A DNA stretch of 64,000 nt from Omphiscola glabra (lineage: Eukaryota > Mollusca > Gastropoda > Lymnaeidae). Positions 1 to 64,000 of the stretch are shown one piece after another; position 1 is the stretch's first letter; every line of letters starts with the position of its first letter. A model generated the notes under the pieces. That model searched no databases, was not told the DNA's origin, and saw only the letters and a list, made by a program, of their open reading frames with translations. Where the stretch lies: positions 27,724,618 through 27,788,617 of the forward strand of contig OZ024809.1 of assembly GCA_964017045.1 (NCBI GenBank), in the 5' to 3' direction. The position numbers and the translations under genes were made by a program.

Positions 1-832
1 TAAAGGGTTAACCCTTAGGCGAAGTGATCTCAAACTTGTCCCAGCCACCCCTTCCCTTCCCCGAAATCACCTTAACAAAGAGCGTTCAACTTTAAACTCA
101 TAATCCTGAGAAATCTCGAGTGGCAACATGCATTACCTGCCGACCCAGACACACTCAAACTACTTCTTTTTTGTAATCCTCCCAGAGGAAAAAGGGGGGG
201 GGGGCAGACATCACATATCGAGATACAATTAATCATGACGGGATTTTTTGAACAATCAAAATCTGATGAAAAATGAGAGTGGACTTTAAAAAGAAAAGAT
301 CCTTTATATTTAACTTCGCTTTTTGTTCTTGTGTTTGTGGCAAAATCTTCGGAAAGCTTTGTGACCCACTTCCCGTCATTGTATCGAGCTGAAAGTTGAC
401 CCAGAGACTCGTTGCCGATGACAACCCATTATTTCAAATTTACAGCCACCTACCCGACCCCAACCCCCAAAAATCAGTGTATCCTGTTTTTCAAGGGAAA
501 GCTAATTAACCCATTTTTCGTCATCTCATCGAGCTGTAACTTAACACATAGACTCGTCGTTGATGACCACACATTGTTTCACACTTTCAGCCCCGCCCTA
601 ACGCCCACCCCCTCCTCAAAAAAATAATCCGTTTTTCCAGATTTTCACGGGAAGTTGAGTGAAATATGATTTGTTTTAATCGTTGCATATTTTGGTATGG
701 ATTTTAATTGCGTATATGTTACCGTCTGCTTCGTGATTGTTGTTACGACCTGGATTGTTATGAATGTCTGGTGGGGGACCTTATTGAAATTGATCAGTAA
801 ATTCCGTTGCCCAGTCATCATTGACTTCAGTG
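1..832. other. non-repetitive flank, no gene seen
   Basis: AT-rich single-copy-looking sequence with a G run near 196-204 and C-rich stretches. Short open frames exist on both strands but none has domain-like content or convincing splice sites. I see nothing further that can be named. Confidence 0.5.
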
Positions 833-1032
833 CAGCGGTTCTCAACCTTGGATCGCGACCCCTTTTAGGGGGTCGAACGACCCTTTCCCAGGGGTCTCCT
901 AAGACCATCGGAAAACACATGTACTCTACTGTAATGAAGTAGCTATGAGAATAAGTTCGTGGTTGGGGGGGTCGCCACAGTATGAGGAACTGTATTAAAG
1001 GCTCGTGGCACCAGGAAGGTTGAGAACCACTG
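833..1032. mobile_element. SPIN-like hAT MITE (200 bp)
   Basis: The left end reads CAGCGGTTCTCAACC and the right end is its near inverse, GGTTGAGAACCACTG. Inside are the paired blocks GGTCGCGACC-like and GGGGTCGCC, with AGGAACTGTATTAAAGG near the right end. This matches the layout I know for non-autonomous SPIN (hAT superfamily) elements. The flanking 8 bp are CTTCAGTG and CTCTCGTG, 5 of 8 identical, so the hAT target duplication is only weakly preserved. It has no coding capacity and would have needed a transposase in trans. A closely similar copy is at 20502-20690. Confidence 0.85.
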
Positions 1033-1040
1033 CTCTCGTG

Positions 1041-1332
1041 CAAGGTTTCCCAAACTTTCTTTATCCTCCGTCCCCATACCAAGTATTTGTCAACGTCTCG
1101 CCACCCTTTAAGAAGTCAAATTACAAGTCATGATTGAACACAAAACTGACTTGGAATTTTTTCAAATCGCTTTAAAAGAATATGAGAACTTAAGGAAGAA
1201 CAAAATCAAAGACTAATCTTACTTAAAGCTAATTGCTCATTTTAAACATAGCTGTTCTTTTCTTATAATAGCTGTTCATTGCCGCCCTCCCCCCTCCGTT
1301 GAAATGCCGCCCCTCAGGTTGGGGAAACCCCG
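1041..1332. mobile_element. degenerate hAT-like element
   Basis: The ends are loosely inverted: CAAGGTTTCCCAAAC on the left, and GGTTGGGGAAACCCCG on the right. Flanking octamers CTCTCGTG and ATCTGGTA match at 5 of 8 positions, compatible with an old 8-bp duplication. No coding sequence is visible inside. It starts 8 bp after the SPIN-like element, so the same octamer would serve as a flank for both. The family assignment is inference from end shape only. Confidence 0.4.
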
Positions 1333-2010
1333 ATCTGGTACCTATTGAATGCAATGAACAATGAATATCCCCCTCCACCACCCACCCCATCCCTCAATCT
1401 TGTTACAGGTTTATAATATAATCCAAGCATGCTTTGATAAAGATGAAAAGAAGAGACAGACAGATGAGCGGAGGAGTGGATTGGAATAAAGAGTGACGAA
1501 TGAAAGGAGGGATGGTTAGGGAGGCGGGGAGGGGGCGTTGAGTGGTGGAGTGAGGATTGATTAAGGTATAGGTGTGGACGGGAGTGATGATAGATCGCTG
1601 AAAGGGGAGTGATGCACATATTAAGTAGTGTAAGAGCGAGAGAGAGGGGAGAGTGAGAGAGGGGGAGAGTGGTACTAACCTTTATAATGTATAGAGTTTA
1701 ATCTGTTATTTTAATATATGGCTCGTGTACACAGTACACAACAAAAGACGCTACCATGCATTAAATACTGTAATAAAGAAAATATACCCAAACTAGGGCC
1801 AATTACAAATTATAATTTATTAAGTTTATTTAATCCTACAAAATCAAAATAGAATAAAGCTGAGGCTATTGACTTACAGTACAGCATGAACTTGTACCGG
1901 TACAATGTTGAACTTGTACTGGTACAATGTTGAAGAAGGAACATACACACACACACAGTAAATATTAATTAAAATATTGTTTGGCTCGTTTCGAAATAGC
2001 TATTCTTTCT
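1333..2010. other. spacer with GA-rich tract and short duplication
   Basis: Contains a GA-rich tract around 1629-1672. At about 1887-1933 a 22-bp motif built on GAACTTGTACCGGTACAATG occurs twice in tandem. No gene is seen. Confidence 0.5.
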
Positions 2011-3330
2011 CAGCGCATCTTTCTATCAGCGCATCTTTCTATCAGCGCATCTTTCTATCAGCGCATCTCTCTATCAGCGCATCTCTCTATCAGCGCATCT
2101 TTCTATCAGCGCATCTCTCTATCAGCGCATCTCTCTATCAGCGCATCTTTCTATCAGCGCATCTCTCTATCAGCTCATCTCTCTATCAGCGCATCTTTCT
2201 ATCAGCGCATCTCTCTATCAGCGCATCTCTCTATCAGCGCATCTTTCTATCAGCGCATCTCTCTATCAGCTCATCTCTCTATCAGCGCATCTTTCTATCA
2301 GCGCATCTCTCTATCAGCTCATCTCTCTATCAGCTCATCTCTCTATCAGCTCATCTCTCTATCAGCTCATCTCTCTATCAGCTCATCTCTCTATCAGCGC
2401 ATCTCTCTATCAGCTCATCTCTCTATCAGCGCATCTTTCTATCAGCGCATCTCTCTATCAGCTCATCTCTCTATCAGCGCATCTTTCTATCAGCGCATCT
2501 CTCTATCAGCTCATCTCTCTATCAGCTCATCTCTCTATCAGCTCATCTCTCTATCAGCGCATCTCTCTATCAGCGCATCTTTCTATCAGCTCATCTCTCT
2601 ATCAGCGCATCTCTCTATCAGCTCATCTCTCTACCAGCGCATCTTTCTATCAGCGCATCTCTCTATCAGCTCATCTCTCTATCAGCGCATCTTTCTATCA
2701 GCGCATCTCTCTATCAGCTCATCTCTCTATCAGCTCATCTCTCTATCAGCTCATATCTCTATCAGCTCATCTCTCTATCAGCGCATCTTTCTATCAGCGC
2801 ATCTCTCTATCAGCGCATCTTTCTATCAGCTCATCTCTCTATCAGCGCATCTCTCTATCAGCGCATCTCTCTATCAGATCATCTCTCTATCAGCTCATCT
2901 CTCTATCAGCGCATCTCTCTATCAGCTCATCTCTCTATCAGCGCATCTCTCTATCAGCGCATCTCTCTATCAGCTCATCTCTCTATCAGCTCATCTCTCT
3001 ATCAGCTCATCTCTCTATCAGCTCATCTCTCTATCAGCGCAACTCTCTATCAGCTCATCTCTCTATCAGCTCATCTCTATATCAGCGCATCTCTCTATCA
3101 GCTCATCTCTCTATCAGCGCATCTCTCTATCAGCTCATCTCTCTATCAGCTCATCTCTCTATCAGCGCATCTCTCTATCAGCGCATCTCTCTATCAGCTC
3201 ATCTCTCTATCAGCTCATCTCTCTATCAGCTCATCTCTCTAAGAGCGCATCTCTCTATCAGCGCATCTCTATCAGCTCATCTCTCTATCAGCGCATCTAT
3301 CAGCTCATCTCTCTATCAGCTCATCTCTCT
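2011..3330. repeat. 16-bp minisatellite, about 82 copies
   Basis: The unit is CAGCGCATCTTTCTAT. Two sites vary independently between copies: GCGC or GCTC, and TCTTTC or TCTCTC. A few units have other point changes (ATCA, AAGAG) and the last few are shortened. Because 16 is not a multiple of 3, three units give a 48-nt translation cycle; two frames stay open for over 400 codons purely because the unit lacks stops. Not a gene. Confidence 0.97.
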
Positions 3331-3626
3331 CGTGTCGATAGGCGTATTTATGGTCTTTTTCATAGACTTTTCCATAATGGGATCGGCATTGTACAAGTGC
3401 CTCGACCCGTCTCGTATGTTCTAAAGATTTCTACTTCTACAGACTATGGACTGTATTTATTTGAAATGAAGGTCAAGGGAGACTATTTCTAATTAAGCCA
3501 CACCCCGTCGCGTTACCAAACGTGGGGTCACCCATAGTTCGTGGACGAGTTTCACAATGTAAACAAAGTATATCAAAGCCGGTAAAATTTGACCGTTTCA
3601 CAGCACGGCTTCGTCACCCCAACCAC

Positions 3627-3832
3627 AATCTAACATCCCACCTCATTATCTAACATCCCATCTCACTATCTAACATCCCACTTCTCTATCTAACATCCCA
3701 ACTCACTATCTAACACCCCACATCACTATCTAACACCCCATCTCACTATCTAACATCCCACATCACTATCTAACATCCCACCTCACTATCTAACATCCCA
3801 CTTCACTATCTAACATCCCACCTCATTCTGTA
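3627..3832. repeat. 20-bp minisatellite, about 10 copies
   Basis: The unit is TAACATCCCACCTCACTATC with scattered changes (CATCTC, CACTTC, CACCCC). It lies 296 bp after the end of the 16-bp array and just before two further arrays. Confidence 0.93.
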
Positions 3833-3887
3833 ACTCTTTATCCCGCCTCACCATCTTCACGCCTTATATCATCAATCATCACTATAA

Positions 3888-3949
3888 AGTCGTCTCACCA
3901 TAAAGTCGTCTCACCATAAAGTCGTCTCACCATAAAGTCATCTCACCAT
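3888..3949. repeat. 18-bp repeat, 3.5 copies
   Basis: The unit is TAAAGTCGTCTCACCA plus a short linker. It grades directly into the 53-bp array; both share a TCTCACCA/CTCACCA core, so one may have seeded the other. Confidence 0.85.
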
Positions 3950-5527
3950 CATCCTGCATCACTCTCATTCCACCTCCTCTGGTCATCAACCCACCTCACC
4001 ACCATCCTGCATCACTCTCATCCCACCTCCTCTGGTCATCAACCCACCTCACCACCATCCTGCATCACTCTCATCCCACCTCCTCTGGTCATCAACCCAC
4101 CTCACCACCATCCTGCATCACTCTCATCCCACCTCCTCTGGTCATCAACCCACCTCACCACCATCTTGCATCACTCTCATTCCACCTCATCTGGTCATCA
4201 ACCCACCTCACCACCATCCTGCATCACTCTCATCCCACCTCCTCTGGTCATCAACCCACCTCACCACCATCCATCACTCTCATTCCACCTCCTCTGGTCA
4301 TCAACCCACCTCACCACCATCCTACATCACTCTCATTCCACCTCATCTGGTCATCAACCCACCTCACCACCATCCTACATCACTCTCATTCCACCTCATC
4401 TGGTCATCAACCCACCTCACCACCATCCTGCATCACTCTCATTCCACCTCATCTGGTCATCAACCCACCTCACCACCATCCTGCATCCCTCTCATTCCAC
4501 CTCATCTGGTCATCAACCCACCTCACCACCATCCTACATCACTCTCATTCCACCTCATCTGGTCATCAACCCACCTCACCACCATCCTACATCACTCTCA
4601 TTCCACCTCATCTGGTCATCAACCCACCTCACCACCATCCTGCATCACTCTCATTCCACCTCATCTGGTCATCAACCCACCTCACCACCATCCTGCATCA
4701 CTCTCATTCCACCTCATCTGGTCATCAACCCACCTCACCACCATCCTACATCACTCTCATTCCACCTCATCTGGTCATCAACCCACCTCACCACCATCCT
4801 GCATCACTCTCATTCCACCTCATCTGGTCATCAACCCACCTCACCACCATCCTACATCACTCTCATTCCACCTCATCTGGTCATCAACCCACCTCACCAC
4901 CATCCTACATCACTCTCATTCCACCTCATCTGGTCATCAACCCACCTCACCACCATCCTGCATCACTCTCATTCCACCTCATCTGGTCATCAACCCACCT
5001 CACCACCATCCTACATCACTCTCATTCCACCTCATCTGGTCATCAACCCACCTCACCACCATCCTACATTACTCTCATTCCACCTCATCTGGTCATCAAC
5101 CCACCTCACCACCATCCTGCATCACTCTCATCCCACCTCATCTGGTCATCAACCCACCTCACCACCATCCTACATCACTCTCATTCCACCTCATCTGGTC
5201 ATCAACCCACCTCACCACCATCCTGCATCACTCTCATCCCACCTCATCTGGTCATCAACCCACCTCACCACCATCCTACATCACTCTCATTCCACCTCAT
5301 CTGGTCATCAACCCACCTCACCACCATCCATCACTCTCATTCCACCTCATCTGGTCATCAACCCACCTCACCACCATCCTGCATCACTCTCATTCCACCT
5401 CATCTGGTCATCAACCCACCTCACCACCATCCTACATCACTCTCATCCCACCTCATCTGGTCATCAACCCACCTCACCACCATCCTGCATCACTCTCATT
5501 CCACCTCCTCTGGTCATCAACGAACCT
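3950..5527. repeat. 53-bp minisatellite, about 30 copies
   Basis: Each unit contains CATCACTCTCATTCCACCTC, then CTGGTCATCAACCCACCTC and a CACCATCC joint. Variable sites include GCATC/ACATC, TTCC/TCCC and CCTC/CATC after CCAC. Two units near 4270 and 5329 lack four bases at the joint (CATCCATCAC). The strand is strongly pyrimidine-rich with almost no G. The 461-codon open frame here is a by-product of the repeat. Confidence 0.97.
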
Positions 5528-6489
5528 AACCATCAACCCTCGACATTTTGATCCCCATCTTTCTTCACAGCTTCATCTCGAGACTCCTGCGGCTCCCCAT
5601 CCACTTGCCACACAATATCGCCCCCTCCCCACTTGCCGCCCAGTATTGGCGCCCCCCTCCCTTCCCCCCACACAGCTCATCGCTTTTTAACATCTTTACG
5701 CCCTTTAGCATCCATCCATCATAATTAATTGCTCTGGGGTCGTCTGCTAATTAATGAGCGCCCCCGTCCACCGTTGTTTATTAACATAAAGGGAAATCAC
5801 AGAGAGATGACAAAATTATTATTTTTGCCTGAGAACGATCCCCCAACCGACAGGTCAGGCCGACCCCCCCCCCCCACACACACACCCACCCCCCTAAAAA
5901 AACAGGGAATACGATACTTTGATTAACAGGCTTTCCAAAACGGGGGTTCATACTACTGTAACAGGATCCACAAATTATTGTTTTTTCCCGCCGCGTCTCG
6001 TGTGACGTCATGGCGTAGTGCTTAACTCGGCGCATCCAGTCCACGAATAGATGTCTGATGACAGCTTGAATACAATGTTAATTTTTTTTTTATGTGGTTA
6101 AAAAAAATGACATTGGAGACGGATGCAGAGTTAGCTCGTCGAGGGTAGCCCTGTAGCACTGTAGTCGGGAAACATGATGGCTGAGGAATCCTATGCCAGT
6201 GGCGGCGTTTCGACGGGAATCCCATTTCACAACTATGATCATATGTCGTTGAAAACTGAGCGACCTCAGGGCAGAAGCGGTTTTTGTACTTTCCTGTACG
6301 ACTCTTATCCCAGAACAGCAGTTGAGCGTCGATTATCCAAACAACTGGGTTATAAGAAACCCCGGTTATCCGAACTGCCCCTGCCTTTTAAAATTATTAT
6401 TATCGCAAGCAATGCGTACATCAAGGAACAGCAGCGTACACACACACACACACAAACTGAAACAATTCTAAATTTTGTCTGGAAAAGTT
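5528..6489. other. spacer, no gene recognised
   Basis: Mixed sequence with C-rich stretches near 5620-5670, a C run at about 5865-5875, T and A runs near 6080-6110 and a short CA tract near 6440. Open frames under 110 codons have no recognisable domain. Confidence 0.5.
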
Positions 6490-6984
6490 AATGTACAGGC
6501 AGTGTTGAGAAAAAATCTAAATGGATAATATACAGGTAGTGACGAGGCTGATAATGTACAGGCAATGACGTGGCTGAATCTAGATAGAAAATGTACACGC
6601 AGTGACGAAGCTGATAATGTGCAGGCAGTCCCAAGGCTAACTCTAGAAAGTACAGGCAGTGCCAATGCTAAATCTAGAATGTACAGGCAGTGCCAAGGCT
6701 AAATCTAGAATGTACAGGGAGTGCCAAGGCTAAATCTAGAATGTACAAGCAGTGCCAAGGCTAAATCTAGAATGTACAGGGAGTGCCAAGGCTAAATCTA
6801 GAATGTACAGGCAGTGCCAAGGCTAAATCTAGAATGTACAGGCAGTGCCAAGGCTAAATCTAGAATGTACAGGCAGTGCCAAGGCTAAATCTAGAATGTA
6901 CAGGCAGTGCCAAGGCTAAATCTAGAATGTGCAGGCAGTGCCAAGGCTAAATCTATATAGATAATGTACAGGCAGTGCTGAGGC
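6490..6984. repeat. 31-bp minisatellite with diverged edges
   Basis: The unit core is GTACAGGCAGTGCCAAGG followed by CTAAATCTAGAAT. About ten nearly identical units occupy 6654-6950. The units to the left (6490-6650) and the last unit on the right carry many substitutions and length changes. This edge-diverged, centre-homogenised pattern is what unequal exchange is expected to produce. Confidence 0.95.
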
Positions 6985-7197
6985 TGGGATAATGTGATCT
7001 GCAAACATGTTTATTAATATATCGCAGAATACACGCCTGCAAAGACAAAATGACCTCGGATTTTAGTCTAAGCGTCGGTTCGGCTTTGATAAACGGCCTC
7101 TAAACAGAGGACAAAGGTGCAGCCCTCGTTGTGTTTGGTGCTGTTGTAGTGCATCAAACAGCTGATTCAGTTGAGCGCGGCACAACTTGCGGTAAGC
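6985..7197. other. spacer
   Basis: Single-copy-looking sequence between the 31-bp array and the LINE-A fragment. Nothing identifiable. Confidence 0.4.
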
Positions 7198-7659
7198 GTC
7201 TTCTTCTATACATTAAGGGCCCACGATCAATGTATTGATTATTCTGGCTCCTATGCATGCAGAGGTGATTTGAAATGTTTCTGTGCATGGTGTTGAAGAG
7301 GATATCGGACTGGTTTCAATGGCTACTCAGCGAGGGTATTATGAACTGGGGGTTGGAAGGCCTGAGGCAGTAGACGAAGGTATCATGAACTGGGGGTTGG
7401 AAGGCCTGAAGCAGTAGACGAAGGTATCATGAACTGGTGGTTGGAAGGCATGAGACAGTAGACGAAGGTATCATGAACTGGGGGTTGGAAGGCCTGAGAC
7501 AGTAGACGAAGGCATCATGAACTGGGGGTTGGAAGGCCTGAGGCAGTAGACGAAGGCATCATGAACTGGGGGTTGGAAGGCCTGAGGCAGTAGACGCAAA
7601 TGTGTCAAGTGTTGTCGCCTCAACTGTTCCATTTGGAAGCTTGTTCCAGTCCCTGATAA
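7198..7659 (-). mobile_element. LINE-A 3' fragment, copy 1, with internal expansion
   Basis: Read on the minus strand, 7618-7659 encodes IRDWNKLPNGTVEATTL, the type of segment found at the C-terminus of non-LTR retrotransposon reverse-transcriptase ORFs (a DWN.LP motif). It is followed by the 3' untranslated region and a short GAA-type tail at about 7198-7208. The same end, including the GGGCCC block and tail, recurs at 8814-9140. In this copy the 3' region holds six tandem 44-bp units. The clade (CR1/L2/jockey-like) is inferred from the C-terminal motif alone. Confidence 0.75.
7334..7597. repeat. 44-bp minisatellite inside LINE-A, 6 copies
   Basis: Units contain ATGAACTGGGGGTTGGAAGG, CCTGAGGCAGTAGACG and AAGGTATC. 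The last unit runs without a break into LINE-A sequence (GACGCAAATGTGTCAAGTG). The unexpanded LINE-A copy at 8960-9015 has a single diverged equivalent. The array therefore arose by tandem duplication of retrotransposon sequence. Confidence 0.9.
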
Positions 7660-8065
7660 TCTTGATATATCATTATTCCGCATATCCCCCCCCCCCAAAC
7701 CATCGTGTCAGTATAACCTCTAGGCATTAAGTAAACTTTCAAACTGTGTCTGACACTTTAGAGTCGTAGTGACACAGGGAATGGGAAGTGTTTTTTTGTG
7801 TGGATCCAACGAATATAGGTTTGTTGATACAATTTTAGAACCACTGTTTAAAGAATAAGCCAATATATTCACAATTTAATTGACACTGTGCACTGAAACT
7901 GTGTGCTGACACTGTGCGCTGACACTGTGCGCTAATAATGTGGACTGACAGAGTGTGACAACAGTGTGTGCTTGTCACGCGTCTAAAGCTCTACATACAG
8001 TTTATCATAGTTTGTGACAACACTTGTTTTTCATCCCACTTGGTCACCAGTGTATTATTCACAGT
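7660..8065. other. spacer with short 13-bp repeat
   Basis: At about 7878-7946 a 13-bp motif of the form CTGACACTGTGCG is repeated about five times with changes. The rest is AT-rich and unremarkable; no gene is seen. Confidence 0.6.
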
Positions 8066-8256
8066 CAGAGGCGTAGCTAAGGGGTGGGGGCAGGGGTAAC
8101 ATATGTCCATGGGCGCCAGACTAGGCAGAGGCGCCAAAATGTGCTTTGATATTATTTTGTTGATGAAAATAATGGGTTTGAGAGTTGAAAATAGAAAGGG
8201 GCCGCTTTAAAAATGAATCTTGTGCCCGCACGCCAAACACTCTAGCTACGTCTCTG
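8066..8256. mobile_element. hAT-type MITE with perfect 8-bp target duplication
   Basis: The left end is CAGAGGCGTAGCTA and the right end, read inverted, is CAGAGACGTAGCTA, one mismatch in 14. The element is flanked on both sides by TTCACAGT, a perfect 8-bp direct repeat, which fixes its limits and indicates hAT-type insertion. At 191 bp it has no transposase. The intact duplication suggests it is younger than the other DNA elements here. Known family behaviour: hAT elements duplicate 8 bp. Confidence 0.9.
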
Positions 8257-8720
8257 TTCACAGTAACTTTTCATTTTCCACACTATTGCAATTATTTACA
8301 GGAAACGAATGAAAAAAAAACCCACAGATACATTACAGTGTCTGGCGTTACATTACAGTGTCTGGCGTTACAAATGGATGTAACTGATTCGGAGGGGTAA
8401 AATGGAGTACCATTAGGCTATCAGTGGGGGACAAAATTAATTCCCACAGTTCTTAAGGGGTTCTCAATGTCTGCGCTACCGTGTCACGGATTCTCAGAGT
8501 GTTTTCCGCTCTGTCGGCGGTAATCAGATGCCGGCTGTAGAATTCAATAGTTTTTTTTGTCAGCGTGCTACCGACTCATGGTTGTAAACTTTAACTCCGG
8601 CACACTGCGGCACATCGCGGCACCAATAATCAATATCTTTTCTTGCCCAGTGAGAGTAAGGCGTTGTGTCAAGCATTATTTTTTTTTTATATACATGGTA
8701 CTGTTATATATATATGTATG
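8257..8720. other. spacer with small internal duplication
   Basis: Around 8328-8371 a motif containing ACATTACAGTGTCTGGCGTT is present twice in tandem. The rest is unremarkable; no gene is seen. Confidence 0.5.
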
Positions 8721-8813
8721 TAACAACATCATTATTTGGCGTGATGCTGTTACGTTTTACTCGCGAGCTGGATATACTAATTTGTATCTATATTCCAATC
8801 AGTTAATCACTTT

Positions 8814-9140
8814 CCTTCTTCTTCTTCTTCTATATATTAAGGGCCCACGATCAATTTATTGATCATCATGGCTCCTATGAATGGAGATGGGATTTGCAAT
8901 GTCTCTGTGCCTGGTGTTGATGAGGATATTTCACTGGTTACAAGAGTAACTGCGTGAGGGTATCATGCGCTAGGGGATTGGAAGGCCTAATGCAATAGAC
9001 GCAAATGAGTCAAGTGTTGTCGCCTCAACTGTTCCTTTTGGAAGCTTGTTCCAGTCCCTGATTGTCTTTGGTAGGAATGAGCAGTTCCTATACTGGCTTC
9101 TCGCTGGTATGAGCCGGAACTGCCTGTCATGGCCTCGTCA
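8814..9140 (-). mobile_element. LINE-A 3' fragment, copy 2
   Basis: On the minus strand this encodes the end of a reverse-transcriptase ORF: RHDRQFRLIPARSQYRN, then LPKTIRDWNKLPKGTVEATT, then a stop in the 3' region. It ends in a GAA microsatellite tail, seen as TTCTTCTTC on the plus strand at about 8817-8832. Terminal microsatellite tails are typical of several non-LTR clades. It is strongly 5'-truncated. It sits inside element X, so it inserted after X did. Confidence 0.8.
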
Positions 9141-9264
9141 TCATTATCTCTTTAATAGCACGAGACAGAAGTTTACTCATCACTGTAATATTTATGTATC
9201 ACTTGACACAATAGTAATAAAGTCTCCGATATAGGAGGAAACTTATACTTTGTCTTAACCTCGC

Positions 9265-9426
9265 ACACAAGCCACTACCACAAGCCACTACCACAAGCCA
9301 CTATCACAAGCCACTACCACAAGCCACTACCACAAGCCACTACCACAAGCCACTACCACAAGCCACTACCACAAGCCACTACCACAAGCCACTACCACAA
9401 GCCACTACCACAAGCCACTACCACAA
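9265..9426. repeat. 13-bp minisatellite, about 12 copies
   Basis: The unit is CACAAGCCACTAC. Copies are almost identical, with one ACTATC variant. It lies within element X copy 1 and has no counterpart in copy 2. Confidence 0.95.
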
Positions 9427-9732
9427 TATTACTCAATTACACAAGATGGCACGGAATGAAATTCTGGAAGAGCAAAACACAAATCTCCATGCTGTTGAAC
9501 ACCTAACCGTTCTCTCTCTTCTGCCCTTGACATTCATCTTCACTTCCGGTACATACTTTACTAAAACAATATGTTATCCGAGATAAAATAATTGAGTTCA
9601 CGTTTGACCTGTTACGATATATAGAACCCTTGTTAACCTTTACAAACATTCGCCCGAGCCAGTCACACACAAAGACTATCTATGACTTTCTACTCAGTCA
9701 CTGCTGGACATAGAACCTGGACGGTGGGTTCA

Positions 9733-10562
9733 GAGTCATGGAGTCAGACATAAAGGTCGAGTCATGGAGTCGGACATACAAGGTTGGCGTCATCGAGTCA
9801 GACATAAAGGTTGAATCATCGAGTCAGACATAAAGGTCGGAATCATGAAGTCAGACATAAAGTTCGAGTCATGTAGTCGGACATACAGGTCAAGTCTTGA
9901 AGTCAGGCATAAAGGTCGGAACCATGGAGTCAGAAATAAAGGTCGAGTCATGGACTCAAACATAAAGGTCTATTCATGGAGTCAGACATAAAGTTCGAGT
10001 CATGGAGTCGGACATAAAGGTCGGAATTATGGAGTCAGACATAAAGGTCGAGTCATGGACTCAAACATAAAGGTCTATTCATGGAGTCAGACATAAAGTT
10101 CGAGTCATGGAGTCAGACATAAAGGTCGGAATTATGGAGTCAGACATAAAGGTCGGAATTATGGAGTCAGACATAAAGGTCGAGTCATGGAGTCGGACAT
10201 AAAGGTCGGAATCATGGAGTCAGGCATAAAAGTCTATTCATGGAGTCAGACATAAAGGTCGGAGTCATGGAGTCAGACATAAAGGTCGGAGTCATGGAGT
10301 CAGACATAAAGGTTGGAGTCATGGAGTCAAACATAAGGTCTATTCATGGAGTCAGACATAAAGGTCGGAGTCATGGAGTCAGACATAAAGGTCGGAGTCA
10401 TGGAGTCAGACATAAAGATCGGAGTCATGGAGTCAGACATAAAGGTCGGAGTCATGGAGTCAGACATAAAGGTCGGAGTCATGGAGTCAGACTTAAAGGT
10501 CGGAGTCATGGAGTCAGACAAAAAGTTCGGAGTCATGGAGTCAGACATACAAGGTCGGAGTC
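9733..10562. repeat. 27-bp minisatellite, about 31 copies, graded divergence
   Basis: The unit contains GGAGTCAGACATAAAGGTCG followed by GAGTCAT. Units left of about 10240 are variable in sequence and length; those to the right are nearly identical, pointing to recent amplification at the right end. Because 27 is nine codons, a frame reading MESDIKVGV repeats; I regard that as an artefact. Confidence 0.96.
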
Positions 10563-11463
10563 AAGTTTAAGAATCTGGAGGTTACGTCTTAGAAATATCA
10601 GTTTAAAAAAAACAACATTTATGACGTCATCGGCGGGTGCCAAGCATTACAAGCGCCCCCCCCCCCCACCCCCCAACCGCGTGCTAAAAGTTGAATAACT
10701 CTTCGGGCGTATAAATGTCACATACCGGATTTGGAGTTGTCAGCCCTTTGTTGTAAACACACCTACGATCCTAACATGTTATATATCACACACAATTTTT
10801 AAAAAAAATATATATACATTTTTTGTTGGACTGCTTTAAAAATTGTATATCCTGTGCGTTGTTGTTGTTGTTATTGGTTATGTTGATTTTGTTGTCCCTT
10901 TTGTTGTTGTCGCTGTTGTCGTTGGTGATGTTGTTTTTGCTGATGTTGCTGTTGTTTTTGTTGTTGTTGTTGGTGTTGTTGTTGGAAAATAGGAGAAAGT
11001 GTGCTGCAAAACTGAGCGCTGTCACGTCCTCTAGGTCGGCGTGACCCTTACGGTGGTCCGCAAACTTTACGTTGCTGGTCCGCAAAACATTAACGAAGAA
11101 TCTGGGGTGGTGGTGGGGGGGGGGGGGGGGAGCTACATGTTTGATCCCCGTTTTCAACATAAACTTTAAAATGAATCAAGAAGTTCTGGAGCGTTTGGTT
11201 GTTTGGTTGTTTGTTTGTTTGTTTGTTTAGAAAAGAAAGAGGGGGAGGGAGGCAGGGGCGGCAAAGTACTTTGTCCACCCTAGTACTCTGCACTAAGAAC
11301 AACAAAATAACATAAATATGCCACGTTGTTCCCATCACAAGGGTCCCAGGAAGCTGACGATGGGTGCCTGATGAAAATGTGAGCACTGTCTCCAATCGAG
11401 GCCACGATTGATTTAGATGTCCAGTGCTAAAGCGTTCCCGCATTTCTCATTAAGTAGACGCGT
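10563..11463. other. spacer with GTT-rich and TTTG microsatellites
   Basis: Holds an imperfect GTT/GTC-rich tract at about 10853-10988, a G run of about 15 at 11116-11130 and a TTTG tract at about 11197-11229. No gene recognised; the leucine-rich open frame in the GTT tract is compositional. Confidence 0.6.
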
Positions 11464-11565
11464 GTCACTTTCGCCGTCACTGTCACTGTCACTATCAATG
11501 TCGTTGACACTGTCGATGTTACTGTCAATGTCACTGTCGCTGTAGCTGTCGCGGTGTTAGTGTTA
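11464..11565. repeat. 6-bp GTCACT-type repeat
   Basis: An imperfect run of GTCACT, GTCGCT and GTCAAT hexamers. It is followed by a C-rich run and then by the large SPIN-like element. Confidence 0.85.
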
Positions 11566-12031
11566 GCTTAAATATCCCCCCCCCCCCCCAAACAATTGTT
11601 TTGTATTTTCAGTTAAATCTGACGACAACTAGGCAAATTGGTCTGACAGACTTAACATGTTTGGGAAGCAATGGTTCTCAACCTTTCTAATGCGGTGACC
11701 CTTTAAATACAGTTCTTCATGTTGTGGCGACCCCCAACCATAAACTTATGTTCGTTGCTACTTCTTAACTGTTATGTTGCTTCTGTTATGTATAGTAATG
11801 CAACTATCTGATATGCGGGATTTATTTCCATGGTTACAAATTGAACATAATTCAAACATGGTGGTTAATCACGAAAAACAATAGATAATTATAAATTATG
11901 AACTATTTATTTCTAACAACAAATAAATGAGATTTTGTCTTGAAGCATGGTGTAGCATGGGTAACAGTCTTAACATAACAACAGTAAACTACATAGCTAC
12001 ATTTTGCGACAGTATGCGTAAAAAGCCAACG

Positions 12032-12633
12032 TCAGTGCGAAGGTTGAGATTGCTTCTTTTTTACCAGATGAGAAATGCTCGGGGCAGTTTTTGCAAGCGC
12101 ACAACGAAGATCATATTCCACAACAATTCTACTTCTGTATTTAGACTTGATTACCATTTCATCTATTCTGCTGCCAACAGTGTCGTTGGATAAAGGAAAT
12201 TGTACTCAATTTCTTAACAAATGTATCTCCGATCATAACGCTAACAATGTCTTTGGCCGCTAGCAGCAATAAATCTTCAGCAATGGTGTGAGGTGTCACA
12301 GCTCTGGCGATTCTGAGTGCCTCCAAATATGAAGCTTCAAAATCTGCTACGTTTTGTTTTTGGTACTTGCCTCCAGTTTCAAGTCTGGCTTTCTGGAGTC
12401 CATCAGGTTTACTTCTAAAATATTTGCTATCCGTGCCGGCAAATCTTGGATGCTTGCTATCAAAATGGCTTTTAGTTTGTTCGACTTCATAGATTCGGCT
12501 GATAGAACTTCACAACAAATAACACATTGCGGTTTCTCAATCCCTGTTGTAATTATTGAGGTAAAAAATACTGCAAAAAATCCTCACTGTATTTTATTTT
12601 TTTAACGTTCTTCTCTACACGATTCATTTTCAT
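12032..12633 (-). pseudogene. hAT transposase remnant: BED finger joined to C-terminal tail
   Basis: On the minus strand a start near 12633 or 12627 leads to KKIKYSEDFLQY, then after a frameshift a BED-type zinc finger: PQCVICCEVLS, and after a second shift FDSKHPRF with its histidine. Next come AVTPHTIAEDLLLLAAKDIV and LSNDTV, the usual start of the catalytic region in ZBED5/FAM200-like hAT transposases. The sequence then jumps to VVEYDLRCALAKTAPSISHL and KKKQSQPSH followed by a stop at 12032-12034, which is the usual extreme C-terminus. About 400-500 residues holding the catalytic core are missing. With two frameshifts and this deletion it cannot encode an active enzyme. The orientation agrees with the element's ends. 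Confidence 0.8.
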
Positions 12634-13554
12634 GGGATGGTTTGCTAAAAGATTGTATATTGAAGATCTCAATGTAAAAAATAGACATGTAACATTTTGA
12701 AGAGTTTGAGAAAAGAGCATTTTAAATTTTGAAAGTATCCAACATATTCTCAAGTAAAAATTCAATTCTATAATTTGCATCTATTTAGTGATCCCATTTT
12801 ACTTTCAAAATATATCTGTTACTAGATATTTTGTGACAGGTTTTTACAGTTTATTATCAGACTGACTCAATATTGTGACTTGTCAACTTTTTCCACTGAA
12901 AATTGAAATTTATTAATTTAACTATATTTTATGGTTTTTAAAAGCCAATTACATCTCTTATTCATCACTTATTAAACTTAAGTGACCTCTCTAAATAAGA
13001 AAACAAATTGTGGCCGAAATAAAAAACAATTTATTTTCAAAAAATCGTAAATTTGTTTTTTTATCTGAAGCAGTGTACATGCCACTGAGATCTTGTACAG
13101 GTGGTGTAATTTCCATGTAATGACTCAGTGATAATGTAATAAATTATATCAAGTTTATACTTTCACAGTGCCATTATCATTCAGCTTATTATAACATATA
13201 AGTAATATGACTCATTATGACCTTGAACTGGTACTGAAATTTATGGAATAGGCTTATGTTATGCTATGCTATTTTACACATACACATCAGTCATTACTCA
13301 GTTCACTGTAAGACTTTGATTAATAACATAAAAGATAATGGTCTGCCTTTTCAATAACAATGAGAACATATAGATCTTTTATAACGTGTTTAACACTACC
13401 GCGTTTAATCAGATGGGACTAAATACAATTGTTTAAAATGATTGACAATGACTATGTTGTAAATCATTGTAATGCTCTCATCACTCAATGGTCAGATTCA
13501 AAAGAAGGCGTGAAGCAGTAGACGAGCATACTTTTTATTTTGCGTTTTATTTTT

Positions 13555-13600
13555 ATTTTTTGCCTTTATAAGGCAATCGTCGTTCATCAGGGGCGATTTT
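13555..13600 (-). other. possible Penelope-like (hammerhead-type) motif
   Basis: The minus strand reads CCCTGATGAACGACG, then TTGCCTTATAAAGGCAA, a CTGATGA box followed by a 7-bp stem and an A-rich segment. CTGATGA plus stem plus GAAA is the hammerhead ribozyme core known from Penelope-like elements; here GAAA is degraded to AAAA. Related motifs occur at 26755-26812 and 58094-58118. Identification is tentative. Confidence 0.25.
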
Positions 13601-14261
13601 TAACAGAGACGTAACTTTGTAGGACAGCATGTTGAGCTTGGGCAAAATAGTACTGACTGCGGGTGAGGGCGACTGAAACTGATTAAACTTAATCCTAAAC
13701 TTTCCCGTCAGTAAACTGCTTCTAATCACATAACACTTGAACACTGACTATCTTTACCCCATGTATTATCACCAGAAAGACTCTGCTTCCTAAACCGATA
13801 TTTACTTTTGCCTTTAAATTTTCACTTGAAATTCATCGTAGATAACAATAGTTGCATTTATTGTTCGGGGTAATTTCAGCATCTGACATTTGACCTATAT
13901 TCTTTATTTATTTAAGTTTTCTTTACTTGCTATTGATTAAGCGCATCACTTGATATTAAGGGAGGTAACTTTGGTTTTTTCTTCTACATTTTCACTGGAC
14001 TTGTCAGATTCGTCTATTGTATGCCCTATTTATAATCCGCGATTACCCGTAAACGATCTGATTTGTGCAGTAGTTTTCACTGTAGGTTTAAGCTTTATTG
14101 TGGGGTGAATGGGTCAAAGGGGGATATCTAACAAATGAAAATTGGTGACATTTCTGGTTTTTCAGCTGGACCAAAACAATCGGTTTCTAAGAAAATCATC
14201 ATCGGAAACATGTGTTTTCCAATGGTCCTTGGCGACCCCCGCGAAAGGTTGAGAACCGCTG

Positions 14262-14667
14262 ATCTAAAAGTTTACAAAATAAGTTTAAATCTCTAACCAC
14301 TATTCCGAGTCTCTCCCCCACCCCCAGCCCCTACCATCACCCCTGTGTGGAAACACGATCACAAGATTCGACCCGCGACCATTAAAGTAACAGTCCCCCC
14401 ACAACCGACCATTAAAGTAACAGCGCCCCCCCCCCCCCGGGCAATTAGCCGGCACTCAGTAGTGCCAGTTTCCTCCACTCGTGGTGACGCGGCTGGCGGG
14501 AAGATGTACACGTGTGCCGCCACCCGTGCTTCACACAACAAATGAGATTAACCCTCTCCCAACGGAGTCGTTTTTTTGGGATGGTCGTAGTTGGCGGTTC
14601 AAGGGTTAATGGCTGGTTTTTCGTGGTAATCGCGAGAAGATTTTATATCGCGTATTATAAACCACGG
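14262..14667. other. spacer
   Basis: Contains a short duplicated segment around CCATTAAAGTAACAG (14378-14424) beside a C run. No gene recognised. Confidence 0.5.
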
Positions 14668-15127
14668 GTACTGGACGGAATTGAGGGTTCTGGTCTAGTG
14701 AACGGAATGGAAGGTTTGGGTCTAGTGGACGGAATTGAGGGTTCTGGTCTAGTGAACGGAATGGAAGGTTTGTGTCTAGTGGACGGAATTGAGGGTTCTG
14801 GTCTAGTGAACGAAATGGAATGTTTGGGTCTAGTGGACGGAATTTAGGGTTTGGGTCTAGTGGACGGAATTTAGGGTTTGGGTCTAGTGAACGGAATTTA
14901 GGGTTTGGGTCTAGTGGACGGAATGGAAGGTTCGGGTTTAGTGGACGGAATGGAAGGTTCGGGTCTAGTGAACGGAATGGAAGGTTCGGGTCTAGTGGAC
15001 GGAATGGAAGGTTCGGGTCTAGTGGACGGAATGGAAGGTTCGGGTCTAGTGGACGGAATGGAAGGTTCGGGTCTAGTGGACGGAATGGAAGGTTCGGGTC
15101 TAGTGGACGGAATGGAAGATTCGGGTC
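14668..15127. repeat. 27-bp minisatellite, about 17 copies
   Basis: The unit contains GGACGGAATGGAAGG followed by TTCGGGTCTAGT. Left units vary (GAATTGAGG, GAATTTAGG), while the right-hand seven or eight are nearly identical. Both strands are open in more than one frame (PLDPNLPFR on minus) because 27 is nine codons. Not a gene. Confidence 0.95.
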
Positions 15128-15193
15128 CACCAGTTCCACTTAATGTATCGGAGAAAATGTTGACGTCACTCTTTATGTTAAAATGGTGAACTG

Positions 15194-16053
15194 TAATCGG
15201 CGTGTGTGTCTTCTGTGTGTCTTCTGTGTGTCTTCTGTGTGTCGTCTGTGTGTCTTCTATGTGTCTTCTGTGTGTCATCTGTGTGTCTCCTGTGTGTCTC
15301 CTGTGTGTCTTCTGTGTGTCTTCTGTACGTGTGTGTCTTCTGTGTGTCTTCTGTGCGTGTGTGCCTTCTGAGCGTGTGTGTGTGTTCTGAGCGTGTGTGT
15401 CTTCTGAGCGTGTGTGTCTTCTGAGCGTGTCTGTGTTCTGAGCGTGTGTGTCTTCTGAGCGTGTGTGTCTTCTGAGCGTGTGTGTCTTCTGAGCGTGTGT
15501 GTCTTCTGAGCGTGTGTGTCTTCTGAGCGTGTGTGTCTTCTGAGCGTGTGTGTCTTCTGAGCGTGCATGTCTTCTGAGCGTGTATGTCTTCTGAGCGTGT
15601 ATGTCTTCTGTGCCCGTATGTCTTCTGTGTGTCTTCTGAGCGTGTATGTCTTCTGTGCACGTATGTCTTCTGTGTGTCTTCTGTGCACGTATGTCTTATG
15701 TGTGTCTTCTGAGCGTGTGTGTCTTCTGAGCGTATGTGTCTTCTGAGCGTGTGTGTCTTCTGAGCTTGTGTGTCTTCTGAGAGTGTGTGTCTTCTGTGTG
15801 TGTATGTCTTCTGTGTGTCTTCTGATCGTGTGTGTCTTCTGAGCGTATGTGACTTCTGTGTGTCTAGTGAGCGTTTATGTCTTCTGAGCGTGTGTCTTCT
15901 GTGTGTCTTCTGAGCGTGTGTGTCTTCTGTGCTTGTATGTCTTCTGTGTGTCTTCTGTGCGTGTGTGTCTTCTTTGCGTGTGTGTCTTCTGTGCGTGTAT
16001 GTCTTCTGTGTGTTTTCTGTGCGTGTGTGTATTCTGTGCGTGTATGTGGTCAC
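15194..16053. repeat. GT/CT-rich compound array of 11-bp and 17-bp units
   Basis: Two related units alternate: 11 bp CTTCTGTGTGT and 17 bp TCTGAGCGTGTGTGTCT. The 17-bp type dominates 15380-15600. The 293-codon minus-strand frame rich in Thr, His and Arg follows from this composition and is not a gene. Confidence 0.95.
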
Positions 16054-16156
16054 AGTCACAGAGCTGAAAAAGATTTGGAGTAACCATTAGATCTGCGTTT
16101 CACAATGTCTAATAATATTTTTTTTTTTTAGTTTTGTTACAGTGGTACGTTTAAGA

Positions 16157-16260
16157 CAATGTTTCCTAATCTGGAGTGCCCGCACCCCCTCCCCCTCCCG
16201 GGGGTGTGTGAGAAGGCACTCCAAGGGATGCCAGGAAAGTGGATTTTAAGAACAGAGTAG
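16157..16260 (+). mobile_element. possible hAT end fragment
   Basis: CAATGTTTCCTAATCTGG, then GTGCCCGCACCCC, then GAAGGCACTCCAAGGG, resembles the end of widespread hAT-type MITEs starting CAGTGTTTCCCAA. I could not find the matching opposite end, so this may be a truncated copy or chance similarity. Confidence 0.3.
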
Positions 16261-16636
16261 AAATACATTTTTAGTTAATGATATTAATGTTGGATTATTT
16301 TTTTTTAAAACACCCTTAACATTTTCCTTTATGTAATAAGTTCTACGGTTATCTTTGTAATTCAATAAATGCATATAAATATAAATTCAGTGGTTAATTT
16401 TATTGCTTCTTGTTGAGTGGTGTGAGACGAAGTACATAAAAAAAATGCTGGGATGAGCGTCCATCATGAAACAATTGATGTGTAAGTTTTGTCTCAGGGA
16501 ATTCCCGACGGGACGCAAAACAACACGGTGCCATCTCATTAAACCTTTTCACATCCCACACTTTCCTCGGCCCACCTGCATCTCCGGATCCGGCCATTTT
16601 TTCCATGGCCCGAAATGTGCGTCTACCACCCTACAT

Positions 16637-16848
16637 AATCCGATGAACCTATCTATTAAAAACTATTCCACAGCATCCGTCATAGTGACCGACATCTCAC
16701 CACTTACAATCCGATGAACCTATCTATCAAAAACTATTCCACAGCATCCGTCATAGTGACCGACATCTCACCACTTACAATCCGATGAACCTATCTATCA
16801 AAAACTATTCCACAGCATCTGTCATAGTGACCGACATCTCACCACTTA
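16637..16848. repeat. 71-bp tandem triplication
   Basis: Three nearly identical 71-bp units, each with AATCCGATGAACCTATCTAT and CATAGTGACCGACATCTCAC. Only a few substitutions separate them, so the event is recent. Confidence 0.95.
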
Positions 16849-18031
16849 TGACGAACAACATCGCATTACTGAAACTTAATAATCAAGCCACCCCGACTGT
16901 TACAAAATTTGCGCTCGGAGAAATTAAAACTCTACCCACTACTGTAAAACAATCTTCTCTACTCACGCAGAACAATCAGACTGAAGAATTCGAATAAACA
17001 TTTTGTTTACTAAAACCGTATTAATTTATGAAAACTGAAATCAGACTTAAAGAAATCAAAAGGACTTTAGAAAACTTAACCCACCCCTCACCATTTTTTC
17101 CCTCCCCCCCCCTTTTTTTTTCCCCCTATAATCCTCATCTTTGATTAATGAATACTATTCTTTCCTTGTGCGTTCTTTAACCTTATGTACACATGACACG
17201 GAATAGAGTTTTTTTTTTTACTAATGCAGTACGAAAAAATAACGAAGCACATATCACACCCGTAAAGAAAGCGACAGAGAGACTTGGTCCACAGTGCACG
17301 CCATGAGAACCCTCGGTCTGGTGACTCCGGACACCGCAAGCCCGCTCGTGCTGGCTCCTTCAAACAAACGACGAAACATAAATAACGGACGGACATGACG
17401 GGCACAAATCCCACTTGTCTCCACCGACCCCTATGCAAGAATCTTCTTTGGGCCCTATCGTATTCGTGATCTGCCCGCCACTGTCTGGACCTGGCCGTAG
17501 GTTATTGAACTGTGTCCAGTTTTATTGATAAAGATAAAATGGTTTTCCATAAGCTGAGGCAGATTGCCTCTACCCCCCCCCCCCCCCCCCATTTATACAT
17601 GGTAGTTTTTTTTTTGTTGGGGGGGAAGGGGAGGTTTGAGGTAAGTACGGTGAGCCTTGTAGACCAACAATAGAGTATATTTCTTAATTTGTTGAACTAA
17701 TAAATGGGTCAGATCTAGGGGGGTCGAATGGGATGGTCCGCCCTGATCGACATTTTTTCCCCTTCTTTTTAGTGGGGCGTCATTTTCAGAAAAGAATACA
17801 GAGCTTTTGCTATGTTCGTCGAAGGGGGCGGTACAAATCTTGGCCCGCCTCGGGTGGCGGTAACCCCTAACTCCGCCACTGGGTTGTACCGACGCAAAGC
17901 TTAAGTAGAATATTTAGACACTCTAGTGAAGGGTAAATTAAAAGACAAAATTCAAGTTTGAATTGATGAGAGCAATACTTGCCGGAACGTCATAAGCTCT
18001 GTATTGTGTCATTCAAATTAAATCTTGGCCT
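16849..18031. other. spacer with C18 run and possible MITE
   Basis: Includes an 18-C run at 17573-17590 and mixed sequence around 17250-17520 with no clear gene. At about 17710-17881 a C- and G-rich segment ends in TAACTCCGCCACTG, a form common at the ends of short DNA transposons; its left end is diverged and no target duplication is visible. Confidence 0.45.
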
Positions 18032-19486
18032 TGACCTACTGTTATACTTGAAACCATGGCCTACTGTTATACTTGAAGCCATGGCCTACTGTTATACTTG
18101 AAGCCATGGCCTACTGTTATACTTGAAGCCATGGCCTACTGTTATACTTGAAACCATGGCCTACTGTTTAACTTGAAGCCATGGCCTACTGTTATACTTG
18201 AAGCCATAGCCTACTGTTATAATTGAAACCATGGCCTACTGTTATACTTGAAGCCATGGCCTACTGTTATACTTGAAGCCATGGCCTACTGTTATACTTG
18301 AAACCATGGCCTACTGTTTAACTCGAAGCCATGGCCTACTGTTATACTTGAAGCCATGGCCTACTGTTATAATTGAAACCATGGCTTCTGTTGTACTTGA
18401 AGCCCTTGCCTACTGTTATACTTGAAGCCATGGCCTACTGTTTAAATTGAAGCCATGGTCTACTGTTATACTTGAAGCCATGGCCTATACTGTTATACTT
18501 GAAACCATGGCCTACTGTTATACTTGAAGCCATGGTCTACTGTTATACTTGAAGCCTTGGCCTACTGTTATACTTGAAGCCATGGCCTACTGTTATACTT
18601 GAAGCCATGGCCTAATGTTATACTTGAAGCCATGGCCTACTGTTATACTTGAAACCATGGCCTACTGTTTAACTTGAAGCCATGGTCTACTGTTATACTT
18701 GAAGCCATGGCCTATACTGTTATACTTGAAACCATGGCCTACTGTTATACTTGAAGCCATGGTCTACTGTTATACTTGAAGCCTTGGCCTACTGTTATAC
18801 TTGAAGCCATGGCCTACTGTTATACTTGAAGCCATGGCCTAATGTTATACTTGAAGCCATGGCCTACTGTTATACTTGAAACCATGGCCTACTGTTATAC
18901 TTGAAGCCATGGTCTACTGTTATACTTGAAGCCATGGCCTATACTGTTATACTTGAAACCATGGCCTACTGTTATACTTGAAGCCATGGTCTACTGTTAT
19001 ACTTGAAGCCTTGGCCTACTGTTATACTTGAAGCCATGGCCTACTGTTATACTTGAAGCCATGGCCTAATGTTATACTTGAAGCCATGGCCTACTGTTAT
19101 ACTTGAAACCATGGCCTACTGTTTAACTTGAAGCCATGGTCTACTGTTATACTTGAAGCCATGGCCTATACTGTTATACTTGAAACCATGGCCTACTGTT
19201 ATACTTGAAGCTATGGCCTACTGTTATACTTGAAACCATGGCCTACTGTTATACTTGAAGCCATGGCCTACTGTTATACTTGAAACCACGGTCTACTGTT
19301 ATACTTGAAACCACGGCCTACTGTTTAACTTGAAACCATGGCCTACTGTTATACTTGAAACCACGGCCTACTGTTATACTTGAAACCACGGCCTACTGTT
19401 TAACTTGAAACCATGGCCTACTGTTATACTTGAAACCACGGCCTACTGTTTAACTTGAAACCATGGCCTACTGTTATACTTGAAGT
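18032..19486. repeat. 25-bp minisatellite with 227-bp higher-order repeat
   Basis: The basic unit is CCTACTGTTATACTTGAAGC plus CATGG, about 58 copies. A 27-bp variant starting CCTATACTG recurs at 18484, 18711, 18938 and 19165, exactly 227 bp apart each time. The intervening eight units carry the same ordered variants (TCTACTG, CCTTGG, CCTAATG, AAACC). An earlier part shows a 150-bp spacing (AATTGAAACC at 18221 and 18371), and the right end is dominated by CCACGG variants. Each unit holds the palindrome GCCATGGC. Confidence 0.97.
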
Positions 19487-20501
19487 AAAAAATTGTTTGT
19501 TCCTTGTAAATCTGAAATAGTTTAACTTTTTATACTTTGTTTTAACTTGTTTAATATTTTAATTTTTTTGAGGATGTGACTTTTTAATTTTTTTTATTTC
19601 TTTTTTAAAATTTGCGTGTCCCCCCCCCCCCCCCCCTTTTGCAAGTGTAGGTTTTATGTAAATTGCTATGTACTGTTGCGCCCCTGGTTTTGCCACCCCC
19701 CCCCCCCCCTGAAATTAAATCAGACAAGTCAACATCATCTTCAGCACTTAAAATAGAAGCATTGTCGGTGTGAGCAATAATTGGCACAAGCTCTCTCTGT
19801 CTCCCGACAGCCACTCGCATTGGTCGAATCCTTTTTTTTGTTGTTGTTGTTGTTGAGGAGCAGGTGCTAATTTCTTATGCTCAAGAGGGCGTCGTCGGTG
19901 CTGTTGAACATGACTTGTGATGCAAAATAGATGGTACAGATTTTCGAAATCCGTTCAAGCAGCGATGTTATGATTGTTACTCACTTTACTTTCCCGTAAT
20001 TCTCAAAATATCGTTATCCTACTCTATCAATATCATTTATCTTGACTGCACATGACACTTGAACCTTGTCCTTGTTTCATACATGCAGCATGAGCGCAAA
20101 CATACCGCCCTAGTCATTTGCGATAAATAGAATCTACAGGTGAAGAGAGGTCAACTTTTGACTTCTCTTGCACTAACAAAGAGTGCTAACCTTCTGACCT
20201 TCTGACACACATTAAATAAATCTTATATTGTTAAAAGCATAAAAATTATATGACCATTTACAATCATTTACACTTATAATTTTTTTAAAGTAATGTAATA
20301 ACCAGTTAATTTTTAAGATTAAAATTTTTAATAGAGAAAACATGATTGTTGACGTCAACTAATCTAAGCCACCCTCCCTCCCCTTTGTCAACAACTGTCA
20401 AACATTTCCACCCCCTCCCCCTATTTTGTTGACATAATTAAGGAATTTTATAGTAAAATTTATAGAACACATGAAAGTTTAGAATTTATAATGGATTAAG
20501 C
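19487..20501. other. AT-rich spacer
   Basis: Contains C runs at about 19620-19636 and 19696-19709, and a GTT tract at about 19840-19855. No gene recognised. Confidence 0.5.
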
Positions 20502-20690
20502 CAGCGGTTCTCAACCTGTGGGTCGCGACCCGTCGAATGACCCTGTCCCAGGGGTCGCCTAAGACTATCTAAAACACATATACTCTACAGTTATGGAGTA
20601 GCTACGAAAATAATTTTGTGGTTGTGGGGTCGCCACGACATGAGGAACTGTATTAAAGGGTCGCGGCATTAGGAAGGTTGAGAACCACTG
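20502..20690. mobile_element. SPIN-like hAT MITE (189 bp)
   Basis: The left end is CAGCGGTTCTCAACCTGTGG followed by GTCGCGACCC; the right end is AGGAAGGTTGAGAACCACTG. Flanks are GATTAAGC and GATTTAGC, an 8-bp target duplication with one mismatch. Internal blocks (AGGGGTCGCCTAAGACTATC, GAGGAACTGTATTAAAGGG) match the copy at 833-1032 and the SPIN non-autonomous layout as I know it. No coding capacity. Confidence 0.92.
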
Positions 20691-21235
20691 GATTTAGCAT
20701 TCGGTTTTAAGCGTAGAGCGAGGGAATAGCGAGGTCTGAAATCAAAAGAGGAATTGCTTACACAACAAAGCCATCTTTTTTGAAACAAAAAGAATAATTT
20801 ATTCTTCGGCGGATTGCTCAGACATTTTTTAGAGTTCGTGAAAATATATGCCACGTGTTGTTGTAGGGATGGGGGAGATGGGTGCGTGGGTGTTATTGAG
20901 GTCAGAGGGTCGAAAATGGGTTTGCATCCTTCTGCATTAACATATCTTTTTTTTAAAAAAACCCATAAAATATCCGTTATCACCCGCATGCACGCCAGCG
21001 TCGTTCTGTGTTGAAGGATCTGTTTCTGCAAGGAATAAAATAGTAGTGATGAACTTCTTGTTGCACTTGGGTAAGGCACCATCACAACCAGAGGCGGGTA
21101 CTCCTTATACCAGGGACGATGGCAACCTTTGTAACGCGTGGTAAACTATCACCGTTTCTACTAAGGGGGCTAACTACAATGGTCTGGCACCCATACCACA
21201 GGGGCTGGCACCTGCGCTACCATAGCCTGAAACAA
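20691..21235. other. spacer
   Basis: Single-copy-looking sequence. Short open frames show no recognisable domain or splice context. Confidence 0.45.
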
Positions 21236-21725
21236 CTACACCCCAGACTGGCACCCCTACTCCCCCAGACTGGCACCCCTACTCCCCCAGACTGGCACCC
21301 CTACTCCCCCAGACTGGCACCCCTACTAACCCGAGACTGGCACCCCTAATACCCCGAGACTGGCACCCCTGCTCCCCGAGACTGGCACCCCTACTACCCA
21401 AGACTGGCACCCTTACTCCCCCAGACTGGCACCCCTACTCCCCCAGACTGGCACCCCTACTACCCCGAGACTGGCACCCCTACTACCCCGAGACTGGCAC
21501 CCCTGCTCCCCGAGACTGGCACCCCTACTACCCCGAGACTGGCATTACTCCCCGAGAATCGCACCCCTATAACCCCGAGACTGGCACCCCTACTCCCCGA
21601 GACTGGAACCCCTACTACCCCGAGACTGGCACCCCTACTACCCGAGACTGGCACCCCTACTACCCCGAGACTGGCACCCCTACTCCCCGAGACTGGCACC
21701 CCTACTACCCCAGACTGGCACCCGC
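21236..21725. repeat. 22-23-bp minisatellite, about 21 copies
   Basis: The unit is GACTGGCACCCCTACTACCC plus CGA, with forms lacking one to three bases (CTCCCCGA, CTACCCGA). One unit (21588) carries an AGAATCGCACC change. Confidence 0.95.
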
Positions 21726-22318
21726 ACTCCCCCGCTGCAAGCAAGCTGCTTGAAGCCCGCTTGTGTCCCAGACAGTCAACGATCGATTTCTTTATGGCCT
21801 CCGCAGCACGAGTTGTGCAAGTACTCAACTTTCCCATAAATCACACGGCTTGCCATCGCTTAAACAACTTTACGACGGCCATTCTGACTCCCTCCTCCAG
21901 CCCCCCCCTTCCCCCCCCCCCCCCGTGTTCAATGCATAGCCTTTTGCCTCCCCCTCCGCCACCCTCGCTCTTTCATTATCAGCCTCGATCAGTTACTTCT
22001 GTGTCCAGTTTATGACGGCGTTCCTCAAAGCGATCACCTCCTCGCATTTTGAGACCAGCCGAGATCTTTCCGAGGACACCTCGAGTGTTTCCTGGGATAT
22101 TTTCGTTTCATGTTGTTATAAACATGGACGCGGAATCAGATTGGTATTTTTTGAAGACTCGAGGTTTATGACTTGGATTCCACCCCAAGCAATGTCTTAC
22201 GTCATTAAGCTTGTTTGGTTGATTGTTTTTTCTGGAGTGGGGGGGGGGGGGTTAAACATACTGGCCTAAAAGTAGACTCCACCGAAGGAAGCTATTGAGT
22301 AAAAATTTCGTATAGCAT
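21726..22318. other. spacer
   Basis: Contains C-rich runs near 21900-21924 and a G run near 22239-22250. No gene recognised. Confidence 0.45.
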
Positions 22319-22415
22319 ATTATTATTATTATTCGTAGTTCTCAATAGCGTGGTACCCCAGCCCTAGGCTGGGCTGGGCTCACCACGCTGTACATACGAT
22401 TTAACAAAGATAATC
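22319..22415 (-). mobile_element. LINE-B 3' end, 5'-truncated copy
   Basis: The minus strand reads TACAGCGTGGTGAGCCCAGC, then GGCTGGGGTACCACGCTAT, then a (TAA)n tail at 22319-22333. This is the same terminal hairpin and tail as the long LINE-B copy ending at 44109. Only about 100 bp remain. Confidence 0.8.
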
Positions 22416-22554
22416 ATGAACTTATATCCCCCTTTCCCAACTTCTTTGTAGTTATGATGTTAGAATTTTCCCCAAACAACCCCACATCCACACACCCCCC
22501 CCCCCCCCCCCCGCTTGAAAGGTCTGGATTTGATTTACCATATACATTGTCTTA

Positions 22555-23601
22555 CGTCGTCTGATAGGGATCTAGGCTAATGTTTAGGACGTGGTCTGAT
22601 GGGGATCTAGGCTAATGTTTAGGACGTGGTCTGATAGGGATCTAGGCTAACGTTTAGGGCGTGGTCTTATTGGGATCTAGGCTAATGTTTAGGACATGGT
22701 CTTATTGGGATCTAGGCTAATGTTTAGGACATGGTCTGATGGGGATCTAGGCTAACGTTTAGGACGTGGTCTGATAGGGACCTAGGCTAATGTTTAGGAC
22801 GTGGTCTGATAGGGATCTAGGCTAATGTTTAGGACGTGGTCTGATATGGATCTAGGCTAATGGTTGGGACGTGGTCTGATAGGGATCTAGGCTAATGTGT
22901 AGGATGTGGTCTGATATGGATCTAGGCTAATGTTTAGGACGTGGTCTGATAGGGATCTAGGCTAATGTTTAGGACGTGGTCTGATGGGGATCTAGGATAA
23001 TGTTTAGGACGTGGTCTGATGGGGATCTAGTCTTATTTTTAGGACGTGGTCTGATAGGGATCTAGGCTAATGTTTAAGGCGTGGTCTAATGGGATCAAGG
23101 CTAATGTTTAGGACGTGGTCTGATTGAGATCTAGGCTAATGTTTAGGACGTGGTCTGATAGGGATCTAGGCTAATGTTTAGGACGTGGTCTGATGGGGAT
23201 CTAGGCTAATGTTTAGGACGTGGTCTGATAGGGATCTAGGCTAACGTTTAGGGCTTGGTCTTATTGGGACCTAGGCTAATGTTTAGGACATGGTCTTATT
23301 GGGATCTAGGCTAATGTTTAGGACATGGTCTGATGGGGATCTAGGCTAACGTTTAGGACGTGGTCTGATAGGGACCTAGGCTAATGTTTAGGACGTGGTC
23401 TGATAGGGATCTAGGCTAATGTTTAGGACGTGGTCTGATATGGATCTAGGCTAATGTTTGGGACGTGGTCTGATAGGGATCTAAGCTAATGTGTAGGATG
23501 TGGTCTGATATGGATCTAGGCTAATGTTTAGGACGCGGTCTGATAGGGATCTAGGCTAATGTTTAGGACGTGGTCTGATGGGGATCTAGGCTAATGTTTA
23601 G
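22555..23601. repeat. 35-bp minisatellite, about 30 copies, block duplication
   Basis: The unit contains GGTCTGATAGGGATCTAGGC and TAATGTTTAGGACGT. A marker unit with CTTATTGGG at 22666 recurs at 23260, 594 bp later (17 units minus 1 bp). The following nine or more units carry the same ordered variants (ACATGG, CTAACG, GGGACC, ATATGG, GTGTAGGATG), so a block of the array was duplicated as one piece. Confidence 0.97.
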
Positions 23602-23864
23602 GGCCATGTGGATGGCGGTGAACATACACTAATTCTATATTATCCTTAAATACATATGCACGATGCCCAGCTTGTTTATCCGACAGACGTCGTCGCGCGT
23701 ATTCAAATTGGGGCTTTCATAAATACAACTGATTTAGAACCGTTGCCATCTATATCCTTAAATACCAAAAATTCTCAAAATGTTCCAGCTGTTAACGAAC
23801 CGAATTATTCTGAAGCCGATTTCGCCTAAAACTGTAGCTTCCTTACATGTTGTCCTTGTGATTA

Positions 23865-24115
23865 CTGCCTGCATTGTTTTAGAACCGCTGTCATGTATGC
23901 ATTTGTATCTTCCTGGCATGCTTTGGTGTTTCCTAGCTGATGACAGACTGAATTGTTTTAGAACCGCTTGTCAGCGTATGCTCGTATCTTCCTTGCATCC
24001 TTCGATGTTCCCCGCTGATTACAGCCGGAATTGTTTGAGAACCGCTGCATTCTATACTTGTATCCTCCTAGCATCCCTCGATGTTTCCCCGCTAATGACA
24101 GACCGCGAAACACCG
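23865..24115. repeat. degenerate 78-79-bp tandem repeat, about 3 copies
   Basis: ATTGTTTTAGAACCGC-like motifs begin at 23873, 23952 and 24030. Each is followed by CGTATCTTCC or its variants and by GATGTTTCCCCGCT. The copies are well diverged, so this is an old repeat. Confidence 0.75.
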
Positions 24116-26076
24116 CTTAAAAGGATTTTTCTTTGAGCATAATGTGCCATTCGTAAGGCTTTTTTTTCTCTCTCTCTCTCTCTCTTTTCTTCATCCTCCC
24201 CTCCACCCCCTCCCTTCAAACATCCATTTTCTCCTTCTCCTCCCATCTTTTCATGTCGCACTCTTGCATTATGAAAACATATCCCGACTCACCGGCGCCT
24301 CATGGAGGAAACAAACATCATTAATTGAATCAAGGAGCGGGACTCGCCCGCTGTTCCATTCTGTAATGGGTGTCTATTCTAGCGCGCGTCGTTTCAGCCA
24401 ATTAAATTTCTGACTTCTTTTGACATGTCTACGCGAACTTACAAGCCACGTCAACAAAAACAAAAAATTTGCAAAGAAATGAGTGTGATCTTTAGTTTTA
24501 ACGGGCGGTGTACCGTAAATAGAGAATTGATTTGTGGGCTGTGGAGGGGCAGGCGGTAGACGCCGGGGTGATCTGTCGTGAGTTCTTTGCTGGGGGGGGG
24601 GGTTGGAGGGGTATCATAGGCTCACTTGCAGGGGGTCAGTTCTTTCTAAGACAGTTCTAAGGGGGCGGGCTGTCCAGTGACTTCACCTGGATTAAACATG
24701 ATTACCAACGGGCGTATGGATTAAACATGACTACCAGTGGGGTCCGTTGGCAGGCTACTCACGGGGGGGATCCATTTCTGAACAGAACATCGCCTTAAGA
24801 TAAAGTTTGACCCAACATTTGTGTAACGCCACTCACCTTTAATTGATCGATGTTCAGGGAATCTCAGCTTTTCGAGCACACGTCTCACTAACATGTTATA
24901 ATTTAATTGGCGCTCAACTTTAACCCACAGTACTGTCCCGCCTCAGTTGCAAGCTTTTTAAGATTCCAACCTTTTTCCGTACACTTACTGGCTATGAATT
25001 AATACCGCGATCATCGATTCCTGGTGTACACTTCTTTTCTCATGGTAACCTAAAGCGCTTTTTAAAAAAATCCATAAAATATCCACTCTGTCCATTCTTT
25101 TCTTTAAAAAAAAAAAGAAAGAAATTAAAATGGCTTCAGATTGGCTACGGCCATATTTATCATTCATCAAAATTGACCCTAAAAGACCAAAATATTTGTT
25201 GCCATTTGTTGGAATATTGGTACATTGAACTGTGTAGCTCAGCTCAAGGATTTTTGTCGCGGTCGATCATTCCCCTACAATCACGACCACCCAATCACTT
25301 ACCACCATGACACCATCATCGCTTGCAATCATTGCTACCAATCACTGCACATCTCTGTTAAACTAACAAATTCACTCGTCGTCCCCCCCCCCTTTTTTCC
25401 CCACACGCACAAGCACATACACACACATAAACACATGCACACGCGCGCAAAATCGACGTGTCCACAGTTTCATTTTACCCTTTCAAAGCGGAAGTCAAAG
25501 ACGCTCTATTTATAGAACCCAGTCAGCCCCTTGAAAAATTTCATGTCGATTTGTGGACCCGGATGAAGACATCAATTTTCGGACATAAAGGCTCAGGGAA
25601 CATCTTCGTCCCAGGAGTGTTTGCAGATTTCGTTTGGCGGCGCCGTTAGGCCGTCCCGTCCTGAAGGGCGCAGCAGTCTTTAGAAAGAGAAAAGGGGGCT
25701 CTTATTAGATTACGGGGGGCCTTGAGATCTGCTCGCCCGACTTGATCGTGTGGATCTTGGAGAGACCGGGGAGGAGGCGAGGGTTGGGGTCGGGAGGAGT
25801 TCTCCTCCGGGCTATTCAAATCAGGGTTAATAAGATTATTCTTCTGGAAACAGGTCGGTGGATGCTGTCATAATCCTTATATACGGTTACGGAAACATTG
25901 TTTCGGAAGAATTTTGTGTTAGATGAAAAATTGTTGGAACTTTGTTTGAAATGACATAGTGGGGAATAACCAACAAATATACATTTGATCAAACAGTTTA
26001 TTTCTCCCCCATACATAACCCTCCCCTTCGCTTACGAAAATTATTATAAATAATAAATAAAAAATTCTCCGTTGAA
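24116..26076. other. long spacer, no gene recognised
   Basis: Contains a CT tract at about 24168-24186, a G run near 24591-24602, an A run at about 25104-25120 and a CA-rich tract at about 25402-25450. Short open frames lack recognisable motifs. No transposon ends were paired. Confidence 0.5.
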
Positions 26077-26180
26077 CAAACAATCTTCCGGTGGAACAAA
26101 TTTTCGTCAAAAAATCTTCCGGTTGCACTAATTTCCTTCAAACAATTTTCCGTCTAGCGAATGTCTTTAGAAAACATTTC
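26077..26180. repeat. degenerate 31-bp repeat, about 3.4 copies
   Basis: Units begin AAACAATCTTCCGGTGG, AAAAAATCTTCCGGTTG, AAACAATTTTCCGTCTA and AAAACATTTCCGGATTC. Divergence is high, so this is older than the adjacent 27-bp array. Confidence 0.7.
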
Positions 26181-26212
26181 CGGATTCGATTTTATACGGA
26201 TGTAGTTAGAAA

Positions 26213-26478
26213 ATGGTTGTTTCTCGTGATAGGCTCTTCATGGCTGTTTCCCGTGATAGGCTCGTCATGGTTGTTTCCCGTGAAAGGCTAGTCATGGCTG
26301 TTTCTCGTGACAGGCTCGTCATGGCTGTTTCTCGCGACAGGCTCGTCATGGCTGTTTCTCGTGACAGGCTCGTCATGGCTGTTTCTCGTGACAGGCTCGT
26401 CATGGCTGTTTCTCGTGACAGGCTCGTCATGGATGTTTCTCGCGACAGGCTCGTCATGGCTGTTTCTCGTGATTGACT
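26213..26478. repeat. 27-bp minisatellite, about 10 copies
   Basis: The unit contains CTCGTCATGGCTGTTTCTCG and TGACAGG. Left units vary (CCCGTGATAGG); the centre is homogeneous. Open in several frames on both strands because 27 is nine codons and stop-free. Confidence 0.95.
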
Positions 26479-26754
26479 CGTCTTGTAGATTCGAACATGT
26501 CGCCAAAGTTTCGGGTATTCCCGTTACGTTGGAGTGTTCAGTAAACAGTTTTGTCTCATCTTCATCTCTAAGGGCTTATCCCGCGAGAGAGTTTGAGAAT
26601 CACGATCTGCAAACCCCCACCCCAGCCTCGTCCATCATCAAAGTCCGCGAGATTTTTCATCCAAATGCTTCTAATATGGATAATAATTGATCGACTGCAT
26701 ATAAGTTGTTTAAATGAAATATAAGAACAAGGTTTGCTTAACTTGAATTCATTA

Positions 26755-26812
26755 CAGGACAAAAGATTCGTACGTTTTTGCCCAGAGCCTTCATCAGCAA
26801 ACACGACAAAAA
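26755..26812 (-). other. possible Penelope-like (hammerhead-type) motif
   Basis: The minus strand reads TTTGCTGATGAAGGCTCTGG, then GCAAAAACGTACGAATC. It resembles the CTGATGA, short stem, GAAACGTAC arrangement of Penelope-like terminal regions, with GAAA altered. It lies just before the 20-bp array. No reverse transcriptase is visible nearby. Confidence 0.3.
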
Positions 26813-26827
26813 GTATGACAAGTAACA

Positions 26828-27285
26828 GAGTCAGTAGTAAGGGTTGCCTAGTTGTAGTAAGGGTTGCCTAGTTGTAGTAAGGGTTGCCTAGTTGTAGTAA
26901 GGGTTGCCTAGTTGTAGTTAGGTTTGGCTAGTATTAGTAAGGGTTGGCTAGTATTAGTAAGGGTTGGCTAGTATTAGTAAGGGTTGGCTAGTATTAGTAA
27001 GGGTTGGCTAGTATTAGTAAGGGTTGGCTAGTATTAATAAGGGTTGGCTAGTATTAGAAAGGGTTGGCTAGTATTAGTAAGGGTTGGCTAGTATTAGTAA
27101 GGGTTGGCTAGTATTAGTAAGGGTTGGCTAGTATTAGTAAGGGTTGGCTAGTATTAGTAAGGGTTGGCTAGTATTAGTAAGGGTTGGCTAGTATTAGTAA
27201 GGGTTGGCTAGTATTAGTAAGGGTTGGCTAGTATTAGTAAGGGTTGGCTAGTATTAGTAAGGGTTGGCTAGTATTAGTAAGGGTT
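26828..27285. repeat. 20-bp minisatellite, about 23 copies
   Basis: The unit is GGGTTGGCTAGTATTAGTAA. The first four units differ (GGGTTGCCTAGTTGTAGTAA); the remainder are almost uniform. It contains GGGTT but is not a telomere repeat. Confidence 0.97.
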
Positions 27286-27363
27286 GTGTGCAACGATGCG
27301 AGTTCAGCCTCGCACACACAAGCATGTTTAGAAAAAACACCAAAAAGTTGATTTTGTGTTTAC

Positions 27364-28343
27364 ACAATGTCTTATTATGTGTGTCCAAAGTGTCGTAGTG
27401 TGTCCCCAAAGTGTCGTATAGTTTGTGGCCAAAGTGTCGTAGTATGTCAACAAAGTGTCGTACTGTGTGTGTCCGTCGTGTCGTAGTGTGTGTCCACAAT
27501 GTAGTAGTGTGTGTCCCCAAAGTGTCCTAAAGTGTCGTATAGTGTGTGTCCAGTGTATCGAAGGGTGTGTCCAAACTGTCGTATTGTGTATCCACAGTGT
27601 CGTAGTGTGTCCACAATGTCGTAGTGTGTGTCGAGATGTGTCGTAGTGTGTGCTCACGGTGTCGTAGTATGTGTCCACAGTGTCGTAATGTGTTTTTCCG
27701 AAAGTGTCGTAGTGCGTGTGTCCACAGTGTCGTAATGTGTGTCCCAAAGTGTCGTAGTGTGTGTGTGTCCAAAGTGTCGTAGTGTGTGTTCACAGTGTCG
27801 TAGTGTGTGACCAAAGTGTCGTAGTGTATGACCAAAGTGTCGTAGTGTATGACCACAGTGTCGTAGTGTGTGACAAAAGTGTCGTAGTGTGTGTGTCCGC
27901 AGTGTCGTAGTGTGTGACCAAAGTGCCGTAGTGTGTGTCCCCGAAGTGTCGTAGTGTGTGACCAAAGTGTCGTAGTGTGTGTCCAAAGTGTCGTAGTGTG
28001 TGTCGAGATGTGTCGTAGTGTGTGCTCACAGTGTCGTAGTATGTGTCCACAGTGTCGTAATGTGTGTCCGAAAGTGTCGTAGTGCGTGTGTCCAAAGTGT
28101 CGTAGTGTGTGTTCACAGTGTCGTAGTGTGTGACCAAAGTGTCGTAGTGTATGACCACAGTGTCGTAGTGTGTGACAAAAGTGTCGTAGTGTGTGTGTCC
28201 GCAGTGTCGTAGTGTGTGACCAAAGTGCCGTAGTATGTGTCCCGCAGTGTCGTAGTGTGTGACCAAAGTGTCGTAGTGTGTGTCCAAAGTGTCGTAATGT
28301 GTGTCCGCAATGTCGTAGTGTGTGACCACAGTGTCGTAGTGGC
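27364..28343. repeat. 21-bp (variable 19-27) minisatellite A
   Basis: The core is AGTGTCGTAGTGTGTG, with variable linkers such as ACCAA, TCCACA and TGTCCAA. A marker segment TCGAGATGTGTCGTAGTG occurs at 27631 and 28003, 372 bp apart, each followed by the same order of variants (GCTCAC, GTATGTGTCC, GTAATGTG, GTGCGTG), so a multi-unit block was duplicated. Long minus-strand frames are repeat artefacts. Confidence 0.95.
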
Positions 28344-28598
28344 TGCGTTATCAAATCTTAACATGTCTGTCATCAAATCTATACATTGCGTCATCAAATC
28401 TTAACATTGCGTTATCAAATCTTAACATGTCTGTCATCAAATCTATACATTGCGTCATCAAATCTTAACATTGCGTCATCAAATCTTAACATTGCGTCAT
28501 CAAATCTTAACATTTCTGTCATCAAATCTTAACATTGCGTTATCAAATCTTAACACTGCGTCATCAAATCTTAACATTGCGTCATCAAATCATAACTG
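28344..28598. repeat. 21-bp minisatellite B, about 12 copies
   Basis: The unit is TCATCAAATCTTAACATTGC plus G, with TGTCTG and CTATACATTG variants. It is inserted within array A, which resumes at once on its right. Confidence 0.95.
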
Positions 28599-28750
28599 TG
28601 TCCAAACTGTCGTATTGTGTATCCACAGTGTCGTAGTGTGTGTCCACAGTGTCGTAGTGTGTGCTCACAGTGTCGTAGTATGTGTCCACAGTGTCGTAAT
28701 GTGTGTCCACAGTGTGTCCACATTGCGTCATCAAATCCTAACATCGTGTC
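28599..28750. repeat. array A resumed, then one B unit
   Basis: About six A-type units (CAGTGTCGTAGTGTGTG) at 28599-28722 are followed by a single B-type unit (TTGCGTCATCAAATCCTAAC). The order is therefore A, B, A, B. Confidence 0.9.
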
Positions 28751-29519
28751 ACACAAGTAAAAAAATGACGTATTTTGACCCAAATCTTTCATTCTGAAGC
28801 CTCCAATCCAGATTGTAACATTTTAAACGTAAAGAAAACAACCCAAACATTTTATATAATTTTTATGTCAGTCAAAACTGGATCCCCACCCCCTTCCACC
28901 CCACTCCCCACACACACCCACCCGTGTTTCCAAACGTGTCTACATACGCGAGAGCAAGAAGAGTGCTTTAGGGAAGGAGGGTGGGGGGTCAACGCGGTCC
29001 AACTTGTAATCTAATAACACGCTCTCATCCTTGGCGAGCTTTGCCGTAATGGAGTACCGAACCTGGCAGTCCCGAGATCCGTTCCCTGGTCTCGCTGACC
29101 CAGCGCCGCGCATTAAAGGAAGGAAACGAAACGACACGGGAGGACACGGGAGGCCAGGAGTTAGAGTCAGAAATTGAAAGGAGTGAATAAATGTCCCGTC
29201 GCCGTACTCACCTCCGGCCATTCGGGGAAATTTATGTGGGCGCTTCATTTGGCGTAGGGACGGGAGGTGGCCCGTGGGGGGAGCTAGGGAAGTGAGGATG
29301 CCCAGAACTAAGATGAGGGAGACGCCAGTGCGAAAAGGTGAGACGGAATTGGGATATACGCGCGTAGAAAAGTTGCGGAGTGCAATTGAAAAGCTGAGGG
29401 TCGCAGGTAAGTGTAACTAAAATAGGTGTTACATCGGGGGTGGGGGGGGGGTTCTGTGGAGTGGAAAGGCTGGAACCATAATGCTTTTTTAAAGTGAGCG
29501 GGGGGGGGGGGGTTGGGGG
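28751..29519. other. spacer with one possible exon
   Basis: The most gene-like part is about 28980-29310, GC-richer and without tandem repeats. The minus-strand frame through 28940-29248 reads through a possible splice donor at 29211. G runs are at about 29440-29450 and 29500-29512. Confidence 0.4.
29212..29307 (-). CDS. candidate exon (weak)
   Basis: On the minus strand a possible acceptor (CTCCCTCATCTTAG) precedes 96 bp ending GGCCGGAG at a strong donor, GTGAGTACGG. Only one of three frames is open across it: LGILTSLAPPTGHLPSLRQM, then KRPHKFPRMAG. An in-frame ATG with fair context (CCAAATGA) could instead make this a first exon. No homology is recognised. The acceptor's pyrimidine tract is mediocre, so chance is quite possible. 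Confidence 0.2.
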
Positions 29520-29782
29520 AGTAGGGAGTGGCAGTACGGAATGGGTGAAAGGAGTGGGAGTATGAAATGGGAGTATGGAGTAGGGAATGGGGCATGGGTG
29601 GGTAGGGAATGGGAGTATGTGTGGGTAGGGAATGGGAGTATAGAGTAGGGAATGGGAGTATGGGTGGGTAGGGAATGGGAGTATGGGTGGGTAGGGAATG
29701 GGAGTATGGGTGGGTAGGGAATGGGAGTAGGGAATGGGAGTGTGGGTGGGTAGGGAATTTGAGTAGGGAATGGGAGTAGTGA
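29520..29782. repeat. G-rich repeat, about 23-bp unit
   Basis: Alternates GGGTGGGTAGGGAATGGGAG and shorter TAGGGAATGGGAGTA units. Strong G-strand bias with many GGG triplets makes it a possible G-quadruplex region. The left part is more degenerate. Confidence 0.9.
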
Positions 29783-30496
29783 CGGAAGAGATATGTTTAA
29801 ATAATACTTCGATAGAAAATAATTGCCTTAAAAAGCACTGGGAGCAAAAAAAGGGGGGGGGGGGGGATTTTAGAGAGGCTATGACAATTTTGGAGTCTGG
29901 GAGATATATGCTTGGTAAGTTAGAAACGAACGAAATGAGTGAGTTCAGAGAGAAGTTAGAGACATAGGAGGGTGGTTGTGGTTTGACTTTTCTTGAGATG
30001 GGGCGGTGTAATAACAATAGTGATGACGGTTATAAGGTGCAGAGTAAAGCGGGAAGAAAGTTAGAGTTGAGAGTTAGGGAAAGTAGGGTCATATAGAGAA
30101 AGCGCGTTCATGGAACGAGGGAGAGGCTAGGTAAAAAAAAAGACTCTCAACCTCTTCAGACCAGATATGTGAAGAATTTGTAACCTCGGGAAGCAAGTCC
30201 AGCCATTGTCACGATCACCCTAACCTCGAAGCCCTCACCAGAAGCTCGCTCTCTTTAAAATAAAAAGAAATAAAAATCTGTGAAAAGAAAAGCTCCCTCA
30301 TCCTGTAATGCCAAATCTGTCTTTCGTTTTATTGATCGTGGATTCTGGGCCTATAGATTGGAGCGATCGATTTTATTATAAGTAGCCGGGCTATTTTACA
30401 CTGCACCCCGACAGTTTTGGGCTCTTTGGGGTAAAACATAATAAAAACATATTTTATTATGTGTATGTTCTTCACTGTTGTTTTTTTAAGTTTTAA
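29783..30496. other. spacer
   Basis: Contains a G run at about 29855-29866. At 30161-30187 it shares the motif CCAGATATGTGAAGAA, followed by GTAACCTC, with 31450-31476. No gene recognised. Confidence 0.45.
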
Positions 30497-30597
30497 AATT
30501 TGGGAGAAGGTGGGAAGGGGTTGGAGGGGATGGGAGGGTGTGGGAGGAGGTGGGAGGGGATGGGAGGAGGTGGGAAGATGTGGAGGGGTGGGAGACG
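30497..30597. repeat. G-rich short-period repeat
   Basis: Imperfect units of 9-10 bp such as GGTGGGAGGGGATGGGAGG. Strongly G-biased on the plus strand. Confidence 0.85.
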
Positions 30598-30989
30598 TTT
30601 TTGAAAGTCGTATAGGCATACTTTTTTAAATGAAAGGTTCGGGGAAGGGGTAATATTGTTTTAGTTTTAGAATCACTGTAATAAATCAACTGCTATCTCG
30701 AACGAAATACGACAGGACAGGACTCGATCTTAATGGGTGAAATGTCGAGGTAAGAAATGATTGTCCCCCTTGTAAACATTATAGTTTCACACGTCTGCCG
30801 TGACAGCCTCATAAATTTACATATCATTGTGACATCAGTTTTGGACTATGAGACTGGCATACGCCATACTGGCATTTTCACGTGAATTCGTTCGTTCTGT
30901 TGGCACGACTACTCAATCAATCAAAATGTATTTTTTGGTATTATAATCATTTCCAATTTTATTACCTGGCAATACTGGCGTATTTAAAT

Positions 30990-31200
30990 GTCGCTTTCCG
31001 TGTCTGAAAGTCCTTGTCTGAATGTCCTTCTCCGACCAAACATGTCTGAAACTCCTTGTCTGAATGTCCTTCTCCGACCGAACATTTCTGAATGTCCTTC
31101 TCTGAATGGTCACGCCTGAGTGTCCTTGTCAGAGTGACCTATTACGAACGGCCTTAAAGCCTGGATGTCCTTGTCTTAATGTCCTTGTCTGAATGGTGTT
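30990..31200. repeat. degenerate TGTCTGAATGTCCTT-type repeat
   Basis: The core TGTCTGAATGTCCTTCTCCG recurs with variable joints. Copies become more diverged toward 31200. Confidence 0.75.
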
Positions 31201-31506
31201 ACAAGAATGTAAATATATGTGGGACTGCGTTCAAGCCATGCAAAGTAAATAAATAGCAGTCCTTTATTTCCCACAATTTATTTTCTCAATTTTTGCTGTT
31301 AAAATTTGTACATTAAAAAAACGTACATTCTTTTGCCATTCTTTTTGACAGTCACGCACCACAGAATAATGTGGGACGCCAGTTTTTGTGTTGAACAGCT
31401 CAACTTCCGGTTCTAACAATTAGCAGAAGAGCCACAAGACCACTTGTGGCCAGATATGTGAAGAAGTCGTAACCTCTTCAAGTGAAATATGAGCACATAT
31501 ATGTCT

Positions 31507-32075
31507 TTATATTATTATTGTTAAAGTGGTCTTATAAAGAGTGGTACCCCGGTCTTATAAAGCGCGGTACCTCAGACTTATAAATTGCGGTACCCCAGTC
31601 TTATAAATTGCGGTACCCCAGTCTTATAAAGCTTGGTACCCCAGTCTTATAAAGCGCGGTAACCTAGTCTTATAAAGCGTGGTACCACAGTCTTATAAAT
31701 TGTGGTACCCCAGTGTTATAAGTGCGATTTCCCAGTCTTATAAATTGCGGTACCCCAGTCTTATAAAGCGTGGTACCCCAGTCTTATAAAGCGTGGTACA
31801 CCAGTCTTATAAAGTGTGGTACCCAGTCTTATAAAGCGTGATACCCCAGTCTTATAAAGCGTGGTACCCCAGTCTTATAAAGCGTGGTACCCAGTCTTAT
31901 AAAGCGTGGTACCCCAGTCTAATAAAGCGTGGTACCCCAGTCTTATAAAGCGTGGTACCCCAGTCTAGTGCTTGGCTCACCGCACTTGACATTAATAAAC
32001 AGTTGCATAAAATTGTACCCTAGTACTATTGACCCATGTCCAGCCTGGGATGGCAACCAGCAGCATCGAGCGTTG
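31507..32075 (-). mobile_element. LINE-B 3' end with internal minisatellite expansion
   Basis: On the minus strand, CGATGCTGCTGGTTGCCATC near 32050-32075 matches LINE-B 3' sequence at about 43938-43960. GCGGTGAGCCAAGCACTAGA and CTGGGGTACCACGCT (31966-31992) match LINE-B at 44040-44076. The tail AATAATAATATAA (31507-31519) matches the LINE-B (TAA)n end. Between hairpin and tail, the final 23 bp of the element are repeated about 19 times (31527-31966). This is a 5'-truncated LINE-B copy in which the terminal segment expanded. Confidence 0.8.
31527..31966. repeat. 23-bp minisatellite derived from LINE-B, about 19 copies
   Basis: The unit is GCGTGGTACCCCAGTCTTAT plus AAA, with ATTGCGG, GAGTGG and CAGTGTTAT variants. 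Read inverted, the unit corresponds to CTGGGGTACCACGCTATAGA plus AAA at the LINE-B terminus. Confidence 0.95.
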
Positions 32076-33377
32076 TTTATCGGTCAGAAGGGGGGGGGGG
32101 GGGGGGTTGAGAACGAGTCGGAATTGTAGAGTTTAAATAGTATACAATTTTGAGCTTAGTGAAAAGGGCGAAAACTCGGGTGAGGTCTATCATAACTTGA
32201 AATTCTGCTTGGATGTCGGAATTTTTCTGTCTTCACATAACAATAATAGTGTTATTCCAATATCTGAGACGAGGCGTTCTAGGATTGTGGTTGTGTGTTT
32301 CAGATTTAAAAAAAACAACACACACACAAAAACCGTCTCAACTCTGGCTACCTAGACCCACGGGGTTGTTGCTCGTCCATGTAGCCATACTGTCCGTACA
32401 ACCACGAGTCACTTTGGGCACGTGCATTGAACGGGAAATCCCACTAGTATCAACTTCCGGCTTTGGGAGGGGGAAAAATACTTGGAAGGAAAAAAAAAGC
32501 AAATTTTGGGAAACCGTATAAATTTGAGGTTTCGGGTCAGTGGTTCCCATTACTGAAAGCTTTTGTAACCCAAACTACTTAACAACACTGTACACACAAC
32601 TTGATAGTTGTTTGTGAAAACATTTGTTTCAGAAACGCTATTCTTGTAAAAAAAATCACACACACACACAAAAGTCGCAAACACAAACACAACAGACAAA
32701 CAAAACCATCTACTGACTAGTTAAAGATTTAATTGATGCATTAAAACCATGCCACCTCTCTTTTTCCTATAAAAAAATGTGTCTAATTTGGTCATGATCC
32801 CGAAAAATGTGAGATCCACTGTTTTCAAAGTTCTGTTTGAAGACTTGTTTTGGGGTGGGGGGAGGGGGTTGGCTTTCTTGGGGCTTCCGGTTGCGAAGAA
32901 CTTGAAATTTAGACCAAAATGTTGGTGTGTTAGGGAGAGTTGGAACAAGGAGTTAAAGAGGGGACGGGGTGAGGGGGACGATAGGGTGGGGTGAAGGACA
33001 CTGGGGTGACGGACATATCATGATGATCTTATCTCTTTGCTTCTACAAAATAATTTGTTGGGGGGGGGGGTGGGGGGGGGGAGACATCGCCATGTTTTTA
33101 CATCTCATTTATTAGCACCTGACAAATGCCATCCAATCGGAAGATTATCAAGGAAGTTTATCAATGAAGATTATCAAGGATGCTATCAAGTAAGGTACAA
33201 AAACGACCCCAAAACAGCACCAGCAACAGCACCAGCAGCAAACGAAGAACTGTAACAAAAACAATTAAAAGAAGGAAATAAATTTTTAAAAATCCAGGGA
33301 CAAAACTAGTCGCTAGAAAATGAACAGGTTGAATTCTTTTAAAAATCTGCGCTACAACTTGAACGTTATATTTGAAG
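32076..33377. other. spacer
   Basis: Contains G runs at 32090-32106 and 33059-33080 and short CA tracts near 32320 and 32660. Around 32540 CAGTGGTTCCC resembles a hAT end, but no partner was found. No gene recognised. Confidence 0.45.
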
Positions 33378-33795
33378 TGGACTAAATTACTTTGTGGATG
33401 GGTTATATTGTGGATTAAATTAATTCGTGGATGGGTTATATTGTGGATTAAATTACTTAGTGGATGGGTTATATTGTGGATTAAATTATTTTGTGGATGG
33501 GTTATATTGTGGATTAAATTATTTTGTGGATGGGTTATATTGTGGATTAAATTATTTTGTGGATGGTTATATTGTGGATTAAATTATTTTGTGGATGGGT
33601 TATATTGTGGATTAAATTATTTTGTGGATGGGTTATATTGTGGATTAAATTATTTTGTGGATGGGTTATATTGTGGATTAAATTACTTCGTGGATGGGTA
33701 TATTGTGGATTAAATTATTTTGTGGATGGGTTATATTGTGGATTAAATTATTTTGTGGATGGGTTATATATTGTGGATTAAATTATTATGTGGAT
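33378..33795. repeat. 33-bp minisatellite, about 12.5 copies
   Basis: The unit contains GGATGGGTTATATTGTGGAT and TAAATTATTTTGT. Single-base gaps in three units shift the frame, which breaks the apparent GWVILWIKLFC reading and argues against coding. Confidence 0.95.
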
Positions 33796-33857
33796 GGATT
33801 ATTTAGATAAATTCTGTTTTAAATTTCGACTCCGGTCTGAAAGATCCGACGTCAACT

Positions 33858-33932
33858 GCGAAGCTGTACATATTGGCGAAGCTGTACATATTGGCGAAGC
33901 TGTACAGATTGGCGAAGCTGTACAGATTGGCG
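33858..33932. repeat. 18-bp repeat, 4 copies
   Basis: The unit is CGAAGCTGTACATATTGG; the last two copies read CAGATTGG. Confidence 0.93.
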
Positions 33933-34595
33933 ATTATCAGAAATCATTCATGCGTGGCGCCTCCCATTTCCATGCGGAAGTGACGTAAGAAATTGTGGGA
34001 TCATTTTTTTAAAATATATTTTTTTAGTAACCAAATTATTGTTTTTAATTATGAGAAAAATTAATGCTTTAAAAGATATATCAGAAAACGTAGGCGTCAT
34101 AAATACACTTTTCGTCCGTTAAAAACACGAGCAAGGCTCACACCCCTCGTGCTGCTCTCGTGGGAAGAGAATCATCCACTCTCGTTAGAGCAAATCTATG
34201 CCGTCCACTGCTCAAAAATAAAAATGAATAAAAAAACTAACTTTAGATTTGTCATGCAGCTTGACTCTCGCCCTTAATGTGGCAATATTTGTCCAGGCTG
34301 GCCAGGGACGGCCCCCCCACCCCTCACTCGAGCCCCGGTTGGTGGTTTGGGGGGCTTGAAGCTCACTTAATTTGGTAAATTTGTGGGAGATAATATTTGG
34401 TGGGGTGGTGGAGGGAGTGCAGTCAAACACGCTCGTGTTGACCTCGGGGTGGTTATGGTGGTTTGGGGGTGGGGGTGTGTGTGATTCGGTTGTGTGTGTT
34501 TGAGTGTAGTGTTTTGGAGAAGTCGGTTTGTGTTGGGGGGGGGGCAGGAGAAATGGGCGTGGAAATAAGCGGAGGGGCGTTATGCAGATGAGTGG
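33933..34595. other. spacer
   Basis: AT-rich then G/T-rich sequence with a G run near 34535-34543. No gene recognised. Confidence 0.45.
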
Positions 34596-34669
34596 CCGTG
34601 TGGGAAAGCAAGGGTTAATACCGTGTGGGAAAGCAAGGGTTAATACCGTGTGGGAAAGCAAGGGTTAAT
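34596..34669. repeat. 25-bp tandem triplication
   Basis: Three identical units starting at 34596, 34621 and 34646 with CCGTGTGGGAAAGCAAGGG and TTAATA. No mismatch is seen within the full units, so this is recent. Confidence 0.95.
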
Positions 34670-34729
34670 GCCTATAATCAGGAACGTCGAGAAATTATAA
34701 AGAGATAATGGGATAAAGCGAACGAGAGA

Positions 34730-35190
34730 AGGAGAAAGGAAGAGAGAGGGAGAAATTGAGAGAGAGTCAGGCATACATAAAGAGGGATAAAAAGACAGAA
34801 AGATATATACAGTGATAAAGACAGAAAGAGAGAGAGAGAAATACAGAAAGAGAGAGAGGGAAAGAGAGAGAGACAGGCAGACATAAAGAGAGATAGAAAG
34901 ACAGAAAGAGATATACAGTGATAAAGACAGAAAGAAAGAGAGAAATACAGAAAGAGGGAGGGGGAAAGAGAGAGAGACAGGCAGACATAAAGAGAGATAG
35001 AAAGACAGAAAGAGATATACAGTGATAAAGCGAGAAAGAGAGAGAAATACATAAAGAGAGAGGGAGAAAGAGAGAGAGACAGGCAGACATAAAGAGAGAT
35101 AGAAAGACAGAAAGAGATAAACAGTGATAAAGCGAGAAAGAGAGAGAGAAATACATAGAGAGGGAGAAAGAGAGAGATAGAGCGAGAGAA
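34730..35190. repeat. polypurine block with about 105-bp higher-order repeat
   Basis: GA-rich sequence organised in about four units marked by AGGCAGACATAAAGAGAG (or a variant) at 34771, 34877, 34981 and 35093, giving spacings of 106, 104 and 112 bp. Each unit also has AGATATACAGTGATAAAG. The minus strand therefore reads as a Ser/Leu/Phe-rich open frame, which is an artefact. Confidence 0.9.
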
Positions 35191-35715
35191 GACTCGTGTC
35201 ATGTTTAAAGTGAACGTTATAGTTGACACGTGGGTCTTCATATTTTAAAATTCCGAGAATTTAATTTAAAAGACTTTTATACACACAAAAAAAAAACTAC
35301 GGACTGACGTGAAATACGCCGAGTAATTTCTTCAGTGGCCGGCATGTTTGAGGAGAGAATCACCTCTCGGATGCACCCCATGACGGGATCTCAGACCACG
35401 CGCACTGGCCCATCTCAGACCACGCGCACTTGTCCCATCTACAAAACTGAGTTTTCTCGGAATGTTCAGTGCGTAAAAAACAAACCGGGCGCCCTTGTAA
35501 TATCGTCTGATAGATCCGTGCATCTCCTTGACACCTGATCTATTGATGGTGTTACCTTGGGCCGTCTTTCCGCCTCGACCCCCGCCTCGTGTAATGCCGA
35601 TGTCAAGATGGTTCTTCATCCACGAGACACCCATTGTTCTGTCAGTGACTCGGTACATCGGTTTTGTCAGCAGTTTTTTTTTAAAGATCTCCGAGTAGTT
35701 TCCACAGTCAGAAAA
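35191..35715. other. spacer
   Basis: Holds a short duplication of ATCTCAGACCACGCGCACT near 35388-35430. No gene recognised. Confidence 0.45.
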
Positions 35716-35884
35716 TGGCGTGTACCCGCCGTGCTCATTGGTGGCTTGTACCCGCCGTGCTCATTGGTGGCTTGTACCCGCCGTGCTCATTGGTGGCTTG
35801 TACCCGCCGTGCTCATTGGTGGCTTGTACCCGCCGTGCTCATTGGTGGCTTGTACCCGCCGTGCTCATTGGTGGCTTGTACCCC
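35716..35884. repeat. 26-bp minisatellite, 6.5 copies
   Basis: The unit is GTACCCGCCGTGCTCATTGG plus TGGCTT; copies are essentially identical. Confidence 0.96.
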
Positions 35885-36250
35885 TCTCTCCCCCCTCTCT
35901 CTCCCATATCTCTTCCTTCTATCCGCTCTTCCACTTCTCTCCTCTCTCCCCACCTCTCCCCTTCTCCCTCTCTCTCCCAATTCTACCCCCTCTCTCTCCT
36001 TACCTCTCTCTCCTTACCTCTCTGTCTCCCCCTCTGTCTTCCCCTCTTTCCCCAACTCTCTCTCCCTCTCATCTCTCCCCCTCTCCTCTCTGTCTCCCCA
36101 CCTCTTTCTTCCAATCTCTTTCCCTCTCTCCCCTTCCTCACCTCTCTCTCCTCTCTCTCATGTCTCTCTTTCCTCTCTCTCATATCTCTCTCATGTCTCT
36201 CTCTCCTCTCTCTCATGTCTCTCTCCTGTCTCTCTCTCATAGCTCTCTCC
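35885..36250. repeat. polypyrimidine (CT/CCT) block
   Basis: Almost entirely C and T, built on CTCTCTCCCC and TCTCTCATGTCTCTC motifs, with an ATGTCTCTCTC sub-repeat at about 36145-36240. It is the strand-opposite of the polypurine block at 34730-35190. Confidence 0.92.
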
Positions 36251-36965
36251 CCTCCGAGGTTACATGATGCATGGCGTAATACTGGACGTACACGGATTTC
36301 TATAAAAAACTAATGCGGCTTTAAGACATGCTCCACAAAGCTCGGGGGGAAGAGGGGGGAGGGGGTGTCCGCTGACACCATTGTTCCCCGGCATGCAAAC
36401 CGCCCTCTGATCAATCTGTGTTGAATTGTCTGCCCTTCATTGATTGTCTCCCCTTCATTGATTGTCTCCCCATTGTCTCCGGGTTTATTTTAGGCGTTGG
36501 TGATATTGTTCTGTTCTTTGGTGGTACATGTTGTTGACAAGGTTATGGTGGCGTGGGCCTGGTGAGAAGGGGGGGGGGGGCGTGTGCTAGGTGAGAAGTA
36601 AAAGGTGGGGGCGCCCGTTCTTTAACTGAGCAGATAGATTTTGTCATCGCTTCACATTTATTTTTAAACAAAAACGAAAAGCTGAATGAAGGATTCTCAT
36701 ACTTTCAAGAAAAAAATTATATTGCCACCTTTCGCAGTCGAAGGCGTAAGGCATACTTTTCAAAAGGAATATTCGACTCCAGTTCCGCCACCGACTATCA
36801 CCCCACATTAACAGATAGAATGCCTCATGTCCAAATATATATGTATATTTTTAACGCAAAAGCAAATCCTGGTAGTAATAGGGTTAATGAAATCCCAAGT
36901 GTGTATATATATTTTTAAAAAATAAAATATAATTATAATTCTGCCAAGAGTTTTAAAAGAATACC
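36251..36965. other. spacer
   Basis: Contains a duplicated TTCATTGATTGTCTCCCC segment near 36436-36470 and a G run near 36570-36580. No gene recognised. Confidence 0.45.
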
Positions 36966-37365
36966 AAGACAATGCCCAGACAGTATCCAGACATTACCCA
37001 CACACTACACCCAGAAACTACCCAGACAGTACCCAGACATTACCCACACACTACACCCAGAAACTACCCAGACAGTACCCAGACATTACCCACACACTAC
37101 ACCCAGAAACTACCCAGACACTACCCAGACACCAACCAGACAGTACCCATACCATACCCAGACAGTATCCAGACACTACCCAGACACTACCCAGACAATA
37201 CACATACCATACCCAGACAGTATCCAGACACTACCCAGACAATACACATACCATATCCAGACACTACCCAGACACTACCCAGACAATACACATACCATAC
37301 CCAGACAGTATCCAGACACTACGCAGACTGTACCCTGACACAACCCAGACACTACCCAGACAATA
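36966..37365. repeat. 11-bp-based repeat (CCAGACACTAC)
   Basis: CCAGACACTAC and CCAGACAGTAT/CCATACCATAC units are arranged in larger blocks. At the left, a 59-bp block with ACCCACACACTACACCCAG occurs three times; at the right, blocks with AATACACATACCATA recur. Confidence 0.92.
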
Positions 37366-37930
37366 TAACAAAAAATTAACATTATCAATTGGTCGGGGAG
37401 GAGTAGTTGCGCCTCTCTGTTTTATTTACTAATCTATAATTTCATGCGCCCCCCCAGCTTACATAAAAATGAAATAATTAAAAAAATGAAATAATTTATA
37501 AAAATGAAATAATGTATAAAACTGAAAAAAATTATAAAAATGACTCCTAACACATACAAAGGTTGCCGACCCCTGACCCAGTCTATAGAAAATAGAAAGA
37601 GGCCATAAAAAGCACACCGAAGTTTGGTATCGCAGTCGGAATCTAACTAGCGCGTGTGCATGTGTGCGTACATGTGTGCGAACATTGTATAAATACTAGC
37701 GTCCTGGCACCGCCACCGTACGTATTGCTGTAATGAAGCCACACAACACCGTCCGACCCTAATTAACATAAATAACTCGCTACTCCACGCCCCTGGCACT
37801 AATAGGAGACAACAATGGCCATCCATTTGGCTCGTCCTCTCGGCTCCGCGTGGTTCTACTCTGGAGCATGTTTCACATTTTGTTTTAGCGCTTGTCTCCT
37901 ATGTGAAAGACTCGTGAAGGTACCCGCAGT
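37366..37930. other. spacer with short AAATGAAATAAT repeat
   Basis: At about 37465-37545 an AAAAATGAAATAAT motif is repeated about four times. Around 37815 ATGGCC in good context (ACAACAATGGCC) opens a frame with a hydrophobic stretch, but the frame runs straight into the 16-bp array and is not supported as a gene. Confidence 0.5.
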
Positions 37931-38856
37931 CTTCAGACAACGAGGTTTTCAGACAACGAGGTCTTCTGTCAACGAGGTCTTCAGTCAACGAGGTCTTCAG
38001 TCAACGAGGTCTTCAGTCAACGAGGTCTTCAGTCAACGAGGTCCTCAGACAACGAGGTCTTCAGACAACGAGGTCTTCAGTCAACAGTTCTTCAGACAAC
38101 GAGGTCTTCAGACAACGAGGTCTTCAGACAACGAGGTCTTCAGACAACGAGGTCTTCAGTCAACGAGGTCCTCAGACAACGAGGTCTTCAGTCAACGAGG
38201 TCTTGAGTCTACAAGGTCTTCAGTCAACGAGGTCTTCAGTCAACGAGGTCCTCAGACAACGAGGTCTTCAGTCAACGAGGTCTTCAGTCAACGAGGTCTT
38301 CAGTCAAAGAGGTCTTCAGTCAACGAGGTCCTCAGACAACGAGGTCTTCAGACAACGAGGTCTTCAGTCAACGAGGTCTTCAGTCAACGAGGTCTTCAGT
38401 CAACGAGGTCCTCAGACAACGAGGTCTTCAGACAACGAGGTCTTCAGTCAACAGTTCTTCAGACAACGAGGTCTTCAGACAACGAGGTCTTCAGACAACG
38501 AGGTCTTCAGACAACGAGGTCTTCAGACAACGAGGTCTTCAGTCAACGAGGTTCTCAGACAACGAGGTTTTCAGTCAACGAGGTCTTGAGTCTACGAGGT
38601 CTTCAGTCAACGAGGTCTTCAGTCAACGAGGTCCTCAGACAACGAGGTCTTCAGTCAACGAGGTCTTCAGTCAACGAGGTCTTCAGTCAACGAGGTCCTC
38701 AGACAACGAGGTCTTCAGACAACGAGGTCTTCAGTCAACAGTTCTTCAGACAACGAGGTCTTCAGTCAACGAGGTCCTCAGACAACGAGGTCTTCAGTCA
38801 ACGAGGTCTTCAGTAAACGAGATCCTCAGAAAACGAGGTCTTCAGACAACGAGGTC
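37931..38856. repeat. 16-bp minisatellite, about 58 copies
   Basis: The unit is CTTCAGACAACGAGGT. Two sites vary independently: CAGACA or CAGTCA, and CTTCAG or CTCAG-type (GTCCTCAG). A shortened marker unit (TCAACAGTTC) recurs at 38081, 38448 and 38735. A CTTGAGTCTAC marker recurs at 38202 and 38585, 383 bp apart, with similar variant order around it, indicating block duplication. Confidence 0.97.
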
Positions 38857-39118
38857 GCCGTCAGTTGTTTCAGCCTTGGTTAATAGGCGATATCTCTGAC
38901 CAAGTTTCCTCAAGGGTGTTGATGGGATACATGGGGTTGTTTCGAGGGCCCCGGCATTGAGATTTGTATTTATGATAGTTGTCCCATTAAGATCAGAAGA
39001 GAGAATAGATTCAACACTGTTTCCGTTCTGTACATCCTTTTTTTAAATTTGCTCCATTACGAAAGGGAGGGGGATGGGGGCTGCTCTTAACCTGTGATTT
39101 GTAAAGAGAGCGATGCAT
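38857..39118. other. spacer
   Basis: Single-copy-looking sequence with nothing recognisable. Confidence 0.4.
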
Positions 39119-39405
39119 CACAACATAGGACAAGGAGACGGTACATAGGAGGGAGACAAGGTGACGTTGCATAGGAGGGAGATAATGAGAAGCTACATAG
39201 GATGGAGACAAGGCACGGCACGTTACATAGGAGGGAGACAAGGAGACGTTACATAGGAGAGAGACAAGGAGACATTACATAGGAAGGAGACGTTACAATT
39301 GAGGGAGACAAGGAGACGTTACACAGGCGGGATGAAAGGAAATGTTACATAGGAGGGAGACTTTACACAGGGAGGAGACTTTGCATATAGAGAGGAGACT
39401 TTACA
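39119..39405. repeat. degenerate 26-bp purine-rich repeat
   Basis: Core GTTACATAGGAGGGAGACAA plus GGAGAC, about 11 imperfect copies, with divergence increasing to the right. Confidence 0.85.
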
Positions 39406-39827
39406 TTTGGCGCAGACCACATGTGAATATGGAAGAGGTTAAAGAAAGACAATACTTAGTAGGCGCTATGCGTCTGTAGACCCTGCCAGATGTGACAGGT
39501 CTTTTTTTTTTAAAAGGGGGGGGGGGGATGATGAGGGAAGGGGGATGAGATCAAGAAATTAATTATGATCCTATTTTTTTTTTTACTCTTAGATATAATG
39601 CCTTATGTTCCCTGGTTTCAGTTGTAATGAATGTAACCGACTGTTGTTGAATTTAAGGAACAACATTAGGAAACACAATATTTTACACCATGTTATTGGT
39701 CTGTAAACTGTCACATATAGTTACAAGAGAGGAAGAGAAACCACCAATGTTTTCATAGAGCTGTTTGACCGAGTTGAACAAGAGCGGAAGACTGGATACT
39801 AAATAGATGGACTCTCGACCTAAATGT
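39406..39827. other. spacer
   Basis: Contains a G run at about 39518-39527 and a T run near 39573-39583. No gene recognised. Confidence 0.4.
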
Positions 39828-40075
39828 TACCTTACTACAGTCAGCCACGAGTTAGACGTGGTTACCTTACCATACTAAGCCACGAGTAAGACGTGGTTAC
39901 CTTACTAAACTGAGCTACGAGTAAGACGTGGTTACTTTACCACACTAAGCCACGAGTAAGACGTGGTTAGCTTACCACACTGATCCACGAGTAAGACGTG
40001 GTTACCTTACTAAACTGAGCTACGAGTAAAACGTGGTTACCTTACCAAACTGAGCTACGAGTAAGACGTGGTTTG
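39828..40075. repeat. 35-bp minisatellite, about 7 copies
   Basis: The unit contains GGTTACCTTACCACACTAAG and CCACGAGTAAGACGT. Two forms alternate (CACACTAAGCCACG and TAAACTGAGCTACG), suggesting a 70-bp higher-order unit. Confidence 0.93.
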
Positions 40076-40185
40076 TGTCAAGGATAGAAAACAGAACCGG
40101 AAGTCACGTGATCTTGCTGTGTCTGTGTGGTGTTCGGGAAGGATTTGAAGAACAAACATGTGGCCATGGAAATGAAAGTTAGCGG

Positions 40186-40865
40186 GACACGTGACCTTCA
40201 CAGTGACACGTGACCTTCACAGTGACATGTGACCTTCACAGTGCCACGTGACCTTCACAGTGCCACGTGACCTTCACAGTGACACGTGACCTTCACAGTG
40301 ACACGTGACCTTCACAGTGACACGTGACCTTCACAGTGACACGTGACCTTCACAGTGACACATGTGACCTTCACAGCGACACGCGACCTTCACAGTGACA
40401 CATGTGACCTTCACAGCGACACGCGACCTTCACAGTGACACACTGACCTTCACAGTGACACGTGACTTTCACAGTGACACGTGACCTTCACAGTGACACG
40501 TGGCCTTCAAAGTGACACGTGACCTTCACAGTGACACACGTGACCTTCACAGCGACACGCGACCTTCACAGCGACACGTGACCTTCACAGTGATACGTGA
40601 CCTTCACAGTGACACACGTGACCTTCACGGTGACACGCGACCTTCACGGTGACACGCGACCTTCACAGTGACACGCGACCTTCACAGTGACACGTGACCT
40701 TCATAGTGACATACTTGACCTGCACAGTGACACGTGGCCTTCACAGTGACAGATGAACTAAACTGTGACAGATGAACTAAACAGTGACATTTGACCTAAA
40801 CAGTGACATGTGACCTAAACAGTGACATGTGACCTAAACAGTGACATGTAACCTAAATAGTGACC
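40186..40865. repeat. 19-bp minisatellite rich in CACGTG E-boxes
   Basis: The unit is ACACGTGACCTTCACAGTG, about 35 copies. CACGTG is retained in many units; others read CACGCG or CATGTG. From about 40749 the units change to GACATGTGACCTAAACAGT and decay. CACGTG is the canonical binding core for bHLH-type factors, but no function is implied by sequence alone. Confidence 0.95.
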
Positions 40866-41642
40866 TAAAGAACGACATCCGCCCTAACACCGGCCTATGA
40901 GACAACACCAGACCAGGCCGCCATGACATTATGCAATACCGGCCACCAACTTGTTAGCGAAAACCTGGACGTGAGTCCCGAAGTCGTTTCCGGTAGAGTC
41001 CAAGTGTGTGTGGGGGGGGGGGGGAACCCCAGGTCGATGTGACCCGCGGACGTGCCGAACACGGGAAGGGAGGTAATTTGCAATGTCGTCAAGTTAATTA
41101 TCTGATTATCTCCTCCTGTTGCGTGATTTATTCCCATAAAATCCCCGGTTGATTTCTACATACTTGGGGGGGGGGGGGGGGGGGGGGGAGAGAGGCGCGA
41201 TTGCGCCCAGGCAATAGCCGCACACTGATCACTGCAGCGTTAATTATACGTTTTTAAAAAAAATCTCGCGGAGGGGAATAGAGTTAACTTTTTTTAGGCT
41301 AAGAAAGGGAGACAGTATATATATATCACGTGATCATGTATTGCGATTTAGACAATCTGAGTTTGTTTTTTGGAAGGAAGGAAAGAAACTTAAAGGGGGG
41401 GGGGGCAGGTAGAGAAGGGGAGGGGGGTCATGGAAGGGTAGTGCAAGGAGGACATGGCAGGGGACGAGAAGGGAGGGGAATAGGACGATTGATTTGAAAT
41501 AAGGAAAAGGGGGGGGGGGGTGGGGGAGATGCATACATTAAGTACGGTAAATTTTAACTAGCAGAACTTATTTGATGTTGAGATATTTTGTTTCGCCATT
41601 TTTTTAGTTGTGTATCTGAACAAAAACAATGTCAAGGCGTGT
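40866..41642. other. spacer with G23 run
   Basis: Contains G runs at about 41013-41023, 41166-41188 (23 G, the longest in the window), 41396-41405 and 41510-41520. No gene recognised. Confidence 0.55.
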
Positions 41643-42310
41643 ACAGCACGAGGGTTCTAAATCTCGGGTACACCACGAGAGTTCTAAATCTCGGGTTACA
41701 GCACGAGGGTTCTAACTCACGTGTACACCACGAGGGTTCTAAATCACGTGTACAGCACGAGGGACTAACTCACGTATACACCACGAGAGTTCTAAATCTG
41801 GGGTACACCACGAGGATTCTAAATCACGTGTACACCACGAGGGTTCTAAATCACGTGTACACCAAGAGGGTTCTAAATCTCGGGTACATTACGAGGGCTC
41901 TAAATCTCGTGTACACCCCGAGGGTTCTAAATGTCGTGTACACCACGAGGGTTCTAAATCTGGGGTACACCACGAGGGTTCTAAATCTGGGGTACACCAC
42001 GAGGGTTCTAAATCTGGGGCACACCACGAGGGTTCTAAATCTGGGGTACACCACGAGGGTTCTTAATCTGGGTACACCACGAGGGTTCTAAATCTGGGGT
42101 ACACCACGAGGGTTCTAAATCTGGGGTACACCACGAGGGTTCTAAATCTGGGGTACACCACGAGGGTTCTAAATCTGGGGTACACCACGAGGGTTCTAAA
42201 TCTGGGGTACACCACGAGGGTTATAAATCTGGGGTACACCACGAGGGTTCTAAATCTGGGGTACACCACGAGGGTTCTAAAACTCGTAACACCACGAGGG
42301 TTCTAAAACT
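41643..42310. repeat. 27-bp minisatellite, about 25 copies
   Basis: The unit contains CACCACGAGGGTTCTAAATC and TGGGGTA. Units on the left (41643-41930) vary in sequence and length; the centre and right are nearly uniform, with a short diverged right edge. Confidence 0.96.
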
Positions 42311-42399
42311 CGTGAACACAGCGTTACATGCAAGCATACTGTAACACCATCATTATTTGGGTTGATGGTGATACATTTTACTTGATAACTGGACGTCAT

Positions 42400-44109
42400 G
42401 TTCTTTGGACCCCATCCCCACCCCCCTGTTGGTTGAGTCGTTAGATCATTTGCTCCCAACGATAACCAGCATAGTCAATGAAAGCTTGTCATCGGGCACT
42501 GTTCCATCTATTTGTAAGTCAGCTGTCATCAAACCATTGCTTGAGAGGCCTGGTCTGGATGAAAATAATTTTAAAAACTATAGACCTGTATCTAACTTAT
42601 CATTTTTGTCTAAAGTCCTTGAAAAACTAGTTCTAAAACAACTTTTTGCTTACTTAAATGACAACTCTCTTCTCAGTCCTAATCAATCAGCCTATAGACC
42701 TTTCCATAGCACTGAGACGGCTCTCTTGAAAGTCACCAATGACCTCTTGCTTGCATTGGACAGTGGTGATGTCTCCCTCCTGATCCTCTTGGACCTCAGT
42801 GCGGCCTTTGACACTGTCGACCATGAAACCCTTTACAAAACGCTTGAAAATTACTTTGGCATTTCTGGTTCTGTTTTGTCTTGGTTTAGGTCGTTCCTCT
42901 CCGATAGAACGCAGGCAGTCGCTGTCGATGGCTGTATCTCCAGCAGTGCTGACTTGGTGTATGGAGTGCCACAGGGGTCCGTTTTGGGCCCGGTTCTATT
43001 TACAATGTATACCAGGCCACTGCTCCTCTTGCTCGAGAGGCATGCTGTGGGGAGCCAGTCTTTCGCGGATGATACGCAACTATACAAGCATACCCATCCC
43101 TCTCTTGTAGATTCAGCTGTCCGGACTTTGCAGGAGTGTATTGGTGATGTCAAGTCATGGATGACACTCAGCAAGTTGAAACTTAACGATGACAAAACGG
43201 AAGCACTTCTTATTCATGATCACAAATCATCCTCTAACTCAGCTCTCCCCACCTCATTTCAAGTAGGTAACTCAGACATACAGTTTACATACTCAACTAG
43301 GAATCTTGGTTATATTCTGTCTAACAGCATGTCTCTAGATAAACATATATCTCACATTTGTCGCTCTGCATACACTGCTATCCGTCAGATCAGCTCCATC
43401 CGCCACTACCTCACAGTTAGTGCAACAAAAACCTTAGTCTGTGCTCTTGTTCTCTCTCGTCTTGACTACTGCAACTCTCTTCTGTCAGGCTCACCAAAAC
43501 ACTTCTTAGAAAGATTACAAAAGGTTCAAAACTCAGGTGCTAGGCTAGTTTTAAAGGCAAAAAAAACGTGATCACGTCACACCACTACTTCATTCATTTC
43601 ATTGGCTCCCTGTACAAGCACGGATTGATTATAAACTCTCTGTTCTGTGCCACCACTTTTTCTCGAATTCCTGCCCTTCATATCTAACCGAAATTCTCTC
43701 TGTCTATTCACCCCTTCGACAGCTTCGCTCCTCCGCAGACGATCGTATTCTTTCTGTCCCTAAGACTCGCACAAAAACATACGGTGAAAGATCTTTCTCT
43801 TACTGTGCCCCCAAACAATGGAATTCTCTTCCACTACACATCAGAAATATATCAACCATCACAGCCTTCAAAACTGCACTCAAAACACACCTCTTTAAAC
43901 TTTACTATCCTGACTGATTCCCCCTCTGAAAGTTAAACGATGCTGCTGAGTGCCGTCCATGGCTTCACATGTAAATTGTTATGGAATGGTTGGTTTTTAA
44001 TTTATATTTTTTAAGTTCATTTTAATTTGCATGTACAGCGTGGTGAGCCCAGCCCTAGGCTGGGGTACCACGCTATAGAAAACTACCCATAATAATAATA
44101 ATAATAATA
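42400..44109 (+). mobile_element. LINE-B, 5'-truncated CR1/L2-like retrotransposon
   Basis: A non-LTR element lacking its endonuclease and the start of the polymerase ORF. It contains a reverse transcriptase (42405-43917), a 3' untranslated region, a terminal hairpin (GGTGAGCCCAGCCCTAGG, GCTGGGGTACCACGCTAT) and a (TAA)n tail at about 44089-44109. Hairpin-plus-microsatellite ends fit L2/CR1-type LINEs, which prime on their target by a 3' end signal. Two further copies of this 3' end are at 22319-22415 and 31507-32075. Confidence 0.88.
42405..43917 (+). pseudogene. non-LTR reverse transcriptase, truncated and frameshifted
   Basis: The frame opens at the LDPIPTPLL segment just upstream of the polymerase fingers. 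Motifs in order, numbering from there: NYRPVSNLSFLSKVLEK (about 58-74), LLDLSAAFDTVDH with catalytic Asp (about 128-140), GVPQGSVLGP (about 187-196), FADDTQL with the catalytic Asp pair (about 220-226), and the LSRLDYCNSLL segment of the connection region. A run of eight A at 43559-43566 carries one base too many, giving a stop at 43569-43571. The next frame continues with DHVTPLLHSFHWLPVQARID to KQWNSLPL, ending at TGA 43915-43917. The endonuclease and N-terminal part are absent. It catalysed target-primed reverse transcription in its intact ancestor; this copy is dead. Confidence 0.9.
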
Positions 44110-44257
44110 TCAACTTACTTCATTCTTCTTATTAATTAATCACTACGATGCCTTCAATAACATAAGCCAGATTTAAGTTTGCCATCACCATAATATTTAT
44201 TCACGACTTGACGTATTTTACAATAATAATGAGTCTCCTATAATTGATTGTTTGACT

Positions 44258-44585
44258 GGATACTTCTATAGCGCTGGTATCCATGCTACTGTAGCATGCT
44301 CACTGCGCTTTGGAGTAATCAAATCTATTAAACAAAAACGTCTTTAAATGTTTCCTAAATGATTTTCTGTCCTTGTCAGTACTCCTCAAAGATGGAGGTA
44401 AAATATTCCATAACTTTTGCGCTACCGCTTCAGAAGAGCGCACTCCGTACGACTTTTTTCTGTGTTCATCCACACTGGGAATTTTCAACTGGGAGTTGAG
44501 GACCGCAGGTTCTTTAAGGTTACATGTTTATAAAGCAGTTCTTTCAGATATTCATGTGCAGAGCCTTCTATGCAGCTGTACGCCT
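44258..44585 (-). mobile_element. LINE-C 3' fragment (reverse transcriptase C-terminus)
   Basis: The minus strand encodes EYLKELLYKHVTLKNLRSST, then after one frameshift KKSYGVRSSEAVAQKLWNIL, PPSLRS and FRKHLKTFLF. The YG.RS...A..LWN.LP..LR...F..HLKT.LF pattern is the usual C-terminus of CR1/L2-like ORF2. The 3' region contains GATACCAGCGCTATAGAAG, sharing CGCTATAGAA with LINE-B's end. It is a different family from LINE-A and LINE-B and lies within element X copy 2. Confidence 0.75.
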
Positions 44586-44999
44586 AGGAAATATATATTG
44601 TCATATTCCTTCACATTTGAAAATAACACACACAATTGCACACGATGTCTTAAGATGTAAAACATGGACCATGGCGAGGGCCGTCCAGAAGTACATACTC
44701 CATATTCATGTATTCGTTATCCTCTTGTACTACTGCGCATGACATCAATTATCACATTTACTTCCTGTACATCTTAATTACCAAAAACAATGCATTGTCC
44801 GAAATAGATTACCATGTCTACATTTGACCTGTTACACATACATGCCTAGAGAATTATTATTTGTGATTCGTTAAAAGTAACAAAATTATAGATGAGTGCA
44901 AAGATTCTTCATCTCTGGAATGTGCATTGCAACCCCACCCCCCCCCTCCACCACAGCTCATTTCGCTCCTCTCCACCACAAGTCCCTCGCCCCTCTCCA

Positions 45000-45530
45000 G
45001 GTGTCATCTGCCAGTAAGACTACATGTGATCTGCCTGTAAGACACATGTCATCTCCCAGTCAGACAACGTGTTATGTGCCAGTAAGACTACATGTCATCT
45101 GCCAGTAATACTACGTGTCATCTGCCAGTAATACTACATGTCATCTCTCAGTAAGACTACGTGTTATGTGCCAGTAAGACTACATGTCTTCTGCCAGTAA
45201 GACACATGTCATCTTTCTGTAAGACTACATATCATTTCCCAGTAAGACTACATGTCTAGAGTTCGTTTCTCACCTGTCATCAAGACTACTTGGCATTTGT
45301 CAGTGAGACCACTGCCATCCGTCATTGAGACTACGTGTCATCTGCCTGTAAAACTGGATCCTCTGTCATTAAAGTTACGTGTCATCTGTCAGGGAGACTA
45401 CGGGCCACATGCCAGTTTAATCTAGACTACTTGCCGAATGCCAACAAGACCACGTGTCATCTGCCAATAACCTACATGTCATCTGCCAAAAACGTACATG
45501 TCATCTGACAAAAACCTACATGTCATCTTT
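45000..45530. repeat. degenerate 23-bp minisatellite
   Basis: Core CATCTGCCAGTAAGACTACA plus TGT, about 22 copies with many substitutions and length changes, more diverged to the right. Older than most arrays here. Confidence 0.88.
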
Positions 45531-45759
45531 GAAAGCCTGTAAAACAACCGACTTATAATTATGTCCGAATTAAGATGTTGGTAAAGGGGCTGGTGTAGTT
45601 ATTTTATTTCCTAATAATAAAGTTTTAAATAAGTTGAGGGCCTCTTTATTAAAATCAATCATTAAGCTAGAAAGTAAAAAAATAAATAAATACATATTTA
45701 TAATAATGATAATAATATAATAATAATTGACAGAATGATTCAGTTTTATGATTTGGAAC

Positions 45760-46012
45760 AAATGACATTGTGACACGAGCCCAAATGACATTGTGACTCG
45801 AGTCTAAATGACATTGTGACACGGGCCCAAATGACATTGTGACTCGAGCCTAAATGACACTGACACGGGCCCAAATGACATTGTGACTAGAACCCAAAAT
45901 GACACGGTGACTCGAGCCCAAATGACATTGTGACACGGGCCCAAATGACATTGTGACACGGGCCCAAATGACATAGTGACTCGAGCCTAAATGACATTGT
46001 GATTCGAGCCTT
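45760..46012. repeat. 23-bp minisatellite, about 11 copies
   Basis: The unit is ACATTGTGACACGGGCCCAA plus ATG, alternating with a GACTCGAGCCTAAATG form, giving an irregular 46-bp higher-order pattern. Confidence 0.94.
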
Positions 46013-46133
46013 AATGCCGGAATTCGACACTGTTCCCCGAAAGCCCATCTCATCATGGCAGCCCCCCTTGTGACAAGAACAGCAATTGTCATAAAACCAG
46101 ATATTAGTTATTGAATCCGATTAACTCTTACTA

Positions 46134-46222
46134 AAGCAAGCACACATTCCGACCACTTTAATCTGGGCCCCACACGGCACTGCAAACATACATTCCGACC
46201 ACTTTAATGTGGGCCCCACACG
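46134..46222. repeat. 46-bp tandem duplication
   Basis: Two copies of a segment with ACATTCCGACCACTTTAAT and GGGCCCCACACG, starting 46 bp apart. Confidence 0.9.
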
Positions 46223-46310
46223 ACAGGACCAGTCGTGGAATGAAAGATGGCGATATATATTCAGGTTTAACCTACTTTGTTATAAGAGAACACTACTTAA
46301 GACCCCGACT

Positions 46311-46468
46311 CCGAGTTCCACGTCACAAATATCAACAGGGAGCTCCATGACACAATGGATCAACAGGGAGTTCCACGTCACAAATATCAACAGGGAGCTC
46401 CATGACACAATGGATCAACAGGGAGCTCCACGTCACAAATACCAACAAGGAGTTCCATCTCACAATGT
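46311..46468. repeat. 56-bp repeat made of two related halves, 2.7 copies
   Basis: Each unit contains CACGTCACAAATATCAACAG and CATGACACAATGGATCAACA; both halves end in GGGAG plus CTCCA or TTCCA. The 28-bp halves probably share an ancestor. Confidence 0.92.
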
Positions 46469-46525
46469 ACATTTTGAACTTTGACTTTATCATGCAGATT
46501 CATGGATCGATAAAAACATGGGCGC

Positions 46526-46685
46526 TAAATGTCTGTCTCCGGTTGCCCGTGTTTTAGATGCGCCCAAAATGTCTGTCTCTGGTTGCTCGTGTTTTAGATG
46601 CGCCCCAGATGTATGTCTCTGGTTGCCCGTGTTTTAGATCCCCCCTCCAAATGTCTGTCTCTGGTTGCACGTGTTTTAGATGCCC
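46526..46685. repeat. about 40-bp repeat, 4 copies
   Basis: Units contain AAATGTCTGTCTCTGGTTGC and CGTGTTTTAGATGCGCCC. C-run length at the joint varies. Confidence 0.92.
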
Positions 46686-46891
46686 CCCCCCCCTTTCCTT
46701 TTCCAAATGCAACTAATATTTGAAATACAGCAACAAATTGGATCGGTGCACAATTTCTTGGGGACAATTCCAATCCACCGTTGTGGAGTCTGAGATGCGA
46801 GCTCTAACAGTTGTAGCTTCAAGTCAAATGTTTTTACATGTACCGCTTTTAGTAGTACGATTGAGCATTTCATGTAATCGCATAGCGGACC

Positions 46892-47022
46892 CGAGAAGTG
46901 CCTTCAATTTGTCCTTAAGCTGAGAAGTGTCCTCACTCTGTTCTGAAGCTGAGAAGTGTCCTTACTTTGTCCTGAAGCTGAGAAGTGTCCTTACTTTTGT
47001 CCTGAAGCTGAGAAGTGTCCTT
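46892..47022. repeat. 29-bp repeat, 4.5 copies
   Basis: Units contain GAGAAGTGTCCTTACTTTGT and CCTGAAGCT; the leftmost is diverged. Confidence 0.92.
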
Positions 47023-48433
47023 AATTAAGTGACGCCATGTTTTTATTATATTGACTCGTTTCTGACGCCACGAATGACTTATGTATTATGTTTTTTAAAA
47101 TTAATGTATCATCTCATGCGCCGATCGTGAAACATTGCGGTCCATAAAATGCGTTTATATCGATTACTTGCACAGTTCGGGGATACGCTCCCCTCCCTCC
47201 CTAATGTACACCTTTTGAAATGATTATATCAATATAAAAGTACCTTAATCAGACTCTTAGAGTTCACAACAGATGTCACTCGGCGTCAAAAACTCTTCCA
47301 GAAATCTCGCGGGAGAGTTGACCACCAAACTCTTTGACATTTCCAACTCGTCTCTGTTGTATCTGATGCCGAACAAATGACCGGCCCACAACACATTTTA
47401 AAACCTGGCCCGCAAAAGGCTGAGTTTGCTTGACATTATTTTATCATCCCTAACTCAGCTGTTATGAGTTCATGACAGGGCTCGATAATTATTTTAAAAC
47501 TGATATTACGCTCAGTATTTCTCATGTGCACTTGCATCACTTGTTGAAACTTATCAGGAGCCCCCCCCCCCCCCGGCCTCTTTTCAAATCCTTTACATTA
47601 ACTCCGCTTATGTTCGTCGCTGGCTGGCAAAAATCTTCGGACGCTAATTGACCTACTTACCCTCAACCAATCGAGCTGAAACTTGGCACATAGGCTCATT
47701 CTTTCAAAACAAATAGTGTGTGTGGGGGGTGGGGGGAGGAACATGAAAGAATATACAGCAGCAAAAAGAATATTAAAAAAAATGAACGAGCCGACCAAAA
47801 GCCTGCTGCAGCTAACAGTAACAAAGTTAAATACAAGAACCTAATTTATGATGTGTGAGCTTTTGTGAAAACTGTTAATTGCCACTTCCAATTATTTATT
47901 ACTAACTGTTATAAAAAAAAAAAAATTTTTTATTATGGGTGGTAATTGCGGGGGGAAAAAAAAAGGGGGGGGGGGGTTAATTTTTTTTTGGTTGCGCCAT
48001 TTTCCAGTTCTCATTTACTCCAGGCAATTAATACACAACAACTGGCGCCAAATTCTTCAGGTTTTTAATGATGAGCTGCTACATAGAACTGTATGTTTTA
48101 AAAAACAACAACAAAACATCAATCCATCAACACAGAGTTGCGTAATGAACGGGGTACAACAACAGAAGACAAAAATCTCCAACCTTTTGTCGTGACCATT
48201 AAGACCCACCATGCGCTTGAATGACGTCATCAACACATAATACTCTCTACACCTGTATTTCTGGAAATGCATTTTGTCTCGCACAAAGAGGCGCCATCGC
48301 CGCCATTATCCATTCTATTTTTAAAAATATTTTTATTTCTGTTGTAATTTAAAAATACAAATGTATTTGGCATGAACGAAGTCTTTTTCAACTTGTTCCA
48401 TGACATTTTCTGAAACCAACTTGTGGCGGGAAG
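47023..48433. other. spacer
   Basis: Contains C and G runs near 47562-47574 and 47966-47976 and A/T runs near 47911-47930. No gene recognised. Confidence 0.45.
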
Positions 48434-49545
48434 ACTTGACTGACAGAGAGACTTGACAGAAAACATTGACAGAGAGACTTGACTGACAGAGAGACTTGAC
48501 AGAAAACATTGACAGAGAGACTTGACTGACAGAGAGACTTGGCAGAAAACATTGACAGATAGAATTAAGAGAGAGACTTGACTGACAGAGAGACTTGACA
48601 GAAAACATTGACAGAGAGACTTGACTGACAGAGACTTGACATAAAATATTGACAGAGAGACTTGACTGACAGAGAGACTTGACAGAAAATATTGACAGAT
48701 AGACTTGACAGAGAGACTTGACTGACAGAGAGACTTGACAGAAAACATTGACAGAGAGACTTGACAGAAAACATTGACAGAAAACATTGACAGATAGACT
48801 TGACAGATAGACTTGACTGACAGAGAGACTTGACTGACAGAGAGACTTGACATAAAACATTGACAGAAAATAGTGACAGAGAGACTTCACAGAGAGATTT
48901 GACAGAGAGACTTGACAGAGAATCTTGACAGAAACATTGACAGAGAGACTTGACAGAGAAACTTGACAGAAAACATTGACGGAGAGACTTGACAGAGAAA
49001 CTTGACATAAAACATTGACAGAGAGACTTGACAGAGAGATTTGACTGAGATACTTGACAGAGAAACTTGACAGAAAACATTGACAGAGAGACTTGACAGA
49101 GAGACTTGACTTACAGAGAAACTTGACAGAAAACATTGACAGAGAGACTTGACAGAGAAACTTGACAGAAAACATTGACAGAGAGACTTGACAGAGAGAC
49201 TTGACAGAAAACATTGACAGAGAGACTTGACAGAAACTTGACAGAAAACATTGACAGAGAAACTTGACAGTAAACATTGACATAGAGACTTGACAGAGAT
49301 ACTGACAGAGAGACTTGACAGAAAACATTGACCGAGAGACTTGACAGAGAGATTTGACGGAAAACATTGACAGAGAGACTTGACAGAGAGACTTGACAGA
49401 TAGACTTGACAGAAAGACTTGACGGAAAGACTTGACAGAGAGACTTGACAGAGAAACTTGTCATAGATACTAGACAGGTAGACTAAGCTGATAGACAGAG
49501 ATACTTGACAGAGACACTTGACACAGACTTGACAGAGAGACTTGA
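48434..49545. repeat. purine-rich array of 12-14-bp units
   Basis: Two related monomers alternate: GAGAGACTTGACA and GAAAACATTGACA, with GACTTGACTGACA variants, giving irregular 26- and 39-bp blocks. More than 80 monomers. Serine/valine-rich minus-strand frames over 340 codons are artefacts. Confidence 0.95.
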
Positions 49546-49802
49546 TTGCTAATTATAAGAGTGCTGGACTGCGATAAAGTTTTCAAGTATTTTATACGCG
49601 TGCCAATGGCCGAACCTGATAAAGGAAACTTGACCAGCATAAAAGCTCCTTGGTAATATTTCATTTGTAGTGTCTCTGTGTCTTATAAGAGTTCCGAGTT
49701 TCGAATTTTCAATTTTAAAATAGATTTTGACATGGACACCATCGTGGAAGACAATAAACCAACTTCCTTATGACATAAGAGTCTCCGTGGACCTCCTCCG
49801 AG

Positions 49803-49945
49803 TCAGCCTGCTCTTATGTCAGCCTGCTCTGGTGACACCCTGCTCTTATGTCAGCCTGCTCTGGTGACACCCTGCCCTTATGTCAGCCTGCTCTGGTAAC
49901 ACCTAGCTGTTATGTGAGCCTGCCCTGCTCTTATGGCCGTCTGCT
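49803..49945. repeat. 32-bp repeat, about 4 copies
   Basis: Units contain TCAGCCTGCTCTGGTGACAC and CCTGCTCTTATG; the right edge is diverged. Confidence 0.9.
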
Positions 49946-50013
49946 CTGGTCCAATGACCATTCCCCTTATCCAATTGACTTGTAATTTGGTACGCTGCTT
50001 ATTCTCATAGCCC

Positions 50014-50205
50014 TAATGAGCCTTTATGAAATAATGCGACTTTATGAAATTATGTGACTTTATGAAATAATGTGACTTTATGAAATTATGTGACTTTATG
50101 AAATAATATGACTTTATGAAATTATGTGACTTTATGAAATAATGTGACTTTATGAAATTATGTGACTTATGAAATAATGACTATGAAATTATGTGACTTT
50201 ATGAA
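50014..50205. repeat. 18-bp repeat with 36-bp alternation
   Basis: The unit is TGACTTTATGAAATAATG, strictly alternating with an AAATTATG form over most of the array. About 10 units. Confidence 0.94.
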
Positions 50206-50660
50206 GAGCTAAAAGCTGTTACCAGTTACAAGCCTATGTATTCCCGTTTACTTGTTTCTGTATGACGTTGCCCAATTGATGAATAGATTTCTTGTTATTG
50301 TAAAAATATCTCTTCTGCAACCTTCTTTTTCACGACGCTCTATGTGGTCCTTAAGTACTCGCAGGTTTAGAATCGCCGGTGACGCCTTCAAAATTTAATT
50401 CTAGGACTTGTTCAAGAAATGAAGTCATCCCAACCGAGCAATCTGGAAATGTAACGAGTGCTCATTTGTTGCAATTGGGGGGGGGGGGGGGGGGGGGAGA
50501 GAAAATCGTTAAGGTGGCTTCTACACGGATCTCAGATGTAAGGTGTCTGGCTATGGATAGGTGGTTATTAATATCTCGACAGCGGTGGTTCTAATGTTGT
50601 CGATGATCGCATGCCCCCCCCCCCTTACCCATTCAAGCGATGACATTTGGCTACGGTGAG
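50206..50660. other. spacer with G21 run
   Basis: A 21-G run lies at 50477-50497. No gene recognised. Confidence 0.5.
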
Positions 50661-50916
50661 TCTCTGAAATGTGAGGATCGGTCTGAGAAATCCTTGTGTG
50701 AAGATGTCTCTGTGAGGATCGGTCAGAGAAATCCTTGTGTGAAGATGTCTCTGTGAGGATCGGTCAGAGAAATCCTTGTGTGAAGATGTCTCTGTGAGGA
50801 TCGGTCAGAGAAATCCTTGTGTGAAGATGTCTCTTTGAGGATCGGTCAGAGAAATCCTTGTGTGAAGATGTCTCTGAAATGTGAGGATCGGTCTGAGAAA
50901 TCCTTGTGTGAAGATG
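50661..50916. repeat. 41-bp minisatellite, about 6 copies
   Basis: Units contain TGTGAGGATCGGTCAGAGAA and ATCCTTGTGTGAAGATGTCTC. The first and last units share a CTGAAATG insertion and GTCTGAG, consistent with older edge copies around a younger centre. Confidence 0.95.
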
Positions 50917-52677
50917 CATATTTAGATAAGGTGGTGTGACATGTTTGCACGGTGTTTAAAAAGAGTTTTTTTTTTTCGGGGGTGGGGGGGGGGGCATCTT
51001 TCTGGGAACCGCTGCTCAAATATTTTCAGTATTTAGCATCGATGCGAATTAATGACGGCTGTTAAATGAACCGAGCTAGTGGCGCTGTTTGGGGGGGGGG
51101 TGTTTTTGTGTTTGTGGGGGGTGGGGAGAAATCACTAGTATTTCAACATCATCTTCACACCCCACTTTTCACTTTCCATGTTAAGCCGTATTGATTTATA
51201 TTGAACAGATTTACTTTTGATATGAGAAAGAAGAAAAAAAAATCAGAAGAAAAAGAATCTATGACCTGGAGAGCTGATCATGATGGACGTTGGTTCCGCA
51301 TGGCTTAGCCTCGAATAAAAAATATTTGACGCTGGCCGTAATTTCGGTCTTGGCTAACGGCTATTTTGTGGAGAGACTGTTCAAACATGCAGGTTATGTG
51401 GTCACTTGGGAAACCAAAATAGTTGTATGTTGAGTCTCCACTGACAGTTGTGTGATCAGCTCAACGTGAAAGAATTGACCGCTTTTCTCGTTACACGGTG
51501 GCTGGGGGCTGTTTGGGTCAGTTGAAAATTGGCCGCTTTTCTTGTTAAAGAGTGACTATTTTTCAAATTGACCCTTGAAGTTCACACTGACGACCTTGTC
51601 AAGTGATCAGGTTAAAGAAATCTTCATCTTCACTAACACAGAAAGCTGGTAACTTTTTAAAAAAAAAAATAAAAAAATATAAACCCCTTTTTTTTCTGTA
51701 TTTTCTTGTTTCATTTTTAACGTATTGCAAAGTTACAGCAGCCAATAAGATGATTACACCCCTTACCCCCCACCCACCCCCGTCACTCGCCCGTATCCCA
51801 TTTACCCAGAGCCGTCCCATGACTTTTGGAGTCCCCCTGAGTAGCCATTACTAGTGTCACCCGGGTGGGTCACGCTTTTTCCCGGCTACCTTTCACGAAA
51901 AAACTCTGCAGACGCCGAAAATGCCGCCCACAGAATAAGTAAAAGTTGACGCCCCGGGCCTCCACACCCCCTTCCTACGCCAATGCCCCCTTGCCACTTC
52001 TATGAAATTTAAAATGCCTTCCATTATTGTTTTTTCACATTACAACTTTGGGCCTCTAAATATCCAATTCCCACCCCCACTCCCCCCACTTACTGTTTGC
52101 AGTCGTAGGAGTTGCAGAGCCCTCACGATGGCTCCGCCTCACCTCACCTATATATAGTTCATAGCCAACTCGGCCTGAAATGTAAAAAGGTATAAATAGA
52201 TTAAAATACAAAACCAATTTCTGAAGACGTTTTTTTTTTTTTTTAAAAAGTAGTCCAAATGTGTTGCCCTCTATTAAAGTTCCCGGCTTTTCGCCCATTG
52301 TGAGTAGTTCTGTAATTGTGCGCCACACACAGTCGAGCCGTGCCGCCGTGAAAAGGTTTCAGCGACTTAAACACGGGGTGACCATAATATCGTCTCCGGC
52401 TGGGAATGTCGCCACACGTGTGGTGGGAATTATCGTCTCTTCGATTGTATCGGTGGGGGGACAGCTGCCTGTCAGGATCAGTTCCTCTTTGTTGGGCGCT
52501 GCTGCGGCTATATTAATAAGGGTCTTGATCCAAGTGTTTAAATGGGTTTACAGGAGGAAATAGCGAGGAGTATGTCTTGTTGCGCTGCTGTCCGGGCTAA
52601 GTCATGGAGGTCAGTGTTCCCCTGTGAGGGTTACGAGGCGTATCGTTTACTTGAAGAAGTAAAGAAGATTTAACAAA
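50917..52677. other. long spacer, no gene recognised
   Basis: Contains G runs near 50985-50995 and 51091-51100 and A/T runs near 51658-51690 and 52230-52245. A 100-codon plus-strand frame at 52261-52563 lies in non-repetitive sequence but has no recognisable domain; I do not call it. Confidence 0.45.
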
Positions 52678-52768
52678 ATTCTTCAGCACAATTCTTCAAC
52701 ACAATTCTTCAACACAATTCTTCAACACAATTCTTCAACAAAATTCTTCAACACAATTCTTCAACACA
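52678..52768. repeat. 13-bp repeat, 7 copies
   Basis: The unit is AATTCTTCAACAC with one AACAAA variant. Confidence 0.95.
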
Positions 52769-53756
52769 ATTCTTCAAAGCACTATTCATAAAATTGGTTG
52801 TTGGATTTTTTTTGTTGGAATATTTAAATGACCATGTCTACACATGACTGACAGCCCAAGTGAAGCGAGTAATTGCGCGATTACGCCCCTGACAAAATAC
52901 GAGTGTTGGCGAGATGAGATGCTTATCTGAAATATTTTAGAACCCTTGATTCTGTACCATTAACTGTGAAGTTTTTTTTTTTTTTTTTTATAGTTTAAAA
53001 TTCAAACATGGACTGATCCCTTCTAACACGAGAACCGTTGATTATTTGAAAAGACGGGACAAGACTCGTGTTAATGCAGGGACCAGCTGTTGATGTTTTC
53101 TCTCTTCGGCAACTCCCCCCCCCCACCCCCAGCCCCGGGGGCAAACCGGGGGCCAGGTAAGGCCGAGGTGAGCAACAATCGATTCGCGCATTCCTTAAAT
53201 AGTCGCCCCTTGTTGAGTTGGTGTGAGTACAGCGCGACTGACATGCCGTTGTAACGAGGTCGGTTTTTTGTTTTGTTTTTTGTTAGGTGACTCACATTAT
53301 CAGGGGATCTCAAATCATGGAGGGTACAGAAGCCCCCCCCCCCAAAAAAAAGTCATTACACCAACGTGGTTGAGTTAAGCCCGGCGTGGTGACCGGGTGT
53401 TGGCATGACTTGGGCGAACGGTTCTCAAACAACCGTGACGTCTGTATGGCTTTGGGGGAGGGGGGGCTGTCGGTAAAACTACATGGCGGCAAAGGTTCTC
53501 AATCCGAGAATCGTTTTAATTTCCCACGCTTATGATTATGTCAGCTAGGCTTTTGATTCTTTCTTAAAATAGTTTTTTTTTGGGGATCGAATTTGATTGG
53601 CGGCCCCCGAAGTATCGGAAGAAACCAATTTTATGGAAGGAACTAATTTATTGTGGGAGTAAGAGATGTGAGATTGGGCCTTTTTATACTTAATTGTACG
53701 TGAGCTATTTTAAGAACACGTGCAGTTACATTTGAGTTTTCTCTTCGTCCTGAAAC
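52769..53756. other. spacer
   Basis: Contains a T run at about 52973-52989 and C runs near 53117-53124 and 53333-53343. GGTTCTCAA motifs at about 53420 and 53494 resemble hAT ends but face the same way. No gene recognised. Confidence 0.45.
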
Positions 53757-55775
53757 TTTGCAAAGGTTATTAGCTATAATGGTGAGGTTATTAGCTATAA
53801 TGGTGAGGTTATTAGCTATAATGGTGAAGTTATTAGCTATAATGGTGAGGTTATTAGCTATAATGGTGAGGTTATTAGATATAATGGTGAGGTTATTAGC
53901 TATAGTGGTGAGGTTATTAGCTATAGTGGTGAGGTTATTAGCTATAATGGTGAGGTTATTAGCTATAATGGTGAGGTTATTAGCTATAATGGTGAGGTTA
54001 TTAGCTATAATGGTGAGGTTATTAGCTATAATGGTGAGGTTATTAGATATAATGGTGAGGTTATTAGCTATAGTGGTGAGGTTATTAGCTATAGTGGTGA
54101 GGTTATTAGCTATAATGGTGAGGTTATTAGCTATAATGGTGAGGTTATTAGCTATAGTGGTGAGGTAATTAGCTATAATGGTGAGGTTATTAGCTATAGT
54201 GGTGAGGTTATTAGCTATAATGGTGAGGTTATTAGCTATAGTGGTGAGGTTATTAGCTATAATGGTGAGGTTATTAGCTATAATGGTGAGGTTATTAGCT
54301 ATAATGGTGAGGTTATTAGCTATAATGGTGAGGTTATTAGCTATAATGGTGAGGTTATTAGCTATAATGGTGAGGTTATTAGCTATAATGGTGAGGTTAT
54401 TAGCTATAATGGTGAGGTTATTAGCTATAATGGTGAGGTTATTAGCTATAATGGTGAGGTTATTAGCTATAGTGGTGAGGTTATTAGCTATAATGGTGAG
54501 GTTATTAGCTATGCTGGTGAGGTTATTAGCTATAGTGGTGATGTTATTAAATATAGTGTTGAGGTTATAAGCTATAGTGGTGAGGTTATTAGCTATAATG
54601 GTGAGGTTATTAGCTATAATGGTGAAGTTATTAGCTATAATGGTGAGGTTATTAGCTATAATGGTGAGGTTATTAGCTATAATGGTGAGGTTATTAGCTA
54701 TAATGGTGAGGTTATTAGCTATAATGGTGAGGTTATTAGCTATAATGGTGAGGTTATTAGCTATAATGGTCAGGTTATTAGCTATAGTGGTGAGGTTATT
54801 AGCTATAATGGTGAGGTTATTAGCTATAATGGTGAGGTTATTAGCTATAATGGTGAGGTTATTAGCTATTGTGGTGAGGTTATTAGCTATAGTGGTGAGG
54901 TTATTAGCTATAGTGGTGAGGTTATTAGCTATAGTGGTGAGGTTATTAGCTATAATGGTGAGGTTATTAGCTATAGTGGTGAGGTTATTAGCTATAGTGG
55001 TGAGGTTATTAGCTATAATGGTGAGGTTATTAGCTATAATGGTGAGGTTATTAGCTATAATGGTGAGGTTATTAGCTATAATGGTGAGGCTATTAGCTAT
55101 AATGGTCAGGTTATTAGCTATAATGGTGAGGTTATTAGCTATAATGGTGAGGTTATTAGCTATAATGGTGAGGTTATTAGCTATAATGGTGAGGTTATTA
55201 GCTATAATGGTGAGGTTATTAGCTATAATGGTGAGGTTATTAGCCATAGTGGTGAGGTTATTAGCTATAATGGTGAGGTTATTAGCTAAAATGGTGAGGT
55301 TATTAGCTATAATGGTGAGGTTATTAGCTATAATGGTGAGGTTATTAGCTATAATGGTGAGGTTATTAGCTATAATGGTGAGGTTATTAGCTATAATGGT
55401 GAGGTTATAAGCTATAATGGTGATGTTATTAGCTATAATTGTGAGGTTATTAGCTATAATGGCGAGGTTATTAGCTATAATGGCGAGGTTATTAGCTACA
55501 GTGGTGAGGTTATTAGCTACAGTGGTGAGGTTATTAGCTACAGTGGTGAGGTTATTAGATACAGTGGTGATTTTATTAGATACCGTGGTGATATTAGCTA
55601 TGGTGGTGAGGCATTTAGCTATAGTGGTCAGGGCTTCAGCTATAGTGGTCAAGGCTTTAGCTATAGTGGCCAGGGCTTTAGCTATAGTGGCCAGGGCTGT
55701 AGCTATAGTGGCCAGGGCTTTAGCTTTAGTGGCCAGGGCTTTAGCTATAGTGGCCAGGGCTGTAGCTATAGAAGG
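53757..55775. repeat. 21-bp minisatellite, about 95 copies
   Basis: The unit is GGTTATTAGCTATAATGGTG plus A; the commonest variant has ATAGTGG. From about 55600 it changes to a GGGCTTTAGCTATAGTGGCC form (eight units). Length is almost always exactly 21, so frames on both strands stay open: RLLAIMV repeats on plus, NNLTIIA on minus. The minus frame is 669 codons including short unique ends. The open frame is explained by a stop-free unit that is a multiple of three; I do not call a gene. Confidence 0.96.
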
Positions 55776-55875
55776 TATAAAATTAGCCCTATGGGGATAT
55801 TACTACCTATTGTGGAGAGTAAAATTTCAAAGTCGGAGTCAATGGCTAGAAACTTCAGCTCTTCGTTCCCTCCTC

Positions 55876-56097
55876 TCTCCCCACACACACACTCCATACA
55901 TACCACTCCCCACACACACACTCCATACATACCACTCCACACACACACGCCACTCTCTCCCCCTCACACACTCCATACATACACCTCCGAACACCACTCC
56001 ACACTCTCTCCCCCACACACGCTCCATACATGCACCTCCGCACACCATCCACACACTCTCTCCCCCACACACGCTCCATACATACCCCCCCCCCCGC
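55876..56097. repeat. CA-rich degenerate repeat
   Basis: Built on CACACACACACTCCATACAT and CCCCACACACGCTCCATAC, about eight copies of roughly 20-50 bp with variable joints (CTCTCTCCCCC, CCTCCGCACACC). Confidence 0.88.
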
Positions 56098-56208
56098 ACA
56101 CTTCGTTGACCAAGTGAAGACACTGATTCAAAACGTCGTTCGCTTCTGAGCCGCGCCATTAAGGTTATTAACAGTTGAGATGGTCGACCCAAGACAGTGG
56201 CGCTGCCA

Positions 56209-56535
56209 CCGAGGACGGCTGTCCACCATCATAGCGAGGACGGCTGTCCACTATCATGGCGAGGACGGCTGTCCACCATCATGGCGAGGACGGCTGTCCA
56301 CCATCATGGCGAGGACGGCTGTCCACCATCATAGCGAGGACGGCTGTCCACCATCATAGCGAGGACGGCTGTCCACCATCATAGCGAGGACGGCTGTCCA
56401 CCATCATGGCGTGGACGGCTGTCCACCATCATAGCGAGGACGGCTGTCCACCATCATAGCGAGGACGGCTGTCCACCATCATAGCGAGGACGGCTGTCTA
56501 CCATCATGGCGAGGACGGCTGTCCACCATCATGGC
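56209..56535. repeat. 25-bp minisatellite, 13 copies
   Basis: The unit is GAGGACGGCTGTCCACCATC plus ATAGC, with ATGGC and GTGGAC variants. It contains the palindrome-like GGACGGCTGTCC. Confidence 0.96.
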
Positions 56536-56604
56536 GTGGACAAAGCGGTTTTAGGTTTGGATTACTATGGGGAAAGTTTGTTTCGAAATGTCGACAAGAT
56601 GAAT

Positions 56605-57055
56605 GGGGGGTGTCCTATGAAAGCGGTGTGTCCTATGAAGGGGGTGTGTCCAATGAATGGGACTTGTATTCTATGAATATGGTGTTTCATTGAATGTGGT
56701 GTTTGCCATGAATAGGATGTGTCCTGTGAATGAGATGTGTCATGAATGGAGTGTGTCATATGAATGAAGTGAGTCCTTTGAATAGGGTGTGTCCTTTGAA
56801 TGGGGTGACTCCTATGAAGGGGGATATCCTAAGAATTGGTTGTGTCCTTTACTGGGGTGTGTCCTATGAATGGCGGATATCCTAAGAATTGGTTGTGTCC
56901 TTTAATGGGATGTGTCCTATGAATGGGGGATATCCTAAGAATTGGTGGTGTCCCTTTAAATGTGGGTGTGTTCTATGAATGGCGGATATCCTAAGAATTG
57001 GTTGTGTCCTTTAATGGGGTGTGTCCTATGAATGGGGAATATCCTAAGAATTGGG
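56605..57055. repeat. degenerate GTGTGTCCTATGAATG repeat
   Basis: On the left, 17-22-bp units of the form GGGTGTGTCCTATGAATG. On the right (56815-57050), larger blocks of about 60 bp join GGGGATATCCTAAGAATTGG with GTGTCCTTTAATGGGG, four copies. Confidence 0.9.
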
Positions 57056-57180
57056 AGGATTATTTGATACAGAGCGTGTCCTTGCGTGTTGAAAGTGGCC
57101 CGGGGGGGGGGGGGGTAACTCTATGTCCACCTAACTTAATCAATTTACTAAATTTATTTAAAAGAATGGAAAACCCCGTT

Positions 57181-57249
57181 TTGAGTAAAATCTAGAGTAA
57201 AATCTAGTGTAAAATCTAGAGTGAAATCTAGAGTGACATCTAGAGTGAA
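57181..57249. repeat. 12-bp repeat, 5.7 copies
   Basis: The unit is GAGTAAAATCTA, drifting to GAGTGAAATCTA. Confidence 0.92.
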
Positions 57250-57307
57250 AGCGTTATATAACGAACTACTTCCAATCAAGGACAAGCGTGATTCTCTTCT
57301 TCTTTAA

Positions 57308-57482
57308 GGGCCGGTTCACACGATCAAATTTTCCTCCAAGCATTTGATGCAATTCGTGTATGAAGCCTTGTCACAACTTTCAAATTACTATCTGATCAAA
57401 TTCCCCCCAATAAAGAAACCACGCACAAAATAGTGCGTTCATACAACAATTTGACGCGAAATTTGATCGCGTGAACTGACGC
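57308..57482. mobile_element. MITE with TTAA on both sides (175 bp)
   Basis: The left end is GGGCCGGTTCACACGATC and the inverted right end is GCGTCAGTTCACGCGATC, 14 of 18 identical. TTAA lies immediately outside both ends (57304-57307 and 57483-57486). TTAA targets are typical of piggyBac-type insertion, but a 3-bp TTA/TAA Harbinger reading is also possible. Internal sub-motifs (GATCAAATT, TTTGATGCAATTCGTG, AATTTGATCGCG) repeat in inverted orientation, so the element could fold into a long hairpin. No coding region. Confidence 0.75.
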
Positions 57483-60400
57483 TTAAAGTGAAATGATTTT
57501 AAAATTAATTGTGGTGGATGGTTATAGTTATATAGTTAAAATATGCCAGTATGAATTTAAAATACTGCTTACATGTAATTATACAAACCAATTTGGGGCT
57601 AGTAATTTTCTCTAAAATTTCAGTTATTTTAGGCCGGTTGACAAAATCGTTTAAAATAATCAAACAGTGGAACAATATAGTTTGAAAAGTTTCTTTGTTT
57701 TACGAAGATGCCGCTCCTGTTATATAGGTGAGACGGGAAAGACGGCTGTCTGATAGGTTCGGTGAACATCTTGGCGATATTGAACGAAACACGCCAACTC
57801 CGGTCTCATCCCACTGCAACGGAGGTGAACACAAGGGGACATGAGACATATTCATTGCGGCTCTTAACTTCTTGCACCAATACAACACGAAATGTGATAA
57901 GGATGATAATTGAATACTTTTATAGGTGAGATTTACATACGCAATCGATCAAATACTCTCCAACTAGTGATCATCAATTTCCCCCAATCTCTATTCTCAT
58001 TTTTTTTTGTAGTTAAAAATATTAAAGCTGTATTGTCATCTGGGAATATGTTTTTCAATTTCAAATAATTTGTTTTTCTTGTTTTGTACTTTATACCGAA
58101 GTAGGCATGTTGCCGAAACGTCATTTCAATTGTTCTTTTTTCCCCAAGCCGAAACATATCCTGCTCTACGATTCATTAACTTGACAGGGCGTGAACGCAG
58201 TACCCCCCCCCCCCCCCCCCGCACTCATATTTCTATATATTATTATCTAAATGATTTTAGACTCGTTCCAGAATAGTTCACTTCTCAGGCACATCGTCAA
58301 GCTGACAGACAGAGGCGTCAAGCTGACAGACAGAGGCGATGTTTGCAGAGGCTTTCGTTTATAGAGCAGATCAGAACTCAAACACTACAGGACTCCCGCC
58401 TTTTCTGCTGACGACAGAATGAAAAAGAAAGATGTTGGGGGTTGGGGGAGGGGGGCTTTGAGATGATCAAACATTGACCAGAGTGGACAGAAGGCACTCG
58501 GACGTCTATTACATGTCTGGTCAAAAGGGACAAAAGAAACTCACAGTGCGAGGATGGCTTGATACTTTCACGTTAATTCCGGGTTGTATCAATGCCAGCG
58601 GTTCTCAAACAATGGGAAGAAATGGAAGAATGACGCTCTTTGATAAGAATCTAAGGGTACACGTTTCAGAAATCAGATCAAGCTTCAAATTTTTTGAGTT
58701 ATAAAAATTAGTTTTTAATTATGCCATATATACTGTTCGGGGCGATTTTGTAGTGTTTGTCAATTCTGGCACGGAACTGTATTTAGAGAGAAAAACGCGA
58801 ACTCTACGTTTAGCTAAAAGCACGCTTTGAAATATAAAAAAAAATATTAATAGAAACATTTTTGAACAAAATAAAATGATTTTTAACAAATTATATTTAA
58901 AAAACACAAAACATCATGGCCGCTCTTACTGCTTTAGAGTCGCTACAACATATTTTAAATATTACAAGTCTTATCCTCCCTCCCCCCCCCCGAGCCCCGA
59001 AACAGTTCCCGTTTTTCCTATGTGTTGACAGAAGACGTTATATCTCTCATTCTCGGAATGAGTTTTTGTAAAACAGCACTGACCTCGCGGTGTATTACTA
59101 TCTTTTCATTTCAACTCTCAGCATGTAGTAGGTCACTTGTTGAACGTCCGGTCAGTGACAGTTCCTCTATAGAAACCGGCTTCCTCGTCCCGGGGGGGGG
59201 GGGGGGGGGTTCAGGACGGCAACTCCGAAGTGATGTCAGAACTCGGCATCTCGTCTGCCCGACGCCTTTGCAAGGGGGGCATTCACTCTCCGCTACAAGC
59301 GAACGTTCCCTTGTCTTCCGGTCAGACGGGGTCAGTGTTGACCCACGTCTTTTGTGCGCATGTCAGCCATTCGACTTTTTCCGAGTACAGTGACGAATTT
59401 AGAAAGTTGGCTTTCTGTCTGGAAAACAATATTTTTTTATTTTTTTAAAAATATGAAGAAGAAAAAAAAGGGTGTGGGGGGGGGGGGAACGAAAGGACAA
59501 AAAATGTAGCGAGTCAGACCTGAAGGTTGGAAAAAAGAATTTTTGGTTGTGAGATCAAGGAAATCTGGCCATAAATTAGATGAAACGCCCCGTGTAACAC
59601 GACCCCCGACCCCCAGCCAATCGTTCCCATTGTTTTTTACCTCTGGCCGGAGAACGCATCTTTTCTCAGACAACCCACGTCTGTCAAATCTATCAGAGAC
59701 AACCCACGTCTGTCAAATCTATCAGCGTTTTTTTTTTATCGTTCGTACCTGGCGATGCCGTTCTTTTAGCGCCTAGTAAAGGTTCCCAAAATTCGACAGT
59801 CCACGTGTCCACGATATTGTAACGGATGCAACATATGTAATGGGAACAAGTGTTACAGCGTTAACTAATTCTGTAATTTTCAGTGATGGCCTGCAGCTGT
59901 CACTCTTCATTCCTTAACTTAACCTCGACCTCACTGACACCTTTTTTTTACAAATGAAAATAGGTCCAGTTGTTTAACTCGCACAGTTCTTTATTAAATG
60001 ATAATTAATACAAATAAATCATTGGCATTGGTGTATCCTTGTAACTGACAAAGTTACAGTGTAAAGAATATAATACACACTTTGAATATCATTCTAGCCG
60101 AAATTAATACTAGGCTGCACCTACTGGTACACGGGTACCAGAAGTGAGAGGTTTGGGATTAAAAAACGATTTAAAATATTATTGTTTGGGTTTGTAAGAC
60201 CAAATGAGGTATCAAATGAAAGATAATTGAATGTACTATACGTTTGTAAACTTAATTCTTCATTTGAACTAAAATAAACTACTACAAATGACATCCGAAT
60301 AGTCGGAATTATTTATTTTTTTAAAAAGTAACCTACTATGTAATGTTTTTGTCGAATAAATGAAGCAATTGAGTTTTGAAGATATAACTCAGAAATTATG

Positions 60401-60495
60401 ATTTCGGATCTCTGTTAAGTTTGTCTACCTTTGATGACTGTTTCAGAGGGTCTCCCCTTGGTTTTGAGTTTTTTCTTTGCTTTCTTTCCTTGCAG
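57483..60495. other. long spacer; small repeats and motifs only
   Basis: Holds a C18 run (58203-58220), a 21-bp duplication GTCAAGCTGACAGACAGAGG (58297-58338), an 18-G run (59192-59209) and a duplication of ACAACCCACGTCTGTCAAAT (about 59670-59725). A Penelope-like motif GAAGTAGGCATGTTGCCG followed by AAACGTC is at 58094-58118. A lone hAT-like CAGCGGTTCTCAAAC is near 58599. No gene recognised before the exon at 60496. Confidence 0.5.
58094..58118 (+). other. possible Penelope-like (hammerhead-type) motif
   Basis: Reads GAAGTAGGCATGTTGCCG then AAACGTC: a short AGGC/GCC stem followed by GAAACGTC, the later half of the hammerhead-type motif in Penelope-like elements. The CTGATGA box is degraded. 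Tentative. Confidence 0.3.
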
Positions 60496-60608
60496 ATCAT
60501 CACCGCTGTTGACGAATGATCGGCGCCTAAGTGGACTCTGTCAACTGGACGGACACGCGAACGTCACTTTAGCGTCTGCTGGGCGTGGCTTATTTCGCCG
60601 ATTGAAAG
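60496..60608 (+). CDS. candidate internal coding exon, unknown product
   Basis: A long pyrimidine tract (GTTTTTTCTTTGCTTTC, then TTTCCTTGCAG) precedes 60496, and CCGATTGAAAG is followed by a consensus donor GTGAGTACATG at 60609. The 113 bp between are open in only one frame, with one base before the first full codon and one after the last: SSPLLTNDRRLSGLCQLDGH, then ANVTLASAGRGLFRRLK. The other two frames hit stops early. No domain, signal or family is recognised. The exon would need a neighbour outside the repeats or beyond the window. It is the best splice-site pair I found here. Confidence 0.4.
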
Positions 60609-61031
60609 GTGAGTACATGTGTACACGTGTGTACGGACGGATGTCATGACACTCATCGCCGCATAGGATCAACCGTAAAATGTCACCTTGCGACAGGGTT
60701 TATTTAAAAATATGCGCCATTGGCTGATTGACGCCATCGCTATTAATAGCTCACTGGCCACAGAAACACATACAACATGAGTGACCAAAGCCGACTGCAA
60801 CATCCCCTCTTATCTAATCCAATGCTCTCAATAGTTTCTTCAAATATCTCTGAGGAAAAAGAAAAAAAAAAGATAACCTGCGATTATTCCCCACTCCAAA
60901 TCACCTTCGATTCCCCCCACCCCAAAGAAACAATCCGAAAATCCTCTTCGATTATCACCGATATATCTAGGTTTATCTCCCCGTCAACACATTCGATTAC
61001 CTCCCGCAGCACATTTGATGGCATACCCCAA
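60609..61031. other. spacer (would be intron if the exon is real)
   Basis: Mixed sequence with several GATTA/CGATTATC-like words around 60885-61010. Nothing identifiable. Confidence 0.4.
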
Positions 61032-61713
61032 GACTTCTTCTATTGTCTGCTCACAACTTCTTCTATTGTCTGCTCACATCTTCTTCTATTGTCTGCTCAC
61101 ATCTTCTTCTATTGTCTGCTCACAACTTCTTCTATTGTCTGCTCACATCTTCTTCTATTGTCTGCTCACAGTTTCTTCTATTGTCTGCTCACATCTTCTT
61201 CTATTGTCTGCTCACAGCTTCTTCTATTGTCTGCTCACACCTTCTTCTATTGTCTGCTCACACCTTCTTCTATTGTCTGCTCACATCTTCTTCTATTGTC
61301 TGCTCGCAGCTTCTTCTATTGTCTGCTCACAGCTTCTTCTATTGTCTGCTCGCAGCTTCTTCTATTGTCTGCTCACATCTTCTTCTATTGTCTGCTCACA
61401 TCTTCTTCTATTGTCTGCTCACAGCTTCTTCTATTGTCTGCTCGCAGCTTCTTCTATTGTCTGCTCACAGCTTCTTCTATTGTCTGCTCACATCTTCTTC
61501 TATTGTCTGCTCACAGCTTCTTCTATTGTCTGCTCGCAGCTTCTTCTATTGTCTGCTCACATCTTCTTCTATTGTCTGCTCGCAGCTTCTTCTATTGTCT
61601 GCTCACAGCTTCTACTATTGTATGCTCGCAGCTTCTTCTATTGTCTGCTCGCAGCTTCTTCTATTGTCTGCTCACAGCTTCTTCTATTGTCTGCTCGCAG
61701 CTTCTTCGATTTT
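61032..61713. repeat. 23-bp minisatellite, about 30 copies
   Basis: The unit is CTTCTTCTATTGTCTGCTCA plus CAT/CAG/GCAG forms. The variable triplet (CACA, CACAT, CGCAG) alternates irregularly. Strong pyrimidine bias. All three plus frames stay open because the unit lacks stops in any phase. Confidence 0.97.
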
Positions 61714-61942
61714 CTGCCCCCTACTATTTCTGCTCTTAGAAAATAATAGTAGCAGTTTTTAATCAATTTTCGATGTGAAGCATATTTTTATTCAATATAT
61801 ATTTATAAATTAAAATAAATATATAAATAAACTCCAAGAACCAATATTATAATCATGATTATAATTAGTATGACTATTTGTGCTGTTATTAAGATGACAT
61901 TTTTGTAAACTTAAAACGAGTGCACATGTCCTACAAACATAT
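61714..61942. other. AT-rich spacer
   Basis: Very AT-rich sequence between two arrays; no feature recognised. Confidence 0.45.
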
Positions 61943-62395
61943 CATGGAAACAACACTAATCATGGAAAAAAACATATGATGGAAACAACAATCATCATGG
62001 AAAAAACAAACATATCATGGAAAAAACAAACATATCACTGGAAAAAACAAACATATCATGGAAAAACAAACATATCATGGAAAAAACAAACATATCATGG
62101 AAAAAACAAACATATCATGGAAAAACAAACATATCATGGAAAAAACAAACATATCATGGAAAAAACATACATATCATGGAAAAAACAAACATATCATGGA
62201 AAAAACATACATATCATGGAAAAAACAAACATATCATGGAAAAAACATATCATGTAAAAAACAAACATATCATGGAAAAAAACAATCATCATGGAAAAAA
62301 CAATCATGGAAAAAACAATCATCATGGAAAAAACAATCATCATGGAAAAAACAATCATCATGGAAAAAACAATCATGGAAAAAACGAAAAACATT
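61943..62395. repeat. 20-bp then 18-bp A-rich minisatellite
   Basis: The left part unit is CATATCATGGAAAAAACAAA (about 17 copies, A-run length varies). From about 62280 the unit becomes CATCATGGAAAAAACAAT, with shorter versions. The two units are clearly related. Confidence 0.95.
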
Positions 62396-62919
62396 TTAAC
62401 GTATTTTTCTTCATATCAGCGAATATCAATTCATCGAAGGACCCACATTTAAGACAACCCTTAATATTTATAGCTCTTAATTAAGCCGGACATTATCAAC
62501 ACAAACACACAGTTCCATTCACAAACCCCCTGTCGGACATTGTCTCACTAATGAATAAAATATGTGACGTTGTGTAGATCAACTCTGAATGATTAGCGAG
62601 ACGCTGGAATGGGGGGGGGGGGGGGGGGGGAATCAACATAATGATAATTGAACAGTTGCGTCCCATGTTCGGCGACGTCAGGGCGAAAGATTATTTTCTT
62701 CTTCTCCGGGTGTTAAATATGGCTGAACCAAAAAAATAAAAATAAATATTGCTTACAAATTAGATTAGTTGCGTCCATCTTCATTTTAGTTTTGTCCTGG
62801 AATAGATCTCACCCACATTCGTCTCCACACCAACAGGTATTTTACTTGAAGCGAGCTACCGTTCTCAATTACAGTGTAAAAGTGTGTCAAAACAGTAGGA
62901 AGCACAAAGTTACTATAAC
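62396..62919. other. spacer with G20 run
   Basis: Contains a 20-G run at 62611-62630. No gene recognised. Confidence 0.45.
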
Positions 62920-63340
62920 CACTTTCAAGATAATCCCTTAATTGTCAACCATTTTCACGATAATCCCTAAATTGCCAACCCCTTTCACGATAATCACATA
63001 GTTGACAAGCACTTTCACGATAACCCTTTCATTGACAACTGCTTTCACGATAATCCCTTAGTTGTCACCCACTTTCATAATAATCCCTTTATTGCCAACC
63101 ACGTTCAAGATAATACCTTTTTTCAACCACTTTCACGATAATCCCTTAGATGCCACTCCTTTCATGATAATCCCTTAATTGTCAACAACTTTCACAATAA
63201 TCCCTATTTTTCAACAACTTTCACGATTCACCCTTCATTGCCAATCACTTTCATGATTACCCCTTAATTGCCAACCACTTTCACGATAACCCCTTCGTTG
63301 CCACCCACTGTCATGATAATACCTAAATTGCCACTCACTT
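62920..63340. repeat. degenerate 30-bp minisatellite, about 14 copies
   Basis: The unit contains AACCACTTTCACGATAATCC and CTTAATTGCC. Copies differ at many positions, so it is an old array. Confidence 0.92.
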
Positions 63341-63459
63341 TCTTTACGTACAAAATGTATTGGGGTGTCCATTGAGTGACCATTGGATGAAGTTAGCGGA
63401 GTAACCAGTTGAAAAAACACACCGACTTTAAGGATTGTTGATGTGCGTTGGGGAGGGGG

Positions 63460-63633
63460 GCCCTGGCGGAGTGACCAAGAACGTGCAATGGATCAGTGGG
63501 GGCCCTGGCGGAGTGACCACTAATGTGCACTGGATCAGTGGGGTTAACCCTAGCGGAGTGACCACGAATGTGCACTGGATCAGTGGGGTTAACCCTGGCG
63601 GAGTGACCACGAATGGGCACTGGATCAGTGGGG
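63460..63633. repeat. about 45-bp repeat, 4 copies
   Basis: Units contain CTGGCGGAGTGACCACGAAT and GTGCACTGGATCAGTGGGG; the joint is either GGCC or TTAACC, changing unit length from about 39 to 45 bp. Confidence 0.92.
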
Positions 63634-64000
63634 TGTTAAACAATTATTCTGTGGGTGTCTGTGGGGATTAATTAGAGAACACCTGTATAACATCCATAAA
63701 CAAACTTTGTCCAGTTTCCAAGCATTTTAATAGTGTTAAATCTTTACGGAAAATTAGACAATGCAGTTGCTGGTATGTTGTATGTAAGTAATACACCAGG
63801 CATAAGTTGTAGATGGAAAATAAATTAATAACAATATTTAGTACGTTAACTAAACATGGTAGACACCGACTCCACAGTTTTACGTATAGCTGCCATGTCT
63901 TGTTCCTGTTTGGTTTTTACAATTTTACTTTACCCACTTCCTTTCCGTTCTTCTGAATTTTGTTTTTTGTCTGGGACATGCCCCCCCCCTCTCTTATTCT
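63634..64000. other. right flank, no gene seen
   Basis: AT-rich sequence to the window end, with a C run near 63981-63989. Nothing identifiable. Confidence 0.45.

Follow-up and report, generated by a model that had tools for sequence, protein, structure and literature searches.

Minisatellites that arise inside transposable elements have been attributed to the slippage model of Haber and Louis, in which a stretch flanked by very short direct repeats undergoes duplication and later expansion, and the cases listed for it include Alu, B1, MaLR and the soybean Gmr9/ogre elements (PMC6947457). For the tandem repeats at the 3' ends of Aedes aegypti SINEs, slippage during retrotransposition has been proposed (Tu, Li and Mao 2004, as cited in PMC3747384, PMC12941198 and PMC3160391). 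Concatemeric cDNA is produced from a structured RNA by the DRT2 reverse transcriptase (PMC12039810), and end-to-end template jumping has been attributed to R2 (as a reference in PMC2881922).

The 64,000-nucleotide stretch of the Omphiscola glabra genome analysed here (the window) carries a 23-bp minisatellite made of the 3' end of a LINE. As in the slippage-model cases, part of a dispersed repeat has been duplicated and expanded, perhaps here too from one short direct repeat to the next; the differences are that the source is a LINE 3' hairpin, that many loci and break points are involved and that one form seems to be spreading as a LINE subfamily. The likeness to the Aedes SINE tails, there ascribed to retrotransposition slippage, lies in the tandem repetition of a retroposon 3' end, whereas the units found here, of 19–59 bp, lie in or beside an RNA hairpin rather than in a simple tail, and none was found in the young family with the pattern used. 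Enzymes such as DRT2 and R2 would likewise string together copies of a template delimited by RNA structure, but later DNA amplification accounts for the genomic pattern no less well. Among the titles and abstract openings listed by full-text searches of a library that lacks most subscription papers, none dealt with minisatellites at LINE 3' hairpins. Two features seem to be new: such arrays arose repeatedly at a LINE hairpin, with the full ladder of unit numbers, and one subfamily carries a tandem-hairpin tail.

The array was recovered by TRF with a period of 23, 19.2 copies and 87% matches (Table 1). In LINE sense, that is, read inverted, its unit is TGGGGTACCACGCTTTATAAGAC, and the final unit continues into CACTTTAACAATAATAATAT, the LINE terminus with the (TAA)n tail. 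The order along the minus strand is 3' UTR body, hairpin, array, end of the terminus and (TAA)n tail, and the unit and both flanks of the head-to-tail array belong to one element. The initial annotation had read the array as an amplified LINE 3' end of about 19 units, and its position between a LINE flank and a LINE tail bears this out; the unit does derive from the LINE 3' end, although it is not the last 23 bp before the tail as had been stated, since about nine bases of terminus follow the last unit. The significance of the flanking match on the side of 31966–32075, on which that annotation had made its case depend, was confirmed: the array flank (31956–32095) aligned to the 3' UTR and hairpin of the LINE-B element of the window (43801–44110) with a score of 256, as against a mean of 94.6 (sd 13.3) for dinucleotide shuffles, none of which scored as high in 500 trials. 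The same flank scored higher against a relative elsewhere in the genome (L008, 311 against a shuffle value of 105.6) and lower against another (L005, 192, still above the shuffle maximum of 174), and by BLAST the B2 body of L090 (for B2, see below) matched 32017–32074 with 81% identity over 58 bases.

Table 1. Features of the window and unit types of tandemly repeated LINE ends (L numbers denote loci)
Feature	Position in the window or loci	Strand	Basis
LINE-B-type 3' end, further single-unit copy with (TAA)n tail	22318..22420	-	alignment
LINE tail (ATT/TAA)n with final terminus bases (CACTTTAAC, LINE sense)	31508..31528	-	direct reading
23-bp array, TGGGGTACCACGCTTTATAAGAC x 19.2 in LINE sense	31529..31966	-	TRF and per-unit alignment
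Remaining hairpin and 3' UTR body of truncated LINE-B2-like copy	31967..32085	-	local alignment against shuffles; BLAST
LINE-B reverse transcriptase end, two overlapping frames (42372-43571 and 43555-43917)	42372..43917	+	ORFs, Pfam
LINE-B 3' hairpin, 16 pairs, -29.2 kcal/mol (z -5.28)	44037..44074	+	folding
LINE-B (TAA)n tail, one terminal unit	44089..44109	+	direct reading
Unit of about 19 bp	L089		by eye
Unit of 21 bp	L121		
Unit of 23 bp	window array		
Unit of 23 bp, different stretch	L102		
Unit of 26 bp	L002		
Unit of 38 bp, type A	L008, L069, L075, L080-L082, L087, L088, L099		
Unit of 38 bp, type B	L005, L078, L083, L086, L097, L098, L101, L106, L107 (at 40), L114, L116, L130, L133, L142		
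Unit of 41 bp, type A junction	L074		
Unit of 43 bp, type C	L071-L073, L076, L077		
Unit of 43 bp, type D (5 of its bases missing from type A)	L084, L085 (near-identical loci)		
Unit of 52 bp	L079		
Irregular units	L104, L108 (59)		

In the per-unit alignment, the units on the hairpin side are near identical (0–2 differences), and those of the tail half are more diverged, mostly with 1–4 differences and in one case with seven, a variant with AATT recurring among them. This gradient from hairpin to tail and the recurring variants indicate ordinary minisatellite turnover in the window array. By eye, the break points read CTAGAC|TGGGG in the hairpin and TAAGAC|CACTT in the terminus, so that AGAC stands on both sides of the original unit; at 4 bp it is shorter than the direct repeats of 5–10 bp of the published slippage model (PMC6947457). 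The 23-bp junction is confined to its own locus and is absent from the 146 other loci compared. Tandem arrays make up about 41% of the window (positions 1–64000; 67 merged array loci by TRF, periods 15–70), within which neither a tRNA nor an Rfam match at gathering score was found. Several LINE copies, among them the window copy (32091–32107), L072 and L078, have a G run (C in LINE sense) close to where the 3' UTR begins, its length differing among them.

The LINE-B element (42372–44109) is a non-LTR retrotransposon: upstream of its 3' end, the first frame matches the reverse transcriptase family RVT_1 of Pfam (E 3.1e-29), and the second frame matches no Pfam family. The nearest solved structure is that of LINE-1 ORF2p (E 1.7e-11), and the element may belong to the L2/CR1-type LINE clade. 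The stable predicted stem-loop directly before the short-repeat tail fits the 3' hairpin of LINEs of the stringent type and is a candidate recognition site of the enzyme. The second copy of the window (22319–22420) aligned to LINE-B with a score of 326 against 83.6 for shuffles. With the 160-base 3' end as query, 1571 candidates were obtained; the top 40 were scored, and each was 100% identical over 159 or 160 bases, which marks the family as young. Just upstream of the LINE-B frames lies an array with a period of 27 bp (41641–42319).

The element that carries the array is of an older kind related to LINE-B, called B2, of which the 3' end region was read; its 3' UTR differs from that of LINE-B and its terminus is TATAAGACCACTTTAA. 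The initial annotation had placed ancestor and product side by side in the window, naming the copies at 44040–44109 and 22319–22415 as the unexpanded versions. Single-unit relatives they are, but their termini, TATAGAAAACTACCCA and TATTGAGAACTACGAA respectively, differ from that of the array, TATAAGAC, which rules them out as direct ancestors. Single-unit ends with the array-type terminus were found elsewhere (L090, L092, L093 and others), and the unexpanded counterparts of the array are copies such as these.

The same architecture was found at many genomic sites. Loci were collected by a search with the array sequence and by a pattern of two nearby TGGGGTACC words; the pattern had 2054 matches, a figure that counts unit pairs rather than loci, and its reversed control had 445. 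Among the pattern matches listed (C1 up to 30.4 Mb), eight loci were LINE ends and three were not. Two matches of the array search, L004 and L006, look like unrelated minisatellites and were rejected as LINE-end arrays. The tandemly repeated LINE 3' ends fall into at least ten unit definitions of 19–59 bp (Table 1). Across sites their unit numbers form a ladder, with 1, 2, 3, 4 and 6 units read and 5, 7, 10 and 13 obtained from match offsets. In L002, L088 and L107, no LINE body could be recognised by eye and the array begins at the genomic flank. The second of two units in L076 (TTGTATG...GTGG) departs from the element's own body (TTTTATG...GCGG), as if it came from another element. The pairs L084/L085 and L126/L127, each near identical and on one chromosome, retain the LINE end and are probably segmental duplicates. 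Junction overlaps are mostly 0–3 bases, below the 5–10 of the slippage model (PMC6947457); in at least three loci (L008, L081, L089) the junction script had cut within a unit, and their overlap values were not used.

The frequency of duplication was estimated in copies chosen on the B2 body alone (L090:115–275), for which the best 40 of 858 candidates were scored; the sample comprised 38 loci once the place of the query had been removed, L106 included and the near-identical L126 and L127 treated as one locus. Two or more terminal units were present in seven of them (L106, L114, L116, L121, L130, L133, L142), which excludes the outcome in which LINE copies never carry more than one terminal unit. 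Twenty-nine had a single unit, some with an eroded end, and thus copies of the element exist that lack an array; the last two (L128, L129) lack the hairpin and yet end in a (TAA)n tail. No rate was taken from another sample of 20 loci, in which ten had one unit and ten had several (one of the latter by eye), since it had been drawn with the array as query.

Compared with the LINE body and with the flank, the LINE end stands out as a hot spot of duplication, but it does not clearly do so against the very high background of the window. Within the 161-base body region, repeated matches occurred at two of the 40 places (C14:29969165–29970744 and C13:1732433), and L136 has a duplication immediately before the hairpin. 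With end and body lengths estimated at 55 and 180 bases, seven of ten events fell in the end, about 23% of the length (P 0.002); including a T-rich two-copy repeat found by TRF in the body part of L143, the count became seven of 11 (P 0.005). Downstream of the tail, at the 31 of 38 loci with a script-found tail, there were nine arrays in 10,755 bases, so that six arrays in the LINE ends stood against 1.9 expected (P 0.013, for an assumed 2.28 kb of LINE end). The window itself has 1.76 array loci per kb of non-array sequence, as scored with a limit of 50, which is stricter than the 40 applied elsewhere; set against this density, the excess was not significant (P 0.22). At the C14 place, whose downstream end is in L133, a segment of the B2 3' UTR body is repeated over 1.5 kb, mostly with 42-bp spacing, and further downstream this LINE copy has a two-unit tail.

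One junction, that of the type C unit, recurs at many places. The query was taken from L072 and ran from its LINE-B-like body through the first hairpin unit to base 30 of the second 43-bp unit. Of 1562 candidates, 40 were scored, and all of these, L072 included, span the junction at 93–100%, a proportion that is no rate because the query contains the junction. By match offsets, 12 places have at least two units, 20 have three, two have four and two have five, and 6, 7, 10 and 13 units occur at one place each; L072 would otherwise stand higher than the first class, but its further matches were left out of this count. Where there are three units, the match to the third covers its first 34–37 bases only at 19 of the 20 places, its end being different. 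In L072 itself, 92 complete units were read, and the adjoining body is 96.3% identical to LINE-B (546/567). A matching terminus with a TAA tail was found at C1:5375826–5375880, about 100 units along if the intervening 325 bases continue the L072 array; the search that yielded it gave 886 matches with none for its control, and among the 21 distinct ends whose sequence was listed, all on C1 up to 26.1 Mb, two are array ends from the TGGGGTACC pattern search. From their positions, the 40 places would be independent insertions, the tandem tails probably being inherited through RNA; they seem to be both inherited and locally expanding.

The duplications in B2 are of mixed age. The inter-unit differences, set against the sum expected if units were independent, were 19/22 in L116 (one odd-length unit omitted), 16/24 in L106, 4/7 in L133, 8/30 in L130 and 0/4 in L114, and 38/70 in L097, a locus outside the body-chosen sample. 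Some duplications are thus about as old as the insertion, as in L116, where the units are nearly as different as independent copies, and others are recent. Variants common to the units of L107, and likewise those common to the units of L130, were seen in no other of the 147 loci compared. In the young LINE-B family, the exact terminus followed by GGGGTACC within 30 bases gave no match genome-wide; this single exact pattern is blind to type C duplications, to gaps above 30 bases and to mutated ends, and the denominator, at least 40 intact ends with terminus and tail, is inexact.

Overall, these observations are best explained, and we think probably rightly, by post-insertion DNA amplification of the palindromic LINE end, sometimes captured by a source element. 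A 5'-truncated B2 LINE would insert with one hairpin, the terminus and the (TAA)n tail, after which the stretch from the hairpin to a few bases before the tail would be duplicated by DNA-level slippage or unequal exchange between the two AGAC motifs, 23 bp apart and beside a strong palindrome. Ordinary minisatellite turnover could then bring the array to about 19 units. The same process may have acted at many LINE ends with other break points, and a duplicated end would occasionally have lain in a still-mobilised element and been passed on with its tandem tail, as in the 43-bp subfamily. With 41% of the window in tandem arrays, no LINE-specific mechanism is required, although a LINE-specific step would also explain the excess at the LINE end over body and flank. 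We infer an origin at the DNA level rather than in reverse transcription, and likewise the role of the palindrome; against the DNA-level account stand the units of L116, about as old as the insertion, and type A units that end at the exact border of terminus and tail (L070, L074, L082). An alternative of practically negligible probability is that an unrelated minisatellite merely resembles a LINE end: the great abundance of minisatellites in the genome and the shortness of the unit's match to LINE-B, taken alone, would favour it, but LINE flank and LINE tail stand on either side in the correct order, and the flank alignment far above shuffles and the same architecture at many loci refute it.

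The initial annotation had suggested a start by slippage during target-primed reverse transcription, which the absence of matches in young LINE-B, the mixed unit ages and the tandem background do not support. In its fuller form, the enzyme would copy the 3' hairpin, detach and restart near the terminus, its presumed recognition site, and the units would expand later. We regard this as possible but rather unlikely. It would account for the units of types A, B and D and those of 52, 26 and 23 bp, which start in or beside the hairpin and end at most about ten bases from the tail (exactly at its start in the three type A loci just named), for arrays lacking a recognisable LINE body, for mixed unit lengths within one locus (L086, L077) and for the near insertion age of L116, and tandem cDNA is indeed made by reverse transcriptases such as DRT2 (PMC12039810). 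It accords poorly with the duplication of the LINE body as well (C14:29969165, C13:1732433, L136), with units that lack the terminus (type C, L102, L104 and part of L086), with the high array background and with the lack of terminus-containing duplicates in the young family. A bolder version, in which such stuttering seeds minisatellites at insertion in B2-type and not in B-type elements, and some tandem tails are selected as multiple start sites and become a subfamily with a growing-ladder tail, we consider unlikely. Improbable, too, is that multi-unit source LINEs were ancestral to all arrays, including that of the window, through retrotransposition and later expansion. The 43-bp junction at all 40 scored places (query included), 32 of them with about two or three units, and the type B junction (AAG|TGAGCC) recurring at many loci are what such inheritance would leave, but it is at odds with the ten or more unit definitions, several at one locus, with the 29 single-unit copies among the 38 chosen by body, with the locus-specific variants of L107 and L130 and with the restriction of the 23-bp junction to the window. 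Local DNA amplification with occasional capture remains the reading we prefer.

The birth of a minisatellite is rarely seen with the relatives of its ancestor, the intermediates and the products side by side. In this one genome, the number of units at LINE ends rises from one through two and three to about 100, with differing break points, and a tandem tail has apparently been copied to new sites. The seeding step becomes testable as reverse transcription against DNA slippage, and the finding suggests a route by which a mobile element may spread minisatellites.
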